Made by a program: the position numbers and the translations under genes
The notes under the pieces: model-generated
What the model saw: only the letters and a program-made list of their open reading frames with translations
Told to the model about the DNA's origin: nothing
Database searches by the model: none
Assembly (NCBI RefSeq): GCF_010725725.1
Contig: NZ_AP022599.1
Coordinates: 3,410,001-3,474,000, forward strand
DNA length: 64,000 bases
Direction of reading: 5' to 3'
Source: Mycolicibacterium pulveris
GTDB lineage: Bacteria > Actinomycetota > Actinomycetes > Mycobacteriales > Mycobacteriaceae
Part shown: positions 1-64,000 of the stretch, piece by piece
How positions within the stretch are numbered: position 1 is the stretch's first letter
How the letters are laid out: each line of letters opens with the position of its first letter

Positions 1-151
1 GGACGAAGATCTCGCCGTTGGCGAAGTCGCGAGCAGTCTGCGCGGTGACTGGAACGTCGAGCTCCTTGGCCACCTGTTCGGCCAGTTCGGGGTGCGCGCG
101 ACCCGCGAAGAGCATCAGATTTTTGCGGTTGTCGGTCCACTCGGTGCCCAC
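1..151 (-). CDS. prs: Ribose-phosphate pyrophosphokinase, N-terminal part (cut by window edge)
   Basis: Makes PRPP from ribose 5-phosphate and ATP, the precursor of nucleotides, His, Trp and decaprenyl-phosphoryl arabinose. Only the first 50 codons lie in the window. They read GTEWTDNRKNLMLFAGRAHP and go on to the NGEIFV segment, nearly the N-terminus I recall for mycobacterial PrsA. The start is taken as GTG at 151, preceded by GAGG on the minus strand, and fits the known N-terminus. It follows glmU by 87 bp on the same strand, the usual glmU-prs operon linking UDP-GlcNAc and PRPP supply. Confidence 0.93.
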   Translation of the reverse strand, partial: MGTEWTDNRKNLMLFAGRAHPELAEQVAKELDVPVTAQTARDFANGEIFV

Positions 152-238
152 AGTGCCCTCGCCGGTCGGGGACGGATACGGACCAATCGTACGTAGCGTT
201 TCCGGCGTTCGGTTGCCGGGTTGCCAGAAAACGAACAG

Positions 239-1702
239 CTACTGCTCGTCGGCCTCGGCTTGCGCCTTTTCAGCGGCCCGCGCCGCGGCGCTGCCCGGCC
301 GTTTGCGCGCCACCCAGCCCTCGATGTTGCGCTGCGGGCCCGCCGAGATCGCGAGCGCGCCCGGCGGCACGTCCTCGCGTACGACGGTGCCCGCCCCGGT
401 GTAGGCGCCGTCGCCGACGGTGACCGGGGCGATGAACATGGTGTCCGACCCGGTGCGCACGTGGGAGCCAATGGTCGTGCGGTTCTTGTTCTCGCCGTCG
501 TAGTTGACGAACACGCTGGACGCCCCGATGTTGCTGTGCTCGCCGATGTCGGCGTCGCCGACGTAGGTCAGGTGCGGCACCTTGGTGCCCGCGCCGATGG
601 TCGAGTTCTTGGCCTCGACGAACGCGCCGAGCTTGCCGTCGGCGCCGAGCACGGTGCCCGGACGCAGATAGGCGAACGGGCCGACCGCGGCGCCGTCGCC
701 GATGACGGACTGCCCCCCGTGAGTGCGCACGACGGTGGCGTGGTCGCCGACGGTGACGTCGGTCAGCGTGGTGTCCGGGCCGATCTGGCAGTTCGCGCCG
801 ATGCGGGTGCCGCCGAGCAACTGGGTGCCGGGGTAGACGACGGTGTCGCGGCCGATCGTGACGTCGACGTCCACCCATGTGGTGGCCGGGTCGACGACCG
901 TCACCCCGGCGCGTTGGTGGGCGGCGACGATGCGCCGGTTGAGCTCGGCGCCGAGCTCGGCCAGCTGCACCCTGTCGTTGACGCCGGCGACCAGGGTGGC
1001 GTCGTCGATGTGTTTGGCCCGCACCACGTGCCCGTCGGAGCGGACGATCGAGATGACGTCGGTGAGGTACTGCTCCTGCTGGGCGTTGTCGGAGCTCAGC
1101 CGACTCAGCGCCGAGCGCAGCGCGGCGATGTCGAACGCGTAGACCCCGGCGTTGACCTCGTCGATGGCCAGCTGTGACGGGCTGGCGTCGGCCTGTTCGA
1201 CGATGCTCAGCAGATCCGCACCCGCACTTTCCGGGGTGCGTAGGATCCGGCCGTAGCCGGTCGGGTCGGGCAGCGTGGTGGTGAGCACGGTCGCCGCGGC
1301 GGGCTCGGCGCCGTGGGTGGCGATCAGGTCGGCCAGCGTGTCGGCGTCCAGCAGCGGCACGTCGCCCGAGGTCACCACGACGGTGCCGGCGAAGTCCTCG
1401 GGCAGCGCGGTCAGCCCGCAGGCCACCGCGTGGCCGGTGCCCAGCTGCTGGTCCTGCACCGCGATGTCGATGGTGCGGCCGAGGTCGGTCGCGAGCTGTT
1501 CGACCGCCGGCGTGACCCGGTCACGGTCGTAACCGAGCACGACGACCAGGTGTTGCGGCGCCACCTTGGCCACCGCGTGCAGCGCGTGGGCCAGCATGCT
1601 GCGGCCGGCCAGGGTGTGCAACACCTTGGGGGTGTCGGAGCGCATCCGGGTGCCGGCGCCGGCCGCCAGAACGACCACCGCGGCCTCGGTAGTTGCCGTC
1701 AT
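239..1702 (-). CDS. glmU: Bifunctional GlmU: GlcN-1-P acetyltransferase / GlcNAc-1-P uridyltransferase
   Basis: Catalyses the last two steps of UDP-GlcNAc synthesis in the cytosol, for peptidoglycan and the cell-wall linker. It has 487 residues, the usual mycobacterial length. The N-terminal nucleotidyltransferase carries [11 protein letters not shown]...PKVLHTLAG (residues about 12-35). After about residue 260 the left-handed beta-helix hexapeptide repeats begin, with the acetyltransferase segment around [20 protein letters not shown] and [14 protein letters not shown]. The C-terminus is the Ala/Glu-rich tail common in mycobacteria. The start is ATG at 1702. It is transcribed with prs downstream and lies opposite the TetR gene beyond tRNA-Gln. 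Confidence 0.97.
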
Positions 1703-1785
1703 CCGGCCTCCTGCCTATCGATTGTGCGGCTTCATACGCGACACGCCGACCAAACCGTATGAAAGTGCACAGCCGCGACCAAATG

Positions 1786-1857
1786 CTCCGTCGCCAGGAC
1801 TCGAACCTGAACTATCTGAACCAAAATCAGATGTGCTGCCGATTACACCACGACGGA
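1786..1857 (-). tRNA. tRNA-Gln (anticodon UUG)
   Basis: A 72-nt cloverleaf reads on the minus strand. The acceptor stem is TCCGTCG/CGACGGA, the anticodon stem TCTGA/TCAGA with loop TTTTGGT (anticodon TTG), the T-arm is CAGGTTCGAGTCCTG, and the discriminator base is G. CA follows directly, so only part of CCA is encoded. A tRNA-Gln between glmU and the TetR/mfd genes agrees with mycobacterial synteny. Confidence 0.95.
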
Positions 1858-1871
1858 TCGATCACCTCGTG

Positions 1872-2549
1872 ATGCTAGTCGAACCAACTAGCCTGACTAC
1901 CGTGGCCGCTTTCGAGAAAGAGGTGCGCCCGCCGCGCGCCCGGATGACCGGCGCCGAGCGGCGGCATCAGCTGATCGACGTCGCGCGTTCGCTGTTCGCT
2001 GAACGCGGGTACGAGGGCACCTCCATCGAGGAGATCGCGCAGCGAGCCAACGTCTCCAAGCCCGTGGTCTATGAGCATTTCGGCGGCAAAGAAGGGCTGT
2101 ACGCGGTGGTGGTCGACCGCGAGATGTCGGCGTTGCTGGACGGCATCACGTCGTCGTTGACCAAGATGACCAACAACCGCTCTCGGCTGCGTATCGAGCG
2201 TGTCGCGTTGGCGCTGCTGACCTACGTCGACGAGCGCACCGACGGGTTTCGCATCCTGATCCGCGACTCGCCGGCGGCCATCACGTCGGGCGGCACCTAC
2301 TCCACGCTGCTCAACGAGGCCGTCAACCAGGTGTCATCGATCCTGGCCGGCGACTTCTCCCGGCGCGGGCTGGATCCGGAGATGGCCCCGCTGTACGCGC
2401 AGGCCTTGGTCGGCTCGGTGTCGATGACCGCGCAGTGGTGGCTGGATGTGCGCGAGCCCAAGAAGGAGGTCGTGGCCGCGCACTTGGTGAACCTGTGCTG
2501 GAACGGGCTGATGCATCTGGAGCACGACCCGCAACTGCTCGACGAATAG
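1872..2549 (+). CDS. TetR/AcrR-family transcriptional regulator (Rv1019-like)
   Basis: A DNA-binding repressor of about 200-225 residues. The helix-turn-helix is near residues 29-75: [49 protein letters not shown] helical ligand-binding domain with [14 protein letters not shown] near the C-terminus follows. Its position just before mfd matches what I recall for Rv1019. The start is uncertain: ATG 1872 gives 225 residues, but no Shine-Dalgarno precedes it, and GTG 1869, GTG 1902, GTG 1923 and ATG 1944 are in frame. The conserved fold begins near the MTGAERR segment (ATG 1944). The target is unknown, perhaps its own promoter through the dyad at 1874. Confidence 0.9.
1874..1892. promoter_or_regulatory. 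Inverted repeat at the 5' end of the TetR gene
   Basis: GCTAGT-N7-ACTAGC is a perfect 6-bp dyad. It lies between the tRNA-Gln 5' end and the conserved part of the TetR protein, covering the first candidate start codons. This fits an autoregulatory TetR operator if translation starts downstream (GTG 1902, GTG 1923 or ATG 1944). A chance palindrome cannot be excluded. Confidence 0.35.
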
Positions 2550-2604
2550 CCCTCGAACGTTTCGCCGAAATCGACGTACTGGCGAAATCCACTCGCACTT
2601 TCCC

Positions 2605-2624
2605 GCCCAAAGGGACGTTTGGGC
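2605..2624. terminator. Small stem-loop between TetR and mfd
   Basis: GCCCAAA-GGGACG-TTTGGGC is a 7-bp perfect hairpin 55 bp after the TetR stop and 35 bp before the mfd start, without a T-run. It could be a weak mycobacterial terminator or a regulatory dyad in the mfd leader. Just upstream, near 2572, is CGCCGAAATCG, which also occurs in the dyad at 13884. Confidence 0.35.
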
Positions 2625-2658
2625 AAGCCTGAGGGCGCGTGCATACGATGGATGGATC

Positions 2659-6309
<3,651 letters not shown>

Positions 6310-6341
6310 TCCGACCGCGGTCTGTGCGGGGTGGCGAAGGC

Positions 6342-7898
6342 TCAGCCGTTGGCGCCGTCTGATCCGTTGGTGCCGTTGCTGCTGCTCGCGCCGGTCCCGG
6401 TGCCACCGGTGCCACCCTTCCCGCCTGTACCGAGAGTGCCGCCGTCGCCGCCGTCGCCGCCATGCCCGCCTTCGCCACGGCCGGATGTGGTCTTGCCGTT
6501 GCCGCCGTTGCCGCCGTTGCCGCCCGAACTGCCGAAACCGCCGGCGCCGCCCTTGCCGCCCGAGCTGGCCCTGGCCAAGCCCGTGACATTCGCGGCGTCG
6601 CCGCCGTTGCCGCCGTCGCCACCGCGGCCATTGACCGCCCCGCCGTTCCCCCCGTTGCCTCCCCCGGATGCGAGGGCACTGCTCTGGCCGGTGCCGGTGG
6701 CGGTGCCGCCGTTGCCGCCGTCGCCGCCCGCGCCGACGAGCATCGCGCGGCCACCGTGGCCGCCTTCACCGCTGAACGCGGTGCCGGTGGATCCGGTGGC
6801 GGCGTCGCCGCCGTCGCCGCCGTCGCCGCCGTTGCCGGTGAGCCCGGCGCTGCCCCCGTTACCGGCATTGCCTGCGACCACGAAGCCGCCGCCGGTCGCG
6901 GCGCCGCCGTTGCCGCCGTTGCCGCCGTCGCCGGCCAGCATGCCGCCGCTGCCGCCGTGGCCGCCAGTACCGCCATCGACTCGGTCATTGGAGCTGGTAG
7001 CCGCGGCGCCCGCGGCACCGCCCCGCCCGCCGTTGCCGAGCAGTCCGGCGTTGCCGCCGTTGCCGCCGGCCTGCCTACCGTCACCGATCGATGTGCTGCC
7101 GCCGGTGCCGCCGGCCCCGCCGTCGCCCATCACGGCCCCGCCGTTGCCGCCGTGGCCACCGGCCTTTCCCTCGGCGCCGTTACCGCCGGCGCCGCCGTTA
7201 CCGAAGAGCCCGGCGTTGCCGCCGTTGCCGCCGACCTGGCCCGCCGCGCCGTCGCCGCCTTTGCCGCCGTTGCCGAACAGCAGCCCGCCGTTGCCGCCGT
7301 CTTGACCCGGCGCGCCATCGAGGCCGTTGCCGATCAGCAGCCCACCGGGACCGATCAACCCGAGGAACGCGCCGTCGGGTGTGGACAGCGCGGCCAGAAC
7401 GACCGCCGCGTCAATCGACACGTCACCGTAGGCGGTTTTGGTCGCACCCGCGGACACCGGGGATTCGGATCGGCTCAGGGTGGTCGGTTCGAACAGCATG
7501 GCGCCACGATCCTCGATCACCGAAGCGCGAGAAGGTGTTTGGGTGACGGAGCCCGCGACGAACGCGGCTGCCGGTGCCGGCCGGATCGACGCAGGGGCCG
7601 GGGTGGCCGTGGTGGGTTTCTGCGCCGGCAACCGCAGGGTGGGCGCCGTCGAGACGGCGTGGTTGAGAAGGCGCGCCGACGGCGACATCGGCACCGAGGC
7701 GGTGGCCGCCGGGACCCGGACATGCGGTGGGGCAGGCGCGTCCTGCGGCGCGGCCGCGGCCGGGGTGATGGCCAGCCCGACACCGAGGACGGTGGCCAGT
7801 GCCCCAACCCGGCCGACGAACCTCGCGCCGTGGGCCGGGTATCTCAGTTCCCACTGGTAGCTGCGCCGATTGCGCACGCGATGGTGATGCATGTTCAT
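6342..7898 (-). CDS. Secreted PGRS-like glycine-rich repeat protein without a PE domain
   Basis: It has 518 residues. An unusual leader, MNMHHHRVRNRRSYQWELRY, precedes a hydrophobic segment (about residues 28-50) ending AAAAPQDAP, a Sec-type signal. An Ala/Pro linker and a short ordered region (VSIDAAVVLAALSTPDGAFLGLIGPGG) lead from about residue 195 into GGNGG-type repeats that run to the C-terminus (GTNGSDGANG). The junction LLIGNGLDGAPGQDGG resembles PE_PGRS proteins, but no PE domain is present. AGGAGAAGAAG precedes ATG 7898. The promoter carries SARP-like boxes (7955-7983). The leader matches that of the next upstream gene. Molecular function is unknown; a surface location is likely. Confidence 0.85.
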   Translation of the reverse strand: MNMHHHRVRNRRSYQWELRYPAHGARFVGRVGALATVLGVGLAITPAAAAPQDAPAPPHVRVPAATASVPMSPSARLLNHAVSTAPTLRLPAQKPTTATPAPASIRPAPAAAFVAGSVTQTPSRASVIEDRGAMLFEPTTLSRSESPVSAGATKTAYGDVSIDAAVVLAALSTPDGAFLGLIGPGGLLIGNGLDGAPGQDGGNGGLLFGNGGKGGDGAAGQVGGNGGNAGLFGNGGAGGNGAEGKAGGHGGNGGAVMGDGGAGGTGGSTSIGDGRQAGGNGGNAGLLGNGGRGGAAGAAATSSNDRVDGGTGGHGGSGGMLAGDGGNGGNGGAATGGGFVVAGNAGNGGSAGLTGNGGDGGDGGDAATGSTGTAFSGEGGHGGRAMLVGAGGDGGNGGTATGTGQSSALASGGGNGGNGGAVNGRGGDGGNGGDAANVTGLARASSGGKGGAGGFGSSGGNGGNGGNGKTTSGRGEGGHGGDGGDGGTLGTGGKGGTGGTGTGASSSNGTNGSDGANG

Positions 7899-7954
7899 CT
7901 TCTTCTCCTGATGTCATGGCTCACGGCCCTGTCGGATCGACGATCCCGAACGGG

Positions 7955-7983
7955 CGTTGAGGATCCGTTGAGACGGAATTGAG
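7955..7983 (-). promoter_or_regulatory. SARP-type heptad direct repeats upstream of the PGRS-like gene
   Basis: On the minus strand three heptads recur at exactly 11-bp pitch: CTCAATT (7983-7977), CTCAACG (7972-7966) and CTCAACG (7961-7955). Eight or nine bases later comes GATCGT, a plausible -10, and the start codon is 57 bp below. Heptads spaced by 4 bp and placed about 8 bp from a -10 are the classical SARP box layout. The same block recurs at 8597-8625, next to the SARP gene. Confidence 0.7.
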
Positions 7984-8087
7984 CGCGGTACGAAGCGTCT
8001 TCAGGCCCTGCGCGGCGGCCCCAACGCACGGGGGTGTGACGAAATCGGCCGGACCCCGGTGGCGGGATCCGGCCGATCCAACCGCGG

Positions 8088-8531
8088 TCAGGGCAGGTTG
8101 AGGGTGCCCATCCGGGGCGGCGGCGTGGTCGGCGTCTGGGTGGCCTGGCCCGCGCCGGGCACCTGTCCCAGAGGCGATTGCGGCGCATTCGGCACTTGGG
8201 CGGCCGGACCCGTACCGGGCAGCTGCCCCAAAGGTCCTTGCGGCCACTGTTGAGCCGTCGCCGGCGGTGCGGTGCACTTTCCCCCGGTGTGTTCCCCACC
8301 CGAAGACTGGCAGCATTGAACGGTCTCCTCATACCACTCAAGGGAATCGGTTTGACCGGACTTGTTTCTTGCGTCCGCCTTCTTCAAGCAGCTGTCGTAA
8401 GTGCCGATATCCCATTCAGCCACTGCGGTCGCGGGCTGGACGAACACACCGACCGCCGACGCGATCGCGACTGCGCCGACCGCGTAGGCCCACTGGTATA
8501 TGCGCCGATTGCGCACGTGATGGTGATTCAT
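8088..8531 (-). CDS. Small secreted protein with four cysteines and a Pro/Gln-rich tail
   Basis: It has 147 residues. The leader MNHHHVRNRRIYQWAYAVGA is nearly that of the downstream PGRS-like protein, followed by a hydrophobic segment and ATAVA, then AEWDIGTYDSCLKKADARNK, QCCQSSGG and GKCTAPP (four Cys, probably two disulfides outside the cell). The tail repeats PLGQ-PG-type units. From memory, the WD-YD-C...CC-SGG...C pattern recurs in small mycobacterial secreted proteins of unknown function. ATG 8531 has AGGAGAAGAGAAC upstream. It lies between the SARP gene and the PGRS-like gene, all on the minus strand, and has its own SARP-like boxes. Confidence 0.8.
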   Translation of the reverse strand: MNHHHVRNRRIYQWAYAVGAVAIASAVGVFVQPATAVAEWDIGTYDSCLKKADARNKSGQTDSLEWYEETVQCCQSSGGEHTGGKCTAPPATAQQWPQGPLGQLPGTGPAAQVPNAPQSPLGQVPGAGQATQTPTTPPPRMGTLNLP

Positions 8532-8596
8532 GTTCTCTTCTCCTGAAGTGATGGCTCGCGCCTCTGTCCGACCCGGCATCGACGATCCCGAACGGG

Positions 8597-8625
8597 CGTT
8601 GAGGATCCGTTGAGGCGGAATTGAT
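8597..8625 (-). promoter_or_regulatory. SARP-type heptad direct repeats upstream of the small secreted gene
   Basis: The minus strand shows ATCAATT (8625-8619), CTCAACG (8614-8608) and CTCAACG (8603-8597) at 11-bp pitch, then the same TTCGGGATCGT as in the copy at 7955-7983. The block starts 9 bp below the SARP stop codon and 66 bp above the small gene. About 45 bp is almost identical between the two copies, so the promoters arose by duplication. Confidence 0.7.
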
Positions 8626-8633
8626 GCGTGCGT

Positions 8634-11600
8634 TCAGGTGCCCTGCGTGGCGGCTACCACCGCGTCGAGGAAGGCACTCGGCACGGGCGCCCACGCAGGC
8701 TGCCAATGACCGCTGCGCATGTCGTCGCGCAACGCGGTCAGTAACGCGATCACGGAGTCACCGCCGTCGAGGAGATAGCGGACCATCCCGCGCTCGGCAC
8801 ATTGTGCGGTGATCACGGTCAGCAGGTGCTTGGCCTCGTCGTGTCGGCCTGCCGCGGTCAGCGCGGCCACGAGCAGCCGATTCGCCTGCAGCAGCGCGCG
8901 CGGACGACGTTGTCCGGCAACTCGTTCCACCCAGGCTTGGGCACGGTCGCAGGCGCGGTCGGGTTGGCCCGTGAGCTGCGCACGAATTTCGGCCTCGTCA
9001 CGGATTTGTGCGGTGATCTCGCCCAGCCCGCCGTCCGGCAGCGGCTCGGCTCGCCAAGCGTCGCCCCGCCAATCCTCACCAGCAAGATTCAGGCGCACAC
9101 GCTCGTTTTCCATATGTGCGCGCAACCGGGGAAGCCTGATCGTCGCCGCGATGCGAGCGCCGTCGTCCAGGCATGCCGCGGCGCCCCGCCGGTCACCGCG
9201 CAGTGACTTGATGCGCGCACCGATCACATGGCGCGCGATGATGGTCGCGGCTTCGCCGCCTTGCGACCCCAGGACGGTGCACTCGTCGAGGAACCGTTCG
9301 GCGCCGTCGACGTCACCGCGTTCATACAACAACTCAGCCAGCAGTGCCTGAGCAAGGGCGGCGGCGTGCGACTGTCTGGCGCCGAATTGTTGTGCCACGC
9401 TTAGTGCTTCACGGCAGTGATGTTCGGCCTCGGCGACCTCGAGTTCTTCGTGAGCTGCACGGCCCGCCAGGGAATGTCCGCAGATCAGGTTGAACGGGCT
9501 GTCGTGGTAGGGGTAGGCCCACTCCTGCCGCATGCGCGCGGCCGTGAAGTCGAATCGGCAAACGTCAAGGAAGGTCGCGACGTTGGCCGCCATGCCCACC
9601 AGAACCGGCGGCATGGCGTCCGGCTTGGCCAGGCACTCCTCCAACATCTCGTCGACACCCGCGAGGTGATCCGTCCACGTCTCCACCATGGCGCGAAAGA
9701 CATTGGCTTCCAACCGCATACCGTGGCGCTCCGCCGCCGATTGTGCCCGCTTCGCCGCTGCTGACTCGAAGGCATCCAGCGCGGCATGCGCGGCAGTGCG
9801 CTGCTGCAACAACATGTGCCCGCACGCCATGGCGAGTTGAATCCTGGGGCTGAGTGACACGATGCGCGACGGCAGCTTCGACACCAAAGCACGCAACGTG
9901 GACAGTTGCGCGTGCTGAAAGAGGTCGATGCCGTGCAGCTCCAACAGCTCGATGGCGCGGTCTTCGTCGCGCGCCGCCATCGCATGGTTGATCGCCTCGT
10001 GCAGCATGTCGTGTTCGGCGAACCATCGAGACGCGGCGGCATGCAGGCCGATGATGCGGTCGGGATGGTCACGCACCAGCCGACGGCGCAGAAAATCGGC
10101 GAACAGGTGGTGGTAGCGAAACCATTCACGCTCGTCATCGAGCCGGCGCAGGAACAGATCCCGGCTCTCCACTTGCTCGAGAAGTACCTGCCCGTGATCG
10201 ACACCCGCCAGCGCCGACGCCAACTCGCCGCAGATCCGTTCGGTGACCGAGGTGGCCAACAGGAAATCGAGTGTCGCCGGGTCGAGCGAATCGAGCACGT
10301 TCTCGGCCAGGTACTGAGCTATCGCGTGATGACGACCTGACATCCGGTTGATGAGCTCGGCAGGATCGTCGCAGTCGCGCAGCGACAACGACGCCAGCTG
10401 CAGGCCCGCCGCCCACCCGTCGGTCGTTCGTTCCAGGGCCGCCACATCCGAATCGTCGAGAGCGAGCCCGTGCACGTCCACGAGGAAGGTGCGCGCCTCA
10501 TGGTTATCGAAACGCAAAGCAGCACTGTCGATCTCGACCAGCTGGTCACGCACCCGCGCTCTACTCAGCGGTAGGCCGTCCCCCGTTCGGGTCGCCACCA
10601 CGAGCTGAAGGTGGGAAGGACAATTGTCGATCAGGTAGGCCATCGCCTCGATGGTCGGAGCATCGGTGATCCGGTGCCAATCGTCGATGATCACGCAGAA
10701 GCGGTTAGCACCCCGGTCGATGTCGTTGATCAGCGTCGCCAGCACGAAGCGCGTCGCCGCAGCGCCATGCTCTTCGAGTGTTGCGCGCAGTTCGGCGCCG
10801 ACATCTGGCTTTACCGTGCGGACCGCGTCGATCAGGTGTGCGAGAAACCAGACGACGTCGTTGTCGTCGTCGTCGGTGGTCAGCCAGGCGACGGTGACGC
10901 CGTCGGCCACGAGCACCTCGCGCCACTGCGCGGCGAGCGTCGTCTTCCCGAATCCCGCAGGCCCGCGGATCACCGTCAGCCTCCGGCCGCCGCCCCCGCG
11001 CAATGTGTCGGTCAGCCGAGCGCGCTCGACCAGCCGGCGAGGCGATGCCGGGGGCCGGTACTTGGTCGTCGCGGCAGGCGGTGCGGTGACAGGTCGCGGT
11101 GCGGGCGCGGGAAGAAGCAACGACTGGTCGTGGCGCAGGATGGCGGTTTCGAGGTCGCGCAGCGCGGGGCCGGGGTCGACGCCGAGCTCGTCGATCAGCC
11201 GAGCGCGCACCGATGCACTCACCCGTAGTGCGTCGGCTTGTCGGCCCGACCGGTAGAGCGCGAGCATGAGCCGGCAGTGCAGCTGTTCCCGGTACGGATT
11301 GGCGACCACCAGGCGTTCGAGATCGGCGACCACAGCGTGATGCCTGCCCAGCGCGAGTTCGGCGTCGACGCGTTGTTCGAGTGCGACCAGGCGAAGTTCC
11401 TCGAGGCGGGCCGCTTCGGTCTTGACGAATTCCGCTTCGGCCAGGTCGTCGAGCACCGGTCCGCGCCACAACTCCAACGCATCGGTGAGCAGCGTTTGGG
11501 CGCGCTCGGTTTCACCTCGCTCCAACGCCTCTCGGCCGGCTCCGAGCAGGTGCTCGAAACGCGCCGCGTCGACGTGGTCGGGATCGACGAACAAACCGTA

Positions 11601-11903
11601 GCCCGCCGACCGGGTGACCAGCACATCCTGCGCCCCGACGCTCGCCAGTCGCGAACGCAGGTGTGAGACATGGGTGCGCAGGGTGACATCGGCACTTGCC
11701 GGTGGTTCGCCGTGCCATATCGCGTCCGCGATCCGGCCGGCCGGAACGAGTGCGTTCAGGTGAAGCAGCAGCACGGCCAGCAGTTCGCGCTGCTTCCTGC
11801 TGCCGATGTCGAGCAGCCGTCCACCGTCGACGCCCGCGGTGAGGGGACCGAGGATGCCGAAGAAGGGCTGCCCGGCTACGGCGTCGGCGCGCCGCGGTTT
11901 CAC
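8634..11903 (-). CDS. SARP-BTAD-STAND ATPase regulator (SARP-LAL type)
   Basis: A large transcriptional activator of about 1090 residues. The N-terminal SARP winged helix begins FGILGPLTAG with TLRTHVSHLRSRL; the bacterial transcriptional activation domain covers about residues 100-245 (YREQLHCRLMLALYRSGRQADALR). Then comes an AAA/STAND ATPase with Walker A GPAGFGKTTLAAQW near residue 312 and Walker B-like CVIIDDWHRI. A long MalT-like helical repeat region ends the protein. No C-terminal LuxR HTH is present, so DNA binding rests on the N-terminus, as in PimR-like hybrids. GTG 11903 is chosen because it starts just before the conserved domain; the frame is open to an ATG at 12059. Heptad boxes in the two downstream promoters suggest its targets. 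Confidence 0.88.
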   Translation of the reverse strand: MKPRRADAVAGQPFFGILGPLTAGVDGGRLLDIGSRKQRELLAVLLLHLNALVPAGRIADAIWHGEPPASADVTLRTHVSHLRSRLASVGAQDVLVTRSAGYGLFVDPDHVDAARFEHLLGAGREALERGETERAQTLLTDALELWRGPVLDDLAEAEFVKTEAARLEELRLVALEQRVDAELALGRHHAVVADLERLVVANPYREQLHCRLMLALYRSGRQADALRVSASVRARLIDELGVDPGPALRDLETAILRHDQSLLLPAPAPRPVTAPPAATTKYRPPASPRRLVERARLTDTLRGGGGRRLTVIRGPAGFGKTTLAAQWREVLVADGVTVAWLTTDDDDNDVVWFLAHLIDAVRTVKPDVGAELRATLEEHGAAATRFVLATLINDIDRGANRFCVIIDDWHRITDAPTIEAMAYLIDNCPSHLQLVVATRTGDGLPLSRARVRDQLVEIDSAALRFDNHEARTFLVDVHGLALDDSDVAALERTTDGWAAGLQLASLSLRDCDDPAELINRMSGRHHAIAQYLAENVLDSLDPATLDFLLATSVTERICGELASALAGVDHGQVLLEQVESRDLFLRRLDDEREWFRYHHLFADFLRRRLVRDHPDRIIGLHAAASRWFAEHDMLHEAINHAMAARDEDRAIELLELHGIDLFQHAQLSTLRALVSKLPSRIVSLSPRIQLAMACGHMLLQQRTAAHAALDAFESAAAKRAQSAAERHGMRLEANVFRAMVETWTDHLAGVDEMLEECLAKPDAMPPVLVGMAANVATFLDVCRFDFTAARMRQEWAYPYHDSPFNLICGHSLAGRAAHEELEVAEAEHHCREALSVAQQFGARQSHAAALAQALLAELLYERGDVDGAERFLDECTVLGSQGGEAATIIARHVIGARIKSLRGDRRGAAACLDDGARIAATIRLPRLRAHMENERVRLNLAGEDWRGDAWRAEPLPDGGLGEITAQIRDEAEIRAQLTGQPDRACDRAQAWVERVAGQRRPRALLQANRLLVAALTAAGRHDEAKHLLTVITAQCAERGMVRYLLDGGDSVIALLTALRDDMRSGHWQPAWAPVPSAFLDAVVAATQGT

Positions 11904-12226
11904 CAGGTCAGCGTATCCGCGACCGGGGCTCGGCGGGACACATTGAGCCGCGAGTCCTGACCCGATGTGATTGTGAATTCGAAACTTTCGGTTTAGCGCC
12001 TGGTCATCGCGACAGTGATTTAACCCACGCCCGCGACAGGTCCGGAGTTGATAACGCATCGGAGTTCGGGTTCGACGTACCGACTGGGGGTCAAGGTATT
12101 GCGTTGTCGTCTAGACCGCAGGCGGCGAGATCGCCGGACATAGGGCGGTTAAGCAATTTCCTAAACCGAACATCACCGCGACGCCAACCGATTGGTGTCG
12201 CAGTGACGCAAGGCGAAGGAGTGGAA
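11904..12226. other. Divergent intergenic region, no gene seen
   Basis: This stretch separates the leftward SARP gene from the rightward VPxV-repeat gene and should hold both promoters. The SARP frame stays open to 12059 but that part has no domain character. GGAGTT occurs twice (near 12042 and 12060), but the spacing does not match the 11-bp SARP pattern, and no heptad boxes like those at 7955 or 8597 were found. Confidence 0.5.
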
Positions 12227-12751
12227 ATGAACTTCAAGAAATTCGCGGTAACCACCACGATGGCCGGTGCGCTGGGCCTCGGCGGGCTCGGCCTGGGCAC
12301 TGCTGTGGCACAGGCCGATCCGTTCGTGCCGCCGCCGCCTCCGGTGCCGGTGCCCGGCGTCCACGTTCCGGACGTCCATGTGCCGGGTGTGCATGTTCCT
12401 GATGTGAACCTGCCGGCTGTGAACGTTCCGGATGTGAACGTGCCGAGCGTGAACGTTCCGGATGTGAACGTGCCCAGCGTGAACGTTCCGGATGTGAACG
12501 TGCCCAGCGTGAACATCCCGGATCTCGAGTTTCCCGAGGTGATCAGCCACTTCCGGCTGGCACCAGGAGACATCGCGCCCGGGCAGTTGAAGAACTCGCC
12601 GTTCATCAACGGGGTCCCGAACCCGTTCTTCGGAATCCCGCCTGGTCAGCTGAAGAAGCTGCCGACGGTGGACGGCATCGTCAACCCGTTCTTCGAGCAG
12701 GCGCCGGGCCACTGGGAGATCCCGGACGGCCCGTTCCCGCCAGAGTCCTGA
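12227..12751 (+). CDS. Secreted VPxV pentapeptide-repeat protein
   Basis: It has 174 residues. The signal peptide is MNFKKFAVTTTMAGALGLGG...AVAQA, with likely cleavage before DPFVPPPPP. Residues about 43-105 are a near-perfect five-residue repeat (VPDVN/VPSVN/VPGVH), encoded by 15-bp direct repeats. The C-terminal half repeats APGQLKNSPFINGVPNPFF and PPGQLKKLPTVDGIVNPFF (two units of about 24). The start is ATG 12227 with GAAGGAG upstream. Function is unknown; the repeat suggests an extended, valine-rich extracytoplasmic stalk. A strong hairpin follows the stop. Confidence 0.85.
   Translation: MNFKKFAVTTTMAGALGLGGLGLGTAVAQADPFVPPPPPVPVPGVHVPDVHVPGVHVPDVNLPAVNVPDVNVPSVNVPDVNVPSVNVPDVNVPSVNIPDLEFPEVISHFRLAPGDIAPGQLKNSPFINGVPNPFFGIPPGQLKKLPTVDGIVNPFFEQAPGHWEIPDGPFPPES
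12354..12520. repeat. 15-bp coding tandem repeats (VPxVx units)
   Basis: Units related to gtgaacgttccggat recur in frame across the repeat part of the secreted protein. The central 30-bp double unit (gtgaacgttccggat then gtgaacgtgccgagc or cagc) is nearly identical three times, so copy number may vary between strains. Confidence 0.85.
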
Positions 12752-12759
12752 GCCAGAGC

Positions 12760-12793
12760 GATGGCCGCCTTGCCTTCGGGCAGGGCGGCCATC
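12760..12793. terminator. Hairpin terminator after the VPxV gene
   Basis: GATGGCCGCCTTGCC-TTCG-GGCAGGGCGGCCATC forms a 15-bp stem with one G-T pair and a TTCG loop, 9 bp after the stop codon. There is no T-tract, as in many mycobacterial intrinsic terminators. It separates the insertion from mazG. Confidence 0.75.
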
Positions 12794-12872
12794 CGCATTC
12801 GCCGACGCCCGCCGAAGTGTTGGTATAACCGAGAACAGCGGTCTCATCGAAACGCGTGAGGGGGTCAAGCCC

Positions 12873-13880
12873 ATGACCGTCGTGTTGGTCGACCCCCGCC
12901 GCCCCGCTCTCGTCCCGGTCGAAGCGATCGAACTGCTCAGCGGCGATGTCCAGTACACCGAAGAGATGCCGGTGAAGGTGCCGTGGTCGCTGCCGTCGGC
13001 GCGGCCGTGGTTCTCCGACGAACCAGACGAAAAGACAGCGCCGGTGCTGCTGTCCTCAGACCCCGACCACCCTGCTGTCAAAGCGCGCCTGGCCGCGGGG
13101 GAGAGGCTGATCGCCGCCCCGGAGCCCGCGCCGGGGGAGCGGCTTGTGGACGCGGTCGCGATGATGGACAAGCTGCGCACCTCCGGGCCGTGGGAGAGCG
13201 AACAGACGCACCACTCCCTGCGGCGCTATCTGTTGGAGGAGACCTACGAGCTGTTCGACGCCGTGCGCAGCGGCAACGCCGACGAACTCCGCGAAGAACT
13301 CGGAGATGTGTTGCTACAGGTGCTTTTTCATGCCCGTATCGCCGAGGATGCGCCACAGAATCCGTTCAGCATCGACGACGTCGCCGACACGCTGGTACGC
13401 AAGCTCGGCAACCGAGTACCGGCAGTGCTTGCCGGCGAGGCGATTTCACTCGACGACCAGTTGGCGCAGTGGGAGGAGCGCAAGGCCTTGGAGAAAAGAG
13501 CCAAGCGCGCCTTCTCCTGCATGGATGACGTTCCGACCGGCCAGCCCGCATTGGCGTTGGCGCAGAAGGTCATTGAGCGTGCAACGGCCGCGAACCTGCC
13601 CGCTGACCTGATTCCCGACGCCATCAAGTCGGTGACGGTGTCGGCGGGCTTCGACGCGGAGAACGCGCTGCGGGCGCACGCCCTGGAGTTCATGGACACC
13701 GTGCGCGGGGTCGAACACGCGATCGCGGCCGAGCGCCGCGGTGACGACGTCCCGGAGGAACTCGACGTCGCGCCGCCGGGCGAGATCACCGAAGAGGAGT
13801 GGCGCACCCACTGGCCGACCGCGTCGACGCCGAAAGACATGCCCGAGGACGGCCCGGATGAGGCCCCGGAATCGTCCTGA
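12873..13880 (+). CDS. mazG: Nucleoside triphosphate pyrophosphohydrolase MazG
   Basis: Hydrolyses (d)NTPs, including oxidised ones, to NMP and PPi, a house-cleaning role. It has 335 residues, close to the roughly 325 I recall for the M. tuberculosis protein. An N-terminal extension of about 100 residues precedes the all-alpha MazG domain with metal-binding EETYELFDAV and EELGDVLLQVLFHARIAE (about residues 125-155) and a second, weaker helical half. The start is ATG 12873 behind GAGGGGGTC. Downstream lie lpqU and eno, as in M. tuberculosis. Confidence 0.95.
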   Translation: MTVVLVDPRRPALVPVEAIELLSGDVQYTEEMPVKVPWSLPSARPWFSDEPDEKTAPVLLSSDPDHPAVKARLAAGERLIAAPEPAPGERLVDAVAMMDKLRTSGPWESEQTHHSLRRYLLEETYELFDAVRSGNADELREELGDVLLQVLFHARIAEDAPQNPFSIDDVADTLVRKLGNRVPAVLAGEAISLDDQLAQWEERKALEKRAKRAFSCMDDVPTGQPALALAQKVIERATAANLPADLIPDAIKSVTVSAGFDAENALRAHALEFMDTVRGVEHAIAAERRGDDVPEELDVAPPGEITEEEWRTHWPTASTPKDMPEDGPDEAPESS

Positions 13881-13883
13881 ACT

Positions 13884-13936
13884 GCGATTTCGGCGTACTT
13901 TGTCACGCTGAGCGTGACTAAGCGCGCCGAAATCGC
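13884..13936. repeat. Nested dyad (double hairpin) between mazG and lpqU
   Basis: Outer arms GCGATTTCGGCG and CGCCGAAATCGC (12 bp, perfect) enclose inner arms GTCACGC-TGA-GCGTGAC (7 bp, perfect). It begins 3 bp after the mazG stop. It could terminate transcription, but the nested form and the CGCCGAAATC motif, also seen near 2572 and 25325, suggest a dispersed intergenic repeat. Confidence 0.7.
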
Positions 13937-13975
13937 GAGGGGCGTTCGGGCGCACGGCGGCGCATACGTGGGAAC

Positions 13976-14740
13976 ATGGCAAGCGACCGACGTTGGTTGA
14001 GGAGTTTGGTGTCGCCGGTGCGTTTGCTGCGGGCTGTCGCCGTGGTAGGTGCGGCAGCGCTGCTCTTGGCTTCGAGCTGTTCCTGGCAGCTCGGAACGCC
14101 GATCCCTGAGGGCGTTCCCCCGCCCCCGGGTGACCCCGTGCCCAAGATCGACACCTACGCCGAGGGCCGTCCCGCGGACCAGCTGCATCAGTGGGCCGCC
14201 GAACGCGCGCCCGCGCTCAACATCCCCGTCGCCGCGCTGGAGGCCTACGCCTACGCCGCCCGGGTCGCCGAGGTGGAGAACCCGGACTGCAACCTCGCGT
14301 GGACGACGCTGGCGGGCATCGGTCAGGTCGAGAGCCACCACGGCACTTACCGCGGCGCCGCCATCGGGGACAACGGCGACGTCCGCCCGCCCATCCGCGG
14401 CGTGCTGCTCGACGGCACCGGGGGCAACCTCGAGATCATGGACGACGAGGCGGTCAGCCACGACGGAGACGTGCCGTTCGCCCGGGCCATGGGACCGATG
14501 CAGTTCATCCCCGAGACGTGGCGGCTCTACGGCGTCGACGCCAACAACGACGGCGAGATCAGCGCCGACAACATGGACGACGCCGCGCTGTCGGCCGCCG
14601 GCTACCTGTGCTGGCGCGGAAAGGACCTGGCCACCCCCCGGGGCTGGATGAACGCGCTGCGTGCCTACAACCAGTCCGACCAGTACGCCCGCCTGGTGCG
14701 GGACTGGGCGACGGCCTATGCGAACGGACACCCCCTCTGA
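13976..14740 (+). CDS. lpqU: Lipoprotein with lytic-transglycosylase-like domain
   Basis: It has 254 residues. A basic N-terminus and hydrophobic stretch end LLLASSCSW; Cys 36 is the probable lipidation site, although ASSC is an imperfect lipobox. The mature part has an SLT-like core: AGIGQVESHHGTY (catalytic-type Glu), MGPMQFIPETWRLYG, then DAALSAAGYLC and MNALRAYNQSDQYA, features of the MltB/RPF-like transglycosylase fold that cleaves peptidoglycan. The position between mazG and eno matches lpqU of M. tuberculosis. The start is ATG 13976. Confidence 0.88.
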   Translation: MASDRRWLRSLVSPVRLLRAVAVVGAAALLLASSCSWQLGTPIPEGVPPPPGDPVPKIDTYAEGRPADQLHQWAAERAPALNIPVAALEAYAYAARVAEVENPDCNLAWTTLAGIGQVESHHGTYRGAAIGDNGDVRPPIRGVLLDGTGGNLEIMDDEAVSHDGDVPFARAMGPMQFIPETWRLYGVDANNDGEISADNMDDAALSAAGYLCWRGKDLATPRGWMNALRAYNQSDQYARLVRDWATAYANGHPL

Positions 14741-16105
<1,365 letters not shown>

Positions 16106-16108
16106 GCT

Positions 16109-16777
16109 GTGCCCGAAGCGAAACGACCCGATCCGAAGCGACGGGCCCCCACCTCCCGGCCGAGTAAGCCGGGCAAGGGTGGTGGCAAGGGTCGTCCGCG
16201 CACCACTGCTCGTCGGGAGACCCGCACCGCCGACACCGGCGAATCGCGGGCCGCGGCCGAAGCGGCCAAGGACACCACAGAGTCGATCCGCAAGTCGATC
16301 GTGGTGTCCGCTGAACAGCAGTCGGAGCAACGGTTCGGGTCCGCGGCGCGGCGCGCGGCGATCCTCGCCGCGGTGGTGTGCGTGCTGACGCTGACGATTG
16401 CGGGCCCGGTGCGCACCTACTTCAGCCAGCGCACCGAGATGCGGCAACTCAAGGCCACCGAGGCGGCGCTGCGCGCACAGATCGCCGAGCTCGAGCAGCA
16501 GAAGGTCAAGCTCGCCGATCCGGTGTTCATCGCGGCTCAGGCGCGTGAGCGGCTGGGGTTCGTGATGTCCGGTGAGACGCCGTACCAGGTGCAGCTGCCC
16601 GAGAACTTCGCGGCGCCAGGCACTCCCGGGGCGGAGCCGACCACCGCCGATCCCGACCAGCCGTGGTACACGGCGCTGTGGAACACGATCGCCGATGAGC
16701 CGCACGGGGTTTCGCCCGCGCTGCCGCCACCGCCGCCCCCTCCACCGGTCCCCGTGCCGCCTGCTCCCGGTGGTTGA
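16109..16777 (+). CDS. FtsB/DivIC-like septum-formation protein
   Basis: A bitopic division protein of 222 residues, longer than the E. coli form because of basic and Pro-rich ends. A basic N-terminal 85 residues is cytosolic; one membrane helix (AAILAAVVCVLTLTIAGPV, about residues 88-107) leads to a periplasmic coiled coil (MRQLKATEAALRAQIAELEQQKVKL) and the conserved ARERLGFVMSGETPY. The tail is Pro-rich. It probably pairs with FtsL/FtsQ. GTG 16109 lies 3 bp after the eno stop. Same position as Rv1024. Confidence 0.9.
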   Translation: MPEAKRPDPKRRAPTSRPSKPGKGGGKGRPRTTARRETRTADTGESRAAAEAAKDTTESIRKSIVVSAEQQSEQRFGSAARRAAILAAVVCVLTLTIAGPVRTYFSQRTEMRQLKATEAALRAQIAELEQQKVKLADPVFIAAQARERLGFVMSGETPYQVQLPENFAAPGTPGAEPTTADPDQPWYTALWNTIADEPHGVSPALPPPPPPPPVPVPPAPGG

Positions 16778-17261
16778 GCAATCCGACCTCGACGCCGTCG
16801 CGCGGCAGCTTGGGCGCGAGCCCCGCGGCGTCCTGGAGATCGCCTACCGCTGCCCCAACGGAGAACCGGGGGTGATCAAGACGGCGCCGAGACTGCCTGA
16901 CGGCACACCGTTTCCGACGCTGTACTACCTGACGCACCCGGAGCTGACCGCCGCGGCGAGCCGGCTGGAGTCCGAGGGACTGATGAAGGAGATGACCGAG
17001 CGGCTGCGGCACGACCCCGAGCTGGCGGCCGCCTACCGCCGGGCACACGAGTCCTACCTCGCCGAGCGTGATGCGATCGAACCGCTGGGCACCACGTTTT
17101 CCGGCGGCGGCATGCCCGACCGTGTCAAGTGCCTGCACGTGCTGATCGCCCACTCGCTGGCCAAGGGCCCGGGCGTCAACCCGTTGGGCGACGAGGCGCT
17201 CGCGCTGCTTGCCGACGATCCACGGATGGACGGCATCCTCGAGCCAGGGAAGTGGAAATGA
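16770..17261 (+). CDS. DUF501 protein
   Basis: It has 163 residues and no known activity. Typical DUF501 features are AYRCPNGEPGVIKTAPRLPDGTPFPTLYYLTHP, then a helical part and CLHVLIAHSLAKGPGVNPLGDEAL with conserved Cys, His and Asn. The start is GTG 16770, overlapping the ftsB-like stop by 8 bp, which indicates translational coupling; ppx overlaps its own stop. The group eno-ftsB-DUF501-ppx is conserved in actinobacteria, hinting at a housekeeping role. Confidence 0.88.
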   Translation: MVEQSDLDAVARQLGREPRGVLEIAYRCPNGEPGVIKTAPRLPDGTPFPTLYYLTHPELTAAASRLESEGLMKEMTERLRHDPELAAAYRRAHESYLAERDAIEPLGTTFSGGGMPDRVKCLHVLIAHSLAKGPGVNPLGDEALALLADDPRMDGILEPGKWK

Positions 17262-18208
17262 TCAGGGTCGGCGCCATCGACTGCGGCACGAACTCCATCC
17301 GGCTGTTGATCGCCGACGTCGACGAACATCCGAACGGGCCGCGGCTGCGCGACGTACACCGCGAGATGCGCATCGTCCGGCTCGGACAAGGTGTCGACGC
17401 CACCGGACGGTTCGCGCCGGAAGCGCTGGACCGCACCGAGGAGGCGCTGAGCGCGTACGCGCGGCTGCTCGCCGACCACGAGGTGGACAGGATCCGGATG
17501 GTGGCGACCTCGGCGACCCGCGACGCCGCCAACCGCGACGAGTTCTTCGCGATGACGGCCGAGGTGCTGGGCGCCGTGGTGGCCGGCACCGTCGCCGAGG
17601 TGATCACCGGCACCGAGGAGGCCGAGCTGTCGTTCCGCGGCGCGGTCGACGAACTGGACCCGGCCGCAGCGCCTTTCGTCGTCGTCGACCTGGGCGGCGG
17701 CTCGACCGAGGTGGTGCTCGGCGCCGAGGACGTGACGGCCAGCTTCTCCACGGACATCGGCTGCGTGCGGCTGACCGAGCGTTGTCTGCATTCCGACCCG
17801 CCGACCTCCGACGAGGTCGCGGCCGCGCGCGAGGTGGTGCGCGACGCGCTGCGCGAGGCGCTCGACGTGGTGCCCGTCGACCGGGCACGCACCTGGGTGG
17901 GCGTCGCGGGCACGATGACGACCTTGTCGGCGCTGGCGCAACGGATGAGCACCTACGACTCGGCGGCCATCCACCTGTCCCGGGTCGCGTTCGGCGACCT
18001 GCTGGGTGTGTGTGACGAGCTGATCGCGATGACCCGCGCCCAACGCGCGGCGCTGGGGCCGATGCACGAGGGCCGTGTCGATGTCATCGGGGGAGGGGCG
18101 ATCATCGTCGAGGAACTCGCCGCCGCGCTGGGCCGGCGGGCCGGCATCGACGAGCTGATGGTCAGCGAGCACGACATCCTCGACGGCATCGCGCTGTCGA
18201 TCGCCTGA
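17258..18208 (+). CDS. ppx: Exopolyphosphatase / pppGpp phosphohydrolase (Ppx/GppA family)
   Basis: Member of the ASKHA fold, hydrolysing terminal phosphate of polyphosphate and/or pppGpp; here 316 residues, the short two-domain form. Phosphate-1 loop GAIDCGTNSIRLLIAD, catalytic region TGTEEAELSFRGAV, phosphate-2 loop VVDLGGGSTEVVLG, and GVAGTMTTLSALAQ. ATG 17258 overlaps the DUF501 stop (ATGA). It corresponds to Rv1026 (ppx2), for which polyphosphate hydrolysis is reported; the substrate here is inferred. Confidence 0.92.
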   Translation: MIRVGAIDCGTNSIRLLIADVDEHPNGPRLRDVHREMRIVRLGQGVDATGRFAPEALDRTEEALSAYARLLADHEVDRIRMVATSATRDAANRDEFFAMTAEVLGAVVAGTVAEVITGTEEAELSFRGAVDELDPAAAPFVVVDLGGGSTEVVLGAEDVTASFSTDIGCVRLTERCLHSDPPTSDEVAAAREVVRDALREALDVVPVDRARTWVGVAGTMTTLSALAQRMSTYDSAAIHLSRVAFGDLLGVCDELIAMTRAQRAALGPMHEGRVDVIGGGAIIVEELAAALGRRAGIDELMVSEHDILDGIALSIA

Positions 18209-18218
18209 TTCGCGCGGA

Positions 18219-18650
18219 TCAGGCAGCGACTTGTCGGTGGCGGCGTCGCTTGGTCGGGTCGCGCTGGCCGGCGAGCGTCAACCCGAGCACCGCCATGACC
18301 ACGGCGAGCCCGAAGTGCAGCCAGCTGGCCGCCTGGCCGGCGATCAACGCGTAGGTCCACAGGGCGAGATACACCAACGCACCGCCGAGTAGATAGGCCC
18401 GCGCGGCCGCGTAGCTGTGGGCCATCACGAACCCGAGTGCGCCCGTGGCCAGATGCACCACGTTGTGCAGGGCCGAGACCGCGAACAGCCCGAACACGTG
18501 GGCGCCGCTTTCGCTGATCGACCACGTCAGCCGGTCGTACTCGGTGGTGATGCCGGGGATGAAGCCGCACACGCCCAACACGAGAAGGCCGCCGCCGACG
18601 AGGATCGCTGCGGCTTGCACGGCCATGTATCTGGGGGTTGTCGCCATCAT
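18219..18650 (-). CDS. DUF4383-type four-helix membrane protein
   Basis: It has 143 residues with about four transmembrane helices: AAAILVGGGLLVLGVCGFIPG, GLFAVSALHNVVHLATGALGFV, YLLGGALVYLALWTYAL and WLHFGLAVVMAVLGLTLA, ending in a basic tail. HNVVHLATG is the DUF4383 signature. Function unknown. Two ATGs (18650 and 18647) follow GGGAGGCGAG; the first is used. It is convergent with ppx, with only 10 bp between stops. Confidence 0.85.
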   Translation of the reverse strand: MMATTPRYMAVQAAAILVGGGLLVLGVCGFIPGITTEYDRLTWSISESGAHVFGLFAVSALHNVVHLATGALGFVMAHSYAAARAYLLGGALVYLALWTYALIAGQAASWLHFGLAVVMAVLGLTLAGQRDPTKRRRHRQVAA

Positions 18651-18737
18651 CTCGCCTCCCGCCGGCCACACGGTTATTGACGGGCCGGCAGATCAGAGAG
18701 ATACCCCCGGCGGGGCGCCGCTAATCGACCCAGGCGG

Positions 18738-18842
18738 TTACTTCTTGATGTAGCAGTTCGGGGGGTTGCCGCAGTGATGGCCCTGGTCGCACTTGTGGCA
18801 GTGACACGAACAACCGGAACGCTCGTTGGCTGGTGCACGCAT
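18738..18842 (-). CDS. 34-residue Cys/His-rich metallothionein-like peptide
   Basis: A small open frame on the minus strand starts at ATG 18842, 10 bp below GAGGAG, and ends TAA at 18738. It encodes 34 residues containing GCSCHCHKCDQGHHCGNPPN and ending CYIKK: six Cys and four His in 20 positions, with a C-x-C-x-C-x2-C cluster as in metallothioneins. It is not obviously MymT, the known mycobacterial copper metallothionein. A cytosolic Cu(I) or Zn(II) chelator is inferred. It lies alone between the DUF4383 gene and gnd. The dense, spaced Cys/His and good ribosome site argue for a real gene. Confidence 0.7.
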   Translation of the reverse strand: MRAPANERSGCSCHCHKCDQGHHCGNPPNCYIKK

Positions 18843-19144
18843 CGCAGATCAACTCCTCTGTCGAATCGTTCGCGCTGAGGAAGCGGCGGACACGAATCAA
18901 CATATGCCGATATCGCGACGGTGTCGATGGTTGCCCGTGATCCGATCGCACGCTCAGCAGGCCGCGGACGCCGCAGTCGCCAGCGGCGAAGCGTATTCGA
19001 TTGTTCCGCAAGGGTTTCGCCAGAATTCGGCAACGCTTGGCGCGGAATGACCTCGATTCGCCCCGCGGCACAACGCGGGTGCCTATAGTCGTTAGCTGAG
19101 TTTCCTATCGCGGATCCCGGGGGCGAAGACCCTGAAGGAGTGAC
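18843..19144. other. Intergenic region between the Cys-rich peptide and gnd
   Basis: About 300 bp without a convincing gene. It should hold promoters for the leftward peptide and the rightward gnd. AAGGAGTGAC at the right end is the gnd ribosome site. No clear dyad was found. Confidence 0.5.
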
Positions 19145-20173
19145 ATGGCAACCGATACGCCAATGCAATTGGGGATGGTGGGTCTCGGCCGGATGGGCGC
19201 CAACCTGGTGCGCCGGTTGATGCGTGACGGGCACCGCTGCGTGGTCTACGACCGCAACGCCGACGCCGTCACGAGCCTGGCCGATGAGGGCGCCACGGGC
19301 GCGGAGTCGCTGAGCGAGTTCGTCGCCAAGCTCGACACGCCGCGGGCGATCTGGCTGATGCTGCCCGCGGCGGTGGTGGACGCGACGCTGGACGAGCTGG
19401 TGAAGCTGCTCGACCCCGGCGACATCGTGATCGACGGCGGGAACTCCTACTACCGAGACGACATCACCCGAGCAAAAAGCCTGCAGGAGCATGCTATTCA
19501 CTACGTGGACTGCGGCACCAGCGGTGGAGTGTGGGGCCTGGAGCGCGGCTATTGCCTGATGATCGGCGGCGAAACCGAAGTCGTCCAGCGTCTCGACCCG
19601 ATCTTCAAGACCATCGCGCCGGGACAGGGCTCTGCCGAGCCCACCCCGAGCCGCACCCGCACCGACGGTACGGCGCCCGACGGCTATCTGCACTGCGGGC
19701 CAAGCGGGGCAGGGCATTTCGTGAAGATGGTGCACAACGGTGTGGAGTACGGGATGATGGCCGCCATCGCCGAGGGGCTGAGCATCATCAAACACGCCAA
19801 CGCCGGCACGGTCGACCGCACGGTCGACGCCGAAACCACGCCGCTGCGCGATCCGTGGGCGTACCAGTACACCATCGACGTCGCCGAGGTGGCCGAAGTC
19901 TGGCGGCGCGGGTCGGTGATCGGCTCGTGGCTGGTCGATCTCACCGCCGACGCGCTGGCCCGCTCACCCGAACTGGACGAATTCACCGGGCGCGTGTCGG
20001 ATTCGGGAGAAGGGCGCTGGACGGTGTTGGCGGCGGTGGACGAAGGTGTGCCCGCGTCGGTGATCACCACAGCGCTGTTCGAGCGGTTCGAATCCCGGGA
20101 TCTCGGCGGCTTCACCGACAAGGTGATGTCGGCGATGCGCAGCGAGTTCGGCGGCCACGCCGAGAAGAAGTAG
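19145..20173 (+). CDS. gnd: 6-phosphogluconate dehydrogenase, decarboxylating (short GndA/YqeC type)
   Basis: Oxidises 6-phosphogluconate to ribulose 5-phosphate plus CO2 in the pentose phosphate pathway. It has 342 residues, the short form, which often prefers NAD+. Rossmann motif GMVGLGRMGANLVRRLM, IDGGNSYYRDD, substrate segment CGTSGGVWGLERGYCLMIGG, and catalytic HCGPSGAGHFVKMVHNGVEYGMM. ATG 19145 lies behind AAGGAGTGAC. zwf starts 6 bp after the stop, so steps 1 and 3 of the oxidative pathway are made together. Confidence 0.95.
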   Translation: MATDTPMQLGMVGLGRMGANLVRRLMRDGHRCVVYDRNADAVTSLADEGATGAESLSEFVAKLDTPRAIWLMLPAAVVDATLDELVKLLDPGDIVIDGGNSYYRDDITRAKSLQEHAIHYVDCGTSGGVWGLERGYCLMIGGETEVVQRLDPIFKTIAPGQGSAEPTPSRTRTDGTAPDGYLHCGPSGAGHFVKMVHNGVEYGMMAAIAEGLSIIKHANAGTVDRTVDAETTPLRDPWAYQYTIDVAEVAEVWRRGSVIGSWLVDLTADALARSPELDEFTGRVSDSGEGRWTVLAAVDEGVPASVITTALFERFESRDLGGFTDKVMSAMRSEFGGHAEKK

Positions 20174-20179
20174 GACACC

Positions 20180-21565
20180 GTGACCGAACCGGTGAGCGCG
20201 CCCGCCGATGTGCTGGTGATCTTCGGCATCACCGGCGATCTGGCCAGGAAGATGACGTTCCGGTCGCTGTACCGCCTGGAGCGTCGGGGGCTGCTGGACT
20301 GCCCGATCGTCGGCGTCGCGCTCGACGACTGGTCGGTGTCGACCCTGCGGGACCGTGCGCGCGAAGCGATCGAGGCCGGCGGCGAACCGATCGACGAGCA
20401 GGTGTTCGGGCGCTTCGCGCAACGGCTGTCGATGGTGTCGGGCGATTTCGCGGACCCGAAGACCTACGACCGCGTGGCCAAGGCGATCGAGGGCACACAC
20501 ACGCCCGTGTTCTATCTGGAGATACCGCCGTCGCTGTTCGGGCTCGTCGTGGAGAACCTGGCGCGGGCGAACCTCACCACCCGGGCCCGGGTCGCGGTGG
20601 AGAAGCCGTTCGGCCACGACCTGCCGTCGGCGCGCGAGCTCAACAGAAAGCTTCGCGCGGTGCTCGAGGAGTGGCAGATCTACCGCATCGACCACTTCCT
20701 GGGCAAGGAACCGGCGATGGACATCATGTTCCTGCGGTTCGCCAATTCGGTCTTCGAGCCGTTGTGGAACCGCGACCGGATCCACTGCGTGCAACTCACC
20801 ATGGCCGAGAACTTCGGGGTGGAGGACCGCGGCAGCTTCTACGATCCCGTCGGCGCGTTGCGCGATGTCGTGCAGAACCATCTGCTGCAACTGATCGGAT
20901 TGTTCGCCGCCGAGCCGCCCAGCGTGGCAGGTGCCGACGGGGTGCGGGACAAGCGGGTGGAGGTGTTCCGCGCCATTCCGTCGCTCGATCCCACGCACTA
21001 TGTGCGTGGCCAGTACGACGGCTACACCTCGATCGAGGGGGTCAAGCCGAACTCGCAGACCGAGACGTTCGCGGCGCTGCGCCTGGAGATCGACAACTGG
21101 CGCTGGTCGGGGGTCCCGTTCTTCCTACGGGCCGGCAAAGGTTTACCGGTGCGCGCCACCGAGATTCGGGCGATCTTCAAGCGCCCGCCCAAGCTGGCAT
21201 TCACCGCGTCGACCTACGACGCCAACGAACTCGTGCTGCGCATCGACCCGCGCGCGGGCGCCAACCTGGTTGTGCAAGCCAAAGAACCCGGCGCCAATCG
21301 CACCCGCACGGTTGATCTGTCGGTGATCTTCGCCGAGGAACTCGGGGAGGCGCCCGAACCCTACGAGCGGCTGCTCTACGACGTCATGCACGCTGATTCC
21401 AGCCAGTTCGCCCGCCAGGACGGCGTCGAGGAGACCTGGCGCATCGTGCAACCCCTGCTCGACGCCCCACCCGCCGTGCAGCCTTACCCGCGCGGCTCCT
21501 GGGGGCCGCCGGGTGCCGCGAAACTCGTTGCCGGATACCCGGGTTGGCGCGAACCCTGGCTGTGA
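20180..21565 (+). CDS. zwf: Glucose-6-phosphate 1-dehydrogenase
   Basis: Oxidises glucose 6-phosphate to 6-phosphogluconolactone with NAD(P)H. It has 461 residues. Coenzyme loop IFGITGDLARKMTFRSLYRL, RVAVEKPFGHDL, active-site YRIDHFLGKEPAMD (catalytic His), FANSVFEPLWNRDRI, and FFLRAGKGLP with KRPPKLAF. GTG 20180 is 6 bp after gnd. The gnd-zwf pair resembles the M. tuberculosis gnd2/zwf1 neighbourhood; the loop sequence is divergent from classical Zwf. Confidence 0.95.
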   Translation: MTEPVSAPADVLVIFGITGDLARKMTFRSLYRLERRGLLDCPIVGVALDDWSVSTLRDRAREAIEAGGEPIDEQVFGRFAQRLSMVSGDFADPKTYDRVAKAIEGTHTPVFYLEIPPSLFGLVVENLARANLTTRARVAVEKPFGHDLPSARELNRKLRAVLEEWQIYRIDHFLGKEPAMDIMFLRFANSVFEPLWNRDRIHCVQLTMAENFGVEDRGSFYDPVGALRDVVQNHLLQLIGLFAAEPPSVAGADGVRDKRVEVFRAIPSLDPTHYVRGQYDGYTSIEGVKPNSQTETFAALRLEIDNWRWSGVPFFLRAGKGLPVRATEIRAIFKRPPKLAFTASTYDANELVLRIDPRAGANLVVQAKEPGANRTRTVDLSVIFAEELGEAPEPYERLLYDVMHADSSQFARQDGVEETWRIVQPLLDAPPAVQPYPRGSWGPPGAAKLVAGYPGWREPWL

Positions 21566-21580
21566 CCCCGTCCGCCAGGC

Positions 21581-23452
21581 TCAACGCTGCAGCACCGATT
21601 TGAGTGCGTCGAGCACCGCGGGATCCTCGATGGTCGACGGCACCGGCTCCTCGCGGCCGTCGGCGATGCCGCGCATCGTCTTGCGAAGGATCTTGCCGGA
21701 CCGGGTCTTCGGCAGCGCGGGCACCACGTCGACGGTCTTGAAACACGCGACTGCGCCGATGTTCTCCCGCACCGCGGCCACCAGTTCGTCGTCCAGCCCG
21801 TCGGGAGACGCCCCGGCCTTGAGCACGACGAACCCGCGCGGCACCTGACCCTTGATCTCGTCGGCCACGCCGATGACCGCGCACTCGGCCACCGACGGAT
21901 GGTCCGCCAGCACCGCCTCGATCGCACCCGTCGACAACCGGTGTCCGGCAACGTTGATCACGTCGTCAGTGCGTCCCATCACGAACAGGTAGCCGTCTTC
22001 GTCGCGATATCCGCCGTCGCCGGTGAGGTAGTAACCGCGATACGCCGACAGGTAGGACGCGATGTAGCGGTCGTCGTCGCCCCACAGCGTGGGCAGGGTG
22101 CCCGGCGGCAGCGGCAGGCGCACGCAGATCGCGCCCTCCTCGCCGGCGTCGCACTCCGAGCCGTCCGGGCGCAGGATGCGCACGTCGTAGCCCGGCATCG
22201 GCACCGTGGCCGAACCCGGCTTGATCGGCATCGGTTCGACGCCCATCGGATTGGCGGCGATCGACCAGCCGGTCTCGGTCTGCCACCAGTGATCGACCAC
22301 GGGCAGACCGAGTTTGTCCGCCGCCCACTGGTAGGTGTCGGGGTCGAGCCGTTCGCCGGCCTGGAAGAGATACCGCAACGCCGACAGGTCGTACTTGCCG
22401 AGATACAGGCCCTCGGGATCCTCTTTCTTGATCGCCCGGATCGCCGTCGGCGCGGTGAACATCGCCTTGACATCGTGCTCGGAGGCGACCCGCCAGAACG
22501 CGCCGGCATCGGGGGTGCCCACGGGCTTGCCTTCGTACAGCACGGTCGTCGCGCCCAGCAGCAGCGGGCCGTACACGATGTAGGAGTGTCCGACCACCCA
22601 GCCGACATCCGAAGCGGCCCAATAGACGTCGCCGGGTTCGGTGTCGTAGATGTGGCGCATGCTCCACAGCAGCGCGACGGCGTGCCCGCCGTTGTCGCGG
22701 ACGATGCCCTTCGGCTTGCCCGTTGTGCCGGAGGTGTAGAGCACATACAGCGGATCGGTGGATCTCACCGGTACGGGGTCGACGGGTTGCGCCGCCGACA
22801 TCAACTCGTGCCAGTCGCGATCCCGACCGCCGATCAGCTGGCACGGCTGATGCTCGCGCTGCAGGATCACGCACGGCGGGGCGGGGTGCTCGGCCATCTC
22901 GAGTGCGGCGTCCAGCATCGGTTTGTAGTCGACGGTGCGGGTCGGTTCGACGCCGCACGACGCCGACACGATCACCGTCGGGCGGGCGTCGTCGATGCGG
23001 ACGGCGAGTTCGTGCGCTGCGAAGCCGCCGAACACCACGGAGTGCACCGCACCCAGCCGCGCGCACGCCAGCATGGCGATCACGGCTTCGGGCACCATCG
23101 GCATGTAGATCACGACGCAGTCGCCCTTGCCAACCCCCAAACCTCGCAGTGCACCGGCGAAACGTGCTGTCTCCGAGAGGAGTTCACGATAGGTGTAGGT
23201 GCGTTGGGTTCCGGTGACCGGTGAGTCGTAGATCAGCGCCGGTTGGTCGGCGCGCCCGCCGTCGACGTGGCGGTCCAGCGCGTTGGCGCACGTGTTCAGC
23301 TCGGCGTCGGGAAACCAGCGGTAGAACGGCGGGCTGGAGTCGTCGAGGATCTGTTGCGGCTCATGCGTCCACGTCACCGCCCGCGCGGCCTCGGCCCAAA
23401 ACGACGCTGGATCGCTGAGGCTGGCGTCGAACAGTTCCCGGTATCCGCCCAT
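21581..23452 (-). CDS. prpE: Acetyl/propionyl-CoA synthetase (PrpE-like AMP-forming ligase)
   Basis: Activates a short acid, most likely propionate, to its CoA ester through an adenylate. It has 623 residues. N-terminal YRELFDASLSDPASFWAEAA; P-loop YVLYTSGTTGKPKGIVRDNGG; WWQTETGWSI (A5); YLTGDGGYRDEDGYLFVMGRTDDVINVAGHRLSTGAIE (A8 with hinge); and GKILRKTMRGIADG, whose Lys is the usual acetylation-regulated catalytic residue. It is convergent with zwf (15 bp apart). Propionate preference is inferred from overall similarity to PrpE rather than Acs; a broader substrate range is possible. Confidence 0.9.
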   Translation of the reverse strand: MGGYRELFDASLSDPASFWAEAARAVTWTHEPQQILDDSSPPFYRWFPDAELNTCANALDRHVDGGRADQPALIYDSPVTGTQRTYTYRELLSETARFAGALRGLGVGKGDCVVIYMPMVPEAVIAMLACARLGAVHSVVFGGFAAHELAVRIDDARPTVIVSASCGVEPTRTVDYKPMLDAALEMAEHPAPPCVILQREHQPCQLIGGRDRDWHELMSAAQPVDPVPVRSTDPLYVLYTSGTTGKPKGIVRDNGGHAVALLWSMRHIYDTEPGDVYWAASDVGWVVGHSYIVYGPLLLGATTVLYEGKPVGTPDAGAFWRVASEHDVKAMFTAPTAIRAIKKEDPEGLYLGKYDLSALRYLFQAGERLDPDTYQWAADKLGLPVVDHWWQTETGWSIAANPMGVEPMPIKPGSATVPMPGYDVRILRPDGSECDAGEEGAICVRLPLPPGTLPTLWGDDDRYIASYLSAYRGYYLTGDGGYRDEDGYLFVMGRTDDVINVAGHRLSTGAIEAVLADHPSVAECAVIGVADEIKGQVPRGFVVLKAGASPDGLDDELVAAVRENIGAVACFKTVDVVPALPKTRSGKILRKTMRGIADGREEPVPSTIEDPAVLDALKSVLQR

Positions 23453-23492
23453 ACCGGCACGGTAGCGCGACGACCCTCCTTATAGTCGCGTT

Positions 23493-24353
23493 ATGCCTGC
23501 ACAACCGCCGCCGATCGACGGTGCCCGACGGACGTTCGTCGACGCCCGCGGCGTGCGGTTCCACGTCACCGAGGCCGGTGCGCCGGACGGACGTCCGGTA
23601 CTCGCCCTGCACGGGTGGCCGCAACACCATTGGGTTTACCGTGACTTGCTGGCCAACCCGCCGCCGGGAATGCGCATCATCGCCCCCGACCTCCCGGGTT
23701 ACGGGTGGTCTGGGCCGGCGCCGCACCGGTGGGCCAAGGACGACGTCGCCAGCGACGTGCTGGCGCTGATGGATGTGCTCGGGCTCGAGCGGGTGCTGCT
23801 CGTCGGCCACGACTGGGGCGGCTTTGTCGGCTACCGGATGGTGCTGCGGGCGCCGGAGCGGATCGACGGTTACCTCGTCATGAACATGGCGCACCCATGG
23901 CTTCCGCCGCAGGCGGTCGCGCCGCACCTGCCGCGGTTCTGGTACCAGGCGATGATGGCCACAGTCGGGATAGCGGTACACCGGCGCACGCGGCTCATCG
24001 AGCGGGCATTCGAATCGGTCTCCGCCGTCGACCGCGACACCATCCGCGTCTACACCGAGCGGTTCCGCGATCCGGTGGTGGCCCGCACGGCCAGGGACAC
24101 CTACCGGACATTTCTGCTTCGCGAAGTTCCCGCCGCACTCCGCGCGCCGACGCCGCCTCGCACGAGGGTGCCGATCCGATGCCTGTTCGGACGGCACGAC
24201 AACGCGGTGCACGTCTCGTTCGCCGCGACCGAGACCGCCAGGGCCGACGACTACACGCTGGAGACCGTCGACGCGAGCCATTTCATCATCGACGAGCGAC
24301 CAGATCTGGTGCGCGCGCGGCTGATCACGCTGGCCGACGAGACGCGGCGGTAA
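23493..24353 (+). CDS. Alpha/beta hydrolase, epoxide-hydrolase-like (EphC type)
   Basis: It has 286 residues. LALHGWPQHHWVYRDL holds the oxyanion HGWP motif; VGHDWGGFVGYRM carries the Asp nucleophile (D in GHDWGG) typical of epoxide hydrolases and haloalkane dehalogenases. The cap domain has Tyr-rich segments (FWYQAMM, YTERFRD), and the C-terminal His is in DASHFIIDERP. The acid is likely D in LFGRHDNAV. Start ATG 23493, divergent from prpE. Epoxide hydrolysis is inferred; the natural substrate is unknown. Confidence 0.88.
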   Translation: MPAQPPPIDGARRTFVDARGVRFHVTEAGAPDGRPVLALHGWPQHHWVYRDLLANPPPGMRIIAPDLPGYGWSGPAPHRWAKDDVASDVLALMDVLGLERVLLVGHDWGGFVGYRMVLRAPERIDGYLVMNMAHPWLPPQAVAPHLPRFWYQAMMATVGIAVHRRTRLIERAFESVSAVDRDTIRVYTERFRDPVVARTARDTYRTFLLREVPAALRAPTPPRTRVPIRCLFGRHDNAVHVSFAATETARADDYTLETVDASHFIIDERPDLVRARLITLADETRR

Positions 24354-24357
24354 CCGG

Positions 24358-24843
24358 GTGGCGGAGCGGGATCGCGACGAATCGGGCAAGGCGCGCAGCA
24401 GCCGGCCCCGCGACGCGCTCGGCAGACCGTTGCCGCACGGCAGCGAGGGCGTGCCGCGCATCCCCGACGATCTCGAGTTGTCGCCGTCGGAATCGCTGAG
24501 GTACGCCCAGCAGCTGCTGAACGACGGGCTGGCGTTCAACGCGCACGAGGTGCTGGAGGCGGCCTGGAAGAACGCGCCGGACGAGGAACGCAGCATGTGG
24601 CAGGGGCTGGCTCAGCTCGCGGTGGGGATCACCCACATCCAGCGTGGCAACACCGTGGGCGCGGCGACGGTGCTGAGCCGTGCGGCCGAGCGGATGGCTG
24701 ACCGGTCCGAGGCCGCACCGCACGGCATCGACGTCGACGGGCTCATCGCGCACGCCCGCGCGTTGATCGACGATCTGGACAGCGACGCCGCCATCGCCGC
24801 CCCGCGGTTACGGCCCCGATTGGTGATCCGACGCCGAACCTGA
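24358..24843 (+). CDS. DUF309 protein
   Basis: It has 161 residues and no known activity. The DUF309 core reads LLNDGLAFNAHEVLEAAWKNAPDEERSMWQGLAQLAVGITHIQRGN with the conserved HEVLE-W and QGL-Q motifs. The N-terminal 45 residues is basic and Pro-rich. GTG 24358 is 4 bp after the hydrolase stop, so the two are cotranscribed, as in the M. tuberculosis ephC region. Confidence 0.87.
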   Translation: MAERDRDESGKARSSRPRDALGRPLPHGSEGVPRIPDDLELSPSESLRYAQQLLNDGLAFNAHEVLEAAWKNAPDEERSMWQGLAQLAVGITHIQRGNTVGAATVLSRAAERMADRSEAAPHGIDVDGLIAHARALIDDLDSDAAIAAPRLRPRLVIRRRT

Positions 24844-24891
24844 GCTTGTACGCACTTCCCGGTCATAAGTCCACGTTGGACGGGCGCGGGG

Positions 24892-24911
24892 AGATGAGAA
24901 CCTTCTCATCT
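24892..24911. promoter_or_regulatory. 20-bp perfect palindrome before the acidic protein and two-component genes
   Basis: AGATGAGAACCTTCTCATCT is fully self-complementary and lies 49 bp after the DUF309 stop and 14 bp before the first possible start of the acidic protein. It could be an operator for the response regulator encoded 2 kb downstream, or a short terminator hairpin with a 2-nt turn; the position close to the next start favours the operator. Confidence 0.45.
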
Positions 24912-24924
24912 GGCTATCACCGCG

Positions 24925-25311
24925 GTGACATTCGTGCACCCGATCGTGGATGGCATGCGCAGATCGTTGGTAATTGCGGTGGCCGCGTTGGCCCTGCTGG
25001 CAGCCGGGTTGGGCGGCGTGGTGATCGCGACGACGGGGTCGGCCGCCGACCATGAGCCGCTCGGCCCGATCACCGTCCGCGCACCTGAGCAGCCGTCGTC
25101 GCCTCAAACGCCGAACTCGCCACGGGACGCGGCACAGTCGGCACCGGATGCGCCGGCCGCGCCCGTGCGTCCGCCCGACGCATCCAGGCTCGCGCCCCCG
25201 CCACCGCCCGTCGACGTGCCTGCCCCGCCGCCGGCGGTCAGCCCTGACGACGACTGGGACGACGACGATGACGACGACGACGATGACGACTGGGACGACG
25301 ATGACGACTGA
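24925..25311 (+). CDS. Membrane-anchored or secreted Pro-rich protein with a poly-Asp/Trp tail
   Basis: It has 128 residues from GTG 24925, or 118 from ATG 24955; neither has a clear ribosome site. A hydrophobic segment RRSLVIAVAALALLAAGLGGVVIA acts as signal or anchor. A Pro/Ala-rich spacer (about residues 55-105) follows, and the last 21 residues are Asp except for three Trp (DDDW...DDW...). The tail would bind cations outside the membrane. Sitting 81 bp before a sensor kinase, it may modulate that sensor, for instance by buffering a metal. No enzymatic motif is seen. Confidence 0.78.
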   Translation: MTFVHPIVDGMRRSLVIAVAALALLAAGLGGVVIATTGSAADHEPLGPITVRAPEQPSSPQTPNSPRDAAQSAPDAPAAPVRPPDASRLAPPPPPVDVPAPPPAVSPDDDWDDDDDDDDDDDWDDDDD

Positions 25312-25392
25312 CCGGAGGTCCGTCGCCGAAATCACAGCGGCTGCCGCGCGGGAGGATGGGTACTAGAGACGCAGCAACCGGGGAGGACGACG

Positions 25393-26865
25393 ATGACCGT
25401 TGAATCTGCCCCGGTCGATTCGCGGCGGAGATGGCGTCGACTACGGCCGTGGACCGCACGCACGCAAATCATCGCCTGGGTGCTGCTGTTGGTGCTGACC
25501 GCGCTGGGCGTCGTCACGTTCGTGACGTGGCAGCTGCTTGTTCGGGCGGTCGACGCGCGGATGGACGAGGCGCTGCGCTTTGAGGTGCAAGAGTTCGCCG
25601 AGCTGACCGAGCCCGGCGTGAACCCGCGTACCGGCGAGCCGTTCACCAGCGTGGAAGAGGTGATTCGGGAGGCCATCGCCTACAACATCGCCCGGCCCAA
25701 CGAGAAGTTCCTCGGCTATGTCGACGGGCAGTACCGCACCCAGAGCAGGCAGGAGCCCGGCGCGCAGGAGGTGCTGGCGCAGGACACCGCGTTCGCTGAG
25801 CGCGTGGCCACCGTGACCGAGCCGGTGGAGGGGCGATACCAGCACGCAGAGGCCGGCGAGGTGCGCTATCTCGCGATCCCGGTCGGCCTCGATGGCGACC
25901 CCGCGCGCGGTGTCATCGTCGCGGCGTACATGGGCGACGCCGAACGCGATGCCGCCAACGACGCGGCGCGGTTGATGCTGATCGTCGGTTCGGTGACGAT
26001 GCTCGGCGCCGCGGCGGCGGCCTGGATCCTGGCCGGCCGGATCCTGCGTCCGCTGCGCGACGTCGCCGACACCACCCGGATGATCAGCGACACCGACCTG
26101 TCGCTGCGGGTGCCGTCGCGCGGCAAGGACGACGAGCTCGACCGGCTGGTCGCCACCATCAACGGCATGCTCGACCGCGTTGAGGCGGGGGTGTCGGCGC
26201 AGCGGCGATTCATCGACGACGCGGGCCACGAGCTGCGCACGCCCATCACGATCGTGCGCGGTCACCTGGAGGTGCTCGATCCCGCCGACCCGCAGGATGT
26301 GGCGTCGACGGTGACTCTGGTCAATGACGAGCTGGGGCGGATGAACCGGATGGTGTCGGACCTGTTGTTGTTGGCGCAGTCCGAGCAGCCGTCGTTCCTG
26401 CATCCGGAAGTTGTCGACGTTGAAGCGCTGACGCAGGAAGCGTTCTCGAAGATCAGCCGCCTCGCGCAGCGTGACTTCCAACTGGAGACGGTCGCGCGGA
26501 CGACGGCGGTGCTGGATCCGCAGCGGATCACGCAGGCGCTGGTGGCGTTGGCCGACAACGCGGCTCGCTTCACCGAGGAGGGCGGCTGGATCGGAGTAGG
26601 GTCGCAATTGTCGGGTGGATCGCTGCGGTTCTGGATATCAGATTCCGGTCCGGGCGTCAGCGACGACGAGCGGGCGCGGATCTTCGAGCGTTTCGCCCGA
26701 GGTGGACCGAGACGCTCTGACGGTGCTGGCCTTGGGCTTTCGATAGTTCGGGCGATCGCGGTCGCGCATGGCGGCGACGTGTGGCTGGACAGCGTACCCG
26801 GTCGGGGAGCGACGTTCACCGTCGTGATTCCGGCGGTGATGGAGGGTCAATGGCGCGGATACTGA
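25393..26865 (+). CDS. Two-component sensor histidine kinase
   Basis: It has 490 residues. A first membrane helix (IIAWVLLLVLTALGVVTFVTW, about residues 27-48), an extracytoplasmic domain of about 145 residues, a second helix (LIVGSVTMLGAAAAAWILAG), HAMP (RILRPLRDVADTTRMIS), the dimerisation domain with phospho-acceptor His in DDAGHELRTPITIVRGHL (near residue 279), and an ATPase domain with ADNAARFTEEG, DSGPGVSDDE and GAGLGLSIVRAI. The response regulator overlaps its end by 16 bp. The unusual kinase-then-regulator order and the acidic protein upstream suggest sensing of an envelope or ionic signal; the ligand is unknown. Confidence 0.93.
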   Translation: MTVESAPVDSRRRWRRLRPWTARTQIIAWVLLLVLTALGVVTFVTWQLLVRAVDARMDEALRFEVQEFAELTEPGVNPRTGEPFTSVEEVIREAIAYNIARPNEKFLGYVDGQYRTQSRQEPGAQEVLAQDTAFAERVATVTEPVEGRYQHAEAGEVRYLAIPVGLDGDPARGVIVAAYMGDAERDAANDAARLMLIVGSVTMLGAAAAAWILAGRILRPLRDVADTTRMISDTDLSLRVPSRGKDDELDRLVATINGMLDRVEAGVSAQRRFIDDAGHELRTPITIVRGHLEVLDPADPQDVASTVTLVNDELGRMNRMVSDLLLLAQSEQPSFLHPEVVDVEALTQEAFSKISRLAQRDFQLETVARTTAVLDPQRITQALVALADNAARFTEEGGWIGVGSQLSGGSLRFWISDSGPGVSDDERARIFERFARGGPRRSDGAGLGLSIVRAIAVAHGGDVWLDSVPGRGATFTVVIPAVMEGQWRGY

Positions 26866-27515
26866 TTGCCGAGGATGAGTCGAGGATCGCCTCGTTCATC
26901 GAGAAGGGCTTGTCCGCCAACGGGTTTACCACCACGGTGGTGGCGGATGGGCCGTCGGCGTATGACTACGCGGTGAGCGGCGGGTTCGATCTGATGGTGC
27001 TCGACATCGGGCTGCCGGAGATGGACGGGTTCGCGGTGCTGCGCAGGCTGCGGGCGGAGAACCACCCGATCCCGGTGATCGTGCTGACGGCGCGCACAAG
27101 TGTGCAGGACACGGTTGCCGGGCTGGAAGGCGGGGCCGACGACTACATGCCCAAACCGTTCCGGTTCGAGGAACTGCTGGCTCGCATCCGCGTGCGGCTG
27201 GCACCGGATCGAACGCCGGAGTTGACCGTATTGTCCTGCGGGGGACTGCAGTTGGATCTGCGCAAGCGACAGGCCAAGGTCGACGGTCGCACGGTGGACT
27301 TGTCGGCGAGGGAGTTCGCCTTGGCGGAGACGTTCCTGCGCCATCCAGGGCAGGTGCTGTCGCGGGAGCAGTTGCTCAGCCACGTGTGGGGCTACGACTT
27401 CGACCCGGGATCGAACGTCGTCGACGTCTACGTGCGGTATCTGCGGCGCAAACTCGGCGCAAACCGGTTTGTCACATTGCGGGGCATGGGATACCGGCTC
27501 GAAACCGTCGAGTGA
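26850..27515 (+). CDS. OmpR/PhoB-family response regulator
   Basis: It has 221 residues. Receiver: LIAEDESRIASFIEKGL with the acidic pair, phospho-Asp near residue 52 in LMVLDIGLPEMDGF, switch Thr in VIVLTARTSV and Lys in YMPKPFRFEELLARIRV. The C-terminal winged helix has LSAREFALAETFLRHPGQVLSREQLLSHVWGYDF, then NVVDVYVRYLRRKL. The start is ATG 26850 behind GGAGGGTCA, inside the kinase gene. Cognate partner of the kinase. The dyad at 24892 is a candidate target. Its stop abuts the kdpD stop with no gap. Confidence 0.94.
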   Translation: MARILIAEDESRIASFIEKGLSANGFTTTVVADGPSAYDYAVSGGFDLMVLDIGLPEMDGFAVLRRLRAENHPIPVIVLTARTSVQDTVAGLEGGADDYMPKPFRFEELLARIRVRLAPDRTPELTVLSCGGLQLDLRKRQAKVDGRTVDLSAREFALAETFLRHPGQVLSREQLLSHVWGYDFDPGSNVVDVYVRYLRRKLGANRFVTLRGMGYRLETVE

Positions 27516-30026
27516 CTAAGCGTCCTTCGGCGCGGCAGGCAAGTCGATTTCGATGGTCAGGCCGCCGCCGGGAGTGTCGGAGGCCGAAATCCTGCCGCCC
27601 ATCGCCTCGACGAACCCGCGTGCGACCGAAAGGCCAAGACCGACACCGATAGTGGGGCCGTCGCTGAACCGTTGAAACGGCTCGAAGATCTGCTCCTCGG
27701 TGCCACGGGGGATGCCCGGGCCTTCGTCGACGACGGCGATCAGCACCCGGTCGCCGATCCGGCCGGCGGTCACCCGCACCGGACTGCCGCATGCGTAGCG
27801 CAGGGAGTTGTCGATCACGTTGGCCAGCACTCGTTCGAGCAGCGCGCCGTCTGCGAGCACCGCCGCGCCGCCCACTGTGGCCTTGACCCGCTCGACGCCG
27901 CGCCGGGTGAAATCGGTGTTGCCCGTGCTGATCCCGACCAGTGAGCGTTGGACGGTCTCCTCCAGGTCGACGGGCCCTGGTTTCGGCCGGACGGCTCCAA
28001 AGGAAAGACGTGACGAGTCGAGCAGGTTACCCACGACGGCCAGGAGCTCGTCGATCGATTCCTCGCCGGTGGCCAGAAGCTCAGCGGTGTCCTGCGGCGG
28101 GAAGTCGGCGTCGCCGCCGCGGACGGTGGTCGCCGTTCTAGCCGCTGCCAGTGGGGTGCGCAGGCCGTGGTTGACCGCTGACGTCAGCGAGCGCCACAGC
28201 TCGTCCACCTTGGCGACGGTGCCGCTTCTGCTGGCCTCTTCGGCGGATTCGTGGCGCTTCGCCAGGTCCACCGCGTGTTTGGCGACGGCGCTGATCACCC
28301 GGCGGTCGCGGGTGGTGAGGGGCCCGCCGGCAAGGAGCATGCAGTATTCGTCGTCGCCGACCTCGACGGCGGTGTCGGCGTCATCGACGTCGTTGCACGG
28401 GTCCTTGCCCACTGCGGCCACGACATCGCCGGTGTGGAGGTGAACCAAGCTCACGGCGTGTTGGGAGTAGGCTTCACGGACCCGTTCGAGCAAGACGTCG
28501 AGATCGGCGTCGCGCAGCACCGAATCGGCGAACAGCGAAAGCAACTCGGCGTCCTGAGAGGTCCGGCGGGCCTCGCGTAGCCGGTTGACGGTGTGGTCGA
28601 GGAGTGCGGCCACCATGACGGCGACCACCAGCAGCACGGCGGCGGTGACCGCCCCATTGGCTTCGGCGATGGCGAACGTGTTCGCCGGTGCGACGAAGAA
28701 GTACGCGAGCAGCACACCAGACAGCACTGCCGAAACCACCGCTGGGACAAGACCGCCCAGCAGGGCGACGCCGAGCACGCCGGCGAAGAACAGCCCGGTT
28801 TGAGATCCGATACCGAGCAGCCCGTCGGGAAGGGAAACTGCGGCGGTGCAGATCGCGAGCGGAATCGCCACGGCGGCAAGCCAGGACAGCACACGTCGCC
28901 GCCGCGGCGTGTGGCGGGCGGACGCGGAGCCGGCGCCGGCGTCCTCGTGGGTGACCATGTGGACATCGATGGTGTTGGACTGCCGCACGACGGCCTCGCC
29001 GACACCCTCCTCGAACAGGCGCGCCCACCGCGACTTCCGGGTGCTTCCGACGACGACCTGGGTGGCATTGACGTCGCGGGCGAAGTCGAGCAGCGCCGCG
29101 GCGACGTCGCCGGCGATGACGGTGTGCATCGTCGCGCCCAGGCTGACGGCGAGGTCGCGCACGGCTTTCCTCTGTTGGGAGGATATGCCGGTGAGGCCCT
29201 CGCCCTGAACGACGTGCAAGACCATGAGTTCCGCGCCTGACCGCGACGCGATCCGGGATGCCCGGCGCACCAGGGTTTCCGATTCGGGGCCGCCGGTAAC
29301 GCCGACCACCACCCGCTCGCGGGGCGCCCAGGTGTCGGGGATCTTCTTGTCGGATCGGTACTTGGCCAGGGCGGCGTCGACCTGGTCGGCCAGCCACAGC
29401 AGCGCCAATTGCCGCAGCGCGGTGAGGTTTTCGACCCGGAAGTAGTTGGACATCGCGGCGTCGACCCGTTCGGGCGGGTAGATGTTGCCGTGGGCGAGCC
29501 TGCGCTGCAACGCTTGAGGCGTGATGTCCACCAGCTCGATCTGGTCGGCCGCGCGGACGATCTCGTCAGGTATCCGCTCCGTGGTTTCGACACCGGTGAT
29601 CTGGGTGGCGATGTCGGCCAGGCTTTCCAGGTTCTGGACGCTGACGGTGGTGATCACCGTGATGCCGGCGTTGAGCAGTTCCTCGACGTCCTGCCAGCGG
29701 TTGGGGTTCTTGCTTCCGGGAGCGTTGGTGTGGGCGAGATCGTCGACGAGCACGACCTTGGGCCGCCGTTCGAGGAGCGTGGGCAGGTCGATTTCGGAGA
29801 AGCGCTCGCCGTCGTGCTCGATGATCAGGGGCGGCATGACCTCGATGCCGGCGAGGCGCTGGGCGGTCTTGCGGCGGCCGTGGGTCTCGACGACGGCGGC
29901 GACGACGTCGGTCCCGCGCTCCATGCGCCGGTGCGCCTCGGCCAGCATCGAGTAGGTCTTGCCGACGCCAGGCGCAGCGCCGAGGTAGATGCGCAGGTCG
30001 CCACGGTTTCGGCTGAGAATGCCCAT
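27516..30026 (-). CDS. kdpD: KdpD-type sensor histidine kinase, without adjacent kdpE
   Basis: A K+/turgor sensor of 836 residues. The N-terminal KdpD domain has Walker motif LGAAPGVGKTYSML and VLVDDLAHTNAPGSKNPNRWQDVEELL; a universal-stress-protein domain (VVVGVTGGPESETLVRRA, VVVGSTRKSRW) follows; then four membrane helices near residues 385-475, a GAF-like region, HisKA with His near residue 620 (SAVNHGLRTPLAAAR) and HATPase (VIDNSLRY, DEGPGIP, GVGLGLSVARGF). ATG 30026 is used because GAGGAA precedes it; the frame is open to 30083. Neither kdpE nor kdpFABC lies nearby; the next gene is the convergent response regulator. Confidence 0.92.
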   Translation of the reverse strand: MGILSRNRGDLRIYLGAAPGVGKTYSMLAEAHRRMERGTDVVAAVVETHGRRKTAQRLAGIEVMPPLIIEHDGERFSEIDLPTLLERRPKVVLVDDLAHTNAPGSKNPNRWQDVEELLNAGITVITTVSVQNLESLADIATQITGVETTERIPDEIVRAADQIELVDITPQALQRRLAHGNIYPPERVDAAMSNYFRVENLTALRQLALLWLADQVDAALAKYRSDKKIPDTWAPRERVVVGVTGGPESETLVRRASRIASRSGAELMVLHVVQGEGLTGISSQQRKAVRDLAVSLGATMHTVIAGDVAAALLDFARDVNATQVVVGSTRKSRWARLFEEGVGEAVVRQSNTIDVHMVTHEDAGAGSASARHTPRRRRVLSWLAAVAIPLAICTAAVSLPDGLLGIGSQTGLFFAGVLGVALLGGLVPAVVSAVLSGVLLAYFFVAPANTFAIAEANGAVTAAVLLVVAVMVAALLDHTVNRLREARRTSQDAELLSLFADSVLRDADLDVLLERVREAYSQHAVSLVHLHTGDVVAAVGKDPCNDVDDADTAVEVGDDEYCMLLAGGPLTTRDRRVISAVAKHAVDLAKRHESAEEASRSGTVAKVDELWRSLTSAVNHGLRTPLAAARTATTVRGGDADFPPQDTAELLATGEESIDELLAVVGNLLDSSRLSFGAVRPKPGPVDLEETVQRSLVGISTGNTDFTRRGVERVKATVGGAAVLADGALLERVLANVIDNSLRYACGSPVRVTAGRIGDRVLIAVVDEGPGIPRGTEEQIFEPFQRFSDGPTIGVGLGLSVARGFVEAMGGRISASDTPGGGLTIEIDLPAAPKDA

Positions 30027-30149
30027 GGGTCTATTTTCCTCGATGGTCGCCGTGCCGCGGGCGGCTACCACCCGTTGACTCATCAGCGCAGGTCACAGGG
30101 CCGATATCCTGGATGGTCGGGGCCAAGCGGTAGCGTGCTCCCCGGGTCA

Positions 30150-30190
30150 GCCCCCATAGCCCAATGGCAGAGGCAGCGGACTTAAAATCC
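30150..30190 (+). repeat. Truncated 5' half of tRNA (left attachment site of the element)
   Basis: These 41 bp match the 5' half of the tRNA at 50435 (acceptor strand, D-arm, anticodon stem and loop through AAAATCC) except for one missing T in the D-loop. The 3' half is absent; unrelated sequence (TCTGAACTGGGCG) follows. It is therefore the left junction of an element inserted within the anticodon region. TCTGAACTG also precedes the right copy (50421-50430). Confidence 0.85.
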
Positions 30191-30510
30191 TCTGAACTGG
30201 GCGTTTGTTGTGTTCGCTCGCGCTGATTGATGACCGAGAAATTGGCCCTAGCTGCGACTATAGCGTTGGGCGTGTTGGTGAAGATTGGCGAGCAACGAAT
30301 TTACTGCGGTATCTGCTGCGGTACCGACTGCGAAGGACCGCGCAGTCAGCGGCACACCCGGAGGGACGGGGTCACGACTTTTCGTTCCACCCCGGCAATT
30401 CGCCATGTCGAGCTGAATCTGCTCGAGTGTCTCCGACTGCAAACATCAGGACCATCCGGTTACGCGCCGACGATGTTCGTGACAACGACGTGCGTCCGCC
30501 TGAGCGGCGT
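30191..30510. other. Left end of the element, no gene seen
   Basis: About 320 bp between the truncated tRNA and the stop of the XRE-ImmA gene. Short frames exist in several phases but none has a ribosome site or recognisable motif. It may carry arm-type integrase sites, since TCTGAACTG directly follows the core. Confidence 0.5.
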
Positions 30511-31485
30511 TCACGCCAACCGCAGATGGCTCCAATTCAACACCTCGCCGAGGTGTTTCGGGTTAACCCCAAGCTGCTTTGCGACGTCCTGAGTGCCACC
30601 GTGCAGCTCAACGAGCCGCGAGAAAAGAACGCCCGTCACAGGTTGAAATCCGCCCGGCTCGCTTCGACGCCATTTTGACATCTGGATCTGCAGAGCGCGG
30701 TACCGAGCGTCGTCGATGAGCCCGCGTTCATGCGCGCGATAGATGATCGCTGCGACCGACACCCCCCATGTCTGCTTGAGCGCAATGAAATCGGACAACT
30801 TGGGCCTATCGGGCATCGCAGCGTCGAAGTCATCGGGTGGAATCAGCAGAGCGCCTGCGAATAAGTTGGCTTCGCTTTCGACCGAGTCGTGGCGTCGATC
30901 GTGGAACGCCAAATGTCCGCACTCGTGGCCCAAGCTGAACCGGAAACGGTCGCCGGGAACATTAGGATCGAGTCCTATCACTGGCACCCCGTTCACCCAT
31001 GCGGAAAGCCCGTCGAGGCCCGGCAAATGTGGGATCGGAACGAGGCAGACGCCCGCGCGTTCCACCAGAGCCGTCAGATTCCGGATCGGCCCGGATTCTT
31101 CCTGGCCGAGGATCGCGCGCACTTCAGTGGCAGCATCTTCAATTTCGTCTCGGCTGGTGACCGGTGCTCGCCGGCGCAGGAGGATGTCCGGAGCCTTGGG
31201 AGTCGCGTCGACCAGCTCTCCGAAGACTTCTCCGGCCAGGCGGAGAAGCTCCTTGGCTTTCTTCTTCGCCGCGGAGGACGTGGACGAGCGCGCGCGATGA
31301 ATGGGCTCAGACATGTCGGGCAGCGTCAGCCTGCGATCGGCATAGCCGAGCGCCGTGAGCTCACCATTGAAACTTCGCCGACCGCTTTCAATCGCAGAGA
31401 CCATGGGAACCGACATCCCTAGCTTTTCCGCCAGGTCTGCCTGGTTAATGCCCTCGATGTCGCGAAATGACCGAAGCCTGTTCAC
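30511..31485 (-). CDS. XRE helix-turn-helix fused to ImmA/IrrE metallopeptidase
   Basis: It has 324 residues. An N-terminal XRE HTH (INQADLAEKLGMSVPMVSAIESGRRSF) is followed by an ImmA/IrrE Zn-peptidase domain with HECGHLAFHDRRHDSVESEANLFAGALLIP (HExxH-like HECGH plus downstream Glu). In mobile elements such proteins switch immunity or induction by cleaving a repressor, or act as antitoxins. The C-terminus has a further HTH-like segment (TQDVAKQLGVNPKHLGEVLNW). Its GTG start overlaps the stop of the upstream gene (GTGA), so the two are translationally coupled. Confidence 0.9.
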   Translation of the reverse strand: MNRLRSFRDIEGINQADLAEKLGMSVPMVSAIESGRRSFNGELTALGYADRRLTLPDMSEPIHRARSSTSSAAKKKAKELLRLAGEVFGELVDATPKAPDILLRRRAPVTSRDEIEDAATEVRAILGQEESGPIRNLTALVERAGVCLVPIPHLPGLDGLSAWVNGVPVIGLDPNVPGDRFRFSLGHECGHLAFHDRRHDSVESEANLFAGALLIPPDDFDAAMPDRPKLSDFIALKQTWGVSVAAIIYRAHERGLIDDARYRALQIQMSKWRRSEPGGFQPVTGVLFSRLVELHGGTQDVAKQLGVNPKHLGEVLNWSHLRLA

Positions 31486-32075
31486 AAGCCCTCGGCCTCA
31501 CCGAAGTCCACGTCGTCCCCCAGATCGTTAAACGGATCCGGTGCACCTTGATCGAAAGTTAGCCCGCCGCCATTATCTGGTGAAGGCACGCCCTCGAAGG
31601 GCCAGAAACCGACGTACTCAAGACTCCCGGCGGGTATAAGGCGCTTGCCGGTGGCCGCCTGCTTCGATGCGCTCGACCACAGGTGCATGCCTTCACGTTC
31701 GAAGCCGTAAGCCACCATGTTTGGGACGGCGGTTGAGTTCCGAGTGCGGAGTTCGAAGGGAAACGCCAACTGTTCTGGCTGCCCCATTGCCGCCTCGATT
31801 TCGATGGCAGCCTTGCTCCTGACCAGGTAGCTGTCGTTCGCTGTGATATCGGTGACCTGCACCCGTCCCAGCTCGGCGAAATCCGGATGGAGCATGAAGC
31901 GCTCTGACTGCGTTACCTGTGCCTGCGCGATTGAGCGCATCCAGTGCGACTTGTGCATGCGCGTGGGTGGAATCCCCCACTCCTCGGTGAAGCTCCTGGC
32001 CCCAGCTGCTGCGCCTAGGTATGCCACAACCAGGATCTGGGCGAAAGGGTCAACCTGATCTCGCTCGAGCTGCAT
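31482..32075 (-). CDS. Unknown partner of the XRE-ImmA/IrrE protein
   Basis: It has 197 residues and no family I recognise. No signal peptide or membrane helix; conserved-looking blocks are RMHKSHWMRSIAQAQ, DITANDSYLVRSKAAIEIEAAM and AYGFEREGMHLWSSA, and the C-terminus is acidic (DDVDFGEAEGL). It starts at ATG 32075, 7 nt below the -10 hexamer TAGTAT, so its mRNA is probably leaderless. Coupled to the metallopeptidase gene, it may be its substrate, toxin or inhibitor; this is inference from context only. Confidence 0.75.
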   Translation of the reverse strand: MQLERDQVDPFAQILVVAYLGAAAGARSFTEEWGIPPTRMHKSHWMRSIAQAQVTQSERFMLHPDFAELGRVQVTDITANDSYLVRSKAAIEIEAAMGQPEQLAFPFELRTRNSTAVPNMVAYGFEREGMHLWSSASKQAATGKRLIPAGSLEYVGFWPFEGVPSPDNGGGLTFDQGAPDPFNDLGDDVDFGEAEGL

Positions 32076-32082
32076 GCGAGAG

Positions 32083-32120
32083 ATACTACATATGGAGTAG
32101 AAATTCTACGGCGAATGTAG
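32083..32120 (-). promoter_or_regulatory. Leaderless promoter with twin CTAC-N7-GTAG operators
   Basis: The minus-strand -10 TAGTAT (32088-32083) stands 7 nt from the start codon. Two 15-bp dyads CTAC-N7-GTAG occupy 32086-32100 and 32106-32120, separated by 5 bp; together they also form the palindrome GTAGAAATTCTAC. They cover the -10 and -35 regions, the pattern of an autoregulated XRE repressor. Confidence 0.65.
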
Positions 32121-32525
32121 CATCTGGCGTGTCATGGCTACTGAGCCGATGCTCCTTCTCGCCACTTCATTACGGCGGCTTGGTGAAGCCGGAGGTCACC
32201 TTCCAATGTGTGGGGCGATCGTACGCATCACGCGTCGATGTCATGACGGCACGGTAGCGGGTCGGCGGTGTCGAACCAGGCTCGCGAGCTTGAAACCGAA
32301 CTGACAGAGACGGCGCTTCGGTGTCATTCGTGGCGGCTCTACCGCGATGAGATCTCCGACGTTCTCAGGCCTCGCCACCCTCGCGACTCCGGCGGCAAGA
32401 ATGCACCTTCGAACTTCGTCCGTCGATCACCGGCAGACTGTGCTGGCGTAGGTTCCTATTCGTTTAGGGTGAAAACGCCCTCACGCTGGACGGCATGTAA
32501 CGCCGGGCATTGCCCTGTTCGCATC
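32121..32525. other. About 400 bp without a convincing gene
   Basis: Lies between the start of the unknown XRE-partner gene and the stop of mmpL. No frame with a ribosome site or domain was found and no repeat stands out. It marks the border between element functions and cargo. Confidence 0.5.
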
Positions 32526-35500
32526 TCACCGATCCTGGACCAGCACGTGAGGTGCGTCCTTCATGCCTCCTGCGTTGGTCTGACCACGTCGCGGGGCTGT
32601 TGCTTTAGTGGGCCACCAGCTGGCTTCGCGTAGGAGTGTGGCGATGGCGGGCACGGTGAGGGTGCGCACGAGGAAGGTGTCGAGCAGCAGTCCGAAGCCG
32701 ATGATGAGGCCGGCTTGGACCATGATGGCGACTGAGCCGACCATGAGGCCGAACATGCTGGCGGCGAATATAACCCCGGCGGAGGTGATGACGGCTCCGG
32801 TGTTTGCCACGGTGCGCAGGACGCCGACGCGGATGTTGGTCCCGGATTCTTCGCGGAGCCGTGAGACGAGCAGCATGTTGTAGTCGGCGCCGACGGCGAC
32901 GAGGATGATGAACGCCAGCAGCGGTACGGGCCAGGCGATCTCTTGGCCCAGTACCCATTGGAAGACCACAACGCCGATGCCGAGCGAGGCGAGGTAGTTG
33001 AGCAGAACCGTGCCTAACAGGTAGATCGGTGCCAGGAGAGCGCGCAGTAGCAGGACCAGGATGACGCCGACGATGATCGTGGTGGCGATGGCCAATTGTG
33101 CGAAATCCGCCCACAGGAATCGTTGGATATCGGAGTTCACAGCCGGGAAGCCGGCGACGGACACGGTGGCGTCGGCGAGTGACGTGTTGGGTCGTGCGGT
33201 GTTGGCAATGTCGGTGATGTGGTTGGCGAGGTCCATGGCTTCGACGCTGTAGGGGTCGTTGCTGGTTTCGATCATGAAGCGCGCGGTCTTGCCGTCAGAT
33301 GAGAGGAACTGTTTGGCGACGTCGGTAAACTGTCGGTTCTCGAATGCGTTAGCGGGCAGGTAGAACCCGCTTGAGGAGTCGGAGTCAGCCGCTGCGCGCG
33401 AAGAGTTCTGTAGTTGGGTGGCGATCTGGCTCATGCCGGACAGCATTTCGATGTTGCTGTCGGCGAGGGTGCGGACGCCGGTGGCGAGTGCTTGGGCGCC
33501 GGAGGCGAGCTGCCCGATTCCGTCCTGCAGTCGGCGGAGGTTGGTGGCCAGGTCGGCGGGGTTGCCGAGGGCTCCGAATGCCTTGTCCAGTGAGGCAACC
33601 GCGTTTTGGACATTCGCGAGGGTGCCACCGACGGTGGCGTTGGTGGCGGGATCATAGCGGTCGCCGAGGTCGGCGATCTGGTTGAAGAATCCGCTGTCGC
33701 GCAAGGTAACCAGGATCTTCACCTGGTCGCGGATTTGGGCGCATTGTGGGGTGGTGGCACACCACGGTGAGGTGTTGAGGGCGCCGACGAGTGGGTCGAG
33801 CTGGGTGATCGCGTTTTGGGCTTGGTTGGCCAGCGGTCGTAGTCCTGGGCCGGATTGAATGGCTTGGTCGACGGCGGGCGCGGTGGCGGAAAGCTGTTGC
33901 AGCAGCGGCCGGAATTGGTTGACCTGAGTTCCCGCGGATTGGGCTTGGGTGAGGATTCCGGCCAGTGGCGTGAGGGCGGTGCGCACCGTGCCCTGCAGTT
34001 GGGCGAGGCCGTCGGCGAGCTGGTCGGCGCCGCCGGTGAGTTTGGCGAGGTCGTCTTTGCGTGAGTTGCCCTCGGCGACCGCGCCGGCCATTTTGTCGCC
34101 GATCTGGCCGTTCTGCCAGGCCAGCTCTGCTTGGTCGAGGCGCTCTCCGGTGGGGCGGGTGACTCCGGAAACTTTGGTGACGCCGGGGATTTGGGAGACG
34201 CGGGAGGCCATCTCGTCGAGATCGGCCAGTCCTTTCCCGGTCCGCATGTCGGTGGGGTTTTCCACGACGAGGAACTCGGTGATGACGACGTCTTTGCGGA
34301 AGTGGCGGTCGAGAAGTTGGTAGCCCTGGTTGCTGGCTGTGGTGTCTGGTTGTCCCTTGCGGTCGTCGTAGCTGATTTTGATGGTTGTGGCGGCTGCCGA
34401 TAGGGCGAGCAGGATGACCAGGCTGACGATGAGTAGTGGCACGGGACGGCGGACCACGGCGACGGCGACGCTGTTCCAGTAGCGGCGGGTGCGATCGGGT
34501 TTGGGTTCACCGATGCCGCGTTTGGCGGCTAGCGACAGCACGGGTGGCAGCAGGGTGACGGTGGCCAGAAATCCGAACAGCACGGCGATGGCACATGCGG
34601 GGCCCAGGGCGGCGAAGACGCTGAGCCGCGCGAAGACCATGGCCAGGAACGCGAGTGCGACGGTGGCGGCGGAGGCGAGGATGACGCGCCCGATGCTGGC
34701 GGTGGCGTGGATGATGGCCTGATCGGCGGGTACTTCGGCGCGGCGCTGCTCGTGGTAACGGCTGATCAGAAATACCGTGTAGTCGGTTCCGGCGCCGAGC
34801 AGAATCGCCGTCATGAAGGCGACGGTGAACTGGGAGACCGGCATGCCCAACTCGCCGAGGACAGACAGCACACCGCGCCCGACTGCCAGGCTCAACCCGA
34901 TTACCAGGAGCGGCAACAGCGCGGTGAAAACCGACCGGTAGACGATCAGCAGGATCAGCGCGATCATGCCTGCGGTAGCGATAGAGATCAGCAGCAGGTC
35001 GTGCTCGGCGGAGGCGATCATGTCGCTGAAGGTCGCCGGTGGTCCCGTCACTTGGACGGTCGTGGTCGAGCCGGTGAACACCTCCGCTGCGATGTCGCGC
35101 ACTGCGTTCACGGATTCTGAGGCCGTGGGGTCTCCGAGGGTGCCGGTGACACCGACGGGCAGGTACCAGGCTTTGCGGTCGGCGCTGACTGCCTGGGCTT
35201 CGGTAATCGGATCGGACAGTAGGTCCTGCACCAGCAGGACGTGGTTGCCTTCGGCCTGCAACCGGCGCACGAGTTCGCTGTAGCCCTGCCGGGCAGTCGG
35301 AGTCAAGCCATTGGGGTCTTCCATGGCGACGAACACCATGGTTTTCGAGCCTTCTTCGCCGAAAGCGGCGCTCATGCGGTCAACCGTCTGCAAGGACGGC
35401 GCATCGCGAGGAATGAGGTCCACCGACTGTTGGCGCACCACGGTTTCCAGCTGGGGGAACAGCAGCGCAAGGACCACCGCGGCGCCTAGCCATGCCCCGA

Positions 35501-35648
35501 TGACCAGCGCTTTGTGCCGGAGGGTGAATCGGGCTAGCGCTGCCAACCGTTCGCTGTACTCGCGGGTGTCGGCCGGGTCGGGGGATCCGTTGGCCCGCCG
35601 GCCACGGCGCGTGGCCTGGCTTGGGGAATCTGCAGTGCCGTCGGCCAC
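32526..35648 (-). CDS. MmpL-family RND transporter
   Basis: An inner-membrane exporter of lipids, siderophores or drugs, with 1040 residues. Two repeats each have one helix, a large periplasmic loop and five further helices; the second helix bundles contain GAGTDYTVFLISRYHEQRR and AVGADYNMLLVSRLREES, the paired MMPL motifs whose Asp-Tyr residues relay protons. The second periplasmic loop is long and rich in Gln/Ala coiled-coil segments (about 480-740). GTG 35648 follows GGAGGTCCA. No mmpS gene adjoins it. The 17-bp operator at 35676 lies 28 bp upstream. The substrate is unknown, perhaps related to the P450/LLM products of the cargo. Confidence 0.92.
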   Translation of the reverse strand: MADGTADSPSQATRRGRRANGSPDPADTREYSERLAALARFTLRHKALVIGAWLGAAVVLALLFPQLETVVRQQSVDLIPRDAPSLQTVDRMSAAFGEEGSKTMVFVAMEDPNGLTPTARQGYSELVRRLQAEGNHVLLVQDLLSDPITEAQAVSADRKAWYLPVGVTGTLGDPTASESVNAVRDIAAEVFTGSTTTVQVTGPPATFSDMIASAEHDLLLISIATAGMIALILLIVYRSVFTALLPLLVIGLSLAVGRGVLSVLGELGMPVSQFTVAFMTAILLGAGTDYTVFLISRYHEQRRAEVPADQAIIHATASIGRVILASAATVALAFLAMVFARLSVFAALGPACAIAVLFGFLATVTLLPPVLSLAAKRGIGEPKPDRTRRYWNSVAVAVVRRPVPLLIVSLVILLALSAAATTIKISYDDRKGQPDTTASNQGYQLLDRHFRKDVVITEFLVVENPTDMRTGKGLADLDEMASRVSQIPGVTKVSGVTRPTGERLDQAELAWQNGQIGDKMAGAVAEGNSRKDDLAKLTGGADQLADGLAQLQGTVRTALTPLAGILTQAQSAGTQVNQFRPLLQQLSATAPAVDQAIQSGPGLRPLANQAQNAITQLDPLVGALNTSPWCATTPQCAQIRDQVKILVTLRDSGFFNQIADLGDRYDPATNATVGGTLANVQNAVASLDKAFGALGNPADLATNLRRLQDGIGQLASGAQALATGVRTLADSNIEMLSGMSQIATQLQNSSRAAADSDSSSGFYLPANAFENRQFTDVAKQFLSSDGKTARFMIETSNDPYSVEAMDLANHITDIANTARPNTSLADATVSVAGFPAVNSDIQRFLWADFAQLAIATTIIVGVILVLLLRALLAPIYLLGTVLLNYLASLGIGVVVFQWVLGQEIAWPVPLLAFIILVAVGADYNMLLVSRLREESGTNIRVGVLRTVANTGAVITSAGVIFAASMFGLMVGSVAIMVQAGLIIGFGLLLDTFLVRTLTVPAIATLLREASWWPTKATAPRRGQTNAGGMKDAPHVLVQDR

Positions 35649-35675
35649 TGGACCTCCACTGGTAGCGAATCGTAT

Positions 35676-35692
35676 CGATACTGTCGGTATCG
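35676..35692. promoter_or_regulatory. Operator CGATAC-N5-GTATCG upstream of mmpL
   Basis: CGATACTGTCGGTATCG is a 6-bp dyad with a 5-bp centre, within a larger imperfect dyad (GGTAGCG...CGCTACC). The same half-sites and spacing recur at 42727, which implies one shared repressor, probably a TetR of the element. Confidence 0.6.
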
Positions 35693-35921
35693 CTACGCTA
35701 CCGCATGTAGTGCAAGTTGGTGCGGCCGCTATTCAGTCGGGCCCCGGCCGCCGGTCACAGTCGGCAGAGGAATCGTCGAAACTCAGTTGGCTTCTGAAGC
35801 CAGGCCGACGTTGTTCAGTGGACGACACTGGCCTTGGCTGCCGTTCAGGGTCTTGCTGTTGCTGGCCCAGACGTTGGCATCGAGGCACGCACGGCCACAT
35901 CGCGTAGCGGGCCGCGGGCCG

Positions 35922-36563
35922 CTACCTGTGGGGTCGGGCTTCGGTCGTGGCCGACTGGCCCGTGTTCTGCAGCAGCACGTAATTGCCGAGGCTGCCCAGG
36001 AAACCTGCGCAGTGCTGAACGAGTTCATCGGTGGTGAACTCCAGTTCTCCGTCGAGTCGGCGGCGCAAGACTTCGAATAGCCCTCCCACGCCCAAGGTCG
36101 AAGCCAAATGGGCAACCCCCACGGCGGAGTCGGCGATGTCGAGGTGGAGTCTGGCCTCGCGCAAGACGAGGTCGGTGAAACCGGCCATCAGTTCGCTGCG
36201 TAGCTCCCGGAGCAGCGGCTCGGTTGCAGATTCCACGAACAGGATCCGACCCAGCCGAGGGTCGTCGTCGATCATGCTGACCAGCCTGCGGATCGGCGCG
36301 TACGCGAGCACCTCCGGTGGCTCACCGGCATCGGGGATCGCGTCGACTATCACCTCCTGGAAGGTGGCATAGAGCTGCTGGTAGACAGCCCGCAGGAGTG
36401 CGTCTCGGCCGGAGAAGTGCTGGTAGAAGTAGCGTGACGTGACACCCGATTCAGCGCAGATGGCAGTCACAGTGGCGGCGGCAACGCCGCGCGTGCCGAT
36501 CAACTCCGTTGCGGCCTCGATGAGACGGGTGCGCCGGTTCCGGTGACGCTCCTCGGCGGACAT
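35922..36563 (-). CDS. TetR-family regulator upstream of mmpL
   Basis: It has 213 residues from ATG 36563. HTH: RRTRLIEAATELIGTRGVAAATVTAICAESGVTSRYFYQHFSGRDALL; the rest is a helical ligand domain with no clear subfamily. The start is the ATG just before MSAEERHRNRR, but GTG codons upstream are open and no strong ribosome site is seen. It is on the mmpL strand, 273 bp upstream of it, and divergent from the PF10118-like gene, with a dyad at 36612 between them. Confidence 0.88.
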   Translation of the reverse strand: MSAEERHRNRRTRLIEAATELIGTRGVAAATVTAICAESGVTSRYFYQHFSGRDALLRAVYQQLYATFQEVIVDAIPDAGEPPEVLAYAPIRRLVSMIDDDPRLGRILFVESATEPLLRELRSELMAGFTDLVLREARLHLDIADSAVGVAHLASTLGVGGLFEVLRRRLDGELEFTTDELVQHCAGFLGSLGNYVLLQNTGQSATTEARPHR

Positions 36564-36611
36564 CCCGCTATACACCCGCGCCGAAACCACGTGGATAGCT
36601 TGCCATCTAAT

Positions 36612-36633
36612 TCTGACAAGGCTTAGAGTCAGA
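36612..36633. promoter_or_regulatory. Candidate TetR operator TCTGAC-N10-GTCAGA
   Basis: A perfect 6-bp dyad lies midway in the roughly 100-bp gap between the divergent TetR gene (36563) and the PF10118-like gene (36668). The placement fits autoregulation and control of the hydrolase. Confidence 0.5.
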
Positions 36634-36667
36634 TCGCCAGCGTGCCCTTGACGAACGGGAGAACAAC

Positions 36668-37537
36668 ATGAGCGACGATTCGTCCACACGGCCCACCACG
36701 CGGGTCGTCCCGAAGCCCCGCCGTGTTCGATTCGACATGCCTGCCGGGACCAGTCGGCAGCACTTCGTCGATGGCGACTTGGTGATGAGCCACTTTGTGT
36801 CCACCTTGTCGGCCACGTTCCCCGAAGGCGAAGACTTCTTCATCCGGTCAGTCCGCGAGTACCGGGACCACATCAGCGACGCTGACCTCAAGGAGGCGGT
36901 CAAGGGATTCATTGCACAAGAGGCCACCCACCGACACCAGCATCAGCTGCTCAACGATCGGCTCCAAGCGATGGGCTATCCCACCGAGGGGATCGATCGG
37001 CATATCAAGAAGTTGGTTGGCCGACTTGAGAAGCGTTTTTCTCCCAAGATGCGCCTGGCTGTGACGGCCGCCCTGGAGCACTACACGGCGACATTCGCCG
37101 AAATCATTCTCACCAGCGACGAAGCTCAAGAACTGATCGGCGACACCGAAGTGCGGCCTATTCTGCTCTGGCACGCACTGGAAGAATGCGAGCACAAGGC
37201 CGTCGCTTTCGATGTCTATGAGACGGTCGGTGGAAGCGAACGCACCAGGGTCTGGGGGATGCGGATCGCCAGCCTCCTCTTGTTCAGCGAGTTGGTCATC
37301 CAGACCACCCGCTCTCTGGCCGGTGACCGTGCCGCCTACAACCCGGTGCGGTTGCTGCGCAGCCTTCGAGCCTTCCGGCATAACCCGCTATTCAGCTCAG
37401 CAGCAATTGAGCGCTTTCGTTCCTACACCCGCGGCGGATTTCATCCCGACGACTGGGACAGCGCAGAAATCCTCGAACGCTGGACCAAGGAACTCTTCAA
37501 CGCCGATGGTGGCCAACAAGCGCGTAGCAGCGTCTAG
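36668..37537 (+). CDS. Predicted metal-dependent hydrolase, PF10118-like
   Basis: It has 289 residues. The family resembles ferritin-like di-iron helical bundles. Putative ligands are EYRDHISD, EATHRHQHQ (Glu-x2-His), HYTATFAE and LLWHALEECEHKAVAFDVY (Glu-x2-His again). A hydrophobic helix (RIASLLLFSELVIQTT) could touch the membrane. Function unproven; family members often adjoin P450 and lipid-modifying genes. ATG 36668 has GGGAGAACAAC upstream. Controlled probably by the divergent TetR. Confidence 0.8.
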   Translation: MSDDSSTRPTTRVVPKPRRVRFDMPAGTSRQHFVDGDLVMSHFVSTLSATFPEGEDFFIRSVREYRDHISDADLKEAVKGFIAQEATHRHQHQLLNDRLQAMGYPTEGIDRHIKKLVGRLEKRFSPKMRLAVTAALEHYTATFAEIILTSDEAQELIGDTEVRPILLWHALEECEHKAVAFDVYETVGGSERTRVWGMRIASLLLFSELVIQTTRSLAGDRAAYNPVRLLRSLRAFRHNPLFSSAAIERFRSYTRGGFHPDDWDSAEILERWTKELFNADGGQQARSSV

Positions 37538-37668
37538 CTCGACCAGAGCCCGTCGCGGTCAGAGTCGGCCTTAAGCGAATAAAAGTCTATGGGCTTCGCT
37601 CCGCGCGCAGTGAAGTCAAGCCCAGTTCTTTCTACTGGCCGCTCGATGGTGCTCGATCACGTTGCGAC

Positions 37669-38559
37669 CTACAGGAAGCTCCGGCCGAGGAACTCGGTGA
37701 CGGCGGAGCTGAAGGCGTCGTTGTCGTCGCCGGCGATCATGTGTCCGGTGCCGGATACGTCGACGGTCTCGGCGTGGGGAACCAGTTGCTTGAACTCGTC
37801 GACGGTGGCTTGGGAGACCACGTCGGATAACAGGCCCCTTACGAGAAGTGTTGGGGCGCTGACCCGTCGGGCTCCGTCGATCAGCAGGTGGCTGATTGCG
37901 TCGAACTGCTCCGTTCCCGTGGTCGATTCGTCGCGGAGGAAGTCGAAGTTGGAGTGAATGAATGCCGGGTCCCACCGCCAGATCCAGCGGCCGTCGTGAC
38001 GCCGCCGTAGCACCTTGCGCAGGCCGTCGACGTTGGCCGGGCGCGAGCGATGGGGGTTGTATGCGGCGATCACCTCGGCGGCGTCGGTGAGGGTGCCAAA
38101 GCCATCGGGATGTGCGGCCATGAACGTCACCACGCGACGAGCGCCCTGGAATTCAAGCCGCGGGGTGACGTCGACCAGGACGACCGCCGCCCACGACGCC
38201 CCGGATGTCAACAGATGCGTGCCGAGCACGGTCATGCCCCCAAGGGATGCACCTACGACGGCAGGGGCGGTATCGGCGCTGAAGTGCTCACGCACGGCGA
38301 GCAGATCGGTCGCGAGTCGCTCGAGGTCGTACCTGCCGGCTGGGTCCCAGTCGCTGTCGCCGTGACCGCGGGTGTCGTAGGCGACGACTGTGTATCCGCA
38401 TGCGTGGAGACGACGCGCTGAAGCGCTCCACGCGTGCCGGTTCTGGCCGCCGCCGTGTAGGAGCAGCACGACGGGACGGGCGTCATCGTGGTCGTAGCAG
38501 TCGGCGGCCAGGGTGATCCCGTCCTGGGTTCGGACCCGATGCTGCACGGCGGAGGTCAT
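37669..38559 (-). CDS. Alpha/beta hydrolase
   Basis: It has 296 residues. LLLHGGGQNRHAWSASARRL (oxyanion), YDTRGHGDSDWDP, nucleophile Ser in VVGASLGGMTVLG, Asp in LLVRGLLSDVVSQ and His in VSGTGHMIAGDDND complete the triad. An esterase or C-C hydrolase role is likely. ATG 38559 follows GGAAGGTGTC. It is the last gene of a minus-strand group P450-thioesterase-hydrolase, suggesting stepwise oxidation and cleavage of a lipid or CoA ester. Confidence 0.88.
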   Translation of the reverse strand: MTSAVQHRVRTQDGITLAADCYDHDDARPVVLLLHGGGQNRHAWSASARRLHACGYTVVAYDTRGHGDSDWDPAGRYDLERLATDLLAVREHFSADTAPAVVGASLGGMTVLGTHLLTSGASWAAVVLVDVTPRLEFQGARRVVTFMAAHPDGFGTLTDAAEVIAAYNPHRSRPANVDGLRKVLRRRHDGRWIWRWDPAFIHSNFDFLRDESTTGTEQFDAISHLLIDGARRVSAPTLLVRGLLSDVVSQATVDEFKQLVPHAETVDVSGTGHMIAGDDNDAFSSAVTEFLGRSFL

Positions 38560-38617
38560 GACACCTTCCTGGCAAGATCGGAGTCCGCCCGAAGCGTGCG
38601 ACCGGTTACAAGCACCT

Positions 38618-39070
38618 TCATTGTGCGTTGCCCGCGGCGTTCACGATCGTGACCGTGCCCTGGGCTACGCAGACGGCTTTGTCGCCGTTGCTGATGTCGA
38701 TGCGCGCTACTCCACTGCGCTTGCCCAGTGACACGATGTCGGTGACGGCGACACACACCCCGCTGGACACGGGTCGCAGCAGGTTCAGCTTGAATTCGGT
38801 GGTGGCGACCCATGATCCGGCCGGAATGACGGGGTAGAACACGACTCCGAGACAGTGGTCGACCATCGCCGATAGACATCCGCCGTGCAGGGTGCCGAAG
38901 GGTGTGAGCAGTTCGGCGCGGGTTTCCATCTCTGCCACCAGCCGACCCGCGGCGAGTTCGGTGTGCCGAAAGCTCAGAAACGTCGACAGCCCACCGGCTG
39001 TGTTCGCCGATCTGAGCAGCTGGTCGGCGATCTGCTCATCGAAGTGCGCGAATGTCACTGCCACCACCAT
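38618..39070 (-). CDS. PaaI-type hotdog acyl-CoA thioesterase
   Basis: It has 150 residues and one hotdog fold. The hallmark is FGTLHGGCLSAMVDHCLGVV (His-Gly-Gly and Asp), then ATTEFKLNLLRPV and VCVAQGTVTIV. It hydrolyses CoA thioesters, probably of aromatic or medium-chain acids. ATG 39070 lies behind AGGAGAAAGGGGC. A remnant of a second thioesterase separates it from the P450 gene. Confidence 0.88.
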   Translation of the reverse strand: MVVAVTFAHFDEQIADQLLRSANTAGGLSTFLSFRHTELAAGRLVAEMETRAELLTPFGTLHGGCLSAMVDHCLGVVFYPVIPAGSWVATTEFKLNLLRPVSSGVCVAVTDIVSLGKRSGVARIDISNGDKAVCVAQGTVTIVNAAGNAQ

Positions 39071-39228
39071 GCCCCTTTCTCCTGTCCGGTCATGGGTCGA
39101 TCACCGTTCGAGCCCGCGAATCGTTTGAGCATGTCGCCGAATGCGCCGACGTCGCCGTGCGCGGCGGAGTGCTCGACCTCGACGGCGACGAACCTGGCCG
39201 TCGCGGTGAAGCGCGCGACGCGTCGTCG
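39055..39228 (-). pseudogene. C-terminal remnant of a second hotdog thioesterase
   Basis: The minus strand here encodes ARFTATARFVAVEVEHSAAHGDVGAFGDMLKRFAGSNGDRP. This lines up with ARFTASAVFVVVSPEHFAAHGDVSAFGDLLEQFSRRGG, the C-terminus of the intact thioesterase at 43412-43927. The N-terminal 120 or so residues are missing and the fragment starts directly after the P450 stop, so a deletion probably joined the two genes. Confidence 0.7.
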
Positions 39229-39242
39229 AAGAGTGGCACGAG

Positions 39243-40439
39243 CTAGATCGGCGTGGTCCAAGTGATGGGCAGCGATGTGTAGCCGCGGATCGGTCCGGAC
39301 CGCAGCCGCCGCGCCGATTCAAGATCGACCTCCCAGTCAGGCACCTTGTCCAACAACGCATCCAGAGCGATGCGGGCCTCCATCCGCGCCAGCGCCGCAC
39401 CCAGACAGAAGTGGATGCCGCGACCGAAGGCGACCTGGTGCTCACTGGTGCGCTCGATGTCGAACACGTCCGGATCGGGGAAGGCACGCTCGTCGCGGTT
39501 GGCCGACCCGAACAACAGCAGCACCTTCTCACCTTGACGCATCGTCGTGTCGTGCAGTATGACGTCGCGGGTCAGGGTTCGTGAAAGTCCTTGTGCCGGT
39601 GAGTCGTAGCGCAGCAACTCCTCGACTGCCGGCCCCAACAGTGTTCGATCGGCGACCAGGCGTCGGCGGGTCTGCCGATGCTGGGCCAGCACGACCGCGG
39701 AGTTCCCCAGCAGATTGGTGGTGGTCTCGTAACCCGCGACGAGCAGCAGCGCGCAGAAGCCGAGGACTTCCTCGTCGGTCAGTCCGATCCCGTCGACTGT
39801 GGCGTTGGCCAACGCCGACATCAGGTCTTCGCGGGGGTTTTTGCGGCGGTCGGCGAGGAAGTCGGTGAAGTAGGCGTAGATCGCGGCGGCGGCGGTCAGT
39901 GCGTCGGTGGTTTGTCCGTGGTTGACGTCGACCTGGACCAGTTGGCTCGACCACAATCGGAACTGATCACGATCGGTGGCGGGAACGCCCAGCAGATCGG
40001 CGATCACCGCAGCGGGCAGGATCGCGGCGAAGTCGGTCACGAAGTCCGCCGACCCGGAGCCCTCGTCGAGGCGCTCGAACAACTCCGCGGCCATCTGTGT
40101 GATGGCGCCCTGCAGCCCGGCCACCCGCCGGGGAGTGAACGCCCGGCTGACCAGGGCACGCAACTGGTCGTGGCGCGGAGGGTCCATCACGATCATCATC
40201 GGCAGGAACGAGCCGATGAAGTCTGATCCCGGCGGGGTGGGGAAGATGCCGTCCACCGAGGAGTACGTGCCGTGATCCAGTGCTGCGGCCTGGACGTCGG
40301 CGTGCCGGCTCAACACCCAGGTATGGGGCTCCTCGGCGCGGTACACCGGAGCCGTGTCACGCAATAACCGGTACGTCGGATAGGGGTCGTTGAGGATCGA
40401 GGCGTCGAACGGGTCGTAACGAATCTGCACCGAGACCAC
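39243..40439 (-). CDS. Cytochrome P450
   Basis: A soluble heme monooxygenase of 398 residues. I-helix LLVAGYETTTNLLGN with acid-alcohol-type ETT, ExxR in VEELLRYDS, and heme loop VAFGRGIHFCLGAALARMEA with the Cys ligand. The substrate is unknown; redox partners are not in the window. GTG 40439 (or TTG 40442) follows GGAGG. It is divergent from a TetR gene across the dyad at 40467, and heads the leftward thioesterase-hydrolase group. Confidence 0.93.
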   Translation of the reverse strand: MVSVQIRYDPFDASILNDPYPTYRLLRDTAPVYRAEEPHTWVLSRHADVQAAALDHGTYSSVDGIFPTPPGSDFIGSFLPMMIVMDPPRHDQLRALVSRAFTPRRVAGLQGAITQMAAELFERLDEGSGSADFVTDFAAILPAAVIADLLGVPATDRDQFRLWSSQLVQVDVNHGQTTDALTAAAAIYAYFTDFLADRRKNPREDLMSALANATVDGIGLTDEEVLGFCALLLVAGYETTTNLLGNSAVVLAQHRQTRRRLVADRTLLGPAVEELLRYDSPAQGLSRTLTRDVILHDTTMRQGEKVLLLFGSANRDERAFPDPDVFDIERTSEHQVAFGRGIHFCLGAALARMEARIALDALLDKVPDWEVDLESARRLRSGPIRGYTSLPITWTTPI

Positions 40440-40466
40440 CAAGACCTCCGATCACCAACCTAACAA

Positions 40467-40491
40467 CGGTTTAGACTTGCAGCCTAAACCG
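40467..40491. promoter_or_regulatory. Candidate TetR operator between P450 and TetR
   Basis: CGGTTTAG-N9-CTAAACCG is a perfect 8-bp dyad spanning 25 bp, 28 bp from the P450 start and 12 bp from the TetR start. It suits simultaneous repression of both divergent genes. Confidence 0.65.
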
Positions 40492-40503
40492 GCCGAACGG
40501 GAC

Positions 40504-41109
40504 ATGGGGGCAATGCGCAAGATTCCACGTCAGATCTCTGACCGGCTTCCCGCCGCGGCGGACTTGTTCGCCGAGAAGGGGCTCAACGACTCCAAGATCG
40601 AAGACGTCGCCGCGGTGACCGGTGTGCCGAAAGCGACGCTGTACTACTACTTCGCCGGCAAAGAGGACATCCTTGCCTTCCTGCTCGAAGACCTCCTCAA
40701 GGACATCTCCGATGCCGTGACCACGATCGTGCACACCGACGGCACCGGTGCCGAACGCCTCGAACTCGTCATCCGCGCACAACTGCGGGCAATGGCGCAG
40801 CGGCCAGCGGTATGCCGTGCACTCATCGGCGAACTGGGACGAGCGGCCCGCATGCCGGCCATCGCCGAGATGATCAATACCGCCTACCAACAACCCGTCG
40901 AAACTCTGCTCGTCGAAGGGGCCCGCGACGGATCCCTCGTCGCTCAGCCCGATGCACGATCGACGTCCATTGCGCTGTTCGGCGCGGTCACCATAAATGC
41001 ACTCATGTACCTGGTCACCGGGAACCACCTTGACGAGACGGTTGTCGCCGGCACGCTCAGCGCCGTCATGTTCGACGGCCTGCGCCCGCGCTCCGGGGAC
41101 CAGTCATGA
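40504..41109 (+). CDS. TetR-family regulator of the P450/LLM genes
   Basis: It has 201 residues. HTH: LPAAADLFAEKGLNDSKIEDVAAVTGVPKATLYYYFAGKEDILAF; the C-terminal part is helical. ATG 40504 is chosen because an upstream open frame runs through the palindrome; ATG 40513 is an alternative. Its stop overlaps the start of the LLM gene (ATGA), so the two are translated together. The ligand may be the substrate of the P450 or LLM enzyme. Confidence 0.9.
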   Translation: MGAMRKIPRQISDRLPAAADLFAEKGLNDSKIEDVAAVTGVPKATLYYYFAGKEDILAFLLEDLLKDISDAVTTIVHTDGTGAERLELVIRAQLRAMAQRPAVCRALIGELGRAARMPAIAEMINTAYQQPVETLLVEGARDGSLVAQPDARSTSIALFGAVTINALMYLVTGNHLDETVVAGTLSAVMFDGLRPRSGDQS

Positions 41110-42155
41110 GCACCTACGGCCTGTCGGTTCTCGGCGCGGATTTGAAGTCACTGGCCCAGACCGCACAGGCCGCCGACGCGGCCGGGTTCGACGCCGTATG
41201 GGCCTCGGAGTTCTACTCCCGGTCCGGATCGATCTCCATGGCCGCGATGGCCAACAGCACACAGAACTGTCGGATCGGTTCCTCCATTCTCTACGGCGTC
41301 GGCCGAAGCCCTTTGGTGCTGGCCACCGAGGCGCGCGATCTCGACGAACTCTCCAACCGACGACTGGTACTCGGCATCGGCAACGGCACCAAACGGATGA
41401 TGAGCGACTGGCACGGCGTGCCCGACACCTCCGCACCCGCGCTGCGGATGGAAGAACTCGTGATGCTGCTGCGCCGGATATGGAACCTGCATGAAGGCCC
41501 GATCCATCACGAGGGCCGTTTCTACAGAATGAATCTCACCCCGACCGGCGACGTGGGACCCTCCAGCCGGCCGATCCCGATCGTCACTGCCGGTGTCCGG
41601 CCCCGGATGTGCGAGGCGGCCGGGCGGGTGGCCGACGGCCTGGCCGGACATCCCCTGTTCACCACCACCTACGTCGAGGAGATCGTCCGGCCCGCTATCG
41701 CGCGGGGTGCCGCGCACACGGGCCGTGACCCCAATGACGTGGAAATCATTTCCATGGTGATGTGCGCCATCCACGACGACGCCGAGGTTGCCAGGCGCGA
41801 ACTGGCGCAGCAGATTGCGTTCTACTCCTCGGTCAAATCGTACGAGACGGTACTCGATGTGAACGGCTTCGCCAGCGAAGGCCGAACCATCCGGGAAGCA
41901 TTCGCCCAGCGCGATTTCCCGGCGATGTTCGCCGCGGTGTCCGACGAGATGATCGACACCATGGGCGTCGCAGGGACGGCACACGAGGTCCGTGAACAAC
42001 TGAGACGCTACGACGGCGTCCTCGACCACATCATGCTGTACTCACCATCGGTTGGCATCGCTGCGGAACGGGTGCAGCAAAACCTCGACAGCATCATCCG
42101 GGAATGCTCGCCCGCCTCGATGTCGCCAGGTCAGTCCGGTCCACGTTCAACCTGA
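41106..42155 (+). CDS. LLM-class flavin/F420-dependent oxidoreductase
   Basis: It has 349 residues, a luciferase-like TIM barrel. Features are FDAVWASEFYSRSGS, GSSILYGVGRSPLVLATEARDLDELSNRRLVLGIGNG, EELVMLLRRIWN and VTAGVRPRMCEAAGRVADG. In mycobacteria such proteins often use F420, but cofactor and substrate are inferred. Coupled to the TetR gene upstream and divergent from the P450, so both oxidases are probably expressed together. Confidence 0.88.
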   Translation: MSTYGLSVLGADLKSLAQTAQAADAAGFDAVWASEFYSRSGSISMAAMANSTQNCRIGSSILYGVGRSPLVLATEARDLDELSNRRLVLGIGNGTKRMMSDWHGVPDTSAPALRMEELVMLLRRIWNLHEGPIHHEGRFYRMNLTPTGDVGPSSRPIPIVTAGVRPRMCEAAGRVADGLAGHPLFTTTYVEEIVRPAIARGAAHTGRDPNDVEIISMVMCAIHDDAEVARRELAQQIAFYSSVKSYETVLDVNGFASEGRTIREAFAQRDFPAMFAAVSDEMIDTMGVAGTAHEVREQLRRYDGVLDHIMLYSPSVGIAAERVQQNLDSIIRECSPASMSPGQSGPRST

Positions 42156-42201
42156 TCCACGCATTGCCGCCAAGTCGACCCGTCGCCGCGTCCGCGGTCC
42201 A

Positions 42202-42666
42202 TCAGTGCGTCTGCCGCGCCGACCCCGCCGATGATTGCGTGGCGCTGTTGAGGATGTTGGCGTCGTCAGTGTCGGGGAGGTCATGGCGGACCACGCGTAC
42301 CCGTCCTTGAGGCAGGCAGGCCATGTAGCCGTGGCGCATGCCATAGAGCTCCCACGCTGTCTGTTCAGCGTCGGGATCGACATCGATGCGATGTCCGCGC
42401 GAGAACCCCAGGTGTAGCCCTCCATCGTCGCCGGACCAAGCCTGGGTGCACACCGCGCCGGCGAGGTTCAGCAGTGGGCGTTCGTGGGTCGCGATCCTGA
42501 GGGGGTCAATACGCACCGCCTCGATGGGGTAGGTGCCGACGGCAGGAAGGGTCAATAGCAGGGGGCAGGAGATCACGATTTCGTTGTAGTCATCGAAATC
42601 CAGAACCAGGCCTCCACGTATCGAGAGGCGTTGTACGACAAGGTTTTCGATCCATTGGGTGTACAT
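42202..42666 (-). CDS. Hypothetical protein, DUF6188-like
   Basis: It has 154 residues; function unknown. The first half is beta-rich (NLVVQRLSIRGGLVLDFDDYNEIVISCPLLLTL), followed by DGGLHLGFSRGHRIDVDPDAEQTAWELYGMRHGYMACLPQGRVRVV. The DPDAEQTAWEL pattern is one I associate with DUF6188, with modest certainty. ATG 42666. The 17-bp CGATAC operator at 42727 stands upstream, linking its control to that of mmpL. Confidence 0.75.
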   Translation of the reverse strand: MYTQWIENLVVQRLSIRGGLVLDFDDYNEIVISCPLLLTLPAVGTYPIEAVRIDPLRIATHERPLLNLAGAVCTQAWSGDDGGLHLGFSRGHRIDVDPDAEQTAWELYGMRHGYMACLPQGRVRVVRHDLPDTDDANILNSATQSSAGSARQTH

Positions 42667-42726
42667 GGCAGTCTCTTTCGACGCATCGTTGAGCCGTATT
42701 TACAAAGAGTACGCTAGGTAGCGTTG

Positions 42727-42743
42727 CGATACTAGTAGTATCG
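42727..42743. promoter_or_regulatory. Operator CGATAC-N5-GTATCG upstream of the hypothetical gene
   Basis: CGATACTAGTAGTATCG is palindromic over 8-bp arms around one G. It abuts the stop of the TetR gene (42744) and lies 61 bp from the start of the hypothetical gene at 42666. Half-sites and spacing equal those at 35676. Confidence 0.65.
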
Positions 42744-43415
42744 TTATCGGTTCGCGGTGGGCCTAGCGGCGCTGGTGACGACGCGCCTGGTGGCTCGGTC
42801 AATGCGGTCGCGGGTGTCGGCGGCTGTCGCGCGGTGGCCGCTGAAGGCCACGAGGTTGGCCAACCAGATGTCGGAGATAACGCCAGCGACGTGCAGATCG
42901 GTGGGGGTGGGCTCGCCGCCCCTGAGCGTGCGGGCCAGCAGGATCTGGATCTCATCGGCGGCGCGGTCGAGTTCCGCGGCGGCGCGGGTGTCTGCGACGG
43001 CGAAGGCCCGTGTCATGGCCGTCGTCAGCCATGGGTCGCGCTGCCAGCGGTCATGCAGATGCGCGGTGAGCCGTTCGAGCCGTTCCAGCGGTGTGCCGTC
43101 ACCGGCTGCCCAGTCCCCGGCTGAGTCGAGTCGACGGAATTCACGCGTCAGCGCTGCTACCAACATGTGGGTTTTCGCCGGGAAATAACGGTAAAGCGTG
43201 CCGACGGCGATGCCGACTCGCTCGGCAACGGTCCGCATCTGGACCGCCTCGTAACCACCCGACGCAGCCACGGCCAAAGCTGCATCCAGAATCGTTTCCC
43301 GGCGCTGTGCGGAGGCGCGCGAGCGCGACGCGGTAGCGGCCCGCTTCTCTGCAGCGACCGAGTTCGCTTCCGAGCGTCGGGTTTTGCCGTGGCTGCGGGC
43401 CTGAGGGAAAGTCAT
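42744..43415 (-). CDS. TetR-family regulator (probable owner of the CGATAC operators)
   Basis: It has 223 residues. A basic N-terminus of about 35 residues precedes the HTH RRETILDAALAVAASGGYEAVQMRTVAERVGIAVGTLYRYFPAKTHMLVAAL, similar in kind to KstR-type lipid-metabolism regulators. ATG 43415 overlaps the thioesterase stop (ATGA). An operator lies directly at its 3' end, upstream of the next gene. It is a candidate repressor for both CGATAC sites, but the other three TetRs of the element are not excluded. Confidence 0.88.
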   Translation of the reverse strand: MTFPQARSHGKTRRSEANSVAAEKRAATASRSRASAQRRETILDAALAVAASGGYEAVQMRTVAERVGIAVGTLYRYFPAKTHMLVAALTREFRRLDSAGDWAAGDGTPLERLERLTAHLHDRWQRDPWLTTAMTRAFAVADTRAAAELDRAADEIQILLARTLRGGEPTPTDLHVAGVISDIWLANLVAFSGHRATAADTRDRIDRATRRVVTSAARPTANR

Positions 43416-43927
43416 GACGGCCCCGGGTTGAGACCGCCGCGGCGCGAGAACTGCTCCAGAAGATCGCCGAAAGCGCTGACATCGCCGTGTGCGGCGAAGT
43501 GCTCAGGGCTGACTACGACGAACACTGCACTGGCGGTGAAGCGGGCGAGCCCATCCTCACCCCTGCCTGTGGCCGTGACATGCAGCGCCCGTCCTTCACG
43601 AGAGGTGATGTGGGCAGTAATCCGGTGGGTCTGATGCAGCGGCACCGGCCGCAAATATTCCACCGTCAGGGTGCGGGTCACCGCTGGGGTGCCGGCGATC
43701 CACAATGTGAAGCCCAGGACGTCATCACAGGCGGCGGCCACCGCCCCGCCATGGGCCAGGCCCGGAGCCCCGATGTGGCGCTCGTCGAACGTCACATCGG
43801 TGTACACCGCGTCGCCGCTGCGGTGCACCACTAGCCGCAGTCCGTGAGGGTTGTCCGGGCCGCAACCCATGCAGGTCGTGGTGTGCGAGGGCAGCCGCTC
43901 CGGCGGCAACACGCTTTTGGGCACCAT
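43412..43927 (-). CDS. Hotdog-fold thioesterase
   Basis: It has 171 residues. CMGCGPDNPHGLRL near the N-terminus resembles a CxGCG-x-NP-x-GL lead-in, followed by GAPGLAHGGAVAAACDDVLGFTLW (His-Gly-Gly, Asp) and TVEYLRPVPLHQTHRITAHI. ATG 43927 is preferred because GGAGGGTG precedes it; the frame is open to 43996. Translationally coupled to the TetR gene downstream. A decayed paralogue of its C-terminus lies at 39055. Confidence 0.87.
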   Translation of the reverse strand: MVPKSVLPPERLPSHTTTCMGCGPDNPHGLRLVVHRSGDAVYTDVTFDERHIGAPGLAHGGAVAAACDDVLGFTLWIAGTPAVTRTLTVEYLRPVPLHQTHRITAHITSREGRALHVTATGRGEDGLARFTASAVFVVVSPEHFAAHGDVSAFGDLLEQFSRRGGLNPGPS

Positions 43928-43982
43928 CACCCTCCAATACGATCGGTTTCGCTGCGCTACCGTTAGTACCACACTGCTAGAC

Positions 43983-43995
43983 TGCTGTGACAGCA
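43983..43995. promoter_or_regulatory. 13-bp palindrome between thioesterase and TetR
   Basis: TGCTGTGACAGCA (6-bp arms, one central base) lies in the 100-bp divergent gap, 33 bp before the rightward TetR start. It may be the operator of that TetR; a chance dyad is possible. Confidence 0.4.
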
Positions 43996-44027
43996 TCGCG
44001 TGAAAGATCGACCGCCGAGGTGAATGA

Positions 44028-44720
44028 GTGAGCGACAGTCAGTCAGTGCCAGTCCTTGACGACGACGTGGACCCTCGGCGCATCCGGTCACGCACCCGGC
44101 TGCTGGATGCTGCTGCAACGCTTCTGAGCACCGGTGGGGTGGAAGCAGTCACCATTGATGCGGTCACCAAAGCATCCAAAGTGGCCCGAACCACGCTGTA
44201 CCGCCACTTCCACAGTTCGTCGCATCTGCTCGCAGCCACGTTCGAACGCCTGCTTCCACAAGTGACCACTCCGGCACCGACCAGCGGACCCCTCCGTGAC
44301 CAGCTGATCGAATTGCTTAGCCGCCAAGCCGCTCTCTTCAACGACGCGCCGCTGCATGTCACGACACTCGCGTGGCTCTCATTGGGGCCCACCGGCTCCA
44401 ATAACGAAGCTGATGACCGCCACACATCGGGGGCGCTACGGGCCCGAGTCGTTGACCAGTACCGTCAGCCATTTGACGCCATACTCACTAGCCCGAGAGC
44501 ACAAGCCGAACTTGACGACTTCGACCGGGAACTGGCGCTCTGCCAACTCGTCGGACCACTCGCCTTCGGCCGAATGACTGGGATTCGCACCATCACTCAC
44601 AATGACTGCGTGAACATCGTCGATGACTTTCTGGCCGCCCACCGCAAGACCGATAGCGACGCCAAAGAGTCGAAGATCGCCACCAAGCAGACGGGCCGCC
44701 CCGCGCGCTTAGCTCGCTAG
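44028..44720 (+). CDS. TetR-family regulator
   Basis: It has 230 residues. HTH: RSRTRLLDAAATLLSTGGVEAVTIDAVTKASKVARTTLYRHFHSSSHLLAATF; the effector domain contains FDAILTSPRAQAELDDFDRELALCQLVGPLAFGRM, similar to the C-terminal fold shared by many AcrR proteins. The tail is Lys/Arg-rich. GTG 44028 behind GAGGTGAAT. Divergent from the thioesterase-TetR pair. It is the right border of the cargo. Confidence 0.88.
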   Translation: MSDSQSVPVLDDDVDPRRIRSRTRLLDAAATLLSTGGVEAVTIDAVTKASKVARTTLYRHFHSSSHLLAATFERLLPQVTTPAPTSGPLRDQLIELLSRQAALFNDAPLHVTTLAWLSLGPTGSNNEADDRHTSGALRARVVDQYRQPFDAILTSPRAQAELDDFDRELALCQLVGPLAFGRMTGIRTITHNDCVNIVDDFLAAHRKTDSDAKESKIATKQTGRPARLAR

Positions 44721-45210
44721 GCAGAACGAAATCACAGCGTCCAGCCGGCTGGTCTTCGGACCCTTTTCGCCTTCTCGCAAATCGCGTCGGCGATGGCATC
44801 GAAGGACCGTTCGGTGCCATCATCGGCGAGGCCGTGCGCGCAGATTCCATGGGCATCCGCGTGACGATTCGTGCCGGCAAAGTGAGTGCACCACCCCAGT
44901 GTTCGGACCGCCGTTTCCCGCGTTGAGAACTCTTCCCCCTACGTCCGTGAGGTGTCTCGCGGGCAACTCCTCCCATCCGCGGTCTCGCACTGCTTGGGGC
45001 GCGGGGTGTCCGCGCCGCGGATCTTTACCCGAATATCGTCCGTCGTTAAGTGATCGTGCTGGCCCCGGAGTGCAAGAGGTGTGTGCCTGTCTGGCCGTTG
45101 CCGCTTGGCCGTGCGTGAAGGCGGCAACACGCCCTTGGAAACGGCACGTCGGGATCACGTGCGGTTGAGTAGCCCTCGGGGAGCCTGTCGGTGGCTCGCT
45201 TTACTTTGGG
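44721..45210. other. About 490 bp without a convincing gene
   Basis: Between the last cargo TetR and the small-protein promoters of the element. Several short frames exist on both strands, without ribosome sites or recognisable motifs. Confidence 0.5.
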
Positions 45211-45258
45211 CGAATATGGCTGTGGTGGTGGCCGCCGACAGGAGCGGGGTCCTATCGT
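45211..45258 (+). promoter_or_regulatory. Motif-containing leaderless promoter, copy 1
   Basis: AATATGGCTGTGGTGGTGG (45213-45231) is followed after 21 nt by the -10 TATCGT (45253-45258), then 6 nt to the GTG start at 45265. The motif covers the -35 region, the position of a class II activator or repressor site. Copy 2 at 45647 has the same spacings. Confidence 0.65.
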
Positions 45259-45264
45259 TCGGCC

Positions 45265-45582
45265 GTGGATAGGAAAACGCGTACCGACAATGCCGACGCC
45301 GAACGGGAGTTGGCCAATATGGCCGATGGCGTGATCCTCACACGTGCACTGGCTGGCATTGCCGAGGTGAAAGTGTGGAAGCTCGAGACTCTCTCGGCGG
45401 CTGGCGATGACATCGATGACCATGAGCGCGTTGAGGCTTCGGCGGAACTCACCATGTCTCTGTGCACGTACAGCAAGCAGGTGAAGCAGATGGTTGATTC
45501 CGGACAATCGTTGGCCGACATCGCCCACCTAACGGGCCTGGAAGTCGATGAGCTTCGGCTGGCTGTGTCGTACGCGCCTTGA
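45265..45582 (+). CDS. Small HTH-like protein of the element
   Basis: It has 105 residues from GTG 45265, probably on a leaderless mRNA. The C-terminal part VKQMVDSGQSLADIAHLTGLEVDELRLAV resembles a helix-turn-helix and is similar to LVGQMRGRGLTFAQIAELVGVDVREIQAQL in the next gene, so the two are related. The N-terminal two-thirds is helical and acidic. A role as regulator or Cox-like protein of the element is inferred. Confidence 0.72.
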   Translation: MDRKTRTDNADAERELANMADGVILTRALAGIAEVKVWKLETLSAAGDDIDDHERVEASAELTMSLCTYSKQVKQMVDSGQSLADIAHLTGLEVDELRLAVSYAP

Positions 45583-45646
45583 CCGGTGGCTACATAGGCC
45601 TCGGGGCTGTGCCTGTTGGCGAACGCACACGAATCTGGGTTGTAGG

Positions 45647-45694
45647 CGAATGTGGCTGTGGTGGTGGACTATTTCGTCCGTCGGTTCGTAGGTT
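45647..45694 (+). promoter_or_regulatory. Motif-containing leaderless promoter, copy 2
   Basis: AATGTGGCTGTGGTGGTGG (45649-45667), 21 nt, -10 TAGGTT (45689-45694), 6 nt, ATG 45701. All spacings equal those of copy 1 although the spacer sequences differ, which supports a functional element. Confidence 0.65.
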
Positions 45695-45700
45695 GCAGGC

Positions 45701-46567
45701 ATGGGAGCGAACGAGAAGCTGAAGGCCCGGTATCGGGCGGTCGAACTGCAGCGCAAGAAGAATGCTGAGCGGGCTCGGCGGGATCGCGCCAATGCGTCCG
45801 ATGCCGAGTCGATCCGTGCAACGCTGCATAGAGTCGGTGCTGTTGATTCATGGGAGCGCAAGCGTTTCGACCAGGCGGCGGAGAACATCCGTGCTGATGC
45901 CGTAAAGCGCAGGGCCGGTCACTTTCGTGGTCTGCAGGCGCTGGTCGGGCAGATGCGTGGTCGTGGTCTGACCTTCGCGCAGATCGCTGAGCTTGTCGGT
46001 GTCGATGTCCGTGAGATTCAGGCACAGCTGCGCCGGGCCGGGGGCGAGGGTGGACATGATTCGGCAATCTCCCCGGCAGCACGTTCGAGAGCTGCTGATG
46101 TCGTACCCGAAGGCGCTGCAGTCAACGATGATCCGATCTGTGATGGTGTTGAAAGAAATGAGAGCGAGGGCGGCGCCTACGATCCGACTCGGTGTGTCCG
46201 CTGCGATGCGGTGATGCTCGATGAGGACGCCACTCCTAGACGTGGCCGACGCCGGCTGTATTGCTCGGATACGTGTCGTCGGGACGCATCGGCGGCCCGT
46301 ATCGCCGCACAGCGATACGGGGCGCCGATTCGCGTGATCGAAGTCCCGAAAGCCGCTGCATCGCAGAAGCAATCTGCGGGAACACCCGAGCCGCACCGGC
46401 CCGTCGCACCGGTGGATGCCGCCAACAGCGTCCTGGACGATGGCGAGGCTTTACGCGGGTTGCTTACTCGCTTGGCAGAGCAGGCTCGGCTCAAGAAACT
46501 TGATCGTGCCACGCTGACGGCTGCCCGTGACCTGTCCAATGCCGTTCATCCGCGCCGTAGTTGGTGA
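45701..46567 (+). CDS. HTH protein with a C4 zinc-finger-like domain
   Basis: It has 288 residues; function unknown. A basic helical N-terminus (KARYRAVELQRKKNAERARRDRAN), an HTH at about residues 88-115 (MRGRGLTFAQIAELVGVDVREIQAQLRRAG), a linker, and a zinc-ribbon-like CVRCDAVMLDEDATPRRGRRRLYCSDTCRRDAS (Cys-x2-Cys...Cys-x3-Cys; FYVE/MYM-like spacing), then a helical C-terminus. Probably a DNA-binding protein for replication or control of the element. Leaderless start at ATG 45701. Confidence 0.78.
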   Translation: MGANEKLKARYRAVELQRKKNAERARRDRANASDAESIRATLHRVGAVDSWERKRFDQAAENIRADAVKRRAGHFRGLQALVGQMRGRGLTFAQIAELVGVDVREIQAQLRRAGGEGGHDSAISPAARSRAADVVPEGAAVNDDPICDGVERNESEGGAYDPTRCVRCDAVMLDEDATPRRGRRRLYCSDTCRRDASAARIAAQRYGAPIRVIEVPKAAASQKQSAGTPEPHRPVAPVDAANSVLDDGEALRGLLTRLAEQARLKKLDRATLTAARDLSNAVHPRRSW

Positions 46568-46571
46568 GAAG

Positions 46572-47033
46572 TCATCTGATTCGGCGAGGGCCATTTCTAT
46601 GGGAACGTCGTGCGGCGGGACTGCACCCGGTCATGCTCGCGACGGTACGGCCAGCGGTGTGCGTAACCGTCTGAGCGAGGTCATCGGCTAGGTACTCGAT
46701 TCTGGCCTCCAACTCGTAAACGGCGTCCTTTCGTGCTTCGGTGATCATCGTTGATGCGTACTCATGATGAGGCAAGTACCCGTTCTGCCGGCCGAAATCG
46801 TCGATCATGACGTCGATGGCGTCGTCGAACCGGGTGGCCAATCGTTGGGCTTCGGTGTCGGCGCGTTCCTCGATGAACTCATCGCGCTCGTCCGGGGTCC
46901 AGGATGGCGGGAACCGCAGATGCGTCCGGTATAGGTCGCGGATCGCCGCATCAAGCCGGCCGGAGAATACGATCTCGGGCCAATCGCTGACCGCGGCAGT
47001 GGCCAAGTTCTCCAGGTCGTCATCAAGGCTCAT
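46572..47033 (-). CDS. Hypothetical helical protein of the element
   Basis: It has 153 residues and no recognised family. Strongly charged and helical: DDDLENLATAAVSDWPEIVF, RDEFIEERADTEAQRLATRFDDAIDVMIDDFG, then EARKDAVYELEARIEYLADDLAQTV. The start is ATG 47033 behind GAGGGAG. It lies 79 bp below the ATPase gene on the same strand and may be cotranscribed. Its stop nearly meets the stop of the rightward HTH gene. Confidence 0.7.
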   Translation of the reverse strand: MSLDDDLENLATAAVSDWPEIVFSGRLDAAIRDLYRTHLRFPPSWTPDERDEFIEERADTEAQRLATRFDDAIDVMIDDFGRQNGYLPHHEYASTMITEARKDAVYELEARIEYLADDLAQTVTHTAGRTVASMTGCSPAARRSHRNGPRRIR

Positions 47034-47112
47034 CGCAGCTGCTCCCTCTCGGCTGCTCCTGATACTGCCTGCAGGCACCGACAGCTCGTCGAATCTGGAC
47101 CGCGGGGTGCCG

Positions 47113-48675
47113 TTATGCGGAGAGGTCGTCGCGGCGCTCGTCGGCGCTAGAAGGGGTCGGGTTCTCTCGGGCGGGCGCTGCGGGGGGACTGGGCCGTAGC
47201 AGCGAGGGACGCGAGGGCTGCGAGGCTTGATGGGCAGCCACATCTTTGTGTGGTGGATAGATGGTCCACAGCAGGACGTTGCGGTGGTTGCGGGCTCCGT
47301 CGTTCTCGATCGCCCATCCCAGGTTTCGCAGCGCCGGCGCGTGTCTACGGAGCAGGCTTGTCACATCGCGGCCGTTCTTGGGCCATTCCTTGGGGCGTCG
47401 CCAGTGATCGCCTGTCGGGGTGAAGAGGGCGAGCAGGTCGACACCGGACTGTCCGCGCAGCGGTTCTAATATGTGGTGGCGCAGCTGTTCGATGAAGAGA
47501 TCGCCGGACAAGCTGTCCTCCGCGAGCTGATCTGCGCGGGACATGTAGCGGCGTAAGCCATGAGTCGACAAAAGTTCGTCGACGGCCGCCAGCACGCGAC
47601 CAAAGTCCGCCATGCGTGGCGCATCATCGACCACGATGGTTTCGAGGCGTTGATGAACGGTGGCGGCCAGGTTGAGGAGCCCACTTAAAATGCCTGGTAG
47701 AGCCGTGCGCCACTGTTGTCGCAGAGTGGCCTCAGACTGTCGCATGTGGCGTTCGATGCGTCGCAGATCAACCATTGCCATGCGTTCGGCGAGGTCGGGA
47801 CGTATTGCGCCGACGTCGATGCCGTTAACGATGATGCAGCGGCGGAACTTGATCACTGCGAGGTCCGCATCGGTGTAGAGCGCGCGTTTGACGTTGCCGT
47901 CGCCTGTCGCAGCTCGACACAGCGAGTCCGACAACCACGGTGGGATCGCGGACAAATTGTCCAGGGCCACTACCCAGGAACCGGAGGCAGCGGTCACCCA
48001 CGAGTCGGCGTCGCGGGGCGCCTGGCGCACTTCAATAGAGGAGGGGTCGATGAGATCGACCAGCATGCGCGTCGTCGTGGTTTTGGCGCTGCCTTGCTCG
48101 GCGAACAGCGCCAACACAGGGTGCGGGACATCGCACTGGACGAGCGCAGCGATGAGCACTGCAAGCAACACGGGTTGGTCCTCGACGGCAACGTTAACGA
48201 AGTTCCATAGCTTGTTGACGTCACCGTTGGCGGGTGGGAGAGGCATCTCGGCGGTCAGCGCTGTCCGCAAGAACCGAACCGGAGCTGAGTCGGCGACTGT
48301 CCATCGACCCTGGCCGATGCGGATGACCTTTCCGTCTTGTCGGCCGGTGTCGATGTAGCTCGTGCCGTGGTGGTCGGCGATGCGCAGGTGCAGTTTCTCC
48401 GGGGGCTGGTTGGCGGCCAAGCCTTCGAGGACCAGGGTGGCGTCGGTGAGGGCCTGGCCGCCGGCAACGGTCCCGGTGTCATTGAAGTACCGGGAGGCGA
48501 GTTCGGCGCGCAGGCCAGCTTTTCCTGCGCGCAGTAGTATCGCCAGATGGGGCCGGCTGCGTTCGGCGCCGAAGGGCTTGCCGTCTTCGGAAACTCCGAG
48601 GAGATAGCGTTCTTGGGCCATAGTGACCAGGCGTGCGGCGACGGATTTCTTGTCATTATCTGCGTTGCTGCTCAT
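47113..48675 (-). CDS. P-loop ATPase, phage/plasmid replication-helicase-like
   Basis: It has 520 residues. ALFAEQGSAKTTTTRMLVDLID (Walker A variant with AKTT), DNLSAIPPWLSDSLCRAATGDGNVKRALYTD (sensor-like, resembling primase-helicase proteins that act on integrated elements), RCIIVNGIDVGAIRPDLAERMAMVDL, then a C-terminal winged-helix-like part (FTPTGDHWRRPKEWPKNGRDVTSLLRRHAPALRNLGW) and a Pro/Ser-rich tail. No primase catalytic motif was seen. A role in element replication is inferred. ATG 48675 is used; TTG 48681 is also in frame. Confidence 0.8.
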   Translation of the reverse strand: MSSNADNDKKSVAARLVTMAQERYLLGVSEDGKPFGAERSRPHLAILLRAGKAGLRAELASRYFNDTGTVAGGQALTDATLVLEGLAANQPPEKLHLRIADHHGTSYIDTGRQDGKVIRIGQGRWTVADSAPVRFLRTALTAEMPLPPANGDVNKLWNFVNVAVEDQPVLLAVLIAALVQCDVPHPVLALFAEQGSAKTTTTRMLVDLIDPSSIEVRQAPRDADSWVTAASGSWVVALDNLSAIPPWLSDSLCRAATGDGNVKRALYTDADLAVIKFRRCIIVNGIDVGAIRPDLAERMAMVDLRRIERHMRQSEATLRQQWRTALPGILSGLLNLAATVHQRLETIVVDDAPRMADFGRVLAAVDELLSTHGLRRYMSRADQLAEDSLSGDLFIEQLRHHILEPLRGQSGVDLLALFTPTGDHWRRPKEWPKNGRDVTSLLRRHAPALRNLGWAIENDGARNHRNVLLWTIYPPHKDVAAHQASQPSRPSLLRPSPPAAPARENPTPSSADERRDDLSA

Positions 48676-48686
48676 AGGCAATCAAG

Positions 48687-48712
48687 CCTGTGGTGCTTCC
48701 GCAGGCTGGCAT
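48687..48712. repeat. Stem-loop between excisionase and ATPase genes
   Basis: AGCCTGTGG and CCGCAGGCT form a 9-bp stem with one G-T pair around a short loop, just upstream of the ATPase start and downstream of the excisionase-like gene. It may attenuate transcription or limit ATPase translation. Confidence 0.45.
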
Positions 48713-48809
48713 GACGGGTTAGTCTCATGGGGAACTTCCGTTTTGGGTAATCGGGTGGTTCGAACGAAAGGCCTCGGCTAGACCCCGAGGTCTTTCTCAT
48801 ACGTCGGCG

Positions 48810-49007
48810 TCACGCGGCGTCGCCGCCTCCGCGCCGGGTTGTGCTCTCCCGCTGGGAGATCCATCGCAGAACCTCATCGCGTCGATAAACGACCCGGCGG
48901 CCCAAGGTGAAGCTCGCTGGACCGATGTCCGAATGACGCCAGTACCTCAGCGTCCCAACCGGGACACCGGTCAGGTCCGAGACTTCCTTGGCTCCTAGCA
49001 ATTCCAT
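48810..49007 (-). CDS. Excisionase / AlpA-like helix-turn-helix protein
   Basis: It has 65 residues, a MerR-like winged helix: LGAKEVSDLTGVPVGTLRYWRHSDIGPASFTLGRRVVYRRDEVLRWISQRES. Such proteins direct integrase towards excision or act as transcription factors. ATG 49007 follows AGGAGGAATCTG. It is divergent from the integrase, with the third copy of the 19-nt motif between them. Confidence 0.9.
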   Translation of the reverse strand: MELLGAKEVSDLTGVPVGTLRYWRHSDIGPASFTLGRRVVYRRDEVLRWISQRESTTRRGGGDAA

Positions 49008-49045
49008 CAGATTCCTCCTGAATTACGGTTGGTTTGGCTGAGCCA

Positions 49046-49093
49046 ACAGTGACTGCGGCTATGGCGCCGTGTCCACCACCACAGCCACATTGA
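49046..49093 (-). promoter_or_regulatory. Motif-containing promoter, copy 3 (excisionase)
   Basis: On the minus strand AATGTGGCTGTGGTGGTGG ends at 49073; after 21 nt comes CACTGT (49051-49046), a possible -10. Transcription would start near 49040 and leave a 30-40 nt leader with AGGAGG. The motif-to-hexamer spacing equals that of copies 1 and 2. Confidence 0.55.
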
Positions 49094-49202
49094 CCGAAAA
49101 GTATTTCCGGTCATGCTGCTTCGGATTGAGTTGGCCGAAGGTCGAAGAACGATGGATCGCAAAGCGGACGGATGACGCGGATTACTGCGGTATGTTCGAT
49201 TC

Positions 49203-50414
49203 GTGATCACCCGGAACGAACGGGCGGGAATTGATGACCGCTGGCACAAGCGCGTCAAGGAATTAGACGGCACCATGCGCACGGAGCGGTCTGCGGTATA
49301 CGGCAAGGTTTCGCGGTGGCGTGTCAGGTGGGTCGACAGCACGGGCGCTGAGCGCACCAAGAGTTTTCAGCGCAAGCCGGATGCGCAGGCATACCTCAAC
49401 GGACTGACCGCTGATCTTCAGCGCGGTGAATACGTTGATCCGCGAAAGAGCGCGGAGACGTTCGGGTCGGTCGCCGAGCAGTGGTTCGCCACCAAACAGC
49501 ACCGGAAGCCGAAAACGGTCGCAGGCTATCGCTCGTTGCTCGACACCGTAGTCTTGCCGAAGTGGGAAGGTGTTCCGCTGAAAAGGCTTGACTACAAGGC
49601 CTATTCAACGTGGTTGGGGTCGCTGTCGGTCGATGGTGGGCAACGCGGAGCCGGTCTATCGGCAAGTCGAATCACCCAAGCGCATCAGCTGGTAGGTGCT
49701 GTCCTCAAGTACGCCCAAAGGACTGGCAAGGTGGCGAAGAACGTCGCGTTCGAGATCAAGCGGGACGAGGACCTTCCCGAGCAAGCCGAGCGCGAGCGGC
49801 GCTACTTGACTCATGCAGAGCTGTTGATGCTCGCCAAAGCCGCTGATCGTTTCGAGACTCTGACACTGGTCCTGGGCTACTGCGGGCTGAGGTTCGGCGA
49901 AGCGGTCGCGTTGCGGCGCCGGCATGTGGGGGATCGGGTACTCACGGTGCGCTCGTCCGCAACCGCAGTCACCGGTAAGGGCATCGTGGAGTCGACGACC
50001 AAGACGAAGCGGGATCGCCACGTGCCAGTGCCTGAACCTGTCTGGAAGAAACTAAAGACTGAGTTGCCCGCCGACCCGAACGCGCTGGTGTTTCCCAGTC
50101 GGAAGGGCGGGTTCCTACCACTCGGTGAGTACCGCTGGGCATTCGACAACGCGTGCGAAGACGTCGGTATCGACGGGCTGGTACCCCACGGCCTGAGGCA
50201 CACCACGGCGTCGCTGGCGATCAGCGCAGGCGCTAACGTCAAGGTCGTGCAGAGACTCCTGGGGCACGCAACCGCCGCGATGACGCTCGACCGTTACGGC
50301 CACCTGCTCAACGACGATTTGAGCGGTGTGGCAGATGCGCTGGGCAAGGCCATCGATAGCACTGCGGTATCACTGCGGTATTCAGGACGTCAGAATGAGG
50401 CTGAAACGGCCTGA
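49203..50414 (+). CDS. int: Tyrosine recombinase / integrase
   Basis: It has 403 residues. N-terminal arm-binding region (VYGKVSRWRVRWVDSTGAERTKSFQRK), core-binding domain (about 90-190), and catalytic domain with Arg in LGYCGLRFGEAVALRRRH, Lys region STTKTKRDRHVPVP, HxxR in PHGLRHTTASLAIS, and GHATAAMTLDRYGHL with the nucleophile Tyr. GTG 49203 is the first start; ATG 49275 would lose 24 residues. Its stop is 20 bp from the intact tRNA, the usual place beside the attachment site. Confidence 0.95.
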   Translation: MITRNERAGIDDRWHKRVKELDGTMRTERSAVYGKVSRWRVRWVDSTGAERTKSFQRKPDAQAYLNGLTADLQRGEYVDPRKSAETFGSVAEQWFATKQHRKPKTVAGYRSLLDTVVLPKWEGVPLKRLDYKAYSTWLGSLSVDGGQRGAGLSASRITQAHQLVGAVLKYAQRTGKVAKNVAFEIKRDEDLPEQAERERRYLTHAELLMLAKAADRFETLTLVLGYCGLRFGEAVALRRRHVGDRVLTVRSSATAVTGKGIVESTTKTKRDRHVPVPEPVWKKLKTELPADPNALVFPSRKGGFLPLGEYRWAFDNACEDVGIDGLVPHGLRHTTASLAISAGANVKVVQRLLGHATAAMTLDRYGHLLNDDLSGVADALGKAIDSTAVSLRYSGRQNEAETA

Positions 50415-50434
50415 ACTATGTTCTGAACTGCGAC

Positions 50435-50508
50435 GCCCCCATAGCCCAATTGGCAGAGGCAGCGGACTTAAAATCCGTCCAGTGTGGGTTCGAGTCCCAC
50501 TGGGGGCA
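50435..50508 (+). tRNA. tRNA with anticodon UAA (Leu by anticodon), short variable arm
   Basis: A 74-nt cloverleaf: acceptor GCCCCCA/TGGGGGC, anticodon stem GCGGA/TCCGT with loop CTTAAAA (anticodon TAA), variable loop of 5 nt (CCAGT), T-arm GTGGGTTCGAGTCCCAC, discriminator A, then CC. It decodes UUA and would be leucine-specific, but leucine tRNAs normally have a long variable arm, absent here. The first 42 bp repeat at 30150, so the 5' half and upstream flank of this gene come from the integrated element. Confidence 0.9.
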
Positions 50509-50510
50509 CC

Positions 50511-50931
50511 GGTATTAGTGCTGGTAGATGGCGTTTTGGGGCCCGCTGACAGGGTGTGCACCCGAGGCGCTCCAGGTTCCAAGTCGGATGCTGTGCAATT
50601 CCGGCCCATGCTTGAGTCGGTTCCGGTAGGAGGTTCCGGTAGGAGGTTCCGGTTTCCCGGGACGCGGTTCCAAGTAGGCCCGTGAGGCTTGTTGCGGGTA
50701 TCCGGGCAGACCCGCATGTCAACGAGTTCGGGCGTGAAGGTGGGCCAGTGCCGGGGAGGGCGCTGGAGTGTCTGTCGGGCGTTACTGCACAACGGACGCA
50801 TCGATCCGGCGAGGTGCCGTCGGCGGCGGCGGACGACAAGCACGGGGAGCGGGTGGCCGGTGGACGAAGGACGTCGCCCGACACGGGCCTGCGAGGTGCA
50901 CCACCGCGTGACGCGTCAGTGAGTTGCCACT
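50511..50931. other. Chromosomal flank right of the element, no gene seen
   Basis: About 420 bp between tRNA and the stop of the LLM gene. It holds a short tandem repeat (50619-50653) but no frame with a ribosome site or domain. Confidence 0.5.
50619..50653. repeat. 13-bp tandem repeat, 2.7 copies
   Basis: The unit ggttccggtagga occurs twice in full and once in part. Further ggttcc copies lie nearby (50667). No function evident; a possible length-variable locus. Confidence 0.75.
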
Positions 50932-52029
50932 CTATCTCGGCGCGAGCTCACGCAGCGCAGCGAACAGTGCGATCAATTGATCTGTGTTGGAAGCGATTTC
51001 GTCGATACCACCCACTATTCCCGTCACGCTGGCCACGATCGTGTGTTCAAGTCCGTTGGCGGCGTAGCCGCTAACCCGCTCGGCGATCTCGGTCGCATTG
51101 CCGACGAACATCAACTCCTCGACGAGCTCGATCGGGATCCTGGGCGCCAGTTCGCGAAGTTCGTCCGGGTCGAGATCGTGGAACACCAGATCGACCAGGC
51201 CGCGGCACTCCGGCCCGGAAGGATGCCGAAGGCCGTACTTGGCCCAGATTTCCGCCGAACACATGAGTGCGGCCAGCTTGCCGAGCGGATCACGTTCCAT
51301 GAGTTCCGAAACATGATCCCGGTTCTCGCCGACGATGACGTTCACCTGTAACGCGCACTCGGGCATCGGCCGTCCGGACCGAGCCGCATGTCCGGCGATC
51401 GTGTCACGGCGTTCGCCATAGGTCGACGGGCTCATCGGCCACGCCGGAATCCAGCCGTCGCCGTACTCACCCGTCAGGCGCAACATCCGCGGGCCGTGCG
51501 CCCCGATCCAAAGCTTCGGTGCCCCGATGTCGTCGCGTCGCAGCGGCAGTCCGACCCGCCCTGCGCCTCCCGTACACGTGGTGCCGAAATCCAGCAGTGC
51601 CCGCAGCTCCGGCAGCATTGCTTCCAGATGCTTTACCGGAGTGGAGAAGTCGTAGCCGAACGGGATCAGGTTCTCGGCCTCGCCGGCACCAATCCCGAGA
51701 TGAAATCCGCCGCGGCACAGGTGATGCAACGTCAGTGTGCTCCGGACGGTGTCGGGTGCCTGCCTGCGGATCGCATCGGTGACGCACACGCCCATCGGAA
51801 TGTCCGACAGCTGGCCGAGCACCGCAAGGCACGCGAACGGGTCATACCAAGCGTCGGCATCCGGCGACACCGGGGCCATCGCCATCTCGGGCCACAGCGC
51901 CGGGTGCGCGCATCCGAGCAGATGGTCGGGCAGCCACACCGAATCGGCCTTGGCCTCCTCGGCGACCGCCAGCATCGCCTGGATCGACACCATCGGGTGC
52001 ATCGGCGTCACAAGCAAGCTAACCTTCAT
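50932..52029 (-). CDS. LLM-class flavin/F420-dependent oxidoreductase
   Basis: It has 365 residues. Luciferase-like barrel: AEEAKADSVWLPDHLLG, LGQLSDIPMGVCVTDAIRRQAPDTVRSTLTLHHLCRGGFHLGIGAGEAENLIPFGYDF, GAPKLWIGAHGPRMLRLTGEYGDGWIPAW, and a C-terminal VGNATEIAERVSGYAANGLEH. It resembles methylenetetrahydromethanopterin-reductase-like F420 enzymes of mycobacteria. ATG 52029. Divergent from the kinase-like gene at 52123. Substrate unknown. Confidence 0.9.
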   Translation of the reverse strand: MKVSLLVTPMHPMVSIQAMLAVAEEAKADSVWLPDHLLGCAHPALWPEMAMAPVSPDADAWYDPFACLAVLGQLSDIPMGVCVTDAIRRQAPDTVRSTLTLHHLCRGGFHLGIGAGEAENLIPFGYDFSTPVKHLEAMLPELRALLDFGTTCTGGAGRVGLPLRRDDIGAPKLWIGAHGPRMLRLTGEYGDGWIPAWPMSPSTYGERRDTIAGHAARSGRPMPECALQVNVIVGENRDHVSELMERDPLGKLAALMCSAEIWAKYGLRHPSGPECRGLVDLVFHDLDPDELRELAPRIPIELVEELMFVGNATEIAERVSGYAANGLEHTIVASVTGIVGGIDEIASNTDQLIALFAALRELAPR

Positions 52030-52122
52030 GACTTCAGGATTTCGTGCTTTGGCTGTTCGTAAAGCCGAATCGTGCCGATCGCCCTACCGTGGATACGCGG
52101 CCACAGTACCCTCGGGCACCTG

Positions 52123-52752
52123 ATGACAGGAAAGTTGATCGTGCTCAACGGTGGTTCCAGCGCGGGAAAGTCGTCCATCGCGATGGCATTCCAGGAATTG
52201 GTTTCCGACTGCTGGATGCACCTCGGCGTCGATATGTTCTGGTACGCGATACCGCAAAGCCAGATCGACCTCGACCAGGTGCGCCCGGAGTACTACACGT
52301 GGGACGTCACCGTCGACGCCGACGGTCTCGAATGGTTGAGCGTCACACCGGGTCCACTGCTGGAAAAGGCAATGCACGCGCGGTACCTGGCGATCAAGGC
52401 CTTCCTCGACGAGGGATTGAACGTTATCTCCGATGACCTCATCTGGACGCGCGACTGGCTCGTCGACCTGCTGAGAACCTTTGCTGGCTACCAGGTCTGG
52501 CTGGTCGGCGTGCACGTGTCCGACGACGAAGGCTCTCGTCGGGAGAGCGGACGTGACCACCGCATCGCCGGCGCCAGTCGCGGTAGTGCCCGGGCCGCCC
52601 ACGCCGACCTTGAGTACGACTTCGAGCTCGACACCACGGACACGCCCGTCCTAGAACTCGCGCGAGTGCTCGTCGAGAAGTACCAAGCATGCCGGCGCCC
52701 GGAGGCTTTCGGCCGGCTCCGACAGCGGATTCCGTTCCCGGCGGAAACCTGA
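52123..52752 (+). CDS. Chloramphenicol-phosphotransferase-like P-loop kinase
   Basis: It has 209 residues. [22 protein letters not shown] (Walker A), [11 protein letters not shown] with the Asp that acts as base in CPT enzymes, [25 protein letters not shown] and [32 protein letters not shown] (lid with Arg residues). CPT phosphorylates the 3-hydroxyl of chloramphenicol; the true substrate here may be another small molecule. ATG 52123 is the start nearest the conserved core, without a clear ribosome site; an upstream frame is open to 52072. Confidence 0.87.
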
Positions 52753-52803
52753 TCTGCGAAAACGAACCCGCTCGGTTTCAGCGGGGCGTACATTCCCCAA
52801 TCT

Positions 52804-53499
52804 ATGATGCTGAGCAAAATCCTGGCCTGTGCCGCCGCGGCCGCCGTCGGCCTGTCTGTGTCGATGGTCGGGACCCCAACGGCCCACGCCCAGCGTACGA
52901 TCACCCTCACCCTGGTCCGCAGTGCGGAGTCGGCGTCGAACGCCGCCAACGTCGTCGACACCTCCGTCCCCGGGCCTCCCCTGAGCCCCGTCGGTTACGA
53001 ACACGCTGCGGCTGCCGCAAGCCAGTTGAGCGCCAACGGCTATGACGGCATCTACTCCGCCAACATGACACGCAGCCTGCTGACTGCGGCACCGCTCGCG
53101 CAGTTGACGGGCGAGCCGATTCACGTACTGCCCGGCCTGCGACAGATCGAGGCGGGAATCTATGAGGGCCACCCCGAACCCGAGTCGCACGAGAAAGACC
53201 ACACCAACGCGTGGCTGGCCGGTGATCTCGACGACCGCATCCCCGGGTCGATCAGCGGCGCCGAATTCGATGCCCGCTTCGACGAAGCCGTCCAGGCCAT
53301 CTACGACAGCGGCGACGTGAATCCGATCGCGTTCACCGGCTCGACCGCGGCGATGATGTGGGTGCTGATGAACGTCTCCAACCCGAACGACTCACTGCTG
53401 GTGACCGATCCGCTGCCGAATCTGGGCCGGATCGTGGTCGTCGGTAGCCCGGGGTCGGGCTGGAAGCTGACCAACTGGGACGGCATCCCGATCGCCTGA
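52804..53499 (+). CDS. Secreted histidine-phosphatase-fold protein lacking both catalytic histidines
   Basis: It has 231 residues. Signal peptide MMLSKILACAAAAAVGLSVSMVGTPTAHA, cleaved before QRTITL. The phosphoglycerate-mutase-like fold is clear: LTLVRSAESASN stands where LVRHGES is expected, SANMTRSLLTAAPLA keeps the second Arg, LRQIEAGIYEG keeps the acid, and FTGSTAAMMWVL stands where V-x-H-G is expected. Both His are replaced by Ser/Gly-type residues while both Arg remain, so it is probably a non-hydrolytic phosphate-binding protein outside the cell. ATG 52804. Confidence 0.85.
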   Translation: MMLSKILACAAAAAVGLSVSMVGTPTAHAQRTITLTLVRSAESASNAANVVDTSVPGPPLSPVGYEHAAAAASQLSANGYDGIYSANMTRSLLTAAPLAQLTGEPIHVLPGLRQIEAGIYEGHPEPESHEKDHTNAWLAGDLDDRIPGSISGAEFDARFDEAVQAIYDSGDVNPIAFTGSTAAMMWVLMNVSNPNDSLLVTDPLPNLGRIVVVGSPGSGWKLTNWDGIPIA

Positions 53500-53582
53500 G
53501 CACCACGGGCCACTCCGCACGGGACGCACAATCGGGTTGCCGCCATTTGGGCGAAGAAAGTGCCGTCGGCGATCGCATCGCG

Positions 53583-54439
53583 TCAGGATGTAGGGTGTTG
53601 TGCTGCCGCCGTGCCGGGGTCGAGGTCGGATCGTTTGAGCGGGTGCAGTGGCGGGTCGGGCAAGATCATGCGACGAGTGATCTTCAGGTCGGCGCCCACG
53701 TGGACCAGCTCGCCGGGATTCAATAGTTGCCAGGCTCCGTTGTCCATCGGCTCACTGGCGAAGACAACAGACGGCGCGTCGTGCAGGTGTGAACTGCCTG
53801 CCTTGATTCGTGCACTGTGCATGGCGAATTCGCCGTGACCGTCGGCGGTGCGGTCGAGCAGGTAGAGCTCGTGCGTGCGGGATACCGCAACGCCCACAGG
53901 TCCGTCGCGGTGGCCAGCAGCACGTTGACCGCGTAGATGGGAACGTTCTCGCGCAGCCAGTGCAGCGCCTCCACCAACCCCATGCCCACGTCCTCGCCGT
54001 GGCTTCTGATGGATGCCGTGATCAACGCGAAGACCCGCTCGGAATCGGTGTCGCCGCGTACCAATTCCGCGGCACCGAGTCCGGCGAGCCGGGCATCGAG
54101 GACCTCCAGCCCCTCGACGACCCCGTTGTGCGCGAAGATCCTCCCGTTCTGAAGAAACGGATGGGTGTTCGTCTCCTCGGCGGGACCTGTCGTGGCGTAG
54201 CGGACGTGAGCGATGAATGTCGTGCCCGACATCTCACGGGCTTCGGTCGCGAAGGCGAGGTCGCGCCATGCGGCGATCGGCTGCTTGCGTATCACCGGGT
54301 CGCCGTCGGTACCGAACACGCCCAGGCCTGTGCCGTCAGGATTCCGCCTGCTCTGTGCGGTGAGGCTGTCCGGCGCATCGAGTAGCCAGAAGGTGGCGGT
54401 GACGGGATGGCCGGCGTGCAGAGCGAACAGACGGCACAT
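53583..54439 (-). pseudogene. Class II glutamine amidotransferase (YafJ/EgtC-like), frameshifted
   Basis: ATG 54439 begins MCRLFALHAGHPVTATFWLL with the nucleophile Cys2. It continues GTTFIAHVRYATTG, THPFLQNGRIFAHNGVVEG and RGDTDSERVFALI to TDLWALRYPA near 53885. There the frame breaks; the rest, THELYLLDRTADGHGEFAMHSARIKAGSSHLHDAPSVVFASEPMD, continues in another frame to the stop at 53583. A one-base deletion near 53880 explains it; restored, the protein would have about 285 residues. An assembly or sequencing error is the main alternative. Confidence 0.82.
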
Positions 54440-54637
54440 CGGATCAAAGCCTGAGCCGTCGGTGCGCACCGCCGTGCGGGTCAGTCACACGGTCTGTCTT
54501 ACTCCGATAACAGGCCGCACGGAAACAGTTCAGCCTGCAAAGGCGCGAACTTTCTGCCCTGCGAAGCACTCAGTAGCTGAGCTCTCGAACGTGCCGAGGA
54601 GAATGTTTGGTTGCTGAGCTCCCCGCACTGACATAGA

Positions 54638-54681
54638 AAAAGCGCTGCAACACTTCGATGTTGAAGCTCAGCAGCGCTTTT
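54638..54681. terminator. Bidirectional hairpin terminator
   Basis: AAAAGCGCTGC and GCAGCGCTTTT form an 11-bp stem; a second small stem (CAACA/TGTTG) lies inside. T-runs follow on both strands (TTTT on plus, TTTTT on minus), so it can stop the HNH gene from the right and any transcript from the left. One of the few classical A/T-flanked terminators in the window. Confidence 0.8.
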
Positions 54682-54768
54682 CCAGTTCTAGACAGGGCAG
54701 AACCCACCGGACCCTTTGTGTTGTGCCCGGTGTGGGTTCACGCAACCCCGACGGGTTGCCGGCGAAAG

Positions 54769-56160
54769 TTACGGGACATCGTCGTCATCGTCGGGCAGCA
54801 GATACCTCTCGGGAAAGTGGTAATTGTTGACTCGCGTTTGTCCGGTGTCGAGGTCTGGTGGTGGGATCCACTCCGTGCGGCCGTCCGCCCGCTGACGCGT
54901 GGTCCATCCGCTCTTCTCGATCAGCCGATTGTCGGGACCGCAAGCGAGGGTGAGCTTATCGATGTCCGTGGGCCCGCCTTCCGCTGCCCAGCCGTCGACA
55001 TGGTGAACCTCACACCAATCTGCGGGTACCGTGCAGCCCGGTCGCGTACACCCACGGTACTTGGCGTGCAACACAATCCGCTGTCCCCGCGACGCGAGGC
55101 GTTTGGTGCGGCCCAGATAGAGCGCCTCTTCGGTGTGCTTGTCGAACACCGCGAGATAGTGGTACGCGTGGCTGGCCAGCCGGATCACATCGCTCATCGG
55201 CAACCACGATCCGCTCCCGGTGACGGCGCGGCCGGCGCCGGATTGCAGATCTTGCAACGTGGTGGACACGATGATGGTCGCGGGTAAACCGTTGTGCTGC
55301 CCCAGCGCGCCCGAGGCCAACAACGCCCGACCCATCGCTTTGAGCGCATCGTGTCTGCGTTGACCGGCCGAGCGTGAATCGGCCACCTTCGCGCTCGAAT
55401 CCGGCTCACCGTCAACGCACGGTGTCTCGTCGTCCGGGTTGCACATACCGGGAGCGGCATACTTGGCCAGGAGAGCGTTGAGAGTCGCGGTCGTTTCGGG
55501 ATCAAAATAGCCGGTGACCTTGCTCATCCCGTCCGCGTCTTGGGGATGGATCTTGAAGTCGCGCTTGCGGGCTCGCTCTTCGTCCGTGGGTGGCGGACCG
55601 TCCTGATCGGCCAGGTAGGCCAACTTCTCGGCCGACTTCCGTAGTTCCGTGGGACCGAGCCCGCTGGCCAGGTCGGCGAGATGGGCCTCCAACGCGTCGC
55701 ACAGGTCGACGGGGATGTACCACGGCAACTTGTCGAAGAATTTGTTGATGACTCGCAGATGCTCGACGCCCACGTCGCCGCGTTGCTGAGCCGCCGCGAC
55801 GTGTCGGCGCCTTGGCTCCAGCGGCTCTCCGGTCAGTGTCTGCCGCGGACCAAGCTGATCGGCATCCTTGATGAGCTGCCTCGCGGCCTCCTTCGAGATG
55901 CGGAGCGCGGTGGTGAGCACATCCGTCAACGACGTACCACCCAACGCGCAGGGATCGGCTTCGGCCGCCAGCGCGCCGACCAATCGGTGCTCGACGACCG
56001 GTGCACGACGTATGTTGCGCTCCAACCGCACGCACAACTCAACTTTTTCGGCGTCCGTCATCACATCGAACTGCAGCCCGAGCATCGTGTCGAAGGCGGA
56101 GTCGAGCGCATCGAACGCCGCCGCGACGGCCTCGCGATTCGATCCAGGACTCCCATTCAT
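54769..56160 (-). CDS. HNH endonuclease of the DUF222 / 13E12 repeat family
   Basis: It has 463 residues. DUF222 N-terminal domain (VELCVRLERNIRRAPVVEHRLVGALAAEADP, EAARQLIKDADQLG, LEPRRRHVAAAQQRGDVGVEHLRVINKFFDKLP), then a variable part and the C-terminal HNH nuclease AKYRGCTRPGCTVPADWCEVHHVDGWAAEGGPTDIDKLTLACGPDNRLIEK. 13E12 family genes are numerous in mycobacteria and were reported to carry LexA-controlled promoters; a LexA-like box lies 4 bp upstream of this start. ATG 56160; the frame is open to 56220. Confidence 0.9.
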   Translation of the reverse strand: MNGSPGSNREAVAAAFDALDSAFDTMLGLQFDVMTDAEKVELCVRLERNIRRAPVVEHRLVGALAAEADPCALGGTSLTDVLTTALRISKEAARQLIKDADQLGPRQTLTGEPLEPRRRHVAAAQQRGDVGVEHLRVINKFFDKLPWYIPVDLCDALEAHLADLASGLGPTELRKSAEKLAYLADQDGPPPTDEERARKRDFKIHPQDADGMSKVTGYFDPETTATLNALLAKYAAPGMCNPDDETPCVDGEPDSSAKVADSRSAGQRRHDALKAMGRALLASGALGQHNGLPATIIVSTTLQDLQSGAGRAVTGSGSWLPMSDVIRLASHAYHYLAVFDKHTEEALYLGRTKRLASRGQRIVLHAKYRGCTRPGCTVPADWCEVHHVDGWAAEGGPTDIDKLTLACGPDNRLIEKSGWTTRQRADGRTEWIPPPDLDTGQTRVNNYHFPERYLLPDDDDDVP

Positions 56161-56163
56161 GAT

Positions 56164-56179
56164 TAGAACACTAGTTCGA
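56164..56179 (-). promoter_or_regulatory. LexA (SOS) box upstream of the HNH gene
   Basis: On the minus strand TCGAACTAGTGTTCTA differs at one base from the mycobacterial LexA consensus TCGAAC-N4-GTTCGA. It lies just before the start codon, so bound LexA would block the promoter. Confidence 0.7.
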
Positions 56180-56287
56180 GACACCGACAGAAGGCCGCCG
56201 TCTGAGACTGGAGAAAGCAATGTGACACAAGTGGTTTCCGGCCGAAAGGCCTAATCGCTACCTGACCTGTGCATTTCATCGCCTACG

Positions 56288-56428
56288 ATGGATTTCCGAA
56301 ACGCCGCCGCCCATTGTTGGCTTGTCGTCCCATGCTGGCTCGACGGGGCGCCCGGCGGCCCTGTCGGCATAGGCGGCGCGGACACCAACAAGCGGGGCGC
56401 CAACGGCTCCAACGGCAACGCCGGCTAG
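56288..56428 (+). pseudogene. Remnant of a PGRS-type C-terminus
   Basis: An open frame of 46 codons from ATG 56288 ends WLDGAPGGPVGIGGADTNKRG then ANGSNGNAG and stop. The last part matches the closing repeats of PGRS proteins (compare SSNGTNGSDGANG of the gene at 6342). The 5' part is not PGRS-like, and the start has no ribosome site, so it is read as a degraded end of an old rightward PGRS gene. Confidence 0.55.
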
Positions 56429-56459
56429 GCCGGGCACTGCGCAGCAGCGTGGTGCAGCT

Positions 56460-58328
56460 TTAGTTCAGAGTGATCACCGAGACGGTGTTGGCGTTGAAGT
56501 TGGTGACGTAAACCGTGGTGCCGTCGGGGCTGACGGCGAGCTCGGCGGGGCTGGTGCCCACGCCGATCGTGGTGACCACCGTGTTGGTGGCGGTGTCGAT
56601 CACCGACACCGTGTTGTCGGTGAAGTTGGCGACGTAGACGCGGGTGCCGTCCGGGCTGATCGCCACCCCCTCGGGCCCCTGGCCGACGTCGATGCTGGTG
56701 ACCACCGTGTTGGTGGTCGTGTCGATCACCGACACCGTGTTGTCCTCAGCGGTCGCGGCATTGGTGACGTAGACGTGGCTGCCGTCCGGGCTGACCGCGA
56801 CGCCGTTCGCCAAGACGCCGACGGGAATCTCGGTGACGACTTCGTTTGTGGCGATGTCGATTACATACACCGCACCGGAATTGCCGACGAAGCCCGCAAC
56901 GTAGACGCGGCTGCCGTCGGGGCTGACCGCCACGGCTTGCAGGCCGTTGGGTATATGGATGGAGGCGGTGACTTCGTTGCTGTTGCCGTCGATCACCGTC
57001 AGCGTTTCGGCGACGCTGGCGACATAGACCCGGGTGCCGTCCGGGCTGACGGCAAGGGCTTGCGGCACGGGCGGAACGTCGATGGTGGTGATGAGATCGT
57101 TTGCGTCGTCGAAGACATCGATCACCGACACGGTGTCACCGGTACAGTCGCTGCAACCGGTCTGGCTGCCCACGTAGGCGATGTCGCCGCCCAGGCCGAG
57201 CGCGACGCCGATCGGGCCGTCGGCCACCTGGATGGTGCCGATCACGGCGTTGGTGGTGGTGTCGATCACCGACACCGTGTCGGTGCCGTTGTTGGCCACA
57301 TAGACGCGGGGGGCTCTGGGGGCGACCGCGATTCCGGCGGGTTTGTCGCCGACCTGGATGGTTTCGACCTGCGCGACGGTCAGTTCCACGCGGGTCGAAC
57401 CGCTATGGAAGCTCGGAATGATCAGGCGCAGCAGTCGATGCACAAGGGATCCGGTGTGGTCGGTCGCGCGCACGGTGAAGGTGTCCGGGCCGGCGTAGCC
57501 GGCGGCGGGAACGTAAGTGAAAGTGCCATCCGGCGCCACGGTGACGGTTCCGTGCTTGGGTTTTCGGGTGACCGCCAGTTTGACGCGGTCGCCGTCCGGA
57601 TCGCTGACGTCGAGGGCGCCGGTGATGGCTCCGTCGAGAACCTGCACGGTGTGCGCCGAGTCGTATGAGACGGTCGGCGACTCGTTGAACAACGTTTCGT
57701 GAACCTGGCGCCGCACCCAACCCCACAACGCCACCAGCACCGGTGGATGCGCGAGCGCAGGCGGGTGGGCGGGTGTGACTTCGGCCAGCGGAGTCGACAC
57801 CGTCGCGGCGCGTTGTGGTGTCGGCACGGATTCCGTCGAGGTACGCACGGAAAGCCTTGGTGCGGCCGTGCTTTGGCTGTCTTCTTCGGTGGGGGGTGCG
57901 CGATCGTGGCCACGGGTCGACGACGTGATGCTCAACGCCGAGAGACGGGTCCGGGGTGCCGAGACATCGCGGGACAGCGGCGAAGAGCGTCGCTGTGTCG
58001 TCGCGGTCTCCGAATCGGAAGGATCGGTCGCTGACGTCTCATCGACGCTCTCGCTGAGGTCCGGCGTAGGCGTGCCACCCGAACTGCGCACGCTCGTCTC
58101 GGGCTTGGAACTGACCGCGGACGCATCCGAATCGTCCGAGTGTGACGCGGACTCTGAGGAGGAGACCGCAGAGCCGGAATCCGACGAATCCGCCGGCTCG
58201 GCATGCGCCGCAGCCGCAGCGGCGAGGGCCAGCCCGGCCGCGATGGCGAGCGCCCCAAGCCATTCGATGCTGTGGACTACGGCGCTTCGCTCAGTTGAAT
58301 GTTCGGCCGCCGTGGATGCTGGGTTCAC
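56460..58328 (-). CDS. Secreted YVTN beta-propeller protein with a cadherin/Ig-like domain
   Basis: It has 622 residues. A hydrophobic N-terminal segment (LGALAIAAGLALAAAAAAHAEP) is the signal or anchor; a long Ser/Thr-rich linker follows (about 45-205); an Ig/cadherin-like repeat with VSDPDGDRVKLAVTRKPKHGTVTVAPDGTFTYVPAAGYAGPDTFTVRATD; and from about residue 325 seven blades of PxGIAVxPDGxxVYVAN-x-DNTVSVIDTATNTVV type. Probably a surface binding protein. GTG 58328 overlaps the stop of the PGRS-like gene (GTGA), so it depends on that gene's translation. Confidence 0.9.
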   Translation of the reverse strand: MNPASTAAEHSTERSAVVHSIEWLGALAIAAGLALAAAAAAHAEPADSSDSGSAVSSSESASHSDDSDASAVSSKPETSVRSSGGTPTPDLSESVDETSATDPSDSETATTQRRSSPLSRDVSAPRTRLSALSITSSTRGHDRAPPTEEDSQSTAAPRLSVRTSTESVPTPQRAATVSTPLAEVTPAHPPALAHPPVLVALWGWVRRQVHETLFNESPTVSYDSAHTVQVLDGAITGALDVSDPDGDRVKLAVTRKPKHGTVTVAPDGTFTYVPAAGYAGPDTFTVRATDHTGSLVHRLLRLIIPSFHSGSTRVELTVAQVETIQVGDKPAGIAVAPRAPRVYVANNGTDTVSVIDTTTNAVIGTIQVADGPIGVALGLGGDIAYVGSQTGCSDCTGDTVSVIDVFDDANDLITTIDVPPVPQALAVSPDGTRVYVASVAETLTVIDGNSNEVTASIHIPNGLQAVAVSPDGSRVYVAGFVGNSGAVYVIDIATNEVVTEIPVGVLANGVAVSPDGSHVYVTNAATAEDNTVSVIDTTTNTVVTSIDVGQGPEGVAISPDGTRVYVANFTDNTVSVIDTATNTVVTTIGVGTSPAELAVSPDGTTVYVTNFNANTVSVITLN

Positions 58329-60292
58329 CCGTCGGCGCCGTTGCTTCCGGTGCTGCCGTTGTTGGTGCTGCCGGTGCCGCCTGGACCTCCGGGTCCTCCG
58401 GTACCGCCGGGTCCGGCGTTGCCACCGTCGCCACCATCGCCGCCGTTGCCGATGCCGCCCGCCGTCGCGTCGCCGCCGGCACCGCCGGCCCCGCCGTTCG
58501 CCGTAGCGCCAACCCCGACACCGCTGTTGCCGCCGTCACCGCCGTCGCCGCCCGTCGCGTCGCCGTTGTCGGAGACGGCTTCGCCGCCGCTGCCGCCGGT
58601 GCCGCCGGTGCCGAAGGATCCGGAGTCGCCCGCGGCACCGCCGTCGCCGCCGGTGGCGGTTCCGTCGCTGTCGTTGACCGTCGCGACGCCGCCGTGGCCG
58701 CCGTCGCCGCCGTTTCCGCTGAGTGCCCCGCCGTCGCCGCCCACGCCACCGGCGCCGCCCTCGGCGATGACGCCGTCGGCGTCCGTGGTGCGCGCGGCAC
58801 CGCCGTCACCGCCCGTACCGCCGGAGCCGAGGAGACCGGTGTCACCGCCATTGCCGCCGTCGCCGCCGGTGGCATTGCAGGAGCAGATGCCGCCTTCGCC
58901 GCCGTCGCCCCCGTTGCCACCGTTGCCGGAGATCATGCCGCCGGTGCCGCCGTCACCACCGCGACCGCCGACGTGCGGGCTAGGTGCGTTGCCGGAGGGG
59001 CTGTCATCGCCCGCTCCGCCGTCGCCGCCGTTGCCAAACCATCCCGCGTCGCCGCCGTCGCCGCCACGCCCGCCGCTGGACCCTTCGGACCCGATGCCGC
59101 CGTCGGCGTCCCCGCCGTCCCCGCCGTCACCGACAATTCCGGCGTTGCCGCCGGTTCCGCCGGTTCCTCCGAGGGCGAAGCCGTTCTCGGCCTGAGCAAC
59201 CCCGCTGCGACCGCCCTGCCCGCCGCTGCCAATTAGCGTTCCGCCGTGCCCGCCGTCGCCGCCGCGGCCGCCCACCACGATGCCCTGCGGCCCCACCGCG
59301 ACGTTGGTCCCACGGCCGCCGATGCCACCCCAGCCACCGTCACCGATCCACCCGCCGTTGCCGCCGTTGCCGCCCCGGCCGCCGGTGACGAATCCGGTGG
59401 CCGTGCTGTCGCCGCCGTCGCCGCCGGGACCTCCGGCGGCGATCCCGAAGGCGGGAAACAGTCCGCCGTCGCCGCCGTTGCCGCCGTTACCGCCGACGCC
59501 CCCGTCACCGCCGGCGCCGCCCGCGCCACCCGTGCCGAAGAGCAGCGCACCCGGTCCGCCGTCACCGCCGTGTCCGGCTTGACCACCCAGTCCGTTGCCG
59601 CCCCTACCGCCAGGACCGCCATAGCCCCACAACAAACCGCCCGCGCCGCCGCGGCCACCGTCGGCGCCCGGTCCGCCGTTACCGCCCATGCCGCCATACC
59701 CGATCAGCAGCCCGCCGGGACCCCCTGCCCCGCCGGGTTGGCCCAAGGCCGTCCCAGCGCCGCCGGCCCCGCCGATCCCGATGAGCCAGCCCCCGCCTTG
59801 ACCGGGCTGGCCCGGACCGCCGTCGGCGCCGTTGCAGATCAGGCCGCACCGGTCGGCCAGCAGCAGACCCAACACATCCGCGGGGGTGATTGCCGCCGCG
59901 GTCGGAGAGGCAAGCGCTGCGTCTGCGCCATCGTCAAGGACCAGGGCCGCTGGCTGTGCAAACACGGTGGGCGCGAAGAAGTTTGGGCCCCGCAATGACT
60001 CGATGAGGCCGGCGCTGGTGAGAGGCTCGATCGCGGTGACCGGCTTGATCGTGTCGATGGCGCCAACGGCGTCGCGTGGCGCGGCCCCGCTGCTCGCCGA
60101 ATTCGGCGTGATCGAAACCGTCATGGCGGCGAGTGCCGGCGTGGCCGATTCGGTGCGCTGCGGTGGGGACGCGGGCGGCGGCGAGGAGGCCGCGCCCGAC
60201 TGGGTCGCTGCAGGCGGGACCGCACCGGCCGCGGCCAGAATGCCCACGGCGAGCGTCGCTGTGAATTTCGATTTATTGTGGGCAAGCTCCAC
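58325..60292 (-). CDS. Secreted PGRS-like glycine-rich repeat protein without a PE domain
   Basis: It has 655 residues. N-terminal signal (KFTATLAVGILAAAGAVPPAATQS), a folded-looking segment (residues 75-150: IKPVTAIEPLTSAGLIESLRGPNFFAPTVF...DVLGLLLADRCG), then about 490 residues of GGxGG repeats ending GSTGSNGADG. The entry sequence LICNGADGGPGQPGQGGG is like that of PE_PGRS proteins, but the PE domain is replaced by a Sec signal. GTG 60292 lies behind AGGGGGCGGCG. Operon partner of the propeller gene. Confidence 0.85.
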   Translation of the reverse strand: MELAHNKSKFTATLAVGILAAAGAVPPAATQSGAASSPPPASPPQRTESATPALAAMTVSITPNSASSGAAPRDAVGAIDTIKPVTAIEPLTSAGLIESLRGPNFFAPTVFAQPAALVLDDGADAALASPTAAAITPADVLGLLLADRCGLICNGADGGPGQPGQGGGWLIGIGGAGGAGTALGQPGGAGGPGGLLIGYGGMGGNGGPGADGGRGGAGGLLWGYGGPGGRGGNGLGGQAGHGGDGGPGALLFGTGGAGGAGGDGGVGGNGGNGGDGGLFPAFGIAAGGPGGDGGDSTATGFVTGGRGGNGGNGGWIGDGGWGGIGGRGTNVAVGPQGIVVGGRGGDGGHGGTLIGSGGQGGRSGVAQAENGFALGGTGGTGGNAGIVGDGGDGGDADGGIGSEGSSGGRGGDGGDAGWFGNGGDGGAGDDSPSGNAPSPHVGGRGGDGGTGGMISGNGGNGGDGGEGGICSCNATGGDGGNGGDTGLLGSGGTGGDGGAARTTDADGVIAEGGAGGVGGDGGALSGNGGDGGHGGVATVNDSDGTATGGDGGAAGDSGSFGTGGTGGSGGEAVSDNGDATGGDGGDGGNSGVGVGATANGGAGGAGGDATAGGIGNGGDGGDGGNAGPGGTGGPGGPGGTGSTNNGSTGSNGADG

Positions 60293-60636
60293 CGCCGCCC
60301 CCTAGTTTTTCCGGAGACGATCCCCAACCCGGTCATCGTGGCCGCGACCGCGTCTGGGCAAAAGAGTACTCGCAATGGCGGGTAAAGGGAATCCTCTGCC
60401 GACCTTCGTCTCCAGCAGGGGTTGAAGCGTTTATGTTCTCCGGCAACGCTTCTGCATTCGTCGGTGATGTGGTGGGGATCACCGCATTTCCGGCTCTGTT
60501 CGGCCGAGTTCACAGCCGATCTTCAGGCAGATCCCAGACTTCGGTCCTTCCATCGGAGACAGCGACGTTGGATCGCCGAGCGGATCTCGGCGGGACAGGG
60601 GAGTCAGCGCCGTAACCCGCGCCTGGAGGCAAGGTT
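60293..60636. other. Divergent intergenic region, no gene seen
   Basis: About 340 bp between the leftward PGRS-like gene and the rightward molybdopterin oxidoreductase gene. Both promoters should lie here. No SARP-like heptads are present, which separates this PGRS operon from the one at 6-12 kb. GTAAAGGGAATCC near 60383 is not a recognised site. Confidence 0.5.
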
Positions 60637-62439
60637 GTGACGAGCGCACCAAGAACTGAACGTCCCACTTCGGCAACGCCGTTGCGTGCCCTGTTGGATC
60701 ACGATGACCCCAAAGGGGTTTTCCAACAGCGCGTCGACGTTAACGAGTTCGCCGGCGGCATCCCTCAAGTGCCCGCACAAGTGCCGTCGGTGCGCATCGG
60801 CAACAGGTGGGTCAGCATCTTGTGGCTCGTCGCACTGGCGCTCCTCGGACTCGTCATCGTCATCGTGATCGCCCAGGAACTGCGAACATTCGGGTGGGTG
60901 CAGAACTTCATCGAGCGTTATCCGGGCACGACGGCCACCTACGCCGCGCCGGTGGAAACCGGCTTTCCGGCCTGGCTGCGTTGGCAGCACTTCTTCAACA
61001 TCGTGTTCATGATGTTCATCATCCGATCGGGACAGCAGATTCTGGCCGATCATCCACGGCTCTACCTCAACTCGGGTTGCCGCCCGGGTTCGGAGTGGTT
61101 CCGCATGAGCCATCCGGTACCCGCCGACCGCACCGACAAGAACGACCCGCCCAGCCTGTGGACCTCCAAGGACGACGCCGTTTCCCTGCCAAAGCAACTG
61201 GGAATACCGGGGCTTCGCCACTCGATCGGCTTGGCCCGATGGTGGCACTTCAGCTTCGACCTGCTGTGGCTGGTCAACGGAGCCGTTTTCTACGTGCTGC
61301 TCTTCAGCACCGACCAATGGCACCGGCTCGTGCCCCAGTCGTGGACCGTGTTTCCCAACGCCCTATCGACAGTCGTTCAGTATGCGTCGCTGAACTTTCC
61401 GGCCAACGAAGGCTTCGCCGAATACAACGGCCTGCAGATACTGGCCTACTTCATCACGGTGTTCATCGCCGCGCCGCTGGCCTTCGCGACCGGCTTGCTG
61501 CAGGCTCCCGCCGTCGCCGCCCGGTTCGGGACGGGACGCGGTCCGCTGAACCGGCAGGTCGCGCGGACCGTCCACTTCATCGTGCTGATCTGGATGCTGG
61601 TTTTCATCGCCGCCCACGTCGCGATGGTGTTTCTCACCGGTGCCGTCGGCAACCTCAACCACATGACGTTGGGGACCGATACCCAGTCGCCGTGGGCCCT
61701 CGTCATATTCGGGGCGGCTGCCCTCTTCCTGACCGTGCTCTGGCTGATCGCCACTCCGGTGACGCTTCGCTACCCGAGAGCCGTTCAGCACACCGGGCGA
61801 TTCATCGTCGGATGGGCCAAGGCAGGGCTGGAACGCGTACACCCCAAGGCTTCATATCGCGCAAAGGACATCACGCCCTACCACTGGGCCAACGGCCGGA
61901 TACCCGACACCGAGCACTGGCGCCGGCTGCGGGCCACCGGGTGGGCCGACTACTCGCTGCGCATCGCAGGCCTGGTCGAAAACTCGGTGGACCTGTCCTA
62001 CAGCCAGATCTTGGCACTGCCCAAGCACGAACAGATCACCCAGCATTACTGCATTCAGGGCTGGTCGGGCGTGGCCGAATGGGCAGGTGTGCGCATGCGC
62101 GACATCATCGACATCGTGCGGCCCCTGCCGACCGCTCGGTGGGTGGTGTTCTACTCCTTCGGCAACGGGCCCGAACCCGACACCGGACGGTATTACGACT
62201 GCCACCGCATCGAGCACATGCGCGAGCCCATGGCGCTGCTCGCCTACGAGATGAACGGCGACCCGCTGCCGGATGCGCACGGCGCGCCGCTGCGCCTGCG
62301 CAACGAACTCGAGCTCGGCTTCAAACAGGTCAAGTGGATCGAAGCCATCGAGTTCGTGGCGAGCTTCAAAGACGTCGGCTGGGGCCATGGTGGTTACAAC
62401 GAAGACCACGAGTACTTCGGCTACCGAATGCCGATCTAG
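60637..62439 (+). CDS. Cytochrome b561-type membrane domain fused to a molybdopterin oxidoreductase
   Basis: It has 600 residues. The N-terminal 400 hold about five helices (VSILWLVALALLGLVIVIVIA, RWQHFFNIVFMMFIIRSG, WWHFSFDLLWLVNGAVFYVLL, YFITVFIAAPLAFATGLL, TVHFIVLIWMLVFIAAHVAMVFLTG), with His residues able to bind two b hemes. The C-terminal 190 is a sulfite-oxidase/MsrP-like Mo domain (GLVENSVDLSYSQILALPKHEQITQHYCIQGWSGVAEWAGVRMRDI) whose Cys in HYCIQGW is the Mo ligand, and LRLRNELELGFKQVKWIEAIEF. Fusion merges the MsrQ- and MsrP-like parts. GTG 60637; substrate unknown. Confidence 0.88.
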   Translation: MTSAPRTERPTSATPLRALLDHDDPKGVFQQRVDVNEFAGGIPQVPAQVPSVRIGNRWVSILWLVALALLGLVIVIVIAQELRTFGWVQNFIERYPGTTATYAAPVETGFPAWLRWQHFFNIVFMMFIIRSGQQILADHPRLYLNSGCRPGSEWFRMSHPVPADRTDKNDPPSLWTSKDDAVSLPKQLGIPGLRHSIGLARWWHFSFDLLWLVNGAVFYVLLFSTDQWHRLVPQSWTVFPNALSTVVQYASLNFPANEGFAEYNGLQILAYFITVFIAAPLAFATGLLQAPAVAARFGTGRGPLNRQVARTVHFIVLIWMLVFIAAHVAMVFLTGAVGNLNHMTLGTDTQSPWALVIFGAAALFLTVLWLIATPVTLRYPRAVQHTGRFIVGWAKAGLERVHPKASYRAKDITPYHWANGRIPDTEHWRRLRATGWADYSLRIAGLVENSVDLSYSQILALPKHEQITQHYCIQGWSGVAEWAGVRMRDIIDIVRPLPTARWVVFYSFGNGPEPDTGRYYDCHRIEHMREPMALLAYEMNGDPLPDAHGAPLRLRNELELGFKQVKWIEAIEFVASFKDVGWGHGGYNEDHEYFGYRMPI

Positions 62440-62479
62440 CTGTGCCGCATCGCCACAGCTTCAGTTCAGGAGGTTAGAA

Positions 62480-62728
62480 ATGAAACTCCGACCGATCGCG
62501 GGCATGGTTGTCGCCGCCGGCGCTGTCGCCATCGCGTTGGCGCCCGTCGCTCAAGCCGACACGGCAGTGCAACCCGTTGCCCAACAACAGATCCAGCCCG
62601 CACCGATGACGTGCAATTGGACCAGGGCCGGCAGCGTGTGCACGTCGCCGGGCAACGCCGAGATCAACGACGCACCGCCGTTCGTCAACAACTATCCGAT
62701 GTACGGATTCTTCCCCTGGATCTTGTGA
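62480..62728 (+). CDS. Small secreted protein with two cysteines
   Basis: It has 82 residues. Signal peptide MKLRPIAGMVVAAGAVAIALAPVAQA cleaved before DTAVQP; mature part has MTCNWTRAGSVCTSPGNAEINDAPPFVNNYPMYGFFPWIL, with two Cys that can form one disulfide. The NAEINDAPP...YPMYGFFPW tail is one I associate with mycobacterial small exported proteins; function unknown. ATG 62480 behind CAGGAGGTTAGAA. Same strand as the Mo oxidoreductase, 40 bp below it. Confidence 0.85.
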   Translation: MKLRPIAGMVVAAGAVAIALAPVAQADTAVQPVAQQQIQPAPMTCNWTRAGSVCTSPGNAEINDAPPFVNNYPMYGFFPWIL

Positions 62729-62753
62729 GGTCGCGATGCGATGATCACGACTG

Positions 62754-63290
62754 TTGAACGTTCTCAGGCGCATCCCCTGGCGCATCGAAGCCCTGTCCGG
62801 CCCCGACGCGGCCGCGATCGTCGAGCCGCTGTTCCGCGAGTATCTCGACTGGATACTCGTGCGGTTCACCGTCGACCTCGGCGCGGAGTCGATCGATCCT
62901 GACGGCTCAGCCGAGCGCGCCTACTTCGCGGAGACCCAACGGTTCCTCGGTCCGCGGGCCAGACTGCTGGTTGCCCGGTTCGACGACGAGCTCGTCGGCG
63001 TCGGCGCCTTCAAACCCACCGACGATGAGCGAACCGCCGAGATCAAGCGGATGTTCGTGCGGCCTTCTGCACGCGGCAGCGGCATCGCGCGAGCCTTGCT
63101 CAACCGACTGCTCAGCGACGCGCGGTCCGAGGGCTACACCAGGGTGCGCCTGGAGACCATGAGCTTCATGACCGAAGCACATTCGCTGTACCGGTCGGTC
63201 GGTGCCCGAGAAATCGATCCGTTCGAGGGGTCCGAAGCCGGCAACGTCGGACTGGCCGCAGCCACGACGTACCTGGAGCTGCCCCTCTAA
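62754..63290 (+). CDS. GNAT-family N-acetyltransferase
   Basis: It has 178 residues. GNAT core: LLVARFDDELVGVGAFKPTDDERTAEIKRMFVRPSARGSGIARALLNRLLSDARSEGYTRVRLETMSFMTEAHSLYRSVGA, with the acetyl-CoA loop R-x2-G-x-G/A (ARGSGIA). Substrate unknown. The only start that includes the whole domain is TTG 62754; no clear ribosome site, so the start is tentative. It lies 25 bp after the small secreted gene. Confidence 0.87.
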   Translation: MNVLRRIPWRIEALSGPDAAAIVEPLFREYLDWILVRFTVDLGAESIDPDGSAERAYFAETQRFLGPRARLLVARFDDELVGVGAFKPTDDERTAEIKRMFVRPSARGSGIARALLNRLLSDARSEGYTRVRLETMSFMTEAHSLYRSVGAREIDPFEGSEAGNVGLAAATTYLELPL

Positions 63291-63376
63291 CCACATACGA
63301 TCGGGTACCAGTGGGTATGCCTTCTGTCGGACCGCGGTTCTACGCTCGAAAGTCACTGCACCCGAAAGGATCCTGC

Positions 63377-64000
63377 GTGCCCCGAACAACACCCTGGGCA
63401 GGGGACCCGGTCTGGCTGGCCGACGTCCTGCGTGCTGAAGGTATCGAACTGGTCGAGTTTCCCGGATGGCAGAACCGCGGGCACGGCGACTTCAAGGACA
63501 TCCGCGGCGTCATGGTGCACCACACCGGATCGGACAACGCCACCGCCGCATCGATCGCCTACGGCCGTCCCGACCTTCGCGGCCCGTTGTCACAACTGCA
63601 CATCGCGCGCGACGGCACAGTCACCGTCGTGGCGGTGGGCGTCGCGTGGCATGCGGGCCGCGGCATGTACCCGTGGATTCCGACCAACATGGGCAACTGG
63701 CACCTGATCGGTATCGAATGCGCCAACAGCGGAACCAGCCCGACCGCCCCGCATCGCCACAACTGGCCTGATGCACAGTATTTCGCGCTGGTGAAGTGCT
63801 GTGCGGCGATCAACCGCAGGCTGTCGCAGACCGCTGCACGCACGATCGGGCACAAGGAGTACGCGGGCCGTGCCCAAGGCAAGTGGGATCCCGGCGCGAT
63901 CGACATGGACCTCCTGCGCCGCGATATCCAGGCCCAGATCGGCGACATCTCGCGCTCGGCGCCGACGCCGCGCCCACCCGTGCCCGTCGGCGAGTACGCC
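63377..64000 (+). CDS. N-acetylmuramoyl-L-alanine amidase (Amidase_2), cut by window edge
   Basis: At least 208 residues, open to the window end. Starting at GTG 63377 with GAAAGGA upstream: WAGDPVWLADVLRAEGIELVEFPGWQNRGHGDFKDIRGVMVHHTGSDNA (Zn His), LSQLHIARDGTVTVVAVGVAWHAGRG, NWHLIGIECANSG and GHKEYAGRAQGKWDPGAIDMD (second His and Asp). Cleaves the bond between muramic acid and L-Ala in peptidoglycan. It resembles mycobacterial and mycophage lysin amidase domains; no signal peptide is seen, so it may be prophage-derived or use another export route. Confidence 0.88.
   Translation, partial: MPRTTPWAGDPVWLADVLRAEGIELVEFPGWQNRGHGDFKDIRGVMVHHTGSDNATAASIAYGRPDLRGPLSQLHIARDGTVTVVAVGVAWHAGRGMYPWIPTNMGNWHLIGIECANSGTSPTAPHRHNWPDAQYFALVKCCAAINRRLSQTAARTIGHKEYAGRAQGKWDPGAIDMDLLRRDIQAQIGDISRSAPTPRPPVPVGEYA

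What the first reader, a model, noticed from the sequence alone, without database searches (positions are those of the whole stretch)
7955..8625. SARP-type boxes at 11-bp pitch in two promoters next to a SARP-LAL gene
Two minus-strand promoters (7955-7983 and 8597-8625) each carry three heptads, CTCAATT/ATCAATT, CTCAACG and CTCAACG, at exact 11-bp spacing, ending 8-9 bp from a GATCGT hexamer. This is the known SARP box layout. The large SARP-ATPase regulator at 8634-11903 ends 9 bp from the first box. Regulator, boxes and two secreted proteins thus look like a self-contained regulon, unusual for PGRS-like proteins, whose control is mostly unknown.
Basis: partly seen in the sequence, partly recalled or inferred. 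Interest (0 to 1): 0.75.

Follow-up and report, generated by a model that had tools for sequence, protein, structure and literature searches.

The report
Regulator with matching operators, two targets
A mycobacterium close to M. elephantis carries a large sensor-type gene regulator whose predicted binding sites, three short repeats one helix turn apart, sit in front of two neighbouring genes for apparently exported proteins, and distant relatives keep the same arrangement, so this is probably a small private control circuit of a known kind.

Summary
Observation confirmed. The two triplets (7955-7983, 8597-8625, minus strand) have exact 11-bp pitch and are the only matches (<=3 mismatches) in the 5.48-Mb genome; reversed control 0. 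They are not independent: the PGRS promoter looks like a copy of the small-gene promoter, through about codon 14. The independent evidence lies outside the window. Five diverged intact SARP-LAL relatives (58-63% identity) each carry three CAAC-core repeats at 11-bp pitch just after the SARP stop, then GANNGT and a gene for the same small Cys-rich, apparently secreted protein. A relaxed pattern hits 6 sites in 377 genus genomes (control 0); 6 of 6 precede that gene, one of them not used to make the pattern, though the pattern misses 4 of 10 known operators. Best reading: a PimR/AfsR-type SARP-STAND activator with an adjacent private regulon; the small protein is the ancestral target and a PE-less PGRS gene was recruited in the elephantis lineage by capture of promoter and N-terminus. 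Binding, inducer and protein functions are untested. New member of a known kind, with unusual targets.

The parts
8634..11903 (-). SARP-LAL (large SARP) regulator, 1089 aa: winged HTH (Trans_reg_C), BTAD, STAND ATPase (AAA_16), MalT-like TPR; no LuxR/GerE HTH found
   Evidence: Pfam; NCBIfam (partial matches below cut-off to MalT and AfsR); nearest solved chains EmbR 2fez and AfsR 8hvr
11901..11915 (-). Predicted leaderless start of the SARP gene: TACGCT (11910-11915), 6 nt, GTG start (11901-11903)
   Evidence: TACGCT-GACCTG-GTG is identical in the 7 intact loci compared; that this means leaderless is inference
8597..8625 (-). Operator of the small-protein gene: three heptads at 11-bp pitch
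   Evidence: kept in relatives
8582..8587 (-). GATCGT hexamer, putative weak -10 (GANNGT in the 10 operators listed)
   Evidence: alignment A3
8088..8531 (-). Small Cys-rich protein, 147 aa, signal-peptide-like N-terminus (by eye), 4 conserved Cys, Pro-rich tail; the conserved target
   Evidence: relatives unannotated; confident predicted core about residues 41-90
7955..7983 (-). Operator of the PGRS-like gene: three heptads at 11-bp pitch, apparent copy of the small-gene operator
7940..7945 (-). GATCGT hexamer, putative weak -10
6342..7898 (-). PGRS-repeat protein, 518 aa, no PE domain found; signal-peptide-like segment about residues 27-50 (by eye)
   Evidence: Pfam PF21526 only; first 189 residues have matches in 3 of 198 genomes at E<=1e-6
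7850..8019 (-). Apparent copied segment (limits approximate): short SARP-tail-like stretch, operator, 5' UTR and first about 16 codons of the PGRS gene, matching about 8490-8654
   Evidence: alignment A1 and windowed identity

Best explanation
The gene at 8634-11903 encodes a SARP-STAND (SARP-LAL) transcriptional activator of the PimR/AfsR kind. Its N-terminal winged-HTH/BTAD domain binds side by side to three CTCAACG-type heptads, one per helix turn, and recruits RNA polymerase to promoters with a poor -10 (GANNGT); activity is gated by the ATPase/TPR half in response to an unknown inducer. The regulator gene probably has a leaderless promoter without a shared box. The predicted regulon in this genome is two genes: the small 4-Cys secreted-type protein next to it (ancestral, conserved target) and a PGRS-repeat protein brought under control when a segment reaching from about the SARP stop codon to about codon 14 of the small gene was copied in front of a PGRS gene. 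Shown by sequence: boxes, pitch, conservation, rarity, similarity of the two promoter segments, domain layout. Inferred: binding, activation, gating, direction of the copy, export.
For: Only 2 sites in the whole genome at <=3 mismatches. Five diverged intact SARP-LAL loci (G068:C25, G013, G104, G213, G300) carry the triplet right after the SARP stop, followed by the small-protein gene. In six operators 15 of 33 columns are invariant, 12 of them at phases 2-6 of the 11-bp unit; GA..GT is invariant downstream. A test without any consensus puts spacing 11 above spacings 8-10 and 12-15 in 8 of 8 intergenic regions, P 0 to 0.0155 from 2000 shuffles each (two pairs of regions are near-copies). Relaxed pattern: 6 sites in 377 genomes, reversed control 0, 6 of 6 upstream of the small gene; G102 was not used to make the pattern. 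The stretch TLRxHVSxLR (taken as the DNA-reading helix, recalled) is shared by the 6 SARPs aligned and differs in G037's other SARP. A sigma-70 scan of 7800-8700 finds no promoter-like pair, as expected if an activator is needed. Layout matches PimR (three heptamers, 4-bp spacers, adjacent target; PMC5930380, passages) and AfsR (11-bp repeats, 3' repeat 8 bp from a poor -10; PMC10936776, passages).
Against: No binding or expression data. The two window boxes are probably a duplication, and the diverged operators come from related loci, so part of the conservation could be descent. Scored against the window's own heptad CTCAACG, the relatives' operators do not stand out: 15-16 of 21, and in L034 and L036 a coding site scores 16, above the operator's 15. 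Heptad 1 is degenerate in the elephantis lineage (CAATT, CAGTT). A site scoring 13 of 15 on the core, as high as several operators, lies upstream of the SARP in L036, on the other strand. GANNGT fits the actinobacterial -10 (TANNNT, recalled) only at positions 2 and 6. G102 keeps the operator although only residues 736-1023 of its SARP are found beside it. G037 has a similar gene trio with another large SARP but no significant 11-bp repeat (0.24 for pairs and 0.23 for triplets, 500 shuffles).
Confidence: 0.8

Rival explanations
1. The boxes are bound by this SARP-LAL but it represses, or only modulates, promoters driven by something else.
For: Sequence shows a site, not its sign; the operator survives in G102 beside a SARP remnant without a recognisable DNA-binding part.
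Against: No sigma-70-like hexamer pair in 7800-8700 and only a weak -10 beside the repeats, as described for activator-dependent SARP promoters; PimR and AfsR are described as activators in the passages read, while an EmbR passage speaks of context-dependent modulation.
Confidence: 0.09
2. The boxes are the site of another BTAD-type regulator of the genome and the neighbour is incidental.
For: Regulators of this kind are common: 251 of 396 genus genomes have a match at E<=1e-40 to the N-terminal part.
Against: The relaxed pattern occurs in 6 of 377 genomes, and the 6 sites lie beside a SARP-LAL (5) or its remnant (G102).
Confidence: 0.06
3. The repeats are conserved only by descent or as part of an RNA element, not as a protein operator.
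For: The segment seems to have been duplicated as a block; a CCCGTTCGGG palindrome follows heptad 3 in the elephantis lineage.
Against: Invariant columns concentrate on the CAAC cores at 11-bp phase; the palindrome is not kept in the diverged relatives; in the assumed promoter layout the repeats lie upstream of the transcript.
Confidence: 0.05

Closest known systems
PimR (SARP-LAL, Streptomyces natalensis) and its pimM operator
   Same: N-terminal SARP plus LAL-type ATPase half without LuxR HTH; three heptameric direct repeats with 4-bp spacers; one adjacent target (PMC5930380, passages)
   Different: Heptamer is CGGCAAG there, CTCAACG or TGCAACG-like here; PimR controls a regulator of an antifungal cluster, here the targets encode apparently secreted proteins; PimR has a second operator
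AfsR (large SARP with NOD and TPR) and the afs box
   Same: 11-bp direct repeats near a poor -10; SARP-NOD-TPR order (PMC10936776, passages); residues 10-262 match solved AfsR (8hvr, E 3e-45)
   Different: Two repeats in the afs box, three here; the C-terminal half here has partial NCBIfam similarity to MalT; AfsR acts on several promoters
EmbR (mycobacterial SARP, 2fez)
   Same: Same winged-HTH/BTAD N-terminus (residues 14-259, E 4e-47)
   Different: Solved chain has 388 residues, too short for a STAND/TPR half; the terms 'motif', 'consensus' and 'repeat' do not occur in the EmbR paper's main text (PMC9239209, term search and passages)
PE_PGRS proteins
   Same: PGRS repeats (PF21526)
   Different: No PE domain found; instead a signal-peptide-like N-terminus (by eye) preceded by a segment shared with the small gene

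Membership tests
SARP family | N-terminal winged HTH plus BTAD | tested here: met
   PF00486 E 1.1e-8, PF03704 E 2.9e-47
SARP family | Target promoters with direct repeats at 11-bp pitch about 8 bp from the -10 | tested here: met
   Pitch 11 exact; gap to the putative -10 is 9 with the heptad boundary used; conserved in relatives. That GANNGT is the -10 is not shown
SARP family | Binds the repeats and activates transcription | not testable with these tools
   Needs gel shift and in vitro transcription
SARP-LAL (PimR type) | LAL/STAND ATPase half with no LuxR HTH at the C-terminus | tested here: met
   AAA_16 and TPR_MalT above cut-off, no GerE at E<=0.001
SARP-LAL (PimR type) | Operator of three heptamers with 4-bp spacers next to an adjacent target | tested here: met
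SARP-LAL (PimR type) | Heptamer consensus CGGCAAG | tested here: not met
   Here CTCAACG or TGCAACG-like; I treat the consensus as a property of PimR and its close relatives, not of the architecture
PE_PGRS | PE domain at the N-terminus | tested here: not met
   Pfam finds PGRS only
PE_PGRS | PGRS repeats | tested here: met
   PF21526 38.1 bits, cut-off 27

The most novel reading that the evidence does not exclude
PE-less PGRS proteins and the small 4-Cys protein family form a recurring surface-protein module run by interchangeable STAND-type regulators (SARP-LAL in the window, a SARP-NB-ARC protein in G037, LuxR-type regulators in L121 and L093), and capture of operator plus N-terminus is a way such genes are recruited into the regulon.
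Probability: 0.3. Interest if true: 0.65.

Novelty: new member of a known kind. Interest (0 to 1): 0.5.

Why it matters
If right, it gives a PGRS-repeat protein a named regulator, a defined operator and a promoter layout, and carries the PimR/AfsR promoter logic, which the passages read here describe for antibiotic control, to apparently exported proteins of a mycobacterium. It is small enough to test with one gel shift and one deletion mutant. The copied promoter also suggests how a gene can join a regulon in one step.

Tried and rejected
Boxes in the SARP's own promoter: best core scores 11, 11, 11 and 13 of 15 in four of 7 intact loci and none at 11 or more in three, not shared in place or orientation; the 13 in L036 equals real operators, so autoregulation is not excluded there. 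Further targets in the own genome: the looser core gave 7 sites against 4 in the reversed control; the five others were not followed up. 11-bp repeats at the G037 trio: not significant. Small-protein, PGRS N-terminus or SARP N-terminus within the fetched flanks (up to 1.5 kb) of 26 LAL-type relatives L008-L033: none at E<=1e-3. Regulators beside small-protein loci L078-L107 (30 loci, flanks up to 1.5 kb): 20 of 30 show no hit at E<=1e-4 to three regulator queries; one of the 20, L093, has a LuxR-type regulator by Pfam, so this test is not sensitive. Small-protein fold: confident for about residues 41-90 only; no PDB fold match at E<=0.001, no PDB sequence match at E<=0.1.

Papers: searches. 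'SARP-LAL' with 'mycobacteri' gave 2 papers, 'PGRS' with 'SARP' and three other terms 1, a PE-less PGRS query 1; all these seen as listings only. Passages only were seen of PMC5930380, PMC10936776, PMC9239209 and PMC9045387. I make no claim that nothing is in print.

The pattern was made by me from operators already seen. Of the 10 operators listed it matches 6: it misses the window's PGRS operator, both operators of the M. elephantis copy and G104. 19 of the 396 genus genomes (G377-G395) were not searched with it.

Full report
What was checked. The window lies at G000:C1:3410001-3474000 of a 5.48-Mb genome; a 96%-identical regulator is in M. elephantis DSM 44368. Both triplets are where the finding puts them, with exact 11-bp pitch and a GATCGT hexamer 9 bp after heptad 3. 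With up to 3 mismatches they are the only two matches in the genome, and the reversed pattern has none.

The two boxes are probably one event. The aligned promoters match over operator, parts of the 5' UTR and about the first 16 (PGRS) or 14 (small gene) codons; then identity falls to 7-11 of 20 per window. A short stretch resembling the last SARP codons lies upstream of the PGRS operator (16 of 20 and 13 of 20 identities in two overlapping windows), which hints that the copy came from the SARP/small-gene side. Beyond this N-terminus the PGRS protein aligns from residue 25 on with three other PGRS-type proteins at 33-39% identity.

Independent evidence. The SARP N-terminal part finds 7 of 396 genus genomes (8 loci) at 60% identity or more (list ordered by E-value) and none of 24 genomes from other families of the order at E<=1e-70. 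Of the 8 loci, 7 are intact and one (G220) is a remnant fused to the small gene. The five diverged intact loci are 58-63% identical over the aligned length. Each has, directly after the SARP stop, three CAAC-core repeats at 11-bp pitch, the GANNGT hexamer and a gene for a small protein 41-48% identical to the window's. In six operators 15 of 33 columns are invariant, 12 of them at phases 2-6 of the unit. With no consensus supplied, spacing 11 is the best of spacings 8-15 in 8 of 8 regions; P from 2000 shuffles each is 0, 0.0085, 0.0065, 0.0155, 0.0005, 0.0005, 0.0015 and 0.0005. The window and M. elephantis regions are near-copies, and so are the G300 and G102 regions. Against this, when scored with the window's own heptad CTCAACG the operators of L034, L035 and L036 reach only 15-16 of 21, and in L034 and L036 a coding site shared by both scores 16; the match lies in the CAAC core and the pitch, not in the whole heptad.

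Specificity across genomes. The relaxed pattern hits 5 sites in 297 genomes and 1 in 80 more; the reversed control hits 0 in both. 6 of 6 sites precede a small-protein gene. G102 was not among the sequences used to make the pattern; its operator is identical to that of G300 over the compared block, so it is a weak though real prediction. The pattern misses 4 of the 10 operators listed, so it measures specificity, not sensitivity. In G102 only SARP residues 736-1023 are found beside the operator; in G180 residues 4-50 and in G220 about 2-245 remain.

How it should work. The domain layout, the nearest solved relatives EmbR and AfsR, and the passages read on PimR and AfsR point to cooperative binding of SARP domains to the heptads and recruitment of polymerase at a poor promoter, gated by the ATPase and TPR half. 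A sigma-70 scan finds no promoter-like pair in 7800-8700. The SARP gene starts at a GTG placed 6 nt after TACGCT in 7 of 7 intact loci compared (in four of them this GTG opens a short leader frame instead), which fits a leaderless transcript (the rule is recalled).

Targets. The small protein has 32 relatives at E<=1e-6 among the candidates scored, those with a name 'hypothetical' or 'uncharacterised', none with a Pfam domain. Of its Cys, three are invariant and one nearly so in 20 sequences. The model is confident for about residues 41-90 (two helices and a hairpin) and has no fold match at E<=0.001. The second target has PGRS repeats and no PE domain. Signal peptides were judged by eye.

Wider pattern. 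G037 carries a PGRS-type gene (24.7 bits, below Pfam's cut-off of 27), a small-protein relative and a large SARP with an NB-ARC domain side by side, without a significant 11-bp repeat. The own genome has a second PGRS-type gene whose start overlaps the upstream end of a LuxR-LAL open frame on the other strand, and G079 has two small-protein genes after a LuxR-type regulator. Against a general rule, none of 26 LAL-type relatives has a small-protein or PGRS gene in the fetched flanks, and 20 of 30 small-protein loci show no hit to three regulator queries.

Verdict. The finding is real and its core interpretation holds up. It is a new member of a known kind, with the PGRS gene as a late recruit. 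Binding and activation remain to be shown.

Noticed in passing
window 11901-11915 and L034, L035, L036, L070: The SARP start looks leaderless (TACGCT-GACCTG-GTG). In these four relatives the same GTG opens an 8-codon frame whose TGA overlaps the likely SARP start (ATGA or GTGA); read by eye.
   Followed up: partly
L120 7180-12381: PGRS-type gene, small Cys-protein relative and a large SARP with NB-ARC domain side by side in G037.
   Followed up: partly
L121 4864-9048: Second PGRS-type gene of the own genome, its start overlapping the upstream end of a LuxR-LAL open frame on the other strand.
   Followed up: partly
L008, L013, L015, L023: Relatives of the ATPase/TPR half (48-51% identical) carry Ser/Thr protein kinase domains in L008, L013 and L015; L023 (42%) has a LuxR HTH instead. 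The sensor half seems interchangeable.
   Followed up: partly
L108, L122, L068: Decayed SARP loci: only residues 736-1023 in G102, fragments beside or fused to the small gene in G180 and G220.
   Followed up: partly
window 12227-12751: Protein with VPDVNVP-like repeats and a signal-peptide-like start, divergent from the SARP gene; no Pfam or NCBIfam match at E<=0.001.
   Followed up: no
window 7945-7954 and 8587-8596: CCCGTTCGGG palindrome between heptad 3 and the hexamer in the elephantis lineage, not kept in the diverged relatives (by eye).
   Followed up: no
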